A stretch of DNA of 45,256 nt from Desulfobulbaceae bacterium (GTDB lineage Bacteria; Desulfobacterota; Desulfobulbia; Desulfobulbales; VMSU01), in NCBI GenBank assembly GCA_015231515.1, contig JADGBM010000012.1, forward strand, positions 1 to 45,256, written 5' to 3'. The notes below the pieces were generated by a model that saw only the letters and a program-made list of their open reading frames with translations, was not told the DNA's origin and made no database searches. Each line of letters starts with the position of its first letter. Positions within the stretch are counted from its first letter, which is position 1. Position numbers and translations under genes: made by a program. Shown here one piece after another: positions 1-45,256 of this stretch.

Positions 1-579
1 GCGGCCCTTGATGAAGAAGATGTGCAACTTGTAGATATGGCGGTTGCTGAATGCGAACGAAGGAAGGAGCTTATTATAAGCCTGCAGGATTTTAACCGGC
101 CAACCTCCGGCCGGTTGGCGCCTATGGATATTCATGCCAGTATTAACAGCATTCTGCTGTTAATTAAAAAAGAGTGTAAGGAAAAGGGAATAGCCCTTGA
201 AATTCGCTATGCCCAGGACATTCCACAGATTAAGGCAGTGTCGGATCAGATAAAACAGGTGCTCTTGAATCTGTTTAATAATGCCATTTATGCCTGCGTA
301 AAGGGGTGCACGATTACAGTTGCAACGCAACGTGTCAGTGACGAGCAGATTTCGGTCACTGTGAGTGACACCGGAATAGGTATCAGGCCCGAAAATTTAG
401 ATCATATCTTTGAGCCGTTTTTTACCACCAAACCAGAGGTTAAAGGAACGGGTCTTGGACTTGCGGTCAGCTACGGAATAATCAAAAAACATGGTGGCCG
501 AATTGAGGTGAAAAGTGAAGTTGATAAAGGTACGAGCTTTGTTGTAATCCTAACCATTGAGGGAGTGAAAGATGTCTAA
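1..579 (+). CDS. Sensor histidine kinase, C-terminal part (cut by window edge)
   Basis: The reading frame is open to base 1, so only the C-terminal ~192 residues are visible. It holds a GHKL-type ATPase domain: an N box (QVLLNLFNNAIYAC), a G1/F box (DTGIGI, then FEPFFTTKP) and a G2 box (GTGLGLAVSYGI). The phosphoacceptor His box must lie upstream of the window; the visible start resembles the helix that follows it. The kinase would bind ATP and phosphorylate itself and then a receiver. Its stop overlaps the start of the next gene by 8 nt, so the two are co-translated. That neighbour begins with a receiver domain and is the obvious phosphorelay partner. A GTG at 22 could be read as a start but lies inside the domain boundary and is not believed. 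Confidence 0.85.
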   Translation, partial: AALDEEDVQLVDMAVAECERRKELIISLQDFNRPTSGRLAPMDIHASINSILLLIKKECKEKGIALEIRYAQDIPQIKAVSDQIKQVLLNLFNNAIYACVKGCTITVATQRVSDEQISVTVSDTGIGIRPENLDHIFEPFFTTKPEVKGTGLGLAVSYGIIKKHGGRIEVKSEVDKGTSFVVILTIEGVKDV

Positions 580-2539
580 TTTCTCGATTTTGTTGGTCGA
601 TGATGAAGCGATCATTTTAAACGCAGTTGGCACCGATCTCCGCCAGGAAAAATATGAGGTCACGACGGCAAACGGCGGCCAAGAGGCTCTACAGCTTATT
701 GCCAAACAGCACTTTGATTTAATCGTTACAGACCTCGTAATGACAGGAGTTGATGGGCTCGATGTTTTGAAGGAGGTAAAAAGACTAAATGATTTAACCT
801 GCGTAATTATTCTTACTGGCTATGGAAACGTAACAACTGCCATTGACGCCCTCAGACTTGGTGCAGATGACTACCTGTTAAAACCATGTGATTCGGACGA
901 ACTGATTATTCGTATTGAACGTTGTCTGGAAAAGACTAAACTGGCAAGAGAGCTCGTAGAGCAAAATGAACAGCTTGCTAGGAGTGAGCGGCATAAGGCC
1001 TTGTTGCTGAACTCAACCGCAGAAGGGATTTACGGTCTGGATCTTCATGGTAAAACGACGTTTATCAACCCTGCTGCCGAAAAAATGCTGGGCTATAGAG
1101 CAGCAGAAATTATTGCCAAAAACAATCACGCCCTCATTCACCACACCAGAAAGGATGGCTCGGCCTATCCGGAGGAGGAGTGCCAGATGCTTGCCGCCAT
1201 CGTAAAAGATGAAAAATGCCTGGTAACTGACGAAGTGATGTGGCGTAAAAATGGAACCAGTTTTCCGGTAGAGTATTCAAGCACCCCGATTCATCAAGAT
1301 GATGAAGTTGTGGGTGCTGTTGTGATTTTTTCAGATGTAACTGAAAAAAAGAGTCAGCTAGAGCAGCAGCGCATACAGGAGAATCATCTCAGGCAGCTGG
1401 AAAAATTCCAAAGCCTGACCGCTATGGCCTCAGGTATTGCCCACAATTTTAATAATATTCTCATGGCGGTGCTGGGCAACCAGGAACTTGCCCTGGAGAC
1501 AATGCCGGCACAGCAAAAAGAACGGAAGTTTATTGAAGCGGCCTTTAAGGCGTCGCAACGGGCCGCCAAGATTTCGACACTGATGCTGCAATTTGTTGGG
1601 CAGATACCCATCGAAGATCGGCAAATACGGGTGACTGAACTGCTGCCGGAGATCCTTGCCATTCTCCGGCCGCAGATTCCGAGCCGAATAGAGCTCGTTT
1701 GTGAAGGCGATGACGATGTTGTTATTAAAGGTGATACTGGAATGTTCCAGCAGGTCATTGTGAACCTGGTGACCAACTCTTTAGAGGCGCTTGGCGAACA
1801 GGAGGGTACGATACGGCTCCATTATGGCCAGAAATATTACTCGGAAAAGGAGCTGAAACTGCCTCATATGCAGAGGGAGCTGCCGCCGGGAGAATATGTA
1901 TTTATTGAAGTTATTGATACCGGGCCTGGAATGAGTAGCACGGAGTTGGCTCGAGCCTTTGAGCCCTTTTTTACTACTAAATTCACTGGTCGAGGGATGG
2001 GCCTGGCGGCAATTTTAGGGATTATGCGTATTCACAAGGGCGTAATTTCCTTGAGTAGCCTTCGGGGAAAGGGCCTGACGGCTACAGTTCTTTTTCCGGC
2101 GGAGACCCCTGAAGCTATGCTTAAGAAAGGGCGTCCGGCTGGTACTCCAGTGGAGTCCAGTTTTAGTGGAATGGTACTGCTGGTGGATGATGAGCCGCTG
2201 TTGCGGAACCTGGGCCAGGAACTTCTGAAAACGATAGGCTTTGAGGTGCTGGTAGCCGCAGACGGGGCAGAGGCCTTGGAGATTTTTGCCAAGAACGCCA
2301 AGACCATTAAACTCATTGTGCTTGATTTTGCAATGCCACGGCTTAACGGACTGGAAACCCTGAAGAGGATAAGGGAAATGAGCAAGGTGGAGGCGATAAT
2401 ATCTACAGGCTACATAGTGGATCAGATTGCCGATCAGTTTGAAAATATAGAAAATGTAGCGTTTTTACAGAAGCCTTTTACCCTGAGTGGCCTAAAAACA
2501 AAGATCCGAGAAATTCTCAGTCCGACTATCTCGGCTTAA
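572..2539 (+). CDS. Hybrid receiver-PAS-histidine kinase-receiver protein
   Basis: 655 aa with four domains. An N-terminal receiver (about 1-120) has the phosphoacceptor Asp at residue 54 (LIVTDLVMTG) and the conserved Lys in LLKPCD. A PAS domain (about 140-260) contains GIYGLDLHGKTTFINPAAE. A kinase core has the His box around H291 (ASGIAHNFNNIL) followed by a GHKL ATPase (DTGPGM, FEPFFTTKF, GRGMGLAAILGI). A C-terminal receiver (about 530-650) has Asp585 (IVLDFAMPRLNG). No membrane segment is seen, so it is probably cytosolic and takes its input from the upstream kinase through the first receiver. The layout implies a multistep phosphorelay; no dedicated output regulator is adjacent. Its TAA stop shares bases with the stop of the convergent PilZ gene. 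Confidence 0.93.
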   Translation: MSNFSILLVDDEAIILNAVGTDLRQEKYEVTTANGGQEALQLIAKQHFDLIVTDLVMTGVDGLDVLKEVKRLNDLTCVIILTGYGNVTTAIDALRLGADDYLLKPCDSDELIIRIERCLEKTKLARELVEQNEQLARSERHKALLLNSTAEGIYGLDLHGKTTFINPAAEKMLGYRAAEIIAKNNHALIHHTRKDGSAYPEEECQMLAAIVKDEKCLVTDEVMWRKNGTSFPVEYSSTPIHQDDEVVGAVVIFSDVTEKKSQLEQQRIQENHLRQLEKFQSLTAMASGIAHNFNNILMAVLGNQELALETMPAQQKERKFIEAAFKASQRAAKISTLMLQFVGQIPIEDRQIRVTELLPEILAILRPQIPSRIELVCEGDDDVVIKGDTGMFQQVIVNLVTNSLEALGEQEGTIRLHYGQKYYSEKELKLPHMQRELPPGEYVFIEVIDTGPGMSSTELARAFEPFFTTKFTGRGMGLAAILGIMRIHKGVISLSSLRGKGLTATVLFPAETPEAMLKKGRPAGTPVESSFSGMVLLVDDEPLLRNLGQELLKTIGFEVLVAADGAEALEIFAKNAKTIKLIVLDFAMPRLNGLETLKRIREMSKVEAIISTGYIVDQIADQFENIENVAFLQKPFTLSGLKTKIREILSPTISA

Positions 2540-2898
2540 TCATTAAAGCCTATTTGATTAATTAAAATGGTAAAAATTTTTCGTGTCTCTTTGTCCAGAT
2601 TGGGAGCGCTTAAGCCAACCGCATAAAAGTCCGGGTTGACATCCTCACGACACCACATGCTTGAGGCGCTGAAATGTACTTCCCTGTCCGGGGTGTGGCC
2701 CTCAGGGAGAACCATTTTTAATGAGTAGTCTCTTTGAGGCTCGATATAGTTTTTACTGACTAACTTCATGCCTTCGACGGTCAAGTCAACCAGATGACCT
2801 AAAAACTCATCGGTGCTGTTGTCAAAAACCTCTAGATAATAGATGAGATGTCTTCGTTTAAGTTGTCGTAAATCGTTATACGTATCCTGATCCGCCAT
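2536..2898 (-). CDS. PilZ-domain protein (putative c-di-GMP receptor)
   Basis: About 120 aa. It contains the bipartite PilZ signature: an N-terminal Arg-rich stretch (RQLKRRHLIYYLEV) and, about 25 residues later, DLTVEGMKLVS, a form of the D/NxSxxG motif with Thr-Val-Glu before Gly. PilZ proteins bind c-di-GMP and usually act by protein-protein contact. The frame extends upstream to 2952, but ATG 2898 is preceded by a strong Shine-Dalgarno (aaggagag) about 6 nt away and gives MADQDTYNDLRQLKRR, so that start is chosen. The gene converges on the hybrid kinase with a shared TTAA stop. An HD-GYP phosphodiesterase is encoded about 4 kb away, but no direct link is visible. Confidence 0.8.
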   Translation of the reverse strand: MADQDTYNDLRQLKRRHLIYYLEVFDNSTDEFLGHLVDLTVEGMKLVSKNYIEPQRDYSLKMVLPEGHTPDREVHFSASSMWCREDVNPDFYAVGLSAPNLDKETRKIFTILINQIGFND

Positions 2899-2973
2899 TT
2901 CTCTCTCCTTACCTCGTAACTGATTCAGTCCCAAGGCTGTCATAATTCTCAATAGTCTGCAATCACGTTATGG

Positions 2974-3633
2974 TTAGCTCTTTATAGAGTTAATCATAAA
3001 TTGAACGACTTCGTCAATTGTCATTGTTGATGAATCTATAATGATGGCATCGTCAGCCGCCTTTAATGGCGCCAGCGTACGGGAGCTGTCGTCTTGGTCA
3101 CGCTGTTGAATCTGTTTGAGAATATCATCATATGGGGCGGGTTGGCCTTTTTCTTTGAGCTGCTCTGTTCGGCGTCTGGCCCTTTCCTGAGCGCTAGCGC
3201 TTAAGAAAAACTTATTCTTAGCCTCTGGGAAAACAACGGTTCCCATATCTCTGCCTTCCGCGACAATGGCGCCGCTTTTGCCTTGATCCTGTTGGAGGTC
3301 TGTAAGTTTTTTTCGTACAGAAGGCAGGGCCGAAATTTTAGAGGCCACCATTGCCATATCTGCAGAACGAATCGCCGAAGAGACATCTTCTCCATTTAAC
3401 AAAACTCGTGTGTCACCTTCAGCGGGTAATAAGGTAAGTTTGACGCTGGCAAGCATGTTGCGGATAGCTTCAGACTCGACTATTTCGAGACCTTGCCTTT
3501 GGGCTGCAAAGCCAACGGCTCGATACATAGCCCCAGTGTCCAGGTAGGTGTAGTTAAGGCGCTGGGCCAGCAGACGGCTGATCGTGCTTTTACCGGAGCC
3601 GGATGGGCCGTCTATGGTGATGATAGTGTTCAC
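2974..3633 (-). CDS. cmk: Cytidylate kinase
   Basis: 219 aa, the usual length for bacterial CMP kinase. It phosphorylates CMP/dCMP to the diphosphate in pyrimidine salvage. The N-terminal P-loop is GPSGSGKST, followed by the family-typical LDTGAMYRA. The GRDMGTVVFPEA segment and the Arg-rich lid (ARRRTEQL) are also present. It is the last gene of the operon that begins at 9206 and follows hisC by 11 nt. In many bacteria cmk lies before rpsA (or ispH), which is not the case here. Confidence 0.96.
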   Translation of the reverse strand: MNTIITIDGPSGSGKSTISRLLAQRLNYTYLDTGAMYRAVGFAAQRQGLEIVESEAIRNMLASVKLTLLPAEGDTRVLLNGEDVSSAIRSADMAMVASKISALPSVRKKLTDLQQDQGKSGAIVAEGRDMGTVVFPEAKNKFFLSASAQERARRRTEQLKEKGQPAPYDDILKQIQQRDQDDSSRTLAPLKAADDAIIIDSSTMTIDEVVQFMINSIKS

Positions 3634-3644
3634 GGGTTAATACG

Positions 3645-4739
3645 TTACTTCTTTATGAGGAGTTCTTTGACGGCAGCGATCAGGCGTTCGTTTTCGGCCA
3701 TGGTGCCAACTGTAATCCTGATATATTCAGGGTAGCCATAGGCGTTCATCGCCCGCACAATGACGCCTTTGTGGAGCAGTGCCAGATAGAACTCTTTGCC
3801 GTCACGTTTAATATCGACCAGGAAAAAATTGGTCTGGGTCGGCTTTGGATCAAGGCCCAAATTTGAGAACTCGCGGCTCAGATAATCGATACCGTTCCAG
3901 GTCATTTCCAGGGTTTTCCGGTAATGGTCGTTATCATCCAAGGCTGCAATGGCAGCAATTTGAGCCAGGCTATTAACGTTAAATGGTGCTCGGACACGAT
4001 GAAGGCAGTCGGCAATTTCAAACGGCATTACACCGTAGCCAACACGTAAACCAGCGAGACCGTAAGCCTTGGAAAAAGTCCGTAAAGAGATAACCGGGGT
4101 TTTTGACTCTAGATAGTCAAAGGCCTTGACTGGATTGTCGTGTCGGACAAAATCGACATAGGCCTCATCAAGGACGACAACCACACTTTCCGGCACTTTT
4201 TTAAGAAATCTCTCAAATTCGTCCTTGGTGAATATTGTGCCGGTTGGATTATTAGGGTTATCAAAAAAAATCAGCCGGGTCTTGTCGTTGATTAGGCCTG
4301 CGATGGTATCAAGGTCGTGCCGCATATTCTTTAAAGGGACAACCCGGTTGATGCCGCCTTGGGCTTGGGTGACCTTCGGGTAGACCAGAAAGGATGGCTG
4401 CGAGGTGATAACCTCGTCTCCAGGTTGCACAAAGGCTGCTGCTAACAGTGCGATAATCTCATCAGAGCCATTGCCGAAGACAAGCTGATTGGCGGCCACG
4501 CCAATATGATTACTCAAGGCCTCGGCAAGATAATAACAGCTGCCGTCCGGATAGCGGTGCAGCTTGGCAAGGGAGTTCCTGATGGCCTCAACAGCCTTGG
4601 GCGAAGGGCCTAAAGAGTTTTCATTGGAGGCCATCTTGATCGAGCCGGAAATGCCGAGTTCCCGTTCAAGTTCTTCAATGGGTTTTCCTGGCGGATAGGG
4701 AATCAGGGTCTTAATATGGTCTGGGATGTGAAGTCTCAT
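3645..4739 (-). CDS. hisC: Histidinol-phosphate aminotransferase
   Basis: 364 aa, a fold-type I PLP aminotransferase of the HisC family, converting imidazole-acetol phosphate and glutamate to histidinol phosphate. Visible marks are NENSLGPSP near the N terminus, FGNGSDEII, the DNPNNPTGT substrate/PLP segment, DEAYVDF, and the PLP-lysine motif RTFSKAYGLAGLRVGYG. It lies between gatA (16 nt upstream) and cmk (11 nt downstream) and is not with other his genes. Some HisC paralogues act on phenylalanine or tyrosine precursors, so a broader aromatic specificity is possible. Confidence 0.94.
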   Translation of the reverse strand: MRLHIPDHIKTLIPYPPGKPIEELERELGISGSIKMASNENSLGPSPKAVEAIRNSLAKLHRYPDGSCYYLAEALSNHIGVAANQLVFGNGSDEIIALLAAAFVQPGDEVITSQPSFLVYPKVTQAQGGINRVVPLKNMRHDLDTIAGLINDKTRLIFFDNPNNPTGTIFTKDEFERFLKKVPESVVVVLDEAYVDFVRHDNPVKAFDYLESKTPVISLRTFSKAYGLAGLRVGYGVMPFEIADCLHRVRAPFNVNSLAQIAAIAALDDNDHYRKTLEMTWNGIDYLSREFSNLGLDPKPTQTNFFLVDIKRDGKEFYLALLHKGVIVRAMNAYGYPEYIRITVGTMAENERLIAAVKELLIKK

Positions 4740-4755
4740 GGTCGTCTTCTGTAGG

Positions 4756-6216
4756 TTATGAAAGCGTCGGGCGTTTAGCGTGTATGTTCACCAGTTGTTC
4801 AAGATTATAGCCGATCTTGAGCAAGCGCTCTTCCTGGAAATGAGGGCCCTGGATCTGAAAGCCGATTGGCAGGCCCGAACTGCTGAAGCCGCATGGTATG
4901 GAAAGGCCCGGCAGACCAGCCAGATTAGTACAGACGGTTAGGGCATCGGACAGATACAGGCTCAAGGGGTCATCGGATTTTTCGCCACGCCGCCAGGCAG
5001 CAATTGGAGATACTGGAGAAACGAGTACGTCACACTGCGAAAACGCTTTTTGGTAATCGTTAACAATGAGGGTCCGCACCTGGGACGCCTTTTTATAATA
5101 GGCGTCATAATAGCCTGACGAAAGCGCATAGGTGCCGATAATAATACGTCGTTTTACCTCGTCACCAAACCCCATGCTGCGTGAAGTTTTGTACATATCA
5201 ACCAGGCTTTCAGCCTCCAGGTTGCGGAAACCGTATTTTACACCGTCATAGCGCGCCAGGTTTGAGCTGGCTTCTGCTGGAGCGATGATATAATAGGCGG
5301 CAATACCGTAATCGGTATGGGGAAGTGAGAGTTCAACTTTTTTGGCACCGGCCTCACAGAGCAGTTCGATACCATGGGCAACAGCCTTTTTGACTTCCGG
5401 GTCAAGCCCTTCGCCAAAATACTCACTGGGTATACCGATTTTAACTCCCTGGAGACCTTTGGTGAGGGCCTTGCTGAAGGCGGGCATCTCCTGTCGCACG
5501 GAAGTTGAGTCCTTAGGATCGTAGCCACCGATAGCATCAAGCATAAGGGCACAGTCCGTAACATCTTTTGTTAAAGGGCCAATCTGATCGAGCGACGAGG
5601 CGAAGGCCAGAAGCCCGAAACGTGAAACCCTGCCGTAGGTTGGCTTGAGTCCAACAACACCGCAATGCGATGCTGGTTGGCGCACAGAACCGCCGGTGTC
5701 TGAACCAAGTGAGGCGATGCATTCACCAGCGGCTACGGATGCCGCCGAGCCGCCGCTGGAACCACCGCAGATATAATCGGTGTTCCAGGGATTTTTAGGG
5801 ACGCCGTAGGCACAGTTCTCATTAGCCGAACCCATGGCAAATTCGTCCATGCTGACCTTGCCGACGATAACGGCACCTTGATCCTTGAGCTTGGTGATAA
5901 CAGTTGCATCGTAGGGTGGAATGAAAGGTTCCAGAATTTTTGAGCCGGCCGTTGTCCGTAACCCTTTTGTGCAGAGTACATCTTTTATGGAAAGGGGAAT
6001 CCCGCACAAAGGGCCCGCAGATCCGGCGGCAATTTTTTTATCTGCCTGCTGGGCCTGCTCAAGGGCCTGCTCCCGGTTTTGGGTAATGAACGCCCCTACC
6101 TGTGGTTCAACCTGGTCAATGCGTCGAAAGACAGTTTTTGTCAGTTCAACAGAGGAGATTTCGCCCTTAGTAAGCAGTGCGTGCAGTTCATGGATGGGTT
6201 TGTCATAGAGTTCCAT
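4756..6216 (-). CDS. gatA: Aspartyl/glutamyl-tRNA amidotransferase subunit A
   Basis: 486 aa, the standard GatA length. It is the amidase subunit of GatCAB, which supplies ammonia from glutamine to convert Glu-tRNA(Gln) or Asp-tRNA(Asn) to the cognate amide. The Ser-cisSer-Lys triad region is visible: the Lys in [10 protein letters not shown], the Gly/Ser-rich amidase signature [14 protein letters not shown], and the nucleophile segment [13 protein letters not shown]. gatC lies directly upstream with a 1-nt gap; gatB is not in the window. A genome with GatCAB often lacks GlnRS and/or AsnRS. Confidence 0.97.
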
Positions 6217-6217
6217 T

Positions 6218-6502
6218 TTATATCACCTTTGGAACAACAAAGGCTTCACCGTTTTGGAGAGGACCGTTCCGGAGTGCCTCTGCCTGGGGCAGTGATCTGC
6301 AAACCTCATCGTCCCTGAAGGCGTTGTTGACTTGAATGGCGTGGGTGGTTGGTTCAATGCCGTCGGTGTTCAGCTCGTTTAGTTTTTCGACATAACTTAA
6401 GATTTTACCGACCTGTTCTGTCATGCTGTGAACCTCGGCATCATTGAGCACAAGTCTGGCTAGATTGGCCACTTTTCGGATATCTTTTTCGGCTATTTTC
6501 AT
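6218..6502 (-). CDS. gatC: Aspartyl/glutamyl-tRNA amidotransferase subunit C
   Basis: 94 aa, typical GatC. It starts [17 protein letters not shown], the family N terminus, has the [15 protein letters not shown] segment in the middle, and ends with the NAFRDDEV...LRNGP pattern. GatC is the small belt-like subunit that stabilises GatA-GatB. Its ATG overlaps the stop of the upstream HD-GYP regulator by 4 nt (ATGA), and gatA follows 1 nt later, so translation of the three genes is coupled. Confidence 0.96.
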
Positions 6503-7545
6503 TTGTTGCTCTTCATAAGTGTTTTTGCGAAGGCCTCAACGACCTCAAGGTCAAACTGTGAACCGGCACAGTTATACAACTCTTCGATAGCTTCTACCAT
6601 AGGTTTGTTGTCTTTATAGCTTCTTTGAGAGGTCATAGCATCATAACTGTCAGCCACGGTGAGTATACGAGTTAAGGGATCAATGGCGCTGCCTTGCAGC
6701 CTGTCCGGATACCCTTCTCCATCAAGACGTTCATGGTGGTGTTTGATGATTGTTGCCTCTCTGGCCAAAAAATCCAGGGGCTGGACAATGTTATAGCCAA
6801 TTACCGGGTGCTTGGTCACTCGCTTCCACTCTTCGTTGGTTAAAGTACCCGGCTTTTGAATGCAACTGACGTCAATAACCAGTTTACCGATATCGTGAAT
6901 CTGTCCGGCCCAAGTCAGCGCCTGTCTGTCTTCACCGGATAACCCCAGGGCTTCGCCAATCATTGTTGCGTACTGGGTTACTCGTTTGGTGTGTCCAGCC
7001 GTGTATTTATCCTTTTCTTCCAGGGCAATCTGAAGCGTGGTGATGGTATTAAGCGTTTGTTCTTCAAGTTGCTGCGAGTAGTTGTCTAAGAGGATGTTTT
7101 TTCCCAAAAGCTCTTTTGTTTTTTGATTGACCTCGTATTCAAGATTTTCCTCGTAGGCTTTGTGCATGAGGACATACATCCTCTTTTCGATGGCACGTTT
7201 TATTTTTACAGCAAACAGGTCAAGGTCACTGATTGGTTTGGTTAAAAAATCGTAGGCCCCAAGGTTAATGGCCTTAACGGCGTAATCCATGGAGCCGCCC
7301 CCTGTTAAAAAAAGAACCGGGATATCGAGTTTACGCTTGTTTAACCCTTCAAGGGTCGCAAAGCCATCCATTACCGGCATATTGATGTCTAAAATAATGG
7401 TAGAGTAGGACTCATCAACAGCCTTAAGCACTTCACTGCCATTGCTTACGGAGACGACTGTATAACCGAAGATCTGTAATATTTTCTCAATGGCCTCCCG
7501 AACCAGGGAGTCATCATCGGCGATAAGAATTTTTGGTTTGACCAT
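6499..7545 (-). CDS. Response regulator with HD-GYP domain (c-di-GMP phosphodiesterase, RpfG-like)
   Basis: 348 aa. An N-terminal receiver (about 1-120) has Asp53 in IILDINMPVMDG and the Lys in DFLTKPIS. A helical linker (about 130-180) leads to an HD-GYP domain (about 185-340): HTKRVTQYA, the HD pair in QIHDIGKL, HPVIGYNIV, and the signature HHHERLDGEGYP, where GEGYP replaces GYP-preceding residues in an accepted family variant. Such proteins hydrolyse c-di-GMP under phosphorylation control. It sits between a deacetylase-like gene (9-nt gap) and gatC (4-nt overlap). That is an unusual place for a signalling gene, and no cognate kinase is adjacent. Confidence 0.93.
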   Translation of the reverse strand: MVKPKILIADDDSLVREAIEKILQIFGYTVVSVSNGSEVLKAVDESYSTIILDINMPVMDGFATLEGLNKRKLDIPVLFLTGGGSMDYAVKAINLGAYDFLTKPISDLDLFAVKIKRAIEKRMYVLMHKAYEENLEYEVNQKTKELLGKNILLDNYSQQLEEQTLNTITTLQIALEEKDKYTAGHTKRVTQYATMIGEALGLSGEDRQALTWAGQIHDIGKLVIDVSCIQKPGTLTNEEWKRVTKHPVIGYNIVQPLDFLAREATIIKHHHERLDGEGYPDRLQGSAIDPLTRILTVADSYDAMTSQRSYKDNKPMVEAIEELYNCAGSQFDLEVVEAFAKTLMKSNK

Positions 7546-7554
7546 TTTGGTATT

Positions 7555-8595
7555 CTATAAATTCCAGTATTTTTTTGCAAGGTCTCTTGTCGCTTCCATG
7601 GCCATAACCGGATAGGTGTTTGACGTGAAATTCATGATGCTTTTATCATCAAGTATCGATTTGCCGCGCATCTCGGATACGGAGGCAATCACACCTTCTT
7701 TAAGACCAGCTAAATCGTAGCCGCCCTCCAGACAGGCGACAAAACGACCGTCGCACAGCTCAGAGGCTAAATCCAAGAGAACCTTGGTCATATAGGCAAA
7801 GCCTTTTTTACTGACCATCATAGCGCCTAAAGGGTCATTGATGTGGGTATCATAGCCAGCCGAGAGCAGAATCAAGTCCGGTTTGAACTGGCGGGCGATG
7901 GGGGCCAATAACTGGTTGAAAATTGTGCAATATGAAAAATCCTCAAGCCCGGCCGGTAAGGGCACGTTGATAGTGTAACCTTCGCCCCGACCTCTGCCGA
8001 GTTCGTGTGCTGCGCCTGTGCCTGGATAGTAGGGCGACTGGTGGGTTGAAAAGTAGAGGACCTTATCGGTATCGTAAAAGGAGTTCTGGGTTCCATTGCC
8101 ATGGTGCAGGTCCCAATCAACGATTAACACATGACCCAAGCCCAGTTCACTCAGGGCATATTGGGCGGCAACGGCAATAGTATTAAAAATACAAAAACCC
8201 ATGGCTCGGTCATGTTCTGCATGGTGTCCAGGTGGACGGACAAGGCAAAAGGCGTTGTCGATCTCTCGGGCAGCAGTTTGCTTGACAGCAGTGATTGCCG
8301 CACCAGCAGCGAGACAGGCGGCATCGTACGAAAGGGCTGAAGTCTGGGTGTCGGGGTCTAAACTTACCTGTGGCTTACCGGCAGTTTTGGCAACCCTGTT
8401 GATATATTCGGTAGAGTGGTTGCGCTCAAGCTGCTCACGAGTGGCGGGAGAAAACTCAGGAAAGAGAAAGTTTTTGGCAGCTGGGCCGTCAAAGTATTCA
8501 TTCAGCACCTGCAAACGGCTTGCTGATTCAACATGATGTAAGCCCTTCATATGTTCCAGGAAGAGATCGTCTCTGAAAATTGCGGTTTTGGTCAT
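7555..8595 (-). CDS. Histone deacetylase superfamily protein (AcuC/HDAH-like)
   Basis: 346 aa, the normal length for bacterial HDAC-like amidohydrolases. Key segments are [19 protein letters not shown] (active-site His pair), [15 protein letters not shown] (Zn ligands Asp and His), [13 protein letters not shown], and [14 protein letters not shown] (third Zn ligand Asp). The C terminus has the CLEGGYDL motif that carries the conserved Tyr. It would be a cytosolic Zn-dependent deacetylase; bacterial substrates include acetyl-lysine proteins, acetylpolyamines and acetoin-pathway proteins, and the sequence does not decide between them. The start codon overlaps the upstream cyclo-ligase stop by 4 nt. 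Confidence 0.92.
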
Positions 8596-9206
8596 AGCTG
8601 ATCCTTGGTGAAATTGAGTATGGTACTTTCTGTAATAAGATAATCCAGCTTCTGATCGTGGGGTAGCAGAGGTAGTGGGTCTGCCACCAGCTGAAGATCA
8701 AAAGCCAGACCCACTGTAATCGACTCGGGGGCCATAGTGACAATAAAACGGTCATAAAAGCCGCCACCGTACCCTAATCTGCCGCCAAAACGGTCAAAAA
8801 CACTGCCGGGAAGGAGTATAAGGTCAATTTCCTCTGGGGCCACTGGTTGATGGCGTAGAGGGTCGGGTTCAGGAATGCCCCAATAGCCTGGCTGTAAAAG
8901 GGTCTCATTGGCGACTTCGTAGGGTACAAGGCGAAACTCCTTTTGCAGAGTTAATGGTGCGCAGAGACGCTTGTTAAGGCTGGGGCAAAGTTTTATGAGG
9001 CTAGTGGTAATCACTTCACTTCGAAAATTGATATACGAAAAAATAGTTTTCGCCTGTATAAAGCGTTCATGAGAAATCAGGGCTTTAAGTATCTGGTCGC
9101 TTTTTTGCTGACGAGCCTGCATAGATAATGCATCCCGAGCGCCAAGAACCTGGGTACGTAGTTTGCGTCGTTCTGTCTGGGCTGTCTGTGTGATGTGCGA
9201 ACTCAT
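8592..9206 (-). CDS. 5-formyltetrahydrofolate cyclo-ligase
   Basis: 204 aa. The family converts 5-formyl-THF to 5,10-methenyl-THF with ATP. Evidence is the basic N terminus ([15 protein letters not shown]), the [17 protein letters not shown] segment, and the C-terminal active-site region [29 protein letters not shown], which matches the GxRLGxGxGYYDR consensus. It is the first gene of the leftward operon that runs to cmk. In gammaproteobacteria this gene (ygfA) often follows the 6S RNA gene, but the 115-bp gap here is too small for that. Confidence 0.93.
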
Positions 9207-9321
9207 TGTCTGTTGATATATCCTTAAAACCTAGCTCTCGATTTGGTTGCTAAGGGCTGGTACTGTAACACTGAACGTGGAGTTTTGCATAAAAAAACAT
9301 TCTATATGGGGTTAATAAAGA

Positions 9322-10152
9322 ATGCCAGAATTACCTGAAGTAGAAGTAGTGAAACTGGGCCTTGAGCCTTTACTTGTTGGTCGAGTACTGCAAAAGTGCG
9401 GTTTTTCCGGAAAGGCTTTGCGTCTGCCAATTCCCCGCAGCCAATTCAAAAATTGGGTTCTCGCTGCTAAAGTTATCGGCCTCAGGCGCCGGGCAAAATT
9501 TATCAGTATTGACTTGGACAACAAGGCAAATATTGTTGTTCACCTTGGCATGACGGGTAAACTTGGGCTTTTTACACGGAAATCGGTGCGAAAGCCTCAT
9601 GACCATGCCTGGATTCTTCTCGATAATGAGATGGAACTGCGATTTAACGATGTGCGCCGCTTTGGTTCGCTGCAGGTTGTTTCACCTGAAGAAGATGGTG
9701 ACGCTCTTTTTGCTAAGATTGGCCCGGAGCCTTTTTCTGAAGAGTTTTCGGTGGACTATTTAACGGGAAAAGCCAAAAAAAGGGGCCAACCGGTGAAAAA
9801 CTTTCTGATGGATTCGCACATTGTAGCTGGAATCGGCAATATCTACGCCAGTGAGATTTTGTTTGAAGCTGGTGTGAGGCCGGACAAGGCGGTCGGCAGA
9901 GTGACGGCTGCTCAGTGGCAAAAGATTATCCGGAAGAGCCGCTCTGTTTTAAAAAGGGCAATTGCTGCAGGAGGTTCAACCATTGCCGATTTTGTTGGCA
10001 GCAGCGGTGAAAAGGGTTATTTTCAGTTGCAGCTAAATGTCTATGGAAAAAAGGGGCAGAGCTGTCCATTATGTGCAGCGTCTATTAGCAAGACAGTTAT
10101 GGCCGGTCGGGCAACCTATTTTTGCCCGGGTTGCCAGGCAGAAGACAGATGA
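9322..10152 (+). CDS. mutM: Formamidopyrimidine-DNA glycosylase
   Basis: 276 aa. It starts MPELPEVEVV, with Pro2 (after Met removal, Pro1) as the catalytic Schiff-base nucleophile and Glu3 as the acid. The H2TH region is visible (NFLMDSHIVAGIGNIYASEILFEAGVRP), and the C-terminal zinc finger has CPLC ... FCPGC with the GRATYFCP motif. It is bifunctional and removes 8-oxoguanine and Fapy lesions. The gene is divergent from the cyclo-ligase gene over a 115-bp gap. The next gene, an RNA methyltransferase, starts 10 nt after its stop. Confidence 0.96.
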   Translation: MPELPEVEVVKLGLEPLLVGRVLQKCGFSGKALRLPIPRSQFKNWVLAAKVIGLRRRAKFISIDLDNKANIVVHLGMTGKLGLFTRKSVRKPHDHAWILLDNEMELRFNDVRRFGSLQVVSPEEDGDALFAKIGPEPFSEEFSVDYLTGKAKKRGQPVKNFLMDSHIVAGIGNIYASEILFEAGVRPDKAVGRVTAAQWQKIIRKSRSVLKRAIAAGGSTIADFVGSSGEKGYFQLQLNVYGKKGQSCPLCAASISKTVMAGRATYFCPGCQAEDR

Positions 10153-10162
10153 CAGAAGAGAG

Positions 10163-10918
10163 ATGAAAGAACTCAGCAATATTGCAGTTATTCTTGTCAG
10201 GCCCAAATATGCTGAAAATATTGGCAGTGTAGCGCGAATTGCCCTGAATATGGGGGTTGAGCAGCTTTGGATTGTTGGGGTTGACTCTATTGATCGTGAA
10301 GCTGCAGGCAAAACGGCAACTCATAATGCCGCACATCTTTTGGATAAGGCCCGATTTGCGGCGAATTTTTCAGAGGTAGTACCACATTTTTCCATGCTGA
10401 TCGGTACGACCGCCAGAGTTGGCAGGGGCAGAAGACCAACCTCTTGGCCGGATCAACTCGCTGCACCTCTTCGTCCCTATCTTCATTCCGGCAAGGCAGG
10501 TCTTGTCTTTGGTCCTGAAAATACCGGCTTGGGCAATGATATATTAAAACACTGTGGTATGTTGACCACGATTCCAACTGCACAGTTTTCGTCATTAAAC
10601 TTGGCGCAATCTGTTGGTATTCTCTGTTACGAGCTGCGAAAGGGGCTTTTGCAGGGTGTTGCAGATCAAAATCAAGCGTTTTACCCAAAGCAGCCCGCTA
10701 AAGAACAAGAGCTTGCGGCAATGTATCTGGAAGCCACACGGTTATTTGAATCCTTGGACACAGCTGCCGGCCAGGCCAAAACGGACTTTCACTTGAAGTA
10801 CATGCATCAGCTTCTTGGGCGGGCTGTAGTCACTTCCAAGGAGGCAAAATTAATTAAAGATGCCTGTCGCGATCTCGTTGAAGCGGTGGAAAACACAAAA
10901 ACTGAGGCCTCGAAATGA
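10163..10918 (+). CDS. TrmJ-like RNA 2'-O-methyltransferase (SPOUT family)
   Basis: 251 aa from ATG 10163, which follows a purine-rich site (gaagagag). The longer frame from 10037 overlaps mutM and adds 42 residues without family similarity, so it is rejected. The protein starts KELSNIAVILVRPKYAENIGSVAR, the N-terminal SPOUT motif, and has the knot motifs GLVFGPENTGL and SSLNLAQSVGILCYEL. TrmJ methylates the ribose at tRNA position 32 using SAM; related SPOUT proteins modify rRNA, so the exact target is uncertain. The C-terminal helical tail fits TrmJ-type dimerisation. Confidence 0.88.
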   Translation: MKELSNIAVILVRPKYAENIGSVARIALNMGVEQLWIVGVDSIDREAAGKTATHNAAHLLDKARFAANFSEVVPHFSMLIGTTARVGRGRRPTSWPDQLAAPLRPYLHSGKAGLVFGPENTGLGNDILKHCGMLTTIPTAQFSSLNLAQSVGILCYELRKGLLQGVADQNQAFYPKQPAKEQELAAMYLEATRLFESLDTAAGQAKTDFHLKYMHQLLGRAVVTSKEAKLIKDACRDLVEAVENTKTEASK

Positions 10919-10961
10919 TTTTTCCCTTAAATCATAGGCTTGGACGTGGTAGATTGTTTCG

Positions 10962-13949
10962 ATGAATTTTTTATTTACAACTTCAAAGAGATGTAGCCTG
11001 TTTTTGCTGTTCTTTTTCTTCCTCGCAGCTCACCTGCCGGTATGCCCCGCAAGTGCCGCTGTCCCTGTAAACGGCACCTCAGCATTGCTGAATCTTGACC
11101 TCAAGGTTCTGGTTGCCGGTAAGCCTATTTACTTTATTCTTGTTGAAAAAGATTTCCAGAGACTTCGCGTGCTGGAACATGACGGAAGACTCGGCGTGGT
11201 TGCTGAGTATTTTGCCGTTACCGGTGAGAATTTTGGCCGTAAGCAAATAGAGGGTGATGAGAAAACTCCTGAGGGCGTTTATTTTATCACCAAGACCTAT
11301 GTTGATAATAAAATAACAGTTTTTGGTACTAGGGCATTTCATCTCAACTATCCCAACGTTTATGACCAGACAGATGGGAGAAGCGGAAACGGAATTTATA
11401 TTCACGGAACCAATAAAGAACTTCGCTCAAACAGCACAAATGGTTGTATCACTTTAAACAACAGTGATCTTGATGATCTTTCTCAATATTTGAGTGTCGG
11501 CAGTATCCCGGTCATTGTTGTGTCGAGTCTTTATGATGAATCCGGCAGTAAAGGGTTATATCCGGATCTGACAGAAAATGATTTTTCCCTGGCTAAAGAA
11601 CTGCTGATTTTAGGAGGCAAGCAGGATGATCTGGACTTTGTAAGCCTTTATCTGATACGGGCAGCCGGGCAAACAGTAGTGGCTGGGGAATACAAGGCCG
11701 GCAAGGTTGCCAGTCAGAGTCTTTACAGTGCCGCTTATCTGGATATATCTCAGGAAAAAGGCTGGTTTGTTGCTGAGCGGGGGCCGGGGAGTGAAACCGT
11801 TGACACTGCCCCTGAGGAACTGGTAACGGCCGTTGAAGATGTGGTTGCTAACTCCCAGCAGCCTTCTGCCTTGGGCAAAGAGCCCTGGTCAGAGTTGTGG
11901 GAACCCAAAAATGAAGACATTTATCTGGGATGGTACAGAGACTCTCTTTCAGAGGGGAAAGCCATTGTCGATATCATGGTTGAAGAGGCCCAGGCTCAAA
12001 GCAGTTTGCCTGCAGCTGAGCAGGAATCAGGCTCCAAGATACTGTATGGGCTTATGGTTTTATCTGTCTGCATAAGTGTGGGCTCCGTGTTGATTTTACG
12101 GCGGGGTCAACCCGGGCACTCTGTGATGGAGGTTGATTGTAAGGCTGAGCAGAAAATAGCTCGTCTGACAGCGGAAAAACTTGCCAATGAACAGCTTATT
12201 AACGCTATACAGAAGGAACTTGACCGGACAAATGCATCGATACTACTTGTTCAAGAAAAGTTGCAGGAGGAGAAACGTTCGATGGAGAAGGACTTAGAGC
12301 TCAAAATTAAAGAGTTGGAATCAGAGTTGCGCGAGATGCAGTCTGAGGTTGACAAGTTATCAACTGAAAAGGCGGCCTTGAAGCTCAAAGGTATGTCTCA
12401 CATGTCTGGTCAGATTGAAGAGCTTGGTGCGCTTAAAGTTGAACTTGAAGAGGCAAAAGAACAACTGGCGGAGGCCCGTAAAGAGAGTGCGCGACTCCCT
12501 GTTCTTGAGAGTATGATAACGGCTCAAAAAGATGAAACAAATCGACTTGCCGCTGAAAATGCAGCCTGGAAGATGAATGAGGCCGGGGCTGATGCGGATC
12601 ATAGAGATGAGATCCATAAATTTAAGAACCAGATTGCCGCACTCGAAAGCCAGGTGCAGGAAGAGGTTGAGAGAAGGAGCCTCATTGAAACACAAACGTT
12701 GGCTTCAGCCGGCCTGGAGCAGGAGCTTGCTGCGGCACAGTCTGAAGCCGCAACCTTGCGCCAGGAACGTGACGAGCTGCGGGAACTTCATGATGCCAAC
12801 CGACAGTCAGAACTTGAGCAGGAAATTACCAGCCTTCGGGGCAGGGTTTCGGTTTACAAGACGGAGCTTTCATCTGAATGTGAGAAAAATGAAACTCTTG
12901 CCTATCAGCTGAAAATGGCACAAGAAACAGAGAAGAAGCTCTCAGCCCGCACGGCAGCTCTTGAACAGTTAGAGAGAGAAAACAGTCAGCTTAAGGAAGA
13001 GCTGGCCGCTAAAGACCATGAGGATGAGTTGGTTGTTCTGCGTCAGCGTTTGTCATCGTATGAAGAGGAGATAGCCTCAAAAGGCAGTGAAAACTCCGAA
13101 CTGTCAATTGAGCTGCAAGCTGCCAAGGCGGCCCAGGAAGAGCTGTCAGCCCTTAAAGCCGAGGCTGTTAATCGTTTAGAACAAGAAAACTGTCAACTCA
13201 AGGAAGAGCTGGCCGCTAAAGACCATGAAGAGGAGTTGGTTGTTCTGCGTCAGCGTTTGTCATCGTATGAAGAGGAGATAGCCTCAAAAGGCAGTGAAAA
13301 CTCCGAACTGTCAATTGAGCTGCAATCTGCCAAGGCGGCCCAGGAAGAGCTGTCAGCCCTTAAAGCCGAGGCTGTTAATCGTTTAGAACAAGAAAACTGT
13401 CAACTCAAGGAAGAGCTGGCCGCTAAAGACCATGAGGATGAGTTGGTTGTTCTGAGAAATCAGCTTACAGAGCACAAGACCGCTCTTGACGAAGAACGCA
13501 GTATAAATGCCCGTTTTGAGAATAGGTTGGCTAAACTGAGTGAGCTTGAAGATTTTGTGCTGGCTCGCCAGATTGAAGTGACCAGCCTCAAGAATGAACT
13601 TGAGGCCTTAAAGAACAAAGAAAGGATGAGCTCTGAGCGTGTTATTGGTCTCCAGAATCAACTTGATACCTTGCAGACAACCCTTGAAACAGAAAGGGCA
13701 CAGCGTCTTGAAATTGCCGAAGCTGTTGTTGCCGATGAACGGCCAGTTGTCAGCCAACCTGAACTTCTTTATGCGGATATTCCCAAGCCTCAAGTGCAGG
13801 TTGAAAAAACAGAAATTCCGTTGGTTAGTACAGAAAAAGCAAGTGCGATTCGCTCAGAAGCAGCTCCGCAGCGTTCTGCTGAAAATCTTCGCTATGGAAC
13901 ACAATTCTTACCAGAAGATATTTTAAAGAAATGGATCGGGCAGGGTTGA
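10962..13949 (+). CDS. L,D-transpeptidase with transmembrane segment and long coiled coil
   Basis: 995 aa in three parts. A signal-like hydrophobic N terminus (about 8-30, LFLLFFFFLAAHLPVCPASA) precedes a YkuD-type L,D-transpeptidase domain (about 45-185) with His148 (IHGTN) and catalytic Cys162 (STNGCITL). A membrane segment lies near 359-381 (LMVLSVCISVGSVLILRR). After it, about 580 residues of Glu/Leu/Lys-rich heptads form a coiled coil with a 69-residue internal repeat. The C-terminal ~70 residues are Pro-richer and end TQFLPEDILKKWIGQG. The enzyme part would cross-link or anchor peptidoglycan in the periplasm; with a cleaved signal the coiled coil would face the cytoplasm. That split topology is inferred. 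The Sel1-repeat gene downstream overlaps or nearly abuts it. Confidence 0.86.
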   Translation: MNFLFTTSKRCSLFLLFFFFLAAHLPVCPASAAVPVNGTSALLNLDLKVLVAGKPIYFILVEKDFQRLRVLEHDGRLGVVAEYFAVTGENFGRKQIEGDEKTPEGVYFITKTYVDNKITVFGTRAFHLNYPNVYDQTDGRSGNGIYIHGTNKELRSNSTNGCITLNNSDLDDLSQYLSVGSIPVIVVSSLYDESGSKGLYPDLTENDFSLAKELLILGGKQDDLDFVSLYLIRAAGQTVVAGEYKAGKVASQSLYSAAYLDISQEKGWFVAERGPGSETVDTAPEELVTAVEDVVANSQQPSALGKEPWSELWEPKNEDIYLGWYRDSLSEGKAIVDIMVEEAQAQSSLPAAEQESGSKILYGLMVLSVCISVGSVLILRRGQPGHSVMEVDCKAEQKIARLTAEKLANEQLINAIQKELDRTNASILLVQEKLQEEKRSMEKDLELKIKELESELREMQSEVDKLSTEKAALKLKGMSHMSGQIEELGALKVELEEAKEQLAEARKESARLPVLESMITAQKDETNRLAAENAAWKMNEAGADADHRDEIHKFKNQIAALESQVQEEVERRSLIETQTLASAGLEQELAAAQSEAATLRQERDELRELHDANRQSELEQEITSLRGRVSVYKTELSSECEKNETLAYQLKMAQETEKKLSARTAALEQLERENSQLKEELAAKDHEDELVVLRQRLSSYEEEIASKGSENSELSIELQAAKAAQEELSALKAEAVNRLEQENCQLKEELAAKDHEEELVVLRQRLSSYEEEIASKGSENSELSIELQSAKAAQEELSALKAEAVNRLEQENCQLKEELAAKDHEDELVVLRNQLTEHKTALDEERSINARFENRLAKLSELEDFVLARQIEVTSLKNELEALKNKERMSSERVIGLQNQLDTLQTTLETERAQRLEIAEAVVADERPVVSQPELLYADIPKPQVQVEKTEIPLVSTEKASAIRSEAAPQRSAENLRYGTQFLPEDILKKWIGQG
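12993..13454 (+). repeat. 207-bp tandem duplication inside the coiled-coil gene
   Basis: A 207-bp unit (69 codons, in frame) beginning aaggaagagctggccgct occurs at 12993, 13200 and 13407. The first two copies are complete and nearly identical at the DNA level, differing by only a few bases (for example gaggat/gaagag and caagctgcc/caatctgcc). The third continues only to about 13454 before diverging. Synonymous sites are also conserved, which points to a recent duplication or ongoing homogenisation rather than selection on protein alone. The period of 69 residues is close to ten heptads, so coiled-coil register is nearly kept. Confidence 0.95.
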
Positions 13950-14017
13950 AAACAGTTATGGGTTTTGAACACAGGATTTTAGTGCAAGCCGGTCTGGCAT
14001 CGACACATCAGAACCTT

Positions 14018-16198
14018 ATGCCCACTGACTGCAACGGGCGCTTAAAAAAGATGATGCTGTTGACTGTGGCCTGTGGGTTTTTTTTGATGGGTCTCTTTTT
14101 TGCTGGACCTGTGTGGTCTGGTCCATCTGCTTTGGAAGTGAAAGCTCAAGGAGGTGACGCCAAGGCGCAGACGGATTTGGGACAGGCCTATGAGCGAGGC
14201 CGAAAGGTAAAAAAAGATCTTAAAAAAGCTGCCTATTGGTATGAAAAGGCTGCTGGGCAGGGTGATGCTGATGCCCAGCGACTGCTTGGCGTACTCTATG
14301 AAATGGGTCGCGGCGTTAAGAAAGACTATCTGAAGGCAGCCCAGTGGTATGAGGCAGCAGCTAATCAAGGCCAGGCCAGGTCACAGGTGAATTTGGGGTA
14401 TCTCTACGAAAATGGTTTGGGGGTGCCGCAGGATTATGCAAAGGCTAAAGAGTGGTATGAGAAAGCAGTTCAACAAAAGTATGCCCGGGGCGAAGTGTCT
14501 TTAGGGCTGCTTTATGAACAAGGTCTGGGGGTTGAAACGAATACCGCAAAGGCATTAGCATATTATATGAGTGCCGCCGAGCACGACTATAGTCGCGGAA
14601 TGTTTAATGTTGGGCGTTTGTATGAGGAAGGCTTTGAAGGTGTGGCCAGCGATTACAGTAAGGCCAAGTTCTGGTATGAGAAATCGGCTGGCCAGGGATA
14701 TGATCCGGCTCGAAAAAAGTTGGCAACCCTCAAGAAGCCAACTTCGCGTCCCCAAAAGGTAGCGATTGTTAAAGTTATTGAACCAACCAACGAGAAAAAA
14801 CTGGCGACAAAGGTAATTGAACGAGCGGTGCCTGTTCAAGAAGCTGCGCCGGATTCTGAGCCTTCAATACCGGAAGCGGATCAAGTTGACAACGCCATAG
14901 CCCAACACATGGAGAAGTCTGCTTTTGATATGGCAGAAATGTATTTCAAGGGCGCAGATGGCGCGCCTCGGGATTATGAGAAAGCGGTTGAATGGTATTT
15001 ACAGGCGGCCGAACAGGGTGACAGAATGGCTCAAAGCCGCCTTGGTCTCATTTACACAGAAGGACTAGGCGTGCAGAGGGCTTTGTCCAGGGCGGCATAC
15101 TGGTTTAAACGTTCTGCTGCTGAAAGTGGCAGCCAGGAGGCGCAGAACGATCTTGCCATTATGTATATTGAAGGTGATGGTGTCGAAAAAAATCTTGTAA
15201 AGGCCGCAGATTGGGTAACCAAGGCTGCCGAACAAGGCAACTCTACGGCGATGAATAACTTAGGTTTGATGTATGCCCACGGGGATGGTGTTGCTCAGGA
15301 TCTCCAAAAAGCGGCTTATTGGTATGAAAAGGCCGCAGCACTTGGTGAGGCAAATGCCCAGAACAATCTTGCCATTATGTACAGTAAAGGTGAGGGCACA
15401 GCCTTAGATTTTGAAAAGGCCTTTGACTGGTTTACCCAGGCAGCAGAACAGGGCCATATCGATGCCCAGAACAATCTTGGCCTCATCTACTCGGATGGCT
15501 CGGCTGGCAAGCGCGATCTTGAAAAAGCGGCTTTCTGGTACCAGAGAGCTGCGGCAGAACAAGGTGATGCCGCCGCACAGAACGAATTGGGTGTTCTCTA
15601 CGCTCAGGGCATGGGAGTACCGCAAGATTTCAAAAAGGCCTTCAACTGGTTTCTGAAGGCTGCAGAAACGGGGCATGATAACGCTCAAAACAACCTTTCC
15701 ATAATGTTTACAAAGGGCGATGGTGTTCCGCAGGACTTAGAGAAAGCCGCCTACTGGTGCAAAAAATCAGCGGAACAGGGAAATATTACGGCCCAAAATA
15801 ATCTGGCCATTATGTACAGTAATGGCGAAGGAATGAGTAAAGATCTTGGTAAGGCCGTTCATTGGTTTCAGGAAGCCGCCGCTCAGGGAAACGTGACCGC
15901 CCAGAAAAATTTGGCCATTTTGTTCGCCGAAGGTCGTGGTGTTGAAAAAGACGTGGCTCAAGCTGTGTATTGGTTTGAAAAGGCAGCAGAACAGGACAGC
16001 GTCAGTGCTCAAAACAACTTGGCGATTTTGTACACTAATGGCGATGGTGTCCCGCAGGATTTTGACAAGGCTATCTACTGGTTTGAAAAAGCCGCCGCCC
16101 AAGGTGATGAATCGGCTCGAATGAACCTGGCCCAACTGAAGGCCTTTTCTGCTGAACGTCAGGGCAAAGAAGCAGAGGCAAAGCCAGGAGAAAAGTAG
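14018..16198 (+). CDS. Secreted Sel1-like repeat (SLR) protein
   Basis: About 726 aa. It carries about 16 Sel1/TPR-like units of ~36 residues (consensus GD..AQNNLA.MY..G.GV..D..KA..WY.KAAEQ) in two blocks: five units (about 45-240) and eleven (about 300-710). A repeat-free linker rich in charged residues and Pro separates them. An N-terminal hydrophobic segment (MMLLTVACGFFLMGLFFAGPVWSG) is a likely signal peptide, so the protein is probably periplasmic. The start is uncertain: the frame opens at 13931, inside the previous gene, and ATGs at 13967 and 14018 are alternatives. 14018 gives a short basic n-region and is preferred, though no strong ribosome site is seen. SLR proteins scaffold protein complexes; adjacency suggests it works with the upstream transpeptidase. 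Confidence 0.85.
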   Translation: MPTDCNGRLKKMMLLTVACGFFLMGLFFAGPVWSGPSALEVKAQGGDAKAQTDLGQAYERGRKVKKDLKKAAYWYEKAAGQGDADAQRLLGVLYEMGRGVKKDYLKAAQWYEAAANQGQARSQVNLGYLYENGLGVPQDYAKAKEWYEKAVQQKYARGEVSLGLLYEQGLGVETNTAKALAYYMSAAEHDYSRGMFNVGRLYEEGFEGVASDYSKAKFWYEKSAGQGYDPARKKLATLKKPTSRPQKVAIVKVIEPTNEKKLATKVIERAVPVQEAAPDSEPSIPEADQVDNAIAQHMEKSAFDMAEMYFKGADGAPRDYEKAVEWYLQAAEQGDRMAQSRLGLIYTEGLGVQRALSRAAYWFKRSAAESGSQEAQNDLAIMYIEGDGVEKNLVKAADWVTKAAEQGNSTAMNNLGLMYAHGDGVAQDLQKAAYWYEKAAALGEANAQNNLAIMYSKGEGTALDFEKAFDWFTQAAEQGHIDAQNNLGLIYSDGSAGKRDLEKAAFWYQRAAAEQGDAAAQNELGVLYAQGMGVPQDFKKAFNWFLKAAETGHDNAQNNLSIMFTKGDGVPQDLEKAAYWCKKSAEQGNITAQNNLAIMYSNGEGMSKDLGKAVHWFQEAAAQGNVTAQKNLAILFAEGRGVEKDVAQAVYWFEKAAEQDSVSAQNNLAILYTNGDGVPQDFDKAIYWFEKAAAQGDESARMNLAQLKAFSAERQGKEAEAKPGEK

Positions 16199-16200
16199 GG

Positions 16201-16303
16201 TTGCTTTTTAGTGCTCGAACGAAAGGAGTTTTAGCCGAAGAACAACAATCGAATACTCGAACAACGAATTACGAACAATCGAATGATAGACAGTTCGATT
16301 GTT
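16201..16303. repeat. CGAA-rich degenerate short repeat with a perfect inverted repeat
   Basis: Between the Sel1 gene and the IscA-like gene the tetramer CGAA recurs at roughly 7-10-nt spacing. The 11-mer aacaatcgaat occurs at 16244 and again at 16274. The second copy forms a perfect 10-bp inverted repeat: aacaatcgaa (16274-16283), a 10-nt loop, and ttcgattgtt (16294-16303). The inverted repeat ends 27 nt before the IscA-like start codon. It could be an operator, an RNA hairpin in the leader, or a decayed intergenic microsatellite; the sequence alone does not decide. Confidence 0.75.
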
Positions 16304-16330
16304 ACTGTTAACAGCCCAACAGGAGGATTT

Positions 16331-16693
16331 ATGAATATTACTATTACCGCAAAAGCCAACGAGATGTTGCTGAAGAACCTTGATTCCGAGAAGTTTTTAA
16401 GAGTTTTGATCACTAAGGGAGGTTGTGCGGGGTTAACCTATGGTGCTGAAATTGGCAACGCCTTGAAAGAGGGGGAGAAAATCGTCTACCAGGACGGAGC
16501 CATTCGTATCGTTTCTGACCAGGAAAGCCTGCAATATCTTGAAGGGCTCAATGTTGATTATTCTGATGATCTGATTGCCGGGGGGTTGAAGTTGACCAAC
16601 TCTAATAGTGGAAAAACCTGCGGCTGTGGGGCAAGTTTCAGCCTGGCCGGTTTCCCAGTGCAGGCGAGTGGCGGTTGTAACACCGCCAAGTGA
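16331..16693 (+). CDS. IscA/HesB-type iron-sulfur cluster assembly protein
   Basis: 120 aa from ATG 16331, preceded by a perfect aggagg 4 nt upstream. The longer frame from 16283 runs through an intergenic inverted repeat and is rejected. It starts MNITITAKANEML, has Cys32 in GGCAGLTYG and the Cys97-Gly-Cys99 pair in KTCGCGASF, the three ligands typical of A-type carriers. An additional Cys lies near the C terminus in a GGC. A-type proteins carry Fe-S clusters or iron to apo-targets. There are no isc or suf genes beside it. It converges with the glycosylase gene over a 12-nt gap. Confidence 0.92.
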   Translation: MNITITAKANEMLLKNLDSEKFLRVLITKGGCAGLTYGAEIGNALKEGEKIVYQDGAIRIVSDQESLQYLEGLNVDYSDDLIAGGLKLTNSNSGKTCGCGASFSLAGFPVQASGGCNTAK

Positions 16694-16705
16694 TGCTCGC
16701 ACAAA

Positions 16706-17359
16706 TCATGGCAGCAGGTACTCTAAAGGACAATCGGAGCATTTGGGATTAGTTTTTTTGCAGTAGTTTTTGCCGGTTTGGACCAAGAGGGCGTGGTACT
16801 CGTTAAACAGAGCAGTGTCGAGGGGAAGTGAATTGATAAAAATCTCCTGGATCAGGTGATAATCACCCTCATCTTCGGCAATAATTCCATGGCGGGAGAG
16901 AACTCTGTAGGTATAAGCATCAACAACAAATGTTGGCTTATTGGCGGCGTAGAGCACGATTGAATCAGCAGTTTCCGGACCGATTCCTTTTACAGAGAGC
17001 AGTGTTTGGCGTAGCGTTTGAGTTTCTTCACTAAGGAAAAGATCCAAATCTCCGTCGTAATCTCTTTGTATTAGGGCCAGGAGGTTCTTTAAGCGCGTTG
17101 TTTTGAGGTTGAAATAACCACAGGGTCTGATCTTTTCGGCTAATAACTCATGGGGCATAGCCTCTAGGGCTGCAAAGGAGAGCAGCCCTTCATTTTTGAG
17201 AGGTGTAAGTGCCTTTTCGACATTAGTCCAGGAAGTGTTCTGGGTTAGAACCGCACCGACCATGACCTCAAAAGGGGTTTCGCCGGGCCACCAGTTCTGG
17301 GGCCCGAAAAAGGTCAGCAGCCGGTCGTAAATTTCTTGAATGGGGTTGCTGCCGGGCAT
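16706..17359 (-). CDS. Endonuclease III-related DNA glycosylase (MagIII-like)
   Basis: 217 aa, HhH-GPD superfamily. The N-terminal part has GAVLTQNTSWTNVEKA. The helix-hairpin-helix is LLSVKGIGPETADSIVLYA, and the catalytic Asp lies in FVVDAYTYRV. In E. coli Nth the hairpin reads PGVGRKTA, with Lys120 as lyase nucleophile; here that position is Glu (GPETA). This predicts a monofunctional glycosylase like the H. pylori 3-methyladenine glycosylase MagIII, as I recall that family. The C-terminal cysteines follow C-x6-C-x2-C but the fourth cluster ligand is missing, since the protein ends PLEYLLP. It is the last gene after thiC and a membrane protein. Confidence 0.85.
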   Translation of the reverse strand: MPGSNPIQEIYDRLLTFFGPQNWWPGETPFEVMVGAVLTQNTSWTNVEKALTPLKNEGLLSFAALEAMPHELLAEKIRPCGYFNLKTTRLKNLLALIQRDYDGDLDLFLSEETQTLRQTLLSVKGIGPETADSIVLYAANKPTFVVDAYTYRVLSRHGIIAEDEGDYHLIQEIFINSLPLDTALFNEYHALLVQTGKNYCKKTNPKCSDCPLEYLLP

Positions 17360-17370
17360 CTATTGCTTTA

Positions 17371-17703
17371 CTAGTCCTGGCGGATAAATAAGAGATAAAC
17401 CAAGGTGCCGATGCCCCCAACGCCCACTGCAATTGTTGGGAGAAGTTTGTCAAGCTGTATCTCGCCGTTTACAATTGCACCTGACACATATTCAGTTCCA
17501 CTGAAATACCACAGACCAATGGCCAGGGCCATAATAGCCAGGCTCGTGAAGGCCTGTTTATAAAGATAGTAGATAATTACGCCAATAAAGGGCACAAGAA
17601 AATAGGTGTTTTTGAACAACCCGAGAGCATCAACATCTCTAATCTGATCAAGCACCTTGGTACTGTTAATCCAATCAACAATAGAGGTTAAAAATTCCGG
17701 CAT
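17371..17703 (-). CDS. Small membrane protein, unknown function
   Basis: 110 aa with three predicted membrane segments: about 35-47 (FLVPFIGVIIYYL), 51-66 (FTSLAIMALAIGLWYF) and 88-106 (LLPTIAVGVGGIGTLVYLL). No family is recognised. It has a strong Shine-Dalgarno (aggagga, 6-7 nt before ATG). A perfect 14-bp palindrome lies immediately upstream of that site. It is between thiC (40 nt upstream) and the glycosylase gene (11 nt downstream), and may be co-transcribed with both. Confidence 0.75.
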   Translation of the reverse strand: MPEFLTSIVDWINSTKVLDQIRDVDALGLFKNTYFLVPFIGVIIYYLYKQAFTSLAIMALAIGLWYFSGTEYVSGAIVNGEIQLDKLLPTIAVGVGGIGTLVYLLFIRQD

Positions 17704-17717
17704 GTAATGATCCTCCT

Positions 17718-17731
17718 ATACCAATTGGTAT
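17718..17731. promoter_or_regulatory. 14-bp perfect palindrome before a ribosome-binding site
   Basis: The sequence ATACCAATTGGTAT is a perfect palindrome in the 40-nt gap between the thiC stop and the start of the small membrane protein gene. In the leftward transcript it is directly followed by the aggagga ribosome site. It could be a protein-binding site for an internal promoter; as RNA the self-complementary arms have almost no loop and would not form a stable hairpin. Confidence 0.45.
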
Positions 17732-17743
17732 TGCGGATAAATT

Positions 17744-19045
17744 TTAGCTAGCCATTCGTTGGGGTAGAGTTGCTTTCTGGTAGACCTTGATGGCGCAGTA
17801 TGACCCACACATGCTGCAGGCATCACCTTTATATGTTCCTCCTTCATCACGGAATCTCTGGGCCTTTTCAGGGTCGAGCGATAACTCAATCTGACCCTTC
17901 CAGTCTAGTTTGTTTCGGCATTTTGCCATGGCAATATCACGTTCCATGGCTCCGGGTATCCCCAGGCATATGTCAGCAGCATGAGCGGCTATTTTTGAGG
18001 CGATAACACCGTCGCGCACGTCTTCTGCATTTGGCAGTTTGAGGTGTTCAGCTGGGGTAACGTAGCACAAAAAGTCGGCACCGGCCCTGGCAGCAATGGC
18101 GCCGCCAATGGCACCGGTTATGTGATCATAGCCAGGCGCAATATCTGTTACAAGGGGGCCAAGCACATAAAATGGCGCGCCGTGACAAAGACGCTTCTGA
18201 AGCAGTATGTTGGCCTCAATCTGATCCATGGGCATATGGCCCGGGCCTTCAATGATAACCTGCACGCCAGCGTCCCAGGCGCGTTTTGTGAGTTCACCAA
18301 GATGGATGAGTTCCTGGATCTGGCCAGCGTCGGTGGCATCAGCTAAGCAACCGGGTCGGACACTGTCGCCAAGGCTCAATGTAACCTCATGTTCCTTTAA
18401 GAGATCCAACAGCTCATCATAGTGCTCATAAAAAGGGTTTTCTTTTCTATTGTTGGTCATCCATTCAATAAGAAATGATCCTCCCCGGCTGACAACGCCC
18501 ATCAAGCGCGGGTGGCCTTGCAGACGTTCCACAGTGTTTCTGTTGACGCCACAGTGGATGGTCATGAAATCAACGCCAGCTTTGGCTTGATGGCGAATCG
18601 TATCAAAAAGTTGTTCTTTAGTGACCTCACCAATGGCTTTTTTCTGGTTTTCAACAACCTCGGCAACGGCCTGGTAAATTGGCACAGTCCCAAGCGGTAT
18701 GGGGCAGTTTTTTAAGATCTCTTTACGAACCTCATTTAAGTCACCGCCCATACTGAGATCCATAACGGCATCGGTTCCGGCTTTAACGGCAACGCACAGT
18801 TTTTGTAACTCCTGTTCAACGCCCTGATGGTCTTTTGATGAACCGATGTTGGCATTGACCTTTGTGGAAAGCCCAGCGCCTACGGCCATAATTTTATCAA
18901 ATGAGTGGTTATTGTTCTTGGGGATGGCGATGGTGCCTTTGGCAACACCGGCCATTAAAAATTCCGGGGTCACTCCTTCAAGTGCGGCACATTTTTTAAA
19001 AACCTCAGTGAGATTTCCTTTAATAGCATCTTCACGAATCGACAT
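17744..19045 (-). CDS. thiC: Phosphomethylpyrimidine synthase
   Basis: 433 aa. ThiC is a radical-SAM enzyme that rearranges aminoimidazole ribotide into HMP-phosphate for thiamine synthesis. Visible features are MTIHCGVNR, SRGGSFL, SLGDSVRPGCLADATD, IEGPGHMPMDQI, GPLVTDIAPGYDHI and the C-terminal CSMCGSYC, the atypical C-x2-C-x4-C cluster motif of the family. The length fits the short ThiC form without the N-terminal extension found in E. coli. No other thi genes are adjacent. The 205-bp leader has hairpins but no TPP-riboswitch core that I can find. Confidence 0.97.
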   Translation of the reverse strand: MSIREDAIKGNLTEVFKKCAALEGVTPEFLMAGVAKGTIAIPKNNNHSFDKIMAVGAGLSTKVNANIGSSKDHQGVEQELQKLCVAVKAGTDAVMDLSMGGDLNEVRKEILKNCPIPLGTVPIYQAVAEVVENQKKAIGEVTKEQLFDTIRHQAKAGVDFMTIHCGVNRNTVERLQGHPRLMGVVSRGGSFLIEWMTNNRKENPFYEHYDELLDLLKEHEVTLSLGDSVRPGCLADATDAGQIQELIHLGELTKRAWDAGVQVIIEGPGHMPMDQIEANILLQKRLCHGAPFYVLGPLVTDIAPGYDHITGAIGGAIAARAGADFLCYVTPAEHLKLPNAEDVRDGVIASKIAAHAADICLGIPGAMERDIAMAKCRNKLDWKGQIELSLDPEKAQRFRDEGGTYKGDACSMCGSYCAIKVYQKATLPQRMAS

Positions 19046-19250
19046 GTTTTACGACTCCTACAAAGTATTAATCAACAGATACTTGGTACACGTCTATTAT
19101 GTTTCTATAGATAGACAACACTGTTGAGTTCGAATTTTTAATTGAGGGGCATTGCGGGATAAGGTCACCTGAGAACAATGCCACAGCTTTTACCCCAGTC
19201 GGGATAGGTAGTATGTGTAGAACTGTACTTAACAGTGGTATGAGCGGATG
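19046..19250 (-). other. thiC upstream region with two hairpins, no recognisable riboswitch
   Basis: This 205-bp gap separates the thiC start from the end of the lipoprotein gene. A 7-bp inverted repeat (ggcattg at 19148-19154 with caatgcc at 19176-19182) and a 6-bp one (gtctat/atagac around 19093-19117) are visible. The conserved TPP-riboswitch core (CTGATCTGG-like and ACCCTTTGAACC-like stretches) was looked for on both strands and not found. No ribosome site stands out beyond aggag about 10 nt before the thiC start. Confidence 0.5.
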
Positions 19251-19592
19251 TCAATATTTGACCTCTCCGTAGCCACCTAGTTTTTTGCGGTAGCGCATTT
19301 CCTGGTCAAAACCTTCGATATTGATTAACTCGGGATCGCCTGAGGGAAGGCATCTGAAATAGAGTTGGTAAAACGTCGCGCTATAATTTTTTTTATCCGG
19401 CATCAGGTATTTTTTTTTCTCATGACAAAAGGCGTCGGCCTGTTCGAAAATAGTTTTTCGTAAGCTAAGGCTGTCATCGCCATCAAGAGCAAGAGTCCAG
19501 GTCTCCGGGGTGTCAACCTTTCTGATAGTGCCGATTTGGGCGGCACAGCCCAAGGCGGTGATGGCTATAAGAAGAAGAGAAAAACGCAGCAT
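19251..19592 (-). CDS. Small predicted lipoprotein, unknown function
   Basis: 113 aa. The N terminus MLRFSLLLIAITALGCAAQ is a signal peptide with a lipobox (ALGC) and the acylated Cys at residue 16. Ala at +2 predicts outer-membrane sorting by the enterobacterial rule. The mature part has two more cysteines (AFCHEKKK and FRCLPSG) that could form a disulfide. No family is recognised. It begins 11 nt after the ddl stop and is probably co-transcribed with it, which loosely suggests a cell-envelope role. Confidence 0.75.
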   Translation of the reverse strand: MLRFSLLLIAITALGCAAQIGTIRKVDTPETWTLALDGDDSLSLRKTIFEQADAFCHEKKKYLMPDKKNYSATFYQLYFRCLPSGDPELINIEGFDQEMRYRKKLGGYGEVKY

Positions 19593-19603
19593 AGTCGTGT
19601 TGA

Positions 19604-20545
19604 TCAGGGCTCCATGGCCAGGTCGATAAGTCTGTCCAGTAGTTTGTTGAAGGGCAGCCCCGCTGCAGCAGCAGCTTGAGGCAGCAGGCTGGTCGGTGTC
19701 ATACCCGGAATGGTGTTGGTTTCAAGAACCCAGAGATTGTTGTCCTTGTCAACAATCATGTCGGTGCGACTGTACCCCCTGAGCTTTAGAGCCCGATGAG
19801 CAGTTATGGCGTACTCGTGGGCCTTTTGGACTATGGCCTCGGGGAAATCTGCCGGACAGATTTCGGTGGTGGCACCGGGCTGATATTTGGCCTGATAATC
19901 AAAAAATGGGTGTTCGCTTCCAGGAATAATTTCTACCAGGGGCAATGGGGTCAGCTCATTGTTACCAATAACGCCGACTGTAATCTCACGACCCTTCACG
20001 AAACGCTCCACCATAACTTCGCTATCGTAGTCAAAGGCCAGACGGATACCAGCAGCAAGCTCTTCTACAGAGTGCGCAATTGACATCCCCAGGCTGGAGC
20101 CCTGGCGGACAGGTTTAACAACAAGCGGGAGGCCGAGTCTTTCAACTAAGGGGCCGGGATTTTCAGCATCGTTGATTGCGACCATTGCCCAGTCCGGAAC
20201 AGGAAGGCCCCTTACTTTATATAAGGTTTTAGCACTATCTTTGTCCATGGCCAGGGCGCTGCCGAGGACACCGGAGCCTTGGTATGGCAGGTTAAGCAGA
20301 TCAAGAAAACCCTGGACTGTTCCGTCTTCACCGAAAAGGCCATGCAGCAGAATAAAAACCACATCTATCTGACTTGCCTCCGTGGCCAGTTTGGCCATGT
20401 CGGTCGCCGGATCATAACGCCTAACATCGTACTTTGTTAAATCAAGAGCCTTGATCACGCCTTCAGCGCCTTTTAAGGAAACGTCTCGTTCACCTGATTT
20501 CCCGCCCGCTAAAAGAGCGACACGTAATTTTTGTTGTACTGTCAT
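19604..20545 (-). CDS. ddl: D-alanine--D-alanine ligase
   Basis: 313 aa, an ATP-grasp ligase that makes D-Ala-D-Ala for peptidoglycan. Visible motifs are ALLAGGKSGERDVSLKG (N-terminal substrate loop), LLHGLFGEDGTVQGFLDLL, PYQGSGVLGSALAMDK, PLVVKPVRQGSSLGMS (ATP-binding Lys and glycine-rich loop), MVERFVKGREITVGV, and LETNTIPGMTPTSLLPQAA (Mg-binding Glu/Asn and the omega region). A gggag site lies about 12 nt before the start. It is followed closely by a small lipoprotein gene. Confidence 0.96.
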   Translation of the reverse strand: MTVQQKLRVALLAGGKSGERDVSLKGAEGVIKALDLTKYDVRRYDPATDMAKLATEASQIDVVFILLHGLFGEDGTVQGFLDLLNLPYQGSGVLGSALAMDKDSAKTLYKVRGLPVPDWAMVAINDAENPGPLVERLGLPLVVKPVRQGSSLGMSIAHSVEELAAGIRLAFDYDSEVMVERFVKGREITVGVIGNNELTPLPLVEIIPGSEHPFFDYQAKYQPGATTEICPADFPEAIVQKAHEYAITAHRALKLRGYSRTDMIVDKDNNLWVLETNTIPGMTPTSLLPQAAAAAGLPFNKLLDRLIDLAMEP

Positions 20546-20740
20546 CGTAGAATCGTTCTCCCTGCTGATTTTTTATTGGTTGTATTTTTTTACCAGATAA
20601 ATATCAATTTGGGAAAAAATTTCAAGAGTCATCTCTGAAGATGTTCTATACTCTTTCAAAGAAATGAGAGCAAAGAGGCCCGGTGGTGGGTTGGAAGAGT
20701 TGCTGGATGAGCGGGTTCTACTGAGAGATGGGGTTGCCTT

Positions 20741-21016
20741 TTACCGACTTGCAGCTTGTTTGATGATTGCCTGATACTGTTGTGGAAACTGTTTTTGAAC
20801 ACAGCTAGGGCAGATCCCGTGACTATGATTAACGCCTGGTAAATCAATATTTACGGAGGTATCTTCTGCCCAGACGCCGTTATCCTGGCGGACATGGCCA
20901 CAGAAACTACATATTGGTATAATGGTCTCTATGGCTTTCATGGCGCGAATAGCCTCTTGCAGTTCCTGGGTGAAGCCATTTTTGTACGAGTGGCGATGTG
21001 TCAGCTTGGTCAGCAT
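20741..21016 (-). CDS. Small zinc-ribbon protein resembling tails of PAS/receiver proteins
   Basis: 91 aa. The core is IPICSFCGHVRQDNGVW ... SHGICPSCVQKQFP, two CxxC pairs about 37 residues apart. The same pattern (CxxCKKIRDD.GYW ... SHGICPxC) is often found as the C-terminal tail of PAS or response-regulator proteins in deltaproteobacteria; here it stands alone behind a short helical segment (QELQEAIRAMKAIETI). It may be a stand-alone zinc-binding module or the remnant of a longer signalling protein. No good ribosome site is seen. A palindrome lies about 60 nt upstream of the start. Confidence 0.65.
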   Translation of the reverse strand: MLTKLTHRHSYKNGFTQELQEAIRAMKAIETIIPICSFCGHVRQDNGVWAEDTSVNIDLPGVNHSHGICPSCVQKQFPQQYQAIIKQAASR

Positions 21017-21075
21017 ATCTGTTTTTTCAACATTTAGGTTAAAAAAAGTTTACTAACTGAATTCTAGCAGGATTG

Positions 21076-21097
21076 ATATCCCCTGATCAGGGTATAT
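21076..21097. promoter_or_regulatory. 22-bp near-perfect palindrome, candidate operator
   Basis: The site is built on CCCTGATCAGGG (21081-21092) flanked by ATAT on both sides with one mismatched pair between. It lies about 60 nt upstream of the small zinc-ribbon gene and downstream of the NarL-type regulator gene. Read leftward it can be written TACCCTG-AT-CAGGGGA, a 7-2-7 arrangement like that used by NarL/GerE-type regulators, though the half-sites are not a full match to the E. coli NarL consensus. Confidence 0.45.
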
Positions 21098-21179
21098 TTG
21101 GGGTAGAAGGGTTTGGCGGCCGCAGAAACGGTGTCGTTTCATCAAGAGTAACAATTAGCAAAAGCCAATCACTTTGCTT

Positions 21180-21806
21180 TTAAATAATTCCTTTGCGGCG
21201 CGCCTTAATCAACGCATCTTTTCTGCTTTTAGCATGCAGCTTTTCGTAGATATTCTTGATGTGGCTGTGGATGGTATGCGGGCTGATGCAGAGTATTTCG
21301 GCTAAATCCTTATAGGTATGCCCTTTCTCAATTTCGCGGATAATTTCAGTTTCACGTGGGGTGAGAAGGTACTGGTCTTCGATGGTTTTTTCATGGAATT
21401 CGCCGATAACTGCCCGAGCGATTTTTGGACTCATTGGCGCCCCACCATTAGCGAGGTTATATATTGCTTCAATAATCTCACGTGGGGATGCCCCCTTTAA
21501 TATATACCCTGAGGCCCCGGCTTTAATAGCTTCAAAAACTTTGTCGCGGGCATCAAAAACCGTATGGACAAGCACTTCAACTTCAGGCAGCAGCTCTTTG
21601 GCGGCACGGATTAACTCACTGCCATCAAGCTTACCTGGAAGGCCGAGGTCAACAAGCATGAGATCCGGCAGGATGTTGCTGAGGGAGGCCAGGGCCTCTT
21701 CAGCTGTTCCGAAGTCACCGCAAACCTCAATATCTTTTTCACCCCCCAACAAAATGACCAGGTTCTGCCGCAGCATGGTGTTGTCTTCAACGATAGCGAT
21801 TTTCAT
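21180..21806 (-). CDS. NarL/FixJ-family response regulator
   Basis: 208 aa. A receiver (about 1-120) carries acidic residues after IAIVEDN, the phosphoacceptor Asp in DLMLVDLGLPGK and the Lys in GYILKGAS. A LuxR/GerE helix-turn-helix (about 142-205) reads LTPRETEIIREIEKGHTYKDLAEILCISPHTIHSHIKNIYEKL. It follows the sensor kinase gene by 62 nt in the same direction. That kinase has a HisKA_3-type dimerisation domain, the class that partners NarL-type regulators, so the two form a canonical pair. Confidence 0.94.
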   Translation of the reverse strand: MKIAIVEDNTMLRQNLVILLGGEKDIEVCGDFGTAEEALASLSNILPDLMLVDLGLPGKLDGSELIRAAKELLPEVEVLVHTVFDARDKVFEAIKAGASGYILKGASPREIIEAIYNLANGGAPMSPKIARAVIGEFHEKTIEDQYLLTPRETEIIREIEKGHTYKDLAEILCISPHTIHSHIKNIYEKLHAKSRKDALIKARRKGII

Positions 21807-21868
21807 GAAACTCTCAATATTTTCGTAACATAGGGTCTGTAATGGCTAGAGTATTTCGGCTAAGGCTC

Positions 21869-24133
21869 CTAATTGTGTGCCGATTTGTTTGCCTGAACGA
21901 TTGGCACCTTGATTGTTACGGTTACACCCTTTACCCCTTTTAAGTCAAAGGCGCCACCGAGCTCTGAAGCCCGGGTCTGCATGCTTAACAGGCCTCGGCC
22001 GCTGCCGGCTTTAGGAGCAAGCCCACTGCCGTCATCTTTTATTGTGCAGTGAAACTGCACTTGACTGATTTTAAATTCAATCCATATGTTTTTGGCGCTG
22101 GAATGTTTAATGGCATTATTAACAGCTTCTTTAACCATGCGAAAGAGGCTCATGTATAATAAAGTATTAGGCTGGGTTGCTTGCACCTCAACTTCTGAGG
22201 TGACAGATAGTTTGATCTGGCGGGATTCAACAACTCGCACACAGTACTGCTGTAGTTCGTCGACGAGGCTTTTCCAGTCTAAGGCGTCGTTGTCCAGGGC
22301 GTTCATGTAGTTTCTGGTCTCGCTGATACAGTCGTTGCTGATATCGGCAATTGAGCCTAAGGCGTTTTGAAGGTGTAGATCATCTGTTTTATCTTTGAGC
22401 ATTTCGGAAAGGAGTTTAATGTTTGTTAAGTTGCCACCGATTCCGTCATGAAGATCATGGGCCAGCCGTTTTTTAATCTGTTCGTTATTGGCCCTTTCGG
22501 TAATGTCACGCACAATGGCAAGCGCATGCCACTTGTCATGGATTTTCAGTTTCGAAATCGATATCTCAACAGGAAATTCCTGGCCCTCGCTATTTACAGC
22601 AGTGATCTCAAGCGTTTTTCCGCCGGTCGGGCCATTTTCATCGCTGCCAAAATGTTTAAGGCCTCTACTGTACTTTGAAAAAGAGGGTGACGGTGCTAAG
22701 GTCTGGTGAAAGGCTTTGCCGAGCATCTCTTTACTGGTGTAACCAAATATGCGCTCGGCGGCAGGGTTCCAATAGGAGATTAACTGCTGGTCATCCATCA
22801 TGATAATAGCATCATTGGCAGTGGTGGTAATGGCACGGTAGATCTCTTCTTTTTCCAAAAGAGAGTCTTTATGGTCAATAAGCGAGGTCTTCATTCGGGA
22901 GAAACTATCGGCTGTTTCCTGCAACTCTATAAAGATCGAACTGGTTCGAAAGGAGGTCAGCATATCATTTTGTTCGATAGCTTTTGCCTCCTTTTGCAGG
23001 TTTTCAATAGGCGAAACAATTTTTTTAGCAAGGGATAATCCGAGTAATGAGGCCAGTATTGAGATGACCACTGTGGCAATCGTGTTAATTAATCTATTGT
23101 CTCGTATCTCACCCAGGTAGTCCTGTTCTGGAATATAAACAGCCACAATCCAGGGCAGACGTTTGTCGGGAAATGGTGCGAAGATGCTGATGTATTTTTT
23201 CTTGTCCACTGTAAAAGAGGTGAACATTGGTTCTTCCAATTTCAGAAAACCCTCATCGTCATATTGCCACTCAATTGACCGGAAGGCGTTATTGACAATA
23301 TCGTTGCCAATTTCACTTACCTTGGGCAGCCGGAAAGAGGCGGCATCTTTGTTGCGGATTATCAGGTTGTCAAGATCATGGTAGGCGATTACGTCACCAT
23401 TGCGGTTGAGCATGAAGGCTTGGCCGGATTTGCCAACCCGTAGCTTGCTGATAAAGGTTGAGAGTTCTGAAATCTCTATATCGACCCCGACAATACCTTT
23501 GAGAGTACCGTCGTCTGTCAACGATGGTCCGGCAATGGTGATGCCTGGTTTCTGAGAGGAGAAAAAGATATAGGGTGCAGTCCAGATCACCTCACGATTT
23601 TCGAGAACCTGGGTAAACCAGGGCCGTTTTCTGGGGTCATAGGTGTCTTCCGGGTCGGATTTCGCCCCCACCTGATTAAAGTTTTGATCACGCCAGGTCA
23701 GGTCAACGTGTCTATGTCCATTAGTGTCTGTTCGGATGAACTTTGTGCGGTAGCCGTTTTCAATTTTTTCATTGGTCCGACTTACAAAAAAGAAATCGCC
23801 CTCAAGTGTGGCGAAATAGATACCGGAAAGATGCGGATAAATGGAGAGCTGGTCGAAAAAATAGCGCTCCAGAGACGATACCCCGCTGATGTCGTGTCGC
23901 ACAACATTGGCGCTTAGAAGTTGTTTGGCGAGATTAGCGGCACTTTTTGCTTTGTTCAGATGATTGTTGCTTTGCTCAAGGGTTAAATCAACAATGTTTT
24001 GCATGATGTCTTGAACGTGGCTGGTCAAGACCCGTTCAGAGGAAAAATAGGAAGAAGGCATAATGATGAGGTGGGTTCCCCAGACCAGCAGAAAAGAGCC
24101 TAAAATGATGCACCATTTAATCGATAAACGCAT
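21869..24133 (-). CDS. Membrane sensor histidine kinase (Cache-HAMP-PAS-HisKA_3-HATPase)
   Basis: 754 aa. TM1 is near 9-27 (CIILGSFLLVWGTHLIIM). A large periplasmic region (about 30-345) has double-Cache features (FVSRTNEKIENGYRTKF, DPRKRPWFTQVLENREVIWTAPY, GIVGVDIEISEL). TM2 (about 348-368) leads to a HAMP-like stretch starting KKIVSPIENLQKEA. A PAS domain (about 430-545) contains IIMMDDQQLISYWNPAAERIFGY. The kinase core is HisKA_3 with the His in AHDLHDGIGGNL and an ATPase with EAVNNAIKHS, DDGSGL and GRGLLSMQTRA. Cache domains bind small ligands such as carboxylates and amino acids; the ligand is not evident. It pairs with the downstream NarL-type regulator. Confidence 0.94.
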   Translation of the reverse strand: MRLSIKWCIILGSFLLVWGTHLIIMPSSYFSSERVLTSHVQDIMQNIVDLTLEQSNNHLNKAKSAANLAKQLLSANVVRHDISGVSSLERYFFDQLSIYPHLSGIYFATLEGDFFFVSRTNEKIENGYRTKFIRTDTNGHRHVDLTWRDQNFNQVGAKSDPEDTYDPRKRPWFTQVLENREVIWTAPYIFFSSQKPGITIAGPSLTDDGTLKGIVGVDIEISELSTFISKLRVGKSGQAFMLNRNGDVIAYHDLDNLIIRNKDAASFRLPKVSEIGNDIVNNAFRSIEWQYDDEGFLKLEEPMFTSFTVDKKKYISIFAPFPDKRLPWIVAVYIPEQDYLGEIRDNRLINTIATVVISILASLLGLSLAKKIVSPIENLQKEAKAIEQNDMLTSFRTSSIFIELQETADSFSRMKTSLIDHKDSLLEKEEIYRAITTTANDAIIMMDDQQLISYWNPAAERIFGYTSKEMLGKAFHQTLAPSPSFSKYSRGLKHFGSDENGPTGGKTLEITAVNSEGQEFPVEISISKLKIHDKWHALAIVRDITERANNEQIKKRLAHDLHDGIGGNLTNIKLLSEMLKDKTDDLHLQNALGSIADISNDCISETRNYMNALDNDALDWKSLVDELQQYCVRVVESRQIKLSVTSEVEVQATQPNTLLYMSLFRMVKEAVNNAIKHSSAKNIWIEFKISQVQFHCTIKDDGSGLAPKAGSGRGLLSMQTRASELGGAFDLKGVKGVTVTIKVPIVQANKSAHN

Positions 24134-24345
24134 AAATGAATTACCTTTATCTGCAACGTTTAGGGGTGTGTTAAGTCCTTGAGCCTTGACGAGACAGAAG
24201 AGTTTTATGAATTATTTGGGATGGTAACAAAATCCATAAAATTGTGCTTAAAATAAATAGCTGCACATCCGGTTTTTATGGTAATGCAAGAGTGAGATGA
24301 GATCAACAACAGAAGATGTTAACGAACGACATAGAAGACGAGACT

Positions 24346-25719
24346 ATGGATATCAAGACGAACCAACTGCTGATTGACATTGTTGGAGATGAGAACTTTT
24401 CAGCCAGTAATGAAGATCGTCTCTGTTACTCGTATGACGGCACCGCTCAGGAGTTTATACCTGAGGCGGTTATCTTTCCGGCCAATACTGAGCAGGTCGG
24501 TAAGATTATGGAGTTGGCCTCTCAGCATGGTTTTCCTGTTGTGCCCCGTGGCGCTGGAACAGGTATGACCGGCGGGGCTCTTGCTATTGCCGGCGGTCTG
24601 GTTATGGTGATGAGCCGGTTTACGCGGATAGTGGAGATTGATGTTGATAATCAACTGGCGGTTGTTGAACCGGGTGTAATTACCGGCGACCTGCAGGCTG
24701 CGGTTCGGCAAAAAGGCCTTTATTATCCCCCTGATCCGGCAAGTTTGAAGTTTTGCACAATTGGCGGCAATGTGGCTGAATGTGCTGGAGGGCCAAGTGC
24801 CGTCAAATACGGTGTGACCCGGGATTACATCAAGGGGCTTGAGGTGGTGCTTGCCGATGGCAAAATTATAACGACGGGGGTAAAAACCGACAAAGGTGTG
24901 GTCGGTTACGACCTGACCCGCTTATTTGTCGGCTCGGAAGGAACTCTTGGCATCATAACCAAGATCATTGTGCGACTGCTTCCCCAGCCTGAGGCCAAAG
25001 AGACCTTTCTGGTTCTTCTTGACTCTCTTTCTAAAGCCGCGATTTTAGTGGCCAAACTCTTGTCTCGTTTTACGCCGTGTACCCTTGAATTTATGGATCA
25101 AACGGCCATCTCTATTGTGAAAGATAAACTGCCCTTTACCCTGCCTGATACGACCCGGGCCCTGCTGCTCATCGAACTTGATGGAACAGCGGAATCGGTC
25201 AGTTCTGAAGGGAATCTATTACGAAGTTTTGTCGAACAAAAAGCGGGAGTCCTGGAGATCCGTCAGGCAGGTAGCAGTGCTGAGGCAGATAGGCTGTGGA
25301 TCGCCAGGCGGGCGGTTTCGCCAAGTGCCTTCAAGTTGAAACCTCATAAAATCAGCGAAGATATTGTGGTGCCTCGCAGCAGGATAGCCGAGCTGGTTGA
25401 ATATGCTGAAAGCCTGGCCCTAGAGCTTGGCTTAACCATTTTTTGTTTTGGCCACGCCGGAGATGGTAATATTCATGTCAATATTATGCTTGATAAGACA
25501 AATGCCCAAGAGGCGGCCAACGGAGCTTTAGCTAAACAACGATTATTTGACAGAGTTATCGAGTTGTCCGGCACATTATCTGGTGAGCATGGTGTAGGAA
25601 TAACAAAGTCGGGTTTTTTACCTTTAGAGCTTTCTGTAGACACTTTAGGGGCGATGCAGTTGATCAAAAGGGCGTTGGATCCTAAAAATATTCTTAACCC
25701 TGGGAAAATATTTCCGTAA
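24346..25719 (+). CDS. FAD-binding oxidase, GlcD family (glycolate/D-lactate dehydrogenase-like)
   Basis: About 457 aa. The N-terminal PCMH-type FAD domain has VVPRGAGTGMTGGALA, VEPGVITGDLQ, YYPPDPAS, CTIGGNVAECAGG and LFVGSEGTLGI. The C-terminal domain has FCFGHAGDGNIHVNIM and SGEHGVGITK, and ends DPKNILNPGKIF. It oxidises an alpha-hydroxy acid (glycolate, D-lactate or similar). The usual Fe-S partner (GlcF-like) is not next to it. ATG 24346 is preferred because MDIKTNQLLIDIVG aligns with family N termini as I recall them; ATG 24316 would add ten residues. Confidence 0.9.
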   Translation: MDIKTNQLLIDIVGDENFSASNEDRLCYSYDGTAQEFIPEAVIFPANTEQVGKIMELASQHGFPVVPRGAGTGMTGGALAIAGGLVMVMSRFTRIVEIDVDNQLAVVEPGVITGDLQAAVRQKGLYYPPDPASLKFCTIGGNVAECAGGPSAVKYGVTRDYIKGLEVVLADGKIITTGVKTDKGVVGYDLTRLFVGSEGTLGIITKIIVRLLPQPEAKETFLVLLDSLSKAAILVAKLLSRFTPCTLEFMDQTAISIVKDKLPFTLPDTTRALLLIELDGTAESVSSEGNLLRSFVEQKAGVLEIRQAGSSAEADRLWIARRAVSPSAFKLKPHKISEDIVVPRSRIAELVEYAESLALELGLTIFCFGHAGDGNIHVNIMLDKTNAQEAANGALAKQRLFDRVIELSGTLSGEHGVGITKSGFLPLELSVDTLGAMQLIKRALDPKNILNPGKIFP

Positions 25720-25725
25720 AAACTA

Positions 25726-25755
25726 TTGACATTACCCCGGACAATATTCTATATA
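25726..25755 (+). promoter_or_regulatory. Sigma-70 promoter for rpsU
   Basis: TTGACA at 25726-25731 and TATATA at 25750-25755 are separated by 18 bp, a near-consensus sigma-70 promoter. It begins 7 nt after the glcD-like stop and would start transcription about 60 nt before rpsU. Confidence 0.8.
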
Positions 25756-25780
25756 GATGGTTTTTGTGATGAACACTGCC

Positions 25781-25795
25781 TGGCCAAGAAGGCCA
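25781..25795 (+). other. Hairpin in the rpsU leader
   Basis: tggcc-aagaa-ggcca is a perfect 5-bp stem with a 5-nt loop, 28 nt before the rpsU start codon and just downstream of the expected transcription start. It may be a structure in the mRNA leader; no T-run follows, so it is not a terminator. Confidence 0.4.
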
Positions 25796-25823
25796 ATAAT
25801 AGTTTAAATATTAGGAAATAATC

Positions 25824-26018
25824 ATGATTGAAGTCGAAGTGAGAGGCGACATTGAAATCGCTATTCGCCAGTTGAAAAAGAAGTTGCAGCTTGATGGAGT
25901 TAAAAAAGAGTTGAAACGTCGTGAATATTACGAAAAACCCAGTGATAAGCGGCGACGAAAGTCGGCCGAAGCCAAAAGGAAAATTCGTAAGCTTGCCTGG
26001 CGCATGAAAAACGACTAA
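25824..26018 (+). CDS. rpsU: 30S ribosomal protein bS21
   Basis: 64 aa, starting MIEVEVRGDIEIAIRQLKKK and ending in a basic tail (SDKRRRKSAEAKRKIRKLAWR), typical of bS21. It joins the 30S subunit near the anti-Shine-Dalgarno end of 16S rRNA. It has an aggaaa ribosome site, its own strong promoter and a clear terminator, so it is a single-gene unit here rather than part of the rpsU-dnaG-rpoD operon of enterobacteria. Confidence 0.97.
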   Translation: MIEVEVRGDIEIAIRQLKKKLQLDGVKKELKRREYYEKPSDKRRRKSAEAKRKIRKLAWRMKND

Positions 26019-26057
26019 AAAAATGACCGGCAAAACCGGAAATTTTGATATATAGAG

Positions 26058-26094
26058 TGGCCTGACCGAGTTCCTTGGTCAGGCCATTTTTTTT
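26058..26094 (+). terminator. Rho-independent terminator after rpsU
   Basis: A perfect 10-bp stem (tggcctgacc / ggtcaggcca) with a 9-nt loop is followed directly by eight T residues. It lies 40 nt after the rpsU stop. Confidence 0.95.
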
Positions 26095-26193
26095 GGACTG
26101 AACGGCAAAAAAACCCGTGTTGCCGCAGTATGAGGAGTGTTCGTTCGAGCCTTTCCGGCAACAACCTATTAATTCGTGAACAACGCCTCCCCT

Positions 26194-27096
26194 ATGAGTG
26201 AATCTGCCTTAAGCGCATGTTTGGATCTTTTTCTACATTTTATCACTGCTGAGCGGCGATTGGCTCAAAATACAGTCTCTGCCTATCACAATGATCTTCT
26301 TGCTTTTTTCAGGTCAGTGCCTGTCACTGGAAAAACCAGCCCATCACAAATCAAACAGAAACATATTCGTAACTTTCTTAGCCGGTTGTATGAGCAAAAG
26401 GTGTCGTCAAAAAGCAGTGCCCGTAAGCTTTCGGCCATCCGCCAGTTTTTCCATTTCTTAGTAGCCGAAAATTTGGCACTTGTCGATCCGACCAGTGGCG
26501 TTGAACTCCCAAAAATTAAAAAAAGCCTGCCAAAAAGCTTGAACGTTCAAGAAGTGACGGCCCTGCTTGAGTCAACCGATATTAAGTCACCCCTCAGTCT
26601 ACGCAATACGGCTATGCTTCATCTTCTGTACGGCACAGGATTAAGAGTTTCTGAACTGGTTAAAGTGCCGGTTTCCGGCCTCAATCTGACTGCGGGCTAT
26701 GTCCGTGTTCTTGGCAAGGGCAGTAAAGAACGTCTTGTTCCTTTCGGGGAAGAGGCAAAAGAAAAGATTGATATCTATATCGGGCTTGGCAGGCCCCTTC
26801 TTTTGAAAGGCAGGAGGAGTGATTTTCTGTTCGTTACCAGCCGTGCAACAGCCATGACGCGCTTACGCTTCTGGCAGATTATACAGGAAGTAAGTTTTGC
26901 CAGGGGAATTAATAAGAAGATCAGCCCCCACTCTTTACGGCATTCCTTTGCGACGCATTTAGTTGAAAATGGTGCCGATTTACGAACAGTTCAACTGATG
27001 TTAGGGCACTCCGATATTTCAACAACCCAAATTTATACCCATGTAGATAGTCGGCGTCTGAAGACGGTTCATCAGAAATTCCATCCGCGTGGGTAG
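26194..27096 (+). CDS. xerD: Tyrosine recombinase XerD-like
   Basis: About 300 aa. An N-terminal SAM-like core-binding domain (about 1-95) has TAERRLAQNTVSAYHNDL. The catalytic domain has Arg in GTGLRVSELV, Lys in GKGSKERLVPF, HSLRHSFATHLVENGADLR, and LGHSDISTTQIYTHV with the nucleophilic Tyr. The end, RRLKTVHQKFHPRG, is closer to E. coli XerD than XerC. It resolves chromosome dimers at dif with a partner Xer protein. ATG 26194 is chosen over GTG 26176 by alignment to family N termini; neither has a strong ribosome site. No mobile element borders are seen, so it is read as a housekeeping gene. Confidence 0.92.
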   Translation: MSESALSACLDLFLHFITAERRLAQNTVSAYHNDLLAFFRSVPVTGKTSPSQIKQKHIRNFLSRLYEQKVSSKSSARKLSAIRQFFHFLVAENLALVDPTSGVELPKIKKSLPKSLNVQEVTALLESTDIKSPLSLRNTAMLHLLYGTGLRVSELVKVPVSGLNLTAGYVRVLGKGSKERLVPFGEEAKEKIDIYIGLGRPLLLKGRRSDFLFVTSRATAMTRLRFWQIIQEVSFARGINKKISPHSLRHSFATHLVENGADLRTVQLMLGHSDISTTQIYTHVDSRRLKTVHQKFHPRG

Positions 27097-27105
27097 TTAG
27101 CCAGC

Positions 27106-27564
27106 TTACCACCCCCAAACCAGATCCCGGCGAATCCAGCCGACTAAGCCATTTTCATGCTGCAATTTCGCCCAGCCGGATTTTTGCTCCAGCGTTTTGA
27201 ACACCACTCCATAATTAGCTTTACCAAGTAGTTTATATTTGGAGCCAGGCCCACTCCGAATGTTAACGGTTTTCTTTTTTACGATCATGTGGGGATCTTT
27301 AGTCACAAGCTTTTTGTATACCCAGCCGGCGTCGTTTTCAAAATCAACGACTTTATACCAGTTTCCTTTGGTCTGAACGATTCGTAAAGGGAACCCTTTG
27401 CCGTATTCCCACAAAATATTATGGTCAGGGCCGGGGCCTGCTCTCAGATTCACCTTTTCACCAGCCACGCTGGTCATGTTAAATTTTGCTGCCTGAACAG
27501 GGGTACAAAAAATAAGAAAAATACAAAGAATAAGGACGTTTTTTTTGTGCAGAATAAATGTCAT
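27106..27564 (-). CDS. Exported protein with two bacterial SH3 domains
   Basis: 152 aa. A signal peptide (FILHKKNVLILCIFLIFCTP, cleavage near VQA) precedes two SH3b domains: about 30-90 (VNLRAGPGPDHNILWEYGKGFPLRIV) and 95-150 (VNIRSGPGSKYKLLGKANYGVVFKTLE). Such domains bind peptidoglycan or other envelope ligands. It begins 2 nt after the stop of the Fe-S membrane protein and is probably the third gene of that operon. It converges on xerD with a 9-nt gap. Confidence 0.87.
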   Translation of the reverse strand: MTFILHKKNVLILCIFLIFCTPVQAAKFNMTSVAGEKVNLRAGPGPDHNILWEYGKGFPLRIVQTKGNWYKVVDFENDAGWVYKKLVTKDPHMIVKKKTVNIRSGPGSKYKLLGKANYGVVFKTLEQKSGWAKLQHENGLVGWIRRDLVWGW

Positions 27565-27566
27565 GA

Positions 27567-28466
27567 TTACAAATACGCTTTTTCCGATAGGGGTTTTTTG
27601 ACCTTTATAACTGAATTTATGGGGACCCCGCCAATTTCAAGTTCTATGGCGCCAAATTTACAGGCCTTGGTGCAGGATAAACATGAAATGCATTCCATGT
27701 CTTCAGGTGACTCATTGAATTTAACCCCCATGGGGCAGACAGTATGACAAGCCTTGCACTGGGTGCATCTGTTTTCGTCAAGGCGCAGTTTCACCAGTTT
27801 AACTTTACTGAACAGAGCGTAAAAAGCCCCGAGTGGGCAGGTGGTTCGGCAAAATGGTCTGCTGGCCGGGATGCTCCATAGCACAAAAACGAACATGAAA
27901 AACAGTTTATTGTAAAACAGCGGGCCTATCGTTTGACGCAACGCTGGCTGAAGGGCCAGCATTGGCAAGCCAGCCTCCAGCGTACCGGCAGGGCATAGAT
28001 ATTTACAGAACCAGGGGCTGCCCAGACCGAACTGATCAACTGCAAAAAGGGGCAGCACAACTACCATAAGGGCGAGAACACCGTATTTTATAAAGCGGAG
28101 TACGCGTGGTACATTAAATTTTGGAGAAGGGATTTTGTGCAGCAATTCCTGGAATAAGCCAAACGGACAGATCCAGCCGCAGACCATGCGACCGACAAAG
28201 CCGCCGATAACGCCAATCGTACCGATAACATAAAATCCAAAAAACATCTGACCGTTTTCTAAAGCAAGCCTGATTCCCGCCAAAATCTGCTGCAGGGAGC
28301 CCATGGGGCAATACGTGGTAGCTGCGGGGCAGGAGTAGCAGTTAAGTCCGGGAGAGCAGACAACCTTTAAAGGGCCCTGATATATAGTCCTGGTGAAAGG
28401 AAAAGACCAGCTGCCGTTGGTCAGGACGAAAAAAATTGTTTGTACCCATTTCCTGAGAAAATCCAT
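27567..28466 (-). CDS. Membrane 4Fe-4S protein (NapH/NosR-like)
   Basis: 299 aa with several membrane segments (for example MFFGFYVIGTIGVIGGFVG, YGVLALMVVVLPLFAV, KLFFMFVFVLWSI). Cysteine motifs are NCYSCPAATTYCPMG near 40, CGWICPFGLFQ, CKYLCPAG, CRTTCPLGAFY, and a C-terminal two-cluster ferredoxin domain (CTQCKACHTVCPMGV and CISCLSCTKACKFGA). This is the NapH/CcoG/NosR-type quinol-facing electron-transfer arrangement. The acceptor is unknown, as no reductase is adjacent. Its ATG overlaps the stop of a 51-aa upstream gene by 1 nt (TGATG), and the SH3b gene follows 2 nt after its own stop. Confidence 0.9.
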   Translation of the reverse strand: MDFLRKWVQTIFFVLTNGSWSFPFTRTIYQGPLKVVCSPGLNCYSCPAATTYCPMGSLQQILAGIRLALENGQMFFGFYVIGTIGVIGGFVGRMVCGWICPFGLFQELLHKIPSPKFNVPRVLRFIKYGVLALMVVVLPLFAVDQFGLGSPWFCKYLCPAGTLEAGLPMLALQPALRQTIGPLFYNKLFFMFVFVLWSIPASRPFCRTTCPLGAFYALFSKVKLVKLRLDENRCTQCKACHTVCPMGVKFNESPEDMECISCLSCTKACKFGAIELEIGGVPINSVIKVKKPLSEKAYL

Positions 28467-28621
28467 CAGCCAAGTCCTATACAGCTTAAGCAGACCTGTA
28501 AGGCTTGCTCTAAAACTCTAGACGGCTCCTCAAAAGAGATACCGATTATGCCGATAATCAGAAAAAAGGCGATAACCAGAAACGGGCTTTTACGGATAGC
28601 TGTGGTTGTTTTTTTTGACAT
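28466..28621 (-). CDS. 51-aa CXXC membrane peptide (CD1871A-like)
   Basis: The peptide starts MSKKTTTAIRKSP, has one membrane helix (FLVIAFFLIIGIIGI), and ends LQVCLSCIGLG. A basic N terminus, a single helix and a terminal CLxCIGxG match what I know as the CD1871A family of CXXC-motif proteins, often found beside 4Fe-4S membrane proteins in anaerobes. The TGA stop overlaps the ATG of the downstream Fe-S protein, which argues strongly that it is real despite its size. It may be a small redox-active or assembly subunit of that complex; function is unproven. No clear ribosome site is seen before its ATG. Confidence 0.78.
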   Translation of the reverse strand: MSKKTTTAIRKSPFLVIAFFLIIGIIGISFEEPSRVLEQALQVCLSCIGLG

Positions 28622-28669
28622 GGGAAAATAGAAGTATCGATGTACTCATAAGAGATTAATAGTATTTTA

Positions 28670-29023
28670 TTATTCAGTCAACTCACGATCTATTTTGTCG
28701 GGATCCTCAGAGTTGTAGTAGATAATATTCTTCAAGTGATAATAACTATCCAGGTCTATCTCGATAAATTTTAGCCCGATACCGTCCTCTTGAAGCCGGA
28801 CAATTTTGCCACGCATGGCAAGCTTTAACTCACTGGTACTTCCGCTTAAAGCCAAAGAGAGGTTGCACTCCTCACCGATTTTATGGCCTGAAATGCCAAG
28901 GACTGAGACACCTTTAACGCTCAGGTTTTCGGTTTCACAGTTCGTGTAGTTTTTGTTGGAAAAGCTGACGTCAGCGGTAGTTTGAAAAGGTACACGTGTG
29001 TTTTTGCGTCGCTCTTGATTCAT
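28670..29023 (-). CDS. PilZ-domain protein
   Basis: 117 aa. It has the N-terminal RRKNTRVPF (RxxxR c-di-GMP motif) and TENLSVKGVSVLG (the N/DxSxxG motif), followed by beta-strands ending IGLKFIEID, as in single-domain PilZ proteins. It probably binds c-di-GMP. A strong aggagg site lies 7-9 nt before ATG. A small hairpin (tgcct-tgatt-aggca, 29043-29057) sits just upstream. Unlike the first PilZ protein, both motif arms are canonical. Confidence 0.9.
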   Translation of the reverse strand: MNQERRKNTRVPFQTTADVSFSNKNYTNCETENLSVKGVSVLGISGHKIGEECNLSLALSGSTSELKLAMRGKIVRLQEDGIGLKFIEIDLDSYYHLKNIIYYNSEDPDKIDRELTE

Positions 29024-29098
29024 TGATATTGTCCTCCTGTCATGCCTTGATTAGGCATTTTGTTCAGATCGTGCCGGGCTTTTCTGTCCGCAGCAATA

Positions 29099-30316
29099 CT
29101 ATACCATAACTAAAAAACCTTCTCGGTGCAAAATTCTTTGTAAATCAAGAAGCTCAACCTGCCGGCCATTCTCAAGATGACCGATGCCGGCAATGTCACC
29201 ATTCTTTTGTTTATTAAACTTTACCATCGGTTCCTTTAGGTCTTTGACCGACGAACAGGGAATAATGCCATGCCAGTTACCATTGGATACAACAACAACT
29301 GTACTTGCCGTGTCATCAGGTGGTTCCGGCCAATCACTGCCCTCTGGAGTCATGATTGGCAGATTTAATTTTTTGAGTTTTTGGTTAGGTATTTGGGAAA
29401 GGCTGCCGTTAAACTGACACGAGAGGCCTTGGAAAAGAGTGGAAAAATCATTTAACGGAATATTTGAGTGTTTCAGGTATAGCGAAAGTTTAGAGGCCTT
29501 TACCGGTCGGATCAGGCTGGCGGCTTCAGCCACCAGTGCGACGGCCTTTCCATGAATGACGAGTTCTTTAAGTTCTGCCGGCGGGCAGGCTTGAACTTTT
29601 GGGGCCGGGGTAGATTTTTCTTTGAGTAGTTCTTCCGGCACGGCCTGGAACTCTTCTGGTGGCTGGGACTGTAAGACTGGCTGCGCTATTTTCGAAGAGC
29701 TTTGAGCGCTGTGTTTTTCAAGGAGCTCCTCAAGAACACGACCGATTGCTAAGCCGACCTCCCCCGCTTTTTCCAGAGTGTTTTTTAAGTCCGCCATCAG
29801 GTGCTCGATGTCGGTGCTGCCTATAGTAGAGGGCGATGCTTGTTGGGGGAGAGGTGTCTCCTGCGGGCCGATTGCGATCGGTTCGTCGCTTTTCTGGGGT
29901 TGTTCAGGTGCCTCTTCTTTTGATGGTGGCGTTAAAGGTGTACTGGTTTTTTTATGTTTAATTTTTTCTTTTAAGCGGTTGAAGCGGTTAAAGAGGCGCT
30001 GGAAAACCAGCTCTTCTTTTTCCGGGTCATAGGCCAGCTCCTCATAGAGACTGACGATATGGGCCATAGCTTCCTTGAGGAAATCAATTGTGTCTGGAGG
30101 TGTCCCACCCTTCTTTTTGATGTGGTCGAGCACACTTCCAGCCATAACCAGCATAGCATGGGTGGCCTTGCGGGTTTTAAAGCGCTGACGCAGACAATCA
30201 AAAGCAGCTTCGAGCTGGCTTGCTCGTTTGGGGCTGAGCCGCCAGTCTTGGGCAATGATTTCAGCTTTAAGACGCTGGATTGATTCTTCTATTGAAAGGG
30301 CCGGTTGTTGTTCCAT
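29099..30316 (-). CDS. Uncharacterised protein with possible C-terminal CheW-like domain
   Basis: About 405 aa. The N-terminal ~130 residues are helical (SPKRASQLEAAFDCLRQRF, HIVSLYEELAYDPEKEEL, LFNRFNRLKEKIKHKK). A Pro/Gln-rich linker follows (about 130-270). The C-terminal ~150 residues include VVVVSNGNWHGIIPCSSV and DIAGIGHLENGRQVELLDLQRIL, which recalls the end of a CheW domain (GxxxLxDGRxxxLLDLxxLL). The similarity is weak and no chemotaxis gene is adjacent. ATG 30316 is preferred over an upstream TTG in the same frame. It is divergent from the prepilin peptidase gene. Confidence 0.7.
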   Translation of the reverse strand: MEQQPALSIEESIQRLKAEIIAQDWRLSPKRASQLEAAFDCLRQRFKTRKATHAMLVMAGSVLDHIKKKGGTPPDTIDFLKEAMAHIVSLYEELAYDPEKEELVFQRLFNRFNRLKEKIKHKKTSTPLTPPSKEEAPEQPQKSDEPIAIGPQETPLPQQASPSTIGSTDIEHLMADLKNTLEKAGEVGLAIGRVLEELLEKHSAQSSSKIAQPVLQSQPPEEFQAVPEELLKEKSTPAPKVQACPPAELKELVIHGKAVALVAEAASLIRPVKASKLSLYLKHSNIPLNDFSTLFQGLSCQFNGSLSQIPNQKLKKLNLPIMTPEGSDWPEPPDDTASTVVVVSNGNWHGIIPCSSVKDLKEPMVKFNKQKNGDIAGIGHLENGRQVELLDLQRILHREGFLVMV

Positions 30317-30465
30317 AATCAAAATTTTAAGGTGACTGATTGTGTGTTTTTGTGTGGGTCTGTGGCAAATTTAAGCAGTCTGGTCTTTAAAGTTCGCTCG
30401 CAGTGCCCAATCTAATCTCACTTCAGAGGGTTGGAGCTAATTGTAGATTCTTAGTATACAATACT

Positions 30466-30493
30466 TTTAACTCTGTGCTAGAGCCTGTATAAT
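30466..30493 (+). promoter_or_regulatory. Possible sigma-70 promoter for prepilin peptidase gene
   Basis: A perfect TATAAT lies at 30488-30493, with a weak -35 (TTTAAC, 30466-30471) at 16-bp spacing, about 50 nt before the GTG start. The rest of this 223-bp divergent gap shows no other clear signal. Confidence 0.45.
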
Positions 30494-30545
30494 AAATGGA
30501 ATTACATTTAAAACAACTTGAAAATCAAGCAAGTGAGATATCTGA

Positions 30546-31310
30546 GTGGAATTAATTTTTGCAATAATTTTTGGTATGCTGGTTGGTTCGTTTCTTAATG
30601 TTGTTATCTTGAGACTTCCGAATGCCGAGGAATCGATAGTTTTTCCAGCCTCCCACTGCCCAAAGTGTAAAAAAAATATTCGTTGGTACGACAACTTGCC
30701 AGTTATAAGTTTTCTCGCGCTCATGGGGAGATGTCGCTATTGCAGAGAGCCGATATCATGGCAGTATCCTTTGGTTGAATTGCTCATGGGCTTAGTGTCA
30801 GGGGCACTGTTTGTTACCCGTGGTCTGGGTGTTGAATTTTTGGTTTATTTTGTTTTGTGTGCGGCCTTGCTGGCCATAATTTTTATAGATTTGTATCACC
30901 AGATTATCCCGGATCTCATAAGCTTGCCCGGCATTGTTCTTGGTTTCGCGGCATCTTTTGTTCTGCCTGGTATAGGATGGCAGGAGTCGGCGCTGGGCCT
31001 GTTGCTTGGAGGAGGCGTTTTTTATAGCATTGCCGCCGGCTATTATCTGTTTACCAAACGATCTGGGATGGGTGGCGGAGATATAAAGCTGTTAGCAATG
31101 ATTGGCGCTTTTCTCGGTTGGCAGGCACTGCCATTTGTTATTTTTTGCAGTGCGCTTCTTGGCTCTGTTGTGGGCATTGGGGCGATGATCCAGCAGGGGA
31201 AGGGCGGCAAAACGGTCGTACCTTATGGGCCTTTTCTTGCCGTTGCCAGCTATCTTCATATCTTTTTTGAACAGGATATTATCGGTTATTACGAACGGTT
31301 TTTTTACTAA
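30546..31310 (+). CDS. pilD: Prepilin leader peptidase / N-methyltransferase
   Basis: 254 aa, polytopic membrane protein with a GTG start. It begins ELIFAIIFGMLVGSFLNVVILRLP, then has the N-terminal zinc-binding pairs CPKCKKNIRWYDNLPV and CRYCREPISWQYPLVEL. The aspartyl protease motifs are FIDLYHQIIPD and GMGGGDIKLL (GxGD). It cleaves and N-methylates type IV pilin or type II secretion pseudopilin precursors at the inner membrane. No pilus genes are adjacent. Confidence 0.94.
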   Translation: MELIFAIIFGMLVGSFLNVVILRLPNAEESIVFPASHCPKCKKNIRWYDNLPVISFLALMGRCRYCREPISWQYPLVELLMGLVSGALFVTRGLGVEFLVYFVLCAALLAIIFIDLYHQIIPDLISLPGIVLGFAASFVLPGIGWQESALGLLLGGGVFYSIAAGYYLFTKRSGMGGGDIKLLAMIGAFLGWQALPFVIFCSALLGSVVGIGAMIQQGKGGKTVVPYGPFLAVASYLHIFFEQDIIGYYERFFY

Positions 31311-31437
31311 GTCGATGTTCAAAAAATAACATGGCCATTTTAATTTGCAAAATGGTAGAGTAGCAGTTCCAAAATGAATTAAACGCTAAAAAATATGCAA
31401 TCCTTGAGTTCTATAAAAAGAAAAGGAGACAACGACA

Positions 31438-32820
31438 TTGACTGAGACTGTAAAGCGAGTCCTTCTGGTGGATGATGATGAGATTATCAGGGAGGTGTTG
31501 TCCGCAGTTCTTACAAAAAATAACTATCAGGTCGAGACAGCGGAAAATGGCAAGTTAGGCCTTGAACATCTCTCTTCAGCTTTTTTTGACCACATTATTA
31601 CTGATATTGATATGCCTGTTATGGATGGCTTGAGTTTTTTAAAAGAGCTTAAGCTCCGTGAGGTGGATGCAATTATCACTGTCATTTCAGGTCATTCTGA
31701 ACTCGATAATGTGAGCCAGGCCTTTAAGCTTGGAGCGACGGATTTTTTAGCCAAACCGTTTCAATCTGATCAGGAAGTTCTGTTGACGCTGAAACAGGCG
31801 GAAGACAAAAAAGAGCTGCAAAAGGAAAATCATCGTCTGCATAAGGAGTTGGAAGGGAAATATTTTTTCCAAAATATTGTCGCCAGAAGCAGGTCGATGA
31901 CATCGATCTTTGAAACGGTTGAAAAAATTGCTGATTACAAGACGACCGTGCTGATTACCGGCGAGTCGGGAACCGGTAAGGAGTTGATCGCCAAGGCGAT
32001 TCACTTTAACAGCATCAGAAAGAACAAGGCCTTGGTTGACATTAACTGCGGGGGAATTCCTGAAAACCTTCTGGAAAGTGAGTTGTTTGGTTATGTAAAA
32101 GGGGCTTTTACTGACGCAAATCGCAGCAAAAAAGGCCTGTTTGAGGAAGCTGACGGGGGCACACTGTTTCTTGATGAAATTGGTGATATGCCTATGCCCC
32201 TTCAGGTAAAACTGCTTCGGGCCCTTCAGGAGGAAGAGATCCGGCCCTTAGGGCATGGCCAGTCGATTAAGGTTGATGTCCGCATTATTGCCGCTACTGC
32301 CAAAAATCTTCGCGAAGCGGTGGAACAGAAAAATTTCCGGGATGATCTATTTTACAGGATTAATGTTTTGGCGATAGAGATCCCCCCTCTCAGGAATCGT
32401 AGGGAAGATATCCCCCTGCTTATTGATTATTTTGTGGCTAAATACAATAAGCGATTGGCCACTGAAATTGAGAGCGTTGAGAAAAGCTGTATGGAGCGCT
32501 TCATGAATTACGGCTGGCCTGGTAATGTCAGGGAGCTTGAGAATGTGATAGAGCGCTGTATGGCCTTGGCTGATGACACTATTTTAACCTGTAAACATCT
32601 GCCGGTGGAAATTCATCAAGGGGCTGCCTTTAAAGATTTTGATTTTGGTTCAGCCGGGCTGTCGATTAAAAAAAATAGGGCCAACCTTGAAAAAATGTTG
32701 ATAACTCAGGCCTTAGAAGAGAGCGGTGGCAACAAGACCAAGGCTGCCGCTGTTCTTGAAGTCAGCATCCCAGCCTTGCTGTATAAAATTAAGGAGTATC
32801 AGATTGACACACAAAAATGA
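31438..32820 (+). CDS. NtrC-family sigma-54-dependent response regulator
   Basis: 460 aa. A receiver (about 1-120) has IITDIDMPVMDG and FLAKPF. An AAA+ domain (about 145-385) has Walker A GESGTGKELIAKAIH, a sigma-54 contact loop reading GAFTDA rather than GAFTGA, and Walker B GGTLFLDEIGDMP. A Fis-type helix-turn-helix ends the protein (GGNKTKAAAVLEVSIPALLYKIKEYQI). The start appears to be TTG 31438, 10 nt after aaggag; no ATG fits better. No kinase gene is adjacent, so it is an orphan here. The znu operon begins 10 nt downstream, but target genes cannot be told from sequence. Confidence 0.92.
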   Translation: MTETVKRVLLVDDDEIIREVLSAVLTKNNYQVETAENGKLGLEHLSSAFFDHIITDIDMPVMDGLSFLKELKLREVDAIITVISGHSELDNVSQAFKLGATDFLAKPFQSDQEVLLTLKQAEDKKELQKENHRLHKELEGKYFFQNIVARSRSMTSIFETVEKIADYKTTVLITGESGTGKELIAKAIHFNSIRKNKALVDINCGGIPENLLESELFGYVKGAFTDANRSKKGLFEEADGGTLFLDEIGDMPMPLQVKLLRALQEEEIRPLGHGQSIKVDVRIIAATAKNLREAVEQKNFRDDLFYRINVLAIEIPPLRNRREDIPLLIDYFVAKYNKRLATEIESVEKSCMERFMNYGWPGNVRELENVIERCMALADDTILTCKHLPVEIHQGAAFKDFDFGSAGLSIKKNRANLEKMLITQALEESGGNKTKAAAVLEVSIPALLYKIKEYQIDTQK

Positions 32821-32830
32821 TTTTTTTAGG

Positions 32831-33703
32831 ATGTTTGTTACACGGTATAAGGTAGTCTGTTACGCTGTTTTTTTGGGGATTGCATTGTGGTCGACGCACT
32901 CCATGGCTGCGCCAAAATCGCTGACGGTTATAACTTCCGTGCCACCCCATGCCTTCATTGTCGAACAACTTGCAGCGGGACAGGTGGAAGTTATTTCTCT
33001 GGTAGATCGGAGCAGCGATCCGCACACTTATGAGCCAACACCAAAGCAGATGTTGGCTATAAGCAGGGCGTCGATTTTTTTTGCAAGTGGACTCGAGTTT
33101 GAACGGACCTTGCTTGAAAAAATTAACTCTGTTAACCGGAAGCTTGCAGTTGTCAACCTGGCTATTATGGAAGACGCTGATCATGATGAGCACATAGAAG
33201 AAGCAGATCATGATGAGCACATAGACCAGCATTCATGGCTTTCTCCTACCTTGTATTCCTCTCAGGCAGAAATTGTTTATAATACGCTTCTTAAGCACTT
33301 GCCTGAGCAGAGCGAGGCGATAACCCTGGGCCATGACCATTTTCAGGACCAGCTTAGCAAAACAGCTCAGCAGGTAAGAAAACTGCTTGAACCGTATAGA
33401 GGACGAGTGTTTTATGTGTTTCACCCGGCCTTTGGTCATTTTGGCGAGGTTTATGGTCTGCAGCAAAGGGCTGTGGAGGTCGGCAGCAAAAGGCCAACTG
33501 CCAAGCAGTTGCAGGCAATTATCAAACAATCAAAGAGCGATATGGTGAAGGTTATTTTTTCTCAACCACAGTTTGATCAGCGCAGTGCTGCAGTGGTTGC
33601 CGCCGCTATTGATGGAAAAATAATGGTTTTAGATCCAATGGCGAAGGATCTGTTTGCCAACTATTTGGCCATTGCTGAAAGTTTTGTTGATTCGTTTCAG
33701 TGA
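32831..33703 (+). CDS. znuA: Zinc/manganese ABC transporter, substrate-binding protein (ZnuA-like)
   Basis: About 290 aa with a signal peptide (VVCYAVFLGIALWSTHSMAA). Metal-ligand segments of the cluster A-I family are visible: VPPHAFI, SDPHTYEPTPKQM, HSWLSP and FHPAFGHFGEVYGL. An acidic/His-rich loop (about 115-135) contains two copies of ADHDEHI, encoded by a perfect 20-bp direct repeat at a 27-bp period (33179 and 33206). Such loops are typical of zinc-specific members. ATG 32831 is chosen because the longer frame from 32726 overlaps the regulator gene. Delivery is in the periplasm to the permease encoded two genes downstream. Confidence 0.92.
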   Translation: MFVTRYKVVCYAVFLGIALWSTHSMAAPKSLTVITSVPPHAFIVEQLAAGQVEVISLVDRSSDPHTYEPTPKQMLAISRASIFFASGLEFERTLLEKINSVNRKLAVVNLAIMEDADHDEHIEEADHDEHIDQHSWLSPTLYSSQAEIVYNTLLKHLPEQSEAITLGHDHFQDQLSKTAQQVRKLLEPYRGRVFYVFHPAFGHFGEVYGLQQRAVEVGSKRPTAKQLQAIIKQSKSDMVKVIFSQPQFDQRSAAVVAAAIDGKIMVLDPMAKDLFANYLAIAESFVDSFQ

Positions 33704-33770
33704 TGAGATTGGCTCGACACACTGTCGGGCAGGTTCGTAATCACTCAAATTGACCTATAACTCCCAAATC

Positions 33771-34529
33771 ATGACCAATACTGATCCAGTTGTAGAAATA
33801 AAAGACCTTAACTTTTCCTCTAATGGAAAATCTATTCTGCGCAACGTGAACTTAACCATTAACCATTTGGACTCTACCTGTGTGGTCGGGCCCAATGGCG
33901 GTGGAAAATCAACGTTGATCAAGCTGATAATGGGGCTTTTACAGCCGGATAATGGGATTATTAAATTGATGGGTATGGCCCCGGCAGACAGCAGGGTCCG
34001 GGTTGGGTATGTGCCTCAGTACGCGAATTTTGATCCCGATTTCCCGGTTACGGTTATGGAAGTGGCTATAATGGGGCGGTTAGGCACGTGGGGTGGGGCC
34101 TACTCCAAATCTGATAAACGAAGAGCCCTGGATGCCCTTGGTGAGATGGAGATGGCAGATTATGCCAAAGCCAGATTTTCAGAGCTTTCCGGCGGCCAGA
34201 TGCAGCGGGTTCTGATTGCTCGGGCCCTTGCTTCAGCGGCCAGTATGTTGATTTTAGATGAACCAACCTCAAATGTTGATGCCCATGTTGAGTTTAGTCT
34301 GCTTGAAATACTGCAAAAACTCAATAATGATATGGCCATTATTCTTGTGACCCATGATCTGGGCTTTACCTCAAAGTTTTTTAAATCAGTTGTCTGTGTT
34401 AATCACGATGTCCATATCCACCCTACCAGCGCAGTGACAGGAGAGGTTATTCAAGAGCTTTACGGCGGCGATATCCACATGATCCGACATGACCACCGTT
34501 GTGCGGAAGAGGGGCATGTGCATGTTTGA
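33771..34529 (+). CDS. znuC: Zinc/manganese ABC transporter, ATP-binding protein (ZnuC-like)
   Basis: About 252 aa. Walker A is GPNGGGKSTL, the Q loop is VGYVPQYANFD, the signature is LSGGQMQR, Walker B is MLILDEPTSNVD, and the switch His is in VTHDLGF. ATG 33771 starts MTNTDPVVEIKDLNFSS; the frame also opens at a TTG 21 nt earlier, which has no ribosome site. The end overlaps the permease gene by 8 nt. The C-terminal tail is His-rich (HMIRHDHRCAEEGHVHV), as in other zinc transporters of this kind. Confidence 0.94.
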   Translation: MTNTDPVVEIKDLNFSSNGKSILRNVNLTINHLDSTCVVGPNGGGKSTLIKLIMGLLQPDNGIIKLMGMAPADSRVRVGYVPQYANFDPDFPVTVMEVAIMGRLGTWGGAYSKSDKRRALDALGEMEMADYAKARFSELSGGQMQRVLIARALASAASMLILDEPTSNVDAHVEFSLLEILQKLNNDMAIILVTHDLGFTSKFFKSVVCVNHDVHIHPTSAVTGEVIQELYGGDIHMIRHDHRCAEEGHVHV

Positions 34530-35361
34530 GTTTTTTGCGGCCCTCAATGATCCCCAAATCCCCTTTTTACGATATGCCTTGCTGGCTGGCCTGATGGCAA
34601 GTATAGCCTTCGGAGTGATCGGTTCGTACGTTGTGGTCAGGCGAATTACCTACATTGCCGGAGCAATTTCACACTGTGTTCTGGGCGGCATCGGCGCTGG
34701 CCTTTACGCGCAAAGCAAGGGGGTCGTCTGGCTGGAGCCCATCCTTGGCGCCTTGATTACAGCCCTTTTGGCCGCGATTGTTATTGGTTTGGTCAGCATT
34801 CATGCAAAAGAGCGCGAAGATACGGTTATCGGCGCTTTATGGGCAATAGGAATGGCTGTTGGTCTTCTGTTTATTGCCGCAACTCCCGGTTATGTTGACC
34901 CGATGAGCTATCTCTTCGGCAACATTCTATTAGTTTCGCAGAAAGATCTCTGGCTGATTATCGGCTTGGATTTTCTGGTAGTTGGTGTCGGCTGGTTTTT
35001 TTACAATAATTTTTTGGCGGTTTGTTTTGATGAGGAGTACGCCAGAATTCGTGGTTTGAACACCAGTGCGTATTATCTGGCCTTGCTTTGTCTTACGGCT
35101 TTGACTGTTGTCCTGCTTGTCCGGGTAGTGGGAATTGTTATGGTTGTTGCCCTTTTAACTCTGCCTGCGGCAATTGCCGGGCATTTTGTCCGGGGCCTCT
35201 GGCAGATGATGGTGCTGGCTTCAATGCTCTGTATGGTTTTTGTCTCAGGGGGGCTTGCGGCAAGTTACTCTTTGGATCTTCCCACTGGGCCGGTAATTAT
35301 TATTTTTGCAGGAGCTGTCTATTTATGCGTTGCTGTGGGTCAAAGGCTACGTTCGAGTTAA
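34522..35361 (+). CDS. znuB: Zinc/manganese ABC transporter, permease (ZnuB-like)
   Basis: About 279 aa, polytopic. It starts MFEFFAALNDPQIPFLRYALLAG and has the family segments GSYVVVRRITYIAGAISHCVLGGIGAG, AIGMAVGLLFIAATPGYVDPMSYLFGN and VVALLTLPAAIAGHF. A gaagagggg ribosome site lies 9 nt before ATG 34522, inside the end of znuC; ATG 34516 is a close alternative. No zinc-uptake-regulator box was recognised upstream of the operon. Confidence 0.93.
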   Translation: MFEFFAALNDPQIPFLRYALLAGLMASIAFGVIGSYVVVRRITYIAGAISHCVLGGIGAGLYAQSKGVVWLEPILGALITALLAAIVIGLVSIHAKEREDTVIGALWAIGMAVGLLFIAATPGYVDPMSYLFGNILLVSQKDLWLIIGLDFLVVGVGWFFYNNFLAVCFDEEYARIRGLNTSAYYLALLCLTALTVVLLVRVVGIVMVVALLTLPAAIAGHFVRGLWQMMVLASMLCMVFVSGGLAASYSLDLPTGPVIIIFAGAVYLCVAVGQRLRSS

Positions 35362-35433
35362 TACGGTATTTGAGAATAGTTGAAAATTCATAAGCGTAAC
35401 AGAGCAACCTTAACAGATCAAAGATGAATACTT

Positions 35434-36867
35434 ATGGCCAGAACGAAAATAATTGCAACCCTGGGCCCGGCAACATCCGATACGGCCATTATTGAAAGAA
35501 TGATTCTATTGGGGGTCAATGTATTTCGCCTCAATTTTAGCCATGGCGATCATGACTTTCATAAAATGCTTATCAACAACGTACGAAGTACGGCTGATAA
35601 GCTTAAAAGGCCGATCGCCTTGCTGCAGGATATTTCCGGACCTAAAATCCGGGTAAAGCCGATGGAGCCTATGCGGCTGGCTGAGAACGATCTTCTCTAT
35701 GTCCAGCGAAAAACCTGTGCCAATAGAGTACAGAACTCTATTGCCATCAACTATCCTAACATCCTTGACGGGGTGTCTATTGGTGATCAGATCTATTTTG
35801 CCGATGGAACGATCCGTTCAATCGTAGAAAATATTGATTCCGACAACGTCACAATAAGAATTCTAACCGGCGGCAAGCTGACTACGGGAAAAGGCGTCAA
35901 TTTCTCTGTGGGGCAGATCAAGATATCGGCGATTACCGAAAAAGATGAAAAAGATATTAACTTTGGCATTTCGCAGAACGTCGATCTCATCGCGCTCTCA
36001 TTTGTCCAGTCTGCTGAAGACATACGACAGGCCAAAATGCTTGTTAAAATGGCCGGGGCGGACGTTCCGGTGTTTGCCAAGATTGAAAAAGCTGCGGCTG
36101 TAGATAATATAGAAGAAATTATTCAGGCAGCAGATGGTTTGATGATCGCCAGGGGCGATCTCGGCGTTGAGATGGGCCCCTATGTCATACCTGTTTTACA
36201 GAAACAGATCATAGCAAAGGCGAGGGAGAAGGGGCTGCCGGTGATCATCGCAACTCAGATGCTTATGTCAATGGTCTCTTCGCCCTACCCGACAAGGGCA
36301 GAGGTCTCTGATATTGCCAATGCGGTCTTAGATGGCACCGACGCGGTAATGCTCTCAGATGAAACAACTGTCGGGGATTTTCCCGAAGAGTCTGTACAGG
36401 TTATTTCCGATACGATAAACGCCACAGAGAAATATTATCCATGGTACCGGGAATTCGTGGAAATGCGGGACAACCGAAAAGCAATGGCAGCTGCAGCCGT
36501 TGCGCTTTCACAGAAAATGGGGGTTTCGGCGATTGTTACCTTCACGGAAACAGGTCTGACGGCATTGATGGTTGCGCGCCAGCGTCCGGAGATAAAGATT
36601 ATTGCCGTTACCAGCAATCAAAAAACATATCGGAGGTTGTCGGTAGTTTGGGGTGTGGAGCCCTTCCTGGTAGACCGAACCTATCAGGACAGCGATAAGG
36701 CGATCTTAAATTTTTACAAAAGAGCGATAAAGCTGGAGAAAATTGATCCCGAGGAACCGTTTATCGTTACCATCAGCCGACACTCAATCAAGACCGGAAC
36801 AACCAATGTCGTCCAGCTTGTCGATAAACAGAGCATTAAAGAACTCCAGGTTCTTGCCTATAGGTAA
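35434..36867 (+). CDS. pyk: Pyruvate kinase
   Basis: 477 aa. It converts PEP and ADP to pyruvate and ATP. Visible motifs are MARTKIIATLGPA, VFRLNFSHGDHDFH, QDISGPKIRV, the catalytic Lys segment PVFAKIEKAAAVDNIEEI, MIARGDLGVEMGP and ATQMLMSM...PTRAEVSDIANAVLDGTDAVMLSDET. A C-terminal regulatory domain follows (from about 350). It has its own 72-bp leader after znuB and converges on the stress-protein gene. Confidence 0.96.
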   Translation: MARTKIIATLGPATSDTAIIERMILLGVNVFRLNFSHGDHDFHKMLINNVRSTADKLKRPIALLQDISGPKIRVKPMEPMRLAENDLLYVQRKTCANRVQNSIAINYPNILDGVSIGDQIYFADGTIRSIVENIDSDNVTIRILTGGKLTTGKGVNFSVGQIKISAITEKDEKDINFGISQNVDLIALSFVQSAEDIRQAKMLVKMAGADVPVFAKIEKAAAVDNIEEIIQAADGLMIARGDLGVEMGPYVIPVLQKQIIAKAREKGLPVIIATQMLMSMVSSPYPTRAEVSDIANAVLDGTDAVMLSDETTVGDFPEESVQVISDTINATEKYYPWYREFVEMRDNRKAMAAAAVALSQKMGVSAIVTFTETGLTALMVARQRPEIKIIAVTSNQKTYRRLSVVWGVEPFLVDRTYQDSDKAILNFYKRAIKLEKIDPEEPFIVTISRHSIKTGTTNVVQLVDKQSIKELQVLAYR

Positions 36868-36908
36868 AAAGGAGCTATCAAAGCTTCAATTTGTCACTGT
36901 TGGGGAAT

Positions 36909-37388
36909 CTATTCGATTACCATAACAGCACAGTTTTTGGCGTGATGCAGGATTTTATTGGATGTTGAGCCGAAAATAAACTCCTCGCTGTGGGTCAGGC
37001 CTCGCCGTCCAACTACCACAATACAGCAGCGTAGCTTTTCCTGTTCTTCCAGTATTACGTCGCCGATTGAATCGCACTGCCGGACAGAAAGACGCGTCTC
37101 CAGCTGGTTTTCTTGAAACCCGGCCCCCAGAAGGATTTGTCGGTATCCAGCCAGTATTTTTTCCATAGTTTCTTTTTTTTCTTTCACCCATTTATGGCGT
37201 TCAGCATCAGTAGGGAAAAAATCTTCTGAAGGTTCCTGGATGATGGAGAGCAGGGTAATGAAAATATCTTTGTTGTCACCGAAAAAATCAGCTAGATACA
37301 TTACGGCGCGTTTTGAGTTTTCCGACTCGTCTACTGCTGCCAGAAGATGGCGTTCAGTGTCTCTTTTTGTAAGATCGTTCACGTTCAT
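36909..37388 (-). CDS. Universal stress protein (UspA family)
   Basis: 159 aa. It starts with HLLAAVDESENSKRAVMYLADFF and ends with the nucleotide-binding pattern VVGRRGLTHSEEFIFGSTSNKILHHAKNCAVMVIE (G-2x-G-9x-G-S/T), so it is probably an ATP-binding Usp. Its ATG overlaps the stop of the upstream kinase-like gene by 4 nt, which means the two are co-translated. A role in stress signalling together with the kinase-like protein is inferred from this coupling. Confidence 0.9.
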   Translation of the reverse strand: MNVNDLTKRDTERHLLAAVDESENSKRAVMYLADFFGDNKDIFITLLSIIQEPSEDFFPTDAERHKWVKEKKETMEKILAGYRQILLGAGFQENQLETRLSVRQCDSIGDVILEEQEKLRCCIVVVGRRGLTHSEEFIFGSTSNKILHHAKNCAVMVIE

Positions 37389-38383
37389 GATCTCCCTCCT
37401 GTCAGGTCAAGAATATCGGTACGGGCAGTGTAAAGATCATCAAGCATTTGGCCCGTTGTATCATAGAATATTTGAGCTCCATTGGAAAAATGAAGAAGAA
37501 CCCTGTTGAGTGATTCTGGGATATACGGAAATATTTTTTTTATATTCGCCACCCTATTCTTATAGGAAATATTGAGGTCTTCGCCCCACAATGTGTCGAA
37601 AAGTGCCTTATTATTGTTGTGGAGATCCGCGACAAGCACATCGCCACGCCCTACCAGAAAAATCAGAATATTGCCAAGCCCTTGTAGATCAAAGCTGAAT
37701 TTAGATTCGCCATGCAGATAATTGTAATCAAAATCGATCCACCTGAGAACTTCTCTCTCCCTGTCCCAGAGGATGTGGTCGCGGCGGATATCGCCATGTT
37801 TTTCTCCATGGTCGTGAAGAAATTTTATAGCCGCCAGCATTTCAATGAACTGATCGAGAACTTTAGGGAAATAATTGTAGAAATAATCCTGGTGGTCTTT
37901 TCCGTAGGGCACAATGATGTCATCGTAGCGCATGCCGTAAATGAAATCGAGAATTCGGATAACGTTGCCGGCCGAATCTTGAACCCAATGGCCATGCATA
38001 AAATTGGGGTGATCAGCGACCAGATCAAGGATGCGAGCTTCCTTTTTAGGACTGCGGAAGCATTTGATGACTATTCCGCCGATCTTTGTTTCGAACTGTT
38101 CATGGAATACAAGTTTGAGGATCCTGGTGGAGCCATCCAGGAGATTAATGGCTCGACGCACCCAGTATTTTGGCTCGTCATCCAGGCCGAAGCGGCCCTC
38201 TTTTTCGTAGCGTTTAACCCAGTAAGGAGAGTCTCCAAGCAGAACTACATCATTGTATTCCACCTTGAAAAAGTCGCTGGTGTCGATGATGATATTAAAT
38301 TTGGGGGGAATCCGCTCTTCACCTCCATGGTCTGCTATAAGCCGACATATTTCATCTCTGCTAAAGCTTCTCGATGTCTGCAC
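37385..38383 (-). CDS. Atypical protein kinase-like protein coupled to a Usp
   Basis: 332 aa, GTG start with a strong gaggagg site about 7 nt upstream. A kinase-fold pattern is visible: Lys90 (RILKLVF), Glu115 (KKEARILDLV), catalytic loop HGDIRRDHIL with Asp198, and a metal-binding WIDFDYN with Asp217 where DFG is expected. The Asn normally five residues after the catalytic Asp is His203, and the glycine-rich loop is not obvious. It resembles RIO/lipopolysaccharide-kinase-type proteins more than Hanks kinases. An extra N-terminal region (about 1-85) has no recognised fold. The downstream Usp overlaps it by 4 nt and could be its substrate or regulator. Confidence 0.75.
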   Translation of the reverse strand: MQTSRSFSRDEICRLIADHGGEERIPPKFNIIIDTSDFFKVEYNDVVLLGDSPYWVKRYEKEGRFGLDDEPKYWVRRAINLLDGSTRILKLVFHEQFETKIGGIVIKCFRSPKKEARILDLVADHPNFMHGHWVQDSAGNVIRILDFIYGMRYDDIIVPYGKDHQDYFYNYFPKVLDQFIEMLAAIKFLHDHGEKHGDIRRDHILWDREREVLRWIDFDYNYLHGESKFSFDLQGLGNILIFLVGRGDVLVADLHNNNKALFDTLWGEDLNISYKNRVANIKKIFPYIPESLNRVLLHFSNGAQIFYDTTGQMLDDLYTARTDILDLTGGRS

Positions 38384-38722
38384 AGGGATACCTCCTCTTT
38401 CTTATATTTAGTACTGAAAAGGCGAGAAATGGCAAAGGATTTTTTGAAGCGCAAAAGATTTATGACCCCAGACTACCATCCAAAGAGACGACATACCTAT
38501 TCAACATCGCTTTATCCCCTTTGTCTTCAGTGGGTGCCAGGAAAGATCCCACTGGAAAGTTTTCAGGCGTAACCTTTTGACTTTAGCCTCCAAAAAATAT
38601 TAAAGTGTTCAATCTGATACTGCATCCCAAATATTTTTTACTGATTTTTCGGTTGTAGTGACAAAAATTCAGCCTGAGGCGCTCAAGCCTTTGCCCATAA
38701 CGCCTAAATGTAGACTAAGCCA
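38384..38722. other. 339-bp gap upstream of the Wadjet-like operon
   Basis: No convincing gene lies here; a 47-codon frame at 38430-38573 has a weak ribosome site and no recognised similarity. Three inverted repeats are visible. One is cagtggg/cccactg (38528-38554). One is a perfect 10-bp repeat, AAAAAATATT (38592-38601) with AATATTTTTT (38630-38639). The third is an imperfect pair, ctgattttt (38641) with aaaaattcag (38663-38672). The last two lie 50-130 nt before the first Wadjet-like gene and could be regulatory. No clear sigma-70 promoter was identified. Confidence 0.55.
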
Positions 38723-39940
38723 ATGGCCACCAACCCTCAAAGTTTCTTCCGTTTTGCTGATCGGCACTACCCTCTGCTGCTTGATCTTTTCTACCGCAGC
38801 ACCGGGCTGACGGAAGCGGATTTGCGGGATTTGATTGATGCTTCCCGTACTGAAGGCGCCCCGGGTTCGGCGGCAATCATTAATCAACTTATATCGTATG
38901 GTATTATTGAGCCGGTTCCTGATGCGACTGCGACCTTTGAACTCACCGCTCCCATAGGCGCTCTTCTTGCTTTTCTGCTTAGGGAACACCGCCTCACCTC
39001 CGCCAAAGTCATTCAAGGCTATCTGAGCGATCTCGAGGATCTGCGCAACGAAATTGATGGCGCTGCACTCCAGAAGTTAAACAACCAGGCAGCCCGAGCG
39101 CTCACTGACATCTCACAGGTGATTGAGCGCATCCGCCAGGATTCCCAGGCAAATCGTGAAGCCATCCTCACCGAAGTGCTCAAGCTCAAAGCCAACCGTG
39201 ATAAGCGCACAGTCCGGGAGCGTTTTGAGGTCATCAATCGTCTGTGGAACCGCCACCTTGAGCCCCTTCGGGATTTGATTGATGTCAAAAAAGCAATGGA
39301 TGCAAGTCTGGATGACTTGGAACGCAGCCTGCTAACAGACGGGAAAACTTTTGTTTTAGACGGAGCGCTCACCCGTGAATTCTCTCGTTGCCGGGCCCGA
39401 TTACTGCGCTTGCGCCGGGAAGTTGCCGAAAACTTTTATGAATCGATGAAAGAGGTGGAACCGCTCTATATTTCGCTCAAGCGGGAGAGCGAATTGGTGC
39501 GCGGGGCCTCCCTTGCCCTGGAAAAGATTGACCGTGCAGGTCTGGCGAGCCTAAATTTTGATGCCTGCCTTGCCATACCGATCTGGCGGCTTGAAGGAAC
39601 TTTTTCAGATACCTACCTGGAGGCCTTCTTCCATGAAGTGCAGGGCTATGAGCCTACGGTTCCTCAACCGCTGCCTGCTGCCGAGGAGATACCACTCCAT
39701 GAGTTCATTCTGCCGTCGGATTTGTTTGCCCGTCTGGATGCATCCGTACCGGTTCCCGACCTTTTAACCTGGTTATTGGCACAATACCCCAAAGCAACTG
39801 CTGGAGAATTGGTGAGAGCTTACGGCCGTATCTATCTTGGCGATCCCCGGGAGATGCATTTTAATGAAGAGGTGCAGCGCTACGCTTTTTCCGACATCTT
39901 TCTAATCGCTCGACCTCTGCAAATTGGAAAACGCCTATGA
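38723..39940 (+). CDS. Wadjet-like JetA (kleisin subunit, MksF-like)
   Basis: 405 aa, first of four overlapping genes. An N-terminal winged-helix-like part (about 1-95: SAAIINQLISYGIIEPVPDATATFELTAPIGALL) is followed by a long helical region (about 95-265) with many Arg/Glu heptads. The C-terminal domain (about 330-405) ends FNEEVQRYAFSDIFLIARP. This arrangement and its first position fit the kleisin of Wadjet/MksBEFG complexes, which bridges the SMC heads. It is identified mainly by context; direct similarity to type I JetA (DUF3375) is not obvious and it is somewhat shorter. The stop overlaps the next start by 4 nt. Confidence 0.78.
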   Translation: MATNPQSFFRFADRHYPLLLDLFYRSTGLTEADLRDLIDASRTEGAPGSAAIINQLISYGIIEPVPDATATFELTAPIGALLAFLLREHRLTSAKVIQGYLSDLEDLRNEIDGAALQKLNNQAARALTDISQVIERIRQDSQANREAILTEVLKLKANRDKRTVRERFEVINRLWNRHLEPLRDLIDVKKAMDASLDDLERSLLTDGKTFVLDGALTREFSRCRARLLRLRREVAENFYESMKEVEPLYISLKRESELVRGASLALEKIDRAGLASLNFDACLAIPIWRLEGTFSDTYLEAFFHEVQGYEPTVPQPLPAAEEIPLHEFILPSDLFARLDASVPVPDLLTWLLAQYPKATAGELVRAYGRIYLGDPREMHFNEEVQRYAFSDIFLIARPLQIGKRL

Positions 39941-40488
39941 GCCAAAACAGCCCATTTGCCCTGCCTTTCCTTAGTGAAATATTCGAGGCCCTACGCCGGG
40001 GACGACATCTCTGCGCCGAAGACGGTGGGCCTTACGCAGCGCTGCGAGACAATCTGGATTCCTACCATGACCTTTTTGGGCATCTTGGTTTCCGGCTGGA
40101 GCGCCATCCTCGTGACTTTTTTTATTTCCGTGGCAAAGACAGTTTGAGTTCGCAATCCTCCCGTATGGCGTTGTTTGTTCTCATCCTCATCGAGTCTCTT
40201 GCCGATCATGGCCAACCGATTGTCGACACGCTCATGACCAAGACCTTTGCTATTGCCGATCTACCTCATCTGAAGGCGGCCCGCTTCCGAACCTATCTCA
40301 AGGAATCGGGAGTTCTCGATGAAGACGGTTTACGCGGCATTGTGCGGCAACTGGATCGTTTCGGCTTTTGCCAACGCCTTACCGATAATACCTTTCGATT
40401 CCGGCCACCGGCCTATCGATTCTTTGATCTCTGTTTGGAGGTGTTGAAACAGCAGGAGATGGTGCAGACCGAGGAGCAGGCGCCATGA
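39937..40488 (+). CDS. Wadjet-like JetB (KITE/MukE-like winged-helix subunit)
   Basis: 183 aa. The N-terminal half has LSEIFEALRRGRHLCAEDGGPYAALRDN and a strand/turn pattern (LGFRLERHPRDFFYFRG). The C-terminal half has a winged-helix pattern (RFRTYLKESGVLDEDGLRGIVRQLDRFGFCQRLTDNTFRFRPPAYRFFDLC). Size, order and fold fit JetB/MksE (DUF4194-type) proteins, which form the dimeric KITE subunit on the kleisin. Both ends overlap the neighbouring genes by 4 nt (ATGA). Confidence 0.82.
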   Translation: MSQNSPFALPFLSEIFEALRRGRHLCAEDGGPYAALRDNLDSYHDLFGHLGFRLERHPRDFFYFRGKDSLSSQSSRMALFVLILIESLADHGQPIVDTLMTKTFAIADLPHLKAARFRTYLKESGVLDEDGLRGIVRQLDRFGFCQRLTDNTFRFRPPAYRFFDLCLEVLKQQEMVQTEEQAP

Positions 40489-43190
40489 ATATAGTCGGCC
40501 CAGCCAGACTGGTACTCGTACGCTCCGGTAAATACGACTACGGTGAGATCGAGTTAATTAATCCGCTGCATCTGATCGGCCCCAACAATGTGGGTAAGAC
40601 CTCATTGATTGCCGTGCTTCAGTTCCTCTACATCGATGACCAGCGCAGCATGCACTTTTCACGGGAGATGTCTGATACGCGGAAATACTACTTCCCCGAT
40701 CAGAACAGTTACATTCTGTTTGAGTGTCTGACCCAGACCGGGTATCAGGTGGTCGGCGTCCAGGGGCTGGGGCCCATCCGTGGTTATGAATTTCAACGGT
40801 TTTCCTATCAGGGCGTCTATGATGCGGCGGATTATTTAGACGAGGCTCGATGCGTCCGGCCATCAGAGGAGATACGCTCCCGTCTTGCCGCCCGAGATTT
40901 TCGTCTTCTCGAACCGCGACATTTGCGGGCCGCTCTCACGGGATTAGGGGAGAACCGTGGAGTCAATCTTGGACTCGTGCCGATCCGTCAACGAGACCAC
41001 TATGAACGATTTCGCGCCGTGTTCGGCAATCTGTTGCGCCTTGCCCATCTGCGTCAGAATGAGTTGAAGGAGTTTCTTCTTGAAATCCACCAGGGTGAAT
41101 TTCAACAACGAGCCGTCGATCTGGAAGTTGGGTATTCAAGCCAATACAGCAAGGTCTGTAGGGAAGCCAGGGAGTTGCTGGAACTGCGCACAATTGCCGA
41201 CGATGTGCGGCGTGTCCTTGAACTTGCCTCTGGGCGCGACAGCTTGCGGCGCCTTCTTCCAGGTCTCTGGCAAGAGATTACTCGTGCCCATTCTCGGCAA
41301 GAAGATGAGTTTGCCGGGCAGGAAAAGAAAGTCCACGATCGTCTTGATCGTCTCAGAGAGGAAGGACAATCGCTGATTGAAAAAATCGCCGGAGGAGAAA
41401 AAACCCAGCAAGAATTGAATCAAGCTCTTGGCAAGCTCGAAGGTGCCATAGAAAGACATCAACAGGCAACCGAAGAGTTTCAACAGTATCTTGTCGATTT
41501 TGAAGAATCCAGATGCCAGCTGTTGGAAACAAAGATTGATGACCTCGGCGCCTCTCTCGGACAGGCCGCAGACCTTTCTCTTTCCCAAATGCAAGCCCGG
41601 ATATCGGCAATGCAGACGGAATTGACCGGGCTTGAAAAGCAGCGCGACCAGTTTTCCCGACTTGCCGCCACCAAAATCCTCCAGATGCTGCCCGATGAAG
41701 ATCTACAGAATGCCTTCAGGTTAATTAACCCGGATATATTAGGGTTGATCCAAGGTGAAGAGGCCATAGAACTTCGCAATGAGCAAAAGATACAGGAAGC
41801 CCTGGAGCACATCAGTGGCCACATTCAAGAAGGCGTCTATCAAGATGACCGGATCCGCCTGGTTCTCTCCTCCATAAATCCGCCGGATCTTTCTCGGTAT
41901 CGTGATGCCGATGTCCTCCATACCCGCATTGAGGAACAGAAAAAGGCTCTGGGTCGGGAACAACAGCTTTTTGAGGCTGCCCAAAATGCTGAACCGCTAA
42001 AAAGAGATAGGCAAAAATTAAAAGAAGAGTGGAAACAACTCTCTCACCGCCTGCTCCGCTATAGAAACTACCGAAAAGAGCTTCCTGAATTTGAAAAGAA
42101 CAAGCACGCTCTGGTGCTGCTTAATTCGCAGTTAACCGAACTTACTGGGGCCATGGCACAACTTAAAAGCCGACAATCGACCCTGAGAGAAGAAGAACGT
42201 TCTGCCAGCCAGGGTCTGAAAACAATCGAAACAAAGCGCCAGACCCTGATTCAACGACTCAGGAAATTGACCAAGCCGGATTCGGCATGGCCCCTTGAAA
42301 CCTTCACCCCTGAAGGTCATGACCTTGAAGCGCTCCTTGAAATGTATGAACAAAAAAGCAGGGAGCAAAGCGAAATAGCGCAACGCTTCAGTGAATATTT
42401 CCATACGGTTAATCAGCGCACCTATGATAAATATCTTGGCGAAGATGAAGCTGTTACCTTAGCCAATCTGCAAGACGAAGTCGATGCCGTGGCCGAACGG
42501 GAAAATGCGGTTCAGGAACTCTGGAAGAGTCTGGTTGCCGGTCTGCAAAGTTCATTCAAAGGCCTGAATCGTGACCTGCAAACCCTTATCATGCGGATTG
42601 ATGAACTGAATCGCCGCCTGGGGCGTATTTCCATTTCCAACCTGGCTCGGCTGCGGCTCATCTTGCGTGAGCATCCGGAATGGACCAAGAGGATAAAAAC
42701 CATGGTCGAAGCGGAAGTTTCACCCTTATTCGCAGACCCAACGGCAGTCAGCGAAGCGCACAGCCAGTTAGGGGATCTGCTTAAAAAACATCAGCGCGTT
42801 GAACTGGCCGATCTTTTTGACCTGCACTTTGAAGTTACCAGCGTTGATGGGCAAATCAGGCGTTACCCCCATCTTGATTCCATTGAATCAAACGGCACGA
42901 CGATCACCATCAAGGTTCTCATTAATCTGTTGCTCCTCAAAGGCCTGCTGGGAAATAAAGAAGTTACTATGCCTTTCTATCTTGATGAGGCCTCCAGCCT
43001 CGACCGGGAAAATCTGACCGCAATTGTTTGCGAAGCTCGGAAAATGGGATTTGTGGCCGTGCTGGCCAGTCCTGAGGCCATGGAAGCGGCTGATTCTCTC
43101 TATTTTCTGCGTGAACAAAAAGGTCGGATCATGCTCGATCCGAAAACCGCCCTGGTGCGCATCGAAAGGAAAACCGCCGATGGCCGTTGA
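40485..43190 (+). CDS. Wadjet-like JetC (SMC-like ATPase, MksB-like)
   Basis: 901 aa. The N-terminal Walker A is IGPNNVGKTSLI (about 31-42). A long coiled coil with a central hinge-like interruption occupies about 270-750. The C-terminal head has an SNGTT signature (about 802-806, SNGTTITIKVLINLL), the variant used by MukB/MksB/JetC proteins, then Walker B and D loop FYLDEASSLD with Asp834 and Glu835. It would hydrolyse ATP and extrude DNA loops. It is shorter than the ~1100 aa I recall for type I JetC and nearer to MksB. The stop overlaps the next gene by 11 nt. Confidence 0.88.
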   Translation: MNIVGPARLVLVRSGKYDYGEIELINPLHLIGPNNVGKTSLIAVLQFLYIDDQRSMHFSREMSDTRKYYFPDQNSYILFECLTQTGYQVVGVQGLGPIRGYEFQRFSYQGVYDAADYLDEARCVRPSEEIRSRLAARDFRLLEPRHLRAALTGLGENRGVNLGLVPIRQRDHYERFRAVFGNLLRLAHLRQNELKEFLLEIHQGEFQQRAVDLEVGYSSQYSKVCREARELLELRTIADDVRRVLELASGRDSLRRLLPGLWQEITRAHSRQEDEFAGQEKKVHDRLDRLREEGQSLIEKIAGGEKTQQELNQALGKLEGAIERHQQATEEFQQYLVDFEESRCQLLETKIDDLGASLGQAADLSLSQMQARISAMQTELTGLEKQRDQFSRLAATKILQMLPDEDLQNAFRLINPDILGLIQGEEAIELRNEQKIQEALEHISGHIQEGVYQDDRIRLVLSSINPPDLSRYRDADVLHTRIEEQKKALGREQQLFEAAQNAEPLKRDRQKLKEEWKQLSHRLLRYRNYRKELPEFEKNKHALVLLNSQLTELTGAMAQLKSRQSTLREEERSASQGLKTIETKRQTLIQRLRKLTKPDSAWPLETFTPEGHDLEALLEMYEQKSREQSEIAQRFSEYFHTVNQRTYDKYLGEDEAVTLANLQDEVDAVAERENAVQELWKSLVAGLQSSFKGLNRDLQTLIMRIDELNRRLGRISISNLARLRLILREHPEWTKRIKTMVEAEVSPLFADPTAVSEAHSQLGDLLKKHQRVELADLFDLHFEVTSVDGQIRRYPHLDSIESNGTTITIKVLINLLLLKGLLGNKEVTMPFYLDEASSLDRENLTAIVCEARKMGFVAVLASPEAMEAADSLYFLREQKGRIMLDPKTALVRIERKTADGR

Positions 43191-44025
43191 TTTTCTTGCC
43201 GAAAAACTCGTGCTCCTGCAGACGCAGGGCTTTATTGCCGAGAGCCGATTGGGCGCTCGGGACCGAACTTGTTTGAAAAGCCTGTTTGAGGCCGGAGTTC
43301 TGCAGACAGCTCGCAGTGGCGCAGGCAGACGTGTTGTTTTGCATGATGCAAACGCACTTAAATCGTTCATGAGCAAAACCTATCCCTCCGGCCCGGAGGG
43401 AGTTACGGCAAAGGTATCATCTCGCAGTCAAGCTATAGCCGAGTTGCGGGATTCAAAAAAAGCACGGACAACACAGCCGGTTGCTGTGTTGTTGCGCGGA
43501 TTTAACGGCAGTACATTCCACTCCGGCAATCAGGCTTTGGCCGTTGCTGACTGGTCTGCAATGGCTGGTGTTGCCGCTCTTCGTCTCGACGAGAAAACGC
43601 TCTGGGGATTTTCAGGAACTGTTGCCTTTGTCGAAAATCTTGAAGTTTTTTGGAATTTCGAAAAACTTGACATAAAGGCTGATATCGCGATTTACGCCCA
43701 AGGGCGGCTGAACAGCAAAGTCTTGGCCTGGTTGGCCTCTCCGGCCATGCAACATGCCCGGATAATCCACTGCGGAGACTACGATCCTGTCGGCCTAGAT
43801 GAGTTTTTGCGTTTACAATCGGCTTGTCCCGGCAGGACGGAACTTTTCATTCCTCCAGACCTCGAGAGTTTATTGTCCCGATACGGCAAAAAAGAACTTA
43901 TCAGCGACAATATTGCCATTCTGGCCAGGCTTAGAAAAAACGCCGATCCACAAGTTCGTTTTGTTGTCGAACTGATCAACCGTTGGGGTGTTGGTCTGGA
44001 GCAGGAAGTGCTATTATTGAAGTAA
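43180..44025 (+). CDS. Wadjet-like JetD (Toprim nuclease subunit, MksG-like)
   Basis: 281 aa from ATG 43180, which has aagga upstream and overlaps jetC by 11 nt; the longer frame from 43024 runs inside jetC and is rejected. An N-terminal winged-helix-like region (about 1-100) precedes a topoisomerase VI-type Toprim domain with the acidic motif ENLE (Glu152) and the DxDxxG motif HCGDYDPVGLDEF (Asp200, Asp202, Gly205). In known Wadjet systems this subunit cuts small circular DNA that the SMC complex has extruded. All visible catalytic residues are intact. It is shorter than the JetD proteins I recall from type I systems. Confidence 0.86.
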   Translation: MAVDFLAEKLVLLQTQGFIAESRLGARDRTCLKSLFEAGVLQTARSGAGRRVVLHDANALKSFMSKTYPSGPEGVTAKVSSRSQAIAELRDSKKARTTQPVAVLLRGFNGSTFHSGNQALAVADWSAMAGVAALRLDEKTLWGFSGTVAFVENLEVFWNFEKLDIKADIAIYAQGRLNSKVLAWLASPAMQHARIIHCGDYDPVGLDEFLRLQSACPGRTELFIPPDLESLLSRYGKKELISDNIAILARLRKNADPQVRFVVELINRWGVGLEQEVLLLK

Positions 44026-44152
44026 CTCGCAGAGGGTGCAGTATGGTCTGTCAGAAGTTCTTTCACAGTGGTACGTTCCGGTTTGCGATCTTTAAAGAGG
44101 AGGATCCGGCCTTGAAAACTATCGCGCTTTTCTTGTCTCGGATCAACCAATT

Positions 44153-44179
44153 AAATGTTATCGTTTAAAAAAATGTTAT
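44153..44179 (+). promoter_or_regulatory. Direct repeat before the AbiEi-like gene
   Basis: AAATGTTAT occurs at 44153-44161 and 44171-44179, 18 bp apart, the second copy ending 1 nt before the start codon. Antitoxins of the AbiEi type repress their own operons, so this could be an operator; it is also AT-rich and short enough to arise by chance. Confidence 0.35.
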
Positions 44180-44180
44180 T

Positions 44181-45179
44181 ATGGCTTTTATGGACGAGAT
44201 ATTAAAACAGTTTGAGCAGTTTATGGCAGTCGTGACCCAAGAGCGAATTGCGATCACTCCCTTGACCGTGGGGAAACGCCTTCCGCATTTTTTGCGGCAG
44301 CTTTATGCATTATACAGCTTACAGATAAGTAATCGAACACATCTGGGAGTATTGCTTCGTGATCAACGGGAGTTTAAACCAACTTCCTTCATGAAGCATT
44401 TATCTCAATTACCACTGGGTGAAATGGAAGGCTACTGCCTGATTGCTCAGGCATTGCCAGGGTATGTGCGAAAAAAACTGATAGAAAATGGAATTCCTTT
44501 CGTGGTACCGGGCAGTCAACTTTTCTGGCCGGCTCTTGGCATGGTCATGCAGCAAAGGGGGAGCTGGCGCCAACCATTGATCAAAACCGACCAGCTAAGC
44601 CCCGCCACTCAGGTAGTGATACTCCACTCTCTTACCGGCAACATTGATGAGGAAGTCACCCCCAAGGCACTTGCCGCGCGACTTGGTTACACCGCCATGA
44701 CCATGACTCGGGCTTTGGACGAAATCGAAGCCCATGGATTAGGAGTAGTCACCAGGGAGGGACGCGAACGTCATCTATGCTTTTCCAGTGGGAAGAAAAC
44801 TCTATGGGAAAATGCCTGTCCTCTTTTGCGGAATCCGGTACGTGAGGAAGTCCGGCTCATGGAGAACGATGTTCCCATAAAATTTCCTCTGCTTGCGGGA
44901 GAAAGCGCCCTGGCTTCTCGGACAATTCTGGGCTATCCATCTACCCCGGTCTACGCAGTTGGCAGAGATGGCTGGAAGGTCATCCGGGAAAAAGGGGTTG
45001 AAGTGATTCCTGTGGAAGAGCCAGGAACCTGCACAATCCAGATATGGCGTTATAACCCGACCCTTCTGGCCGATAATGACAGCGTCGATGTTTTTTCTCT
45101 TTATCTGAGCCTGCAGGATGAGCGGGATGAACGGGTACAATCCGCGCTGGATGAAATGATGGAGCGTTATTCATGGTAG
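44181..45179 (+). CDS. AbiEi-like winged-helix antitoxin / transcriptional regulator
   Basis: 332 aa. A helical N-terminal region (about 1-130) precedes a MarR-like winged helix (about 140-205: SPATQVVILHSLTGN...TPKALAARLGYTAMTMTRALDEIEAHGL). The C-terminal region has TPVYAVGRDGWK, VIPVEEPGTCTIQIWRYNP and the ending DVFSLYLSLQDERDERVQSALDEMM. I recognise this combination from proteins encoded before AbiEii-type nucleotidyltransferases, the antitoxin of type IV toxin-antitoxin systems. It begins 155 bp after jetD with its own leader, so it is a separate unit. The next frame overlaps its end by 7 nt. Confidence 0.7.
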   Translation: MAFMDEILKQFEQFMAVVTQERIAITPLTVGKRLPHFLRQLYALYSLQISNRTHLGVLLRDQREFKPTSFMKHLSQLPLGEMEGYCLIAQALPGYVRKKLIENGIPFVVPGSQLFWPALGMVMQQRGSWRQPLIKTDQLSPATQVVILHSLTGNIDEEVTPKALAARLGYTAMTMTRALDEIEAHGLGVVTREGRERHLCFSSGKKTLWENACPLLRNPVREEVRLMENDVPIKFPLLAGESALASRTILGYPSTPVYAVGRDGWKVIREKGVEVIPVEEPGTCTIQIWRYNPTLLADNDSVDVFSLYLSLQDERDERVQSALDEMMERYSW

Positions 45180-45256
45180 TTGGCCTGGACAGATTCGGAA
45201 CACATTTTGCTAACTTCATGGATCAATTCAAATTGTTAGTTGGAGGTTGGTTATGA
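45173..45256 (+). pseudogene. Broken start of an AbiEii-like nucleotidyltransferase gene
   Basis: An ATG overlapping the antitoxin gene end opens a 27-codon frame beginning MVVGLDRFGTHFANFMDQF and reaching LLVGG, then Trp, Leu and a TGA at the window end. The start resembles AbiEii-family toxins (M-x-x-GLxxFxxHFxxxxDxYxLIGGTA as I recall), and the GG pair would be the start of the nucleotide-binding motif, but the frame stops right there. Either the toxin is disrupted or truncated, or the alignment is coincidental. A second ATG at 45253, behind a ggagg site, may be the start of a different gene beyond the window. Confidence 0.5.

What the first reader, a model, noticed from the sequence alone, without database searches (positions are those of the whole stretch)
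38723..44025. Compact Wadjet/MksBEFG-like anti-plasmid operon of uncertain subtype
Seen: four genes with 4-, 4- and 11-nt overlaps. The third has Walker A GPNNVGKTS, an SNGTT signature and Walker B YLDEASSLD. The fourth has Toprim motifs ENLE and GDYDPVGL. The first is a helical/winged-helix protein and the second a small winged-helix protein. Known: kleisin-KITE-SMC-nuclease order defines Wadjet (JetABCD), which cleaves circular plasmids. Inferred: subunits of 405, 183, 901 and 281 aa are smaller than the type I proteins I remember, so this may be type II/III or a divergent branch, and the kleisin is not recognisable as DUF3375.
Basis: partly seen in the sequence, partly recalled or inferred. 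Interest (0 to 1): 0.75.

Follow-up and report, generated by a model that had tools for sequence, protein, structure and literature searches.

The report
MksBEF-branch Wadjet-like plasmid-restriction operon
Four overlapping genes encode a small DNA-pulling ring complex plus a DNA-cutting enzyme, almost certainly a system that finds and destroys small circular invading DNA such as plasmids; the general kind is known, but this branch is not recognised by the profiles of the three named Wadjet types that I could test.

Summary
In detail: four genes (405, 183, 901 and 281 aa) with 4-, 4- and 11-nt overlaps and the stated ATPase and Toprim motifs. They encode an MksBEFG complex: MukF/JetA-like kleisin, MksE-family KITE, MksB-family SMC ATPase and a compact JetD/MksG-like Toprim nuclease. 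It is not Wadjet I, II or III by PADLOC profiles. The KITE matches MksE (not DUF4194), the SMC matches the NCBIfam MksBEF condensin SMC over its full length (type I JetC and MukB do not), and the nuclease lacks DUF3322. Its fold is closest to C. glutamicum MksG, topo VI and P. aeruginosa JetD. In a tree of SMC heads it lies in a 100/99-supported MksBEF branch with other Desulfobulbales and with plasmid-borne Pseudomonas, Polaromonas, Neptuniibacter, Halioglobus and Salinibacter operons, nearly all with the nuclease gene next to the SMC gene. Catalytic acids are conserved in all 20 nucleases aligned. The operon is patchy (14 of 258 class genomes), sits in varying neighbourhoods (once next to Septu), and its four proteins diverge in step. 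Best reading: a Wadjet-type system that loop-extrudes and then cuts small circular DNA. The function is inferred by homology. Interest is moderate.

The parts
38723..39940 (+). mksF/jetA-like kleisin, 405 aa
   Evidence: NF040857 94.8 bits over 5-371 (the NCBIfam label 'MksB' on this 412-aa model looks swapped); AlphaFold model best matches MukF 9gm7_C and JetA 8q72_E; no DUF3375
39937..40488 (+). mksE/jetB-like KITE subunit, 183 aa
   Evidence: PF21980 MksE 113.8 bits, cut-off 27; MukE 22.9 bits, just under its cut-off; profile matches solved MukE chains
40485..43190 (+). mksB/jetC-like SMC ATPase, 901 aa
   Evidence: NF040859 212.9 bits, residues 5-865 on profile 7-895 of 926; tree
40578..40604 (+). 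Walker A GPNNVGKTS (MksB aa 32-40)
   Evidence: N34, N35, G37, K38 invariant in 13 homologues
42888..42902 (+). ABC-type signature SNGTT (MksB aa 802-806)
   Evidence: S802, G804, T805 invariant
42978..43004 (+). Walker B YLDEASSLD (MksB aa 832-840)
   Evidence: Y832, D834, E835, D840 invariant
43180..44025 (+). mksG/jetD-like Toprim nuclease, 281 aa, overlapping mksB by 11 nt
   Evidence: PF09983 JetD_C 25.9 bits (cut-off 22); PF23947 DUF7281 24.1 bits (cut-off 27); fold matches 8b7f_A MksG, 9o8p_A topo VI, 7til_A JetD
43633..43644 (+). Toprim ENLE motif (MksG E152)
   Evidence: E and N invariant in 20 nucleases
43774..43797 (+). Toprim GDYDPVGL motif (MksG D200 and D202)
   Evidence: DxD invariant in 20 nucleases
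43999..44007 (+). C-terminal EQE (MksG E274 and E276), likely counterpart of E349/E351 of C. glutamicum MksG
   Evidence: last E invariant in 20 nucleases; first E kept in 18 of 20; residue roles from PMC10123090

Best explanation
This is an MksBEFG operon: a Wadjet-type plasmid-restriction system whose motor belongs to the MksBEF branch. MksB (SMC), MksF (kleisin) and MksE (KITE) should form a dimeric ATP-driven loop extruder (shown for other family members; inferred here). On a small closed circle, extrusion runs to completion and stalls. This activates the dimeric Toprim nuclease MksG, which makes a metal-dependent double-strand cut (shown for type I Wadjet; inferred here). A large chromosome escapes because extrusion never completes.
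For: Domain and fold assignments of all four proteins. ATPase motifs and nuclease acids conserved across 22-80% identity. The nuclease gene is next to the SMC gene in 13 of the 14 class genomes with a real MksB, and in 6 of 6 plasmid relatives inspected. The four proteins co-diverge (Mantel r 0.975-0.992, 0 of 2000 permutations as high). Patchy, defence-like distribution: 14 of 258 class genomes. Neighbourhoods differ even between close relatives; one copy starts about 100 bp after a Septu PtuA/PtuB pair and another lies beside a Fic protein. Plasmid restriction by family members is published (PMC10123090, PMC10586767, PMC12287153), as is extrusion followed by JetD activation (PMC12647877).
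Against: No experiment exists on this branch. The only experimentally studied MksBEF that carries this profile name (P. aeruginosa) acts on the chromosome and is reported without JetD (PMC7485682, PMC10586767). The short nuclease lacks the DUF3322 region of type I JetD, so activation may differ. Several relatives lie on plasmids of 76-972 kb, so they must tolerate those replicons. No model of the whole complex was made.
Confidence: 0.8

Rival explanations
1. It is a chromosome-organising condensin, as MksBEF is in P. aeruginosa, and the nuclease is accessory, for example for resolving chromosome entanglements.
For: The SMC and kleisin fall in the NCBIfam MksBEF condensin families. This genome and all sampled order relatives show no canonical Smc or ScpA, and no MukE above its cut-off, so no other standard condensin was found. 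P. aeruginosa MksBEF acts on its chromosome (PMC7485682).
Against: Only 14 of 258 class genomes carry it, so the order does not depend on it. The nuclease is retained with intact catalytic acids. Neighbourhoods vary and relatives are plasmid-borne. A divergent relative occurs in a genome that also has Smc (G316).
Confidence: 0.1
2. It defends mainly against phages or conjugative elements through another trigger, not by measuring small circles.
For: Defence-gene neighbours at some loci, a divergent compact nuclease, and weak similarity to LmuB of Lamassu.
Against: The four-subunit layout and folds match plasmid-restricting MksBEFG/JetABCD. The LmuB match lies mostly in the coiled coil, and no Lamassu partner is present.
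Confidence: 0.07
3. The operon is a decayed or inactive remnant.
For: Related copies show decay: a frameshifted mksB in L043 and a missing mksG in L040.
Against: All four frames are open here, with intact overlaps and invariant catalytic residues.
Confidence: 0.03

Closest known systems
Wadjet type I (JetABCD / MksBEFG of E. coli GF4-3, P. aeruginosa PA14, C. glutamicum)
   Same: Gene order kleisin-KITE-SMC-nuclease, fold of kleisin and nuclease, Toprim acids, coupled reading frames
   Different: No DUF3375, DUF4194 or DUF3322; SMC 901 aa against about 1,120-1,136 aa in the three type I JetC found here; nuclease 281 aa against about 390 aa; separate branch in the SMC tree
MksBEF of P. aeruginosa (chromosomal condensin)
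   Same: Kleisin and SMC match the NCBIfam Mks condensin models over nearly full length; MksE family KITE; short SMC
   Different: Has a nuclease gene, which the P. aeruginosa complex is reported to lack; far below the equivalog cut-off (213 of 1900 bits)
MukBEF of E. coli
   Same: KITE and kleisin folds; profile match of the KITE to MukE
   Different: SMC 901 against 1486 aa; no MukB profile match; has a nuclease
Wadjet types II and III
   Same: Four-subunit anti-plasmid logic
   Different: PADLOC JetA-D models for these types give no convincing match; JetC models are 1365 and 1472 positions long

Membership tests
MksBEFG / Wadjet group (broad sense) | Co-directional kleisin, KITE, SMC with Walker motifs, and a flanking Toprim MksG/JetD | tested here: met
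MksBEFG / Wadjet group (broad sense) | Nuclease metal-binding acids (E and DxD) conserved | tested here: met
   residue roles from PMC10123090
MksBEFG / Wadjet group (broad sense) | Restriction of circular plasmids | not testable with these tools
   Needs a transformation or cleavage assay
Wadjet type I | DUF3375 kleisin, DUF4194 KITE, DUF3322 plus JetD_C nuclease | tested here: not met
   Only JetD_C is found here; a true type I set from the same order gives all four domains
Wadjet type I | SMC groups with JetC type I | tested here: not met
   Separate branch, 100/99 support; no type I JetC match beyond coiled-coil level
Wadjet types II and III | Match to PADLOC JetA2-D2 or JetA3-D3 models | tested here: not met
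   No JetA or JetB match; JetC 17 bits or less, in coiled coil; JetD 14 bits or less. No true type II sequence was available for the tree
MksBEF (NCBIfam condensin) | SMC, kleisin and KITE match the MksBEF profiles over most of their length | tested here: met
   NF040859 213, NF040857 95, NF040858 81 bits; MukB and type I JetC do not match NF040859
MksBEF (NCBIfam condensin) | Score above the equivalog cut-off (same function as the reference condensin) | tested here: not met
   213 against 1900 bits
MukBEF | MukB profile match and MukE above its cut-off | tested here: not met
   No NF003422 match; MukE 22.9 bits, cut-off 25
Lamassu | LmuB SMC-like sensor with Lamassu partners | tested here: not met
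   LmuB 42.7 bits, mostly in coiled coil; partners are kleisin, KITE and JetD-like

The most novel reading that the evidence does not exclude
The MksBEF branch is by default a nuclease-bearing restriction system, a fourth Wadjet-like type with a compact DUF7281/JetD_C nuclease and short arms that current defence profiles miss. Chromosomal MksBEF condensins such as that of P. aeruginosa would be derived from it by loss of the nuclease. In hosts without Smc-ScpAB the same motor might also act on the chromosome.
Probability: 0.3. Interest if true: 0.6.

Novelty: new variant of a known kind. Interest (0 to 1): 0.4.

Why it matters
It links two things treated apart: Wadjet plasmid restriction and MksBEF chromosome condensins. 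A review suggests P. [quoted passage not shown] Here the MksBEF branch is seen with its nuclease in most members, plus one recent natural loss (L040), which makes that idea testable. In practice, PADLOC profiles do not name this system, so anti-plasmid capacity in such genomes may be under-counted.

Tried and rejected
Single-sequence search of solved structures for the nuclease and the SMC gave only chance or coiled-coil matches. Profile searches of PDB for the nuclease, SMC and kleisin also gave nothing useful; fold comparison did. Viral contigs and phage records: no relatives. Type II and III JetC reference search in the phylum gave mostly coiled-coil noise; one type III-like sequence was kept. 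The idea that downstream gene 44181-45179 or the upstream kinase-like and Usp genes belong to the system was dropped: no homologue lies near the related operons. P. aeruginosa MksB itself could not be fetched, so its place in the tree is inferred from profile scores only. Petrushenko 2011, which defined MksBEF, was not held, nor was the operon list of Burmann 2025 (PMC7617805) readable, so I cannot exclude that this branch is listed there.

Full report
OBSERVATION. The four genes are present as described: 38723-39940 (405 aa), 39937-40488 (183 aa), 40485-43190 (901 aa) and 43180-44025 (281 aa), with overlaps of 4, 4 and 11 nt. All quoted motifs are there. The mechanical ORF of the fourth gene begins at an upstream TTG, but homologues support the ATG at 43180.

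WHAT THE PROTEINS ARE. KITE: Pfam MksE, 113.8 bits against a cut-off of 27; MukE just under its cut-off; solved MukE structures are its profile relatives. SMC: NCBIfam NF040859, 212.9 bits over residues 5-865. Kleisin: NF040857, 94.8 bits. The lengths of these two NCBIfam models (926 and 412) and what they match indicate that their MksF and MksB labels are swapped. The predicted kleisin (mean pLDDT 76.5) best matches MukF and JetA. The nuclease is over the Pfam cut-off for JetD_C (25.9 against 22) and just under it for DUF7281. Its model (mean pLDDT 85.7) best matches C. glutamicum MksG, topoisomerase VI and P. aeruginosa JetD. TM-scores over the whole chain are low (0.3-0.4), so the fold match rests on probability and E-value, and domain orientation may differ. 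It has no DUF3322 region.

SUBTYPE. PADLOC models for Wadjet I-III give no convincing hit: no JetA or JetB match, JetC at 20 bits or less in coiled coil, JetD at 18 bits or less. As a positive control, a type I system in another genome of the same order (L077, genome G038) gives DUF3375, DUF4194 and DUF3322 plus JetD_C at full strength, and its JetC scores 1560 bits on the type I model. Type I JetC and E. coli MukB do not match NF040859 at E 0.01, whereas the window's relatives score 209-345 bits. In a tree of SMC heads (24 rows), the 19 Mks sequences form one side of a branch with 100/99 support, apart from type I JetC, a type III-like JetC and MukB. The tree is unrooted, has some long branches, and holds no type II sequence and no P. 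aeruginosa MksB. Subunit lengths are strikingly constant in close relatives (405, 183, 901, 281).

CONSERVATION AND CONTEXT. In 258 genomes of the class, 14 have a real MksB (four further hits are short coiled-coil matches). Thirteen of the 14 have the nuclease directly downstream. The exception is G038 (L040): the 570 bp after mksB hold no nuclease, a search of that genome with the window nuclease found none, and the same genome carries a type I Wadjet. L040 nests among nuclease-bearing operons, so this is best read as a loss. Relatives also lie on plasmids of Salinibacter, Neptuniibacter, Pseudomonas (two megaplasmids), Polaromonas and Halioglobus, each with a nuclease-like fourth gene. Across 20 nucleases the E, the DxD and the C-terminal E are invariant. 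Distance matrices of the four proteins are strongly correlated (r 0.975-0.992), as expected of one inherited unit. Neighbourhoods differ between relatives: Septu PtuA/PtuB directly upstream in L037, a Fic protein in L034, SNF2 helicases in L033 and L036, a Schlafen-AlbA/Fic-like protein in L043. The window's own neighbours (kinase-like and universal stress genes upstream, a MarR-like HTH gene downstream) are not found at related loci and are not part of the system. No tRNA lies in the window.

HOST. The genome belongs to the Desulfobulbales, judged from record titles of the closest relatives. None of the 58 genomes searched in the order, this one included, has canonical Smc or ScpA, and none has MukE above its cut-off, while 158 of 198 genomes sampled across the phylum have Smc. 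The Mks complex is therefore the only SMC-kleisin complex recognised in this genome (95% complete). But most of the order lacks it too, so it is not the order's general condensin. A divergent relative with a DUF7281 nuclease exists in G316, which does have Smc.

MECHANISM. Shown for others: type I Wadjet extrudes a plasmid with a dimeric JetABC motor and activates JetD when extrusion is complete (PMC12647877); MksG of C. glutamicum is a metal-dependent Toprim nuclease whose E236 and D279 are needed (PMC10123090). Inferred here: the same cycle, with shorter SMC arms and a smaller nuclease. I put this at 0.8. The main rival, a chromosome condensin as in P. aeruginosa (PMC7485682), is weakened by patchiness, the retained nuclease and mobile context.

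NOVELTY. The Wadjet/Mks group is known and diverse, and many members carry MksG/JetD (PMC7617805). What differs is the combination of an MksBEF-branch motor with a compact DUF7281/JetD_C nuclease, outside the three profiled Wadjet types. I call it a new variant of a known kind, with the caution that two key sources (Petrushenko 2011 and the operon list of Burmann 2025) could not be read.

Noticed in passing
own genome G000 and 57 order relatives: No canonical Smc (TIGR02168) or ScpA in any of 58 Desulfobulbales genomes, and no MukE above its cut-off, while 158 of 198 genomes across the phylum have Smc. The order may lack all standard condensins.
   Followed up: partly
L040 (genome G038), 1-570: mksFEB operon without its nuclease, in a genome that also carries a complete type I Wadjet (L077). 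A probable natural loss of the nuclease.
   Followed up: partly
L043:6008-8763: mksB is split into two overlapping frames in an otherwise complete operon of a single-contig genome: frameshift mutation or assembly error.
   Followed up: no
L045-L050 and window 43180-44025: Pfam DUF7281 (PF23947, unnamed) is the Toprim end of MksG-type nucleases next to MksBEF operons, including one on a Pseudomonas megaplasmid above the family cut-off.
   Followed up: yes
NCBIfam NF040857 and NF040859: The model names look swapped: the 412-position 'MksB' model matches the kleisin and the 926-position 'MksF' model matches the SMC.
   Followed up: yes
window 26176-27096: Tyrosine recombinase (phage integrase family) about 11.6 kb upstream of the operon; no tRNA in the window and no clear link to the operon.
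   Followed up: no
window 37385-38383: Divergent upstream gene is kinase-like (weak Pkinase match, MkoA-like 23.8 bits in PADLOC), beside a universal stress protein gene.
   Followed up: no
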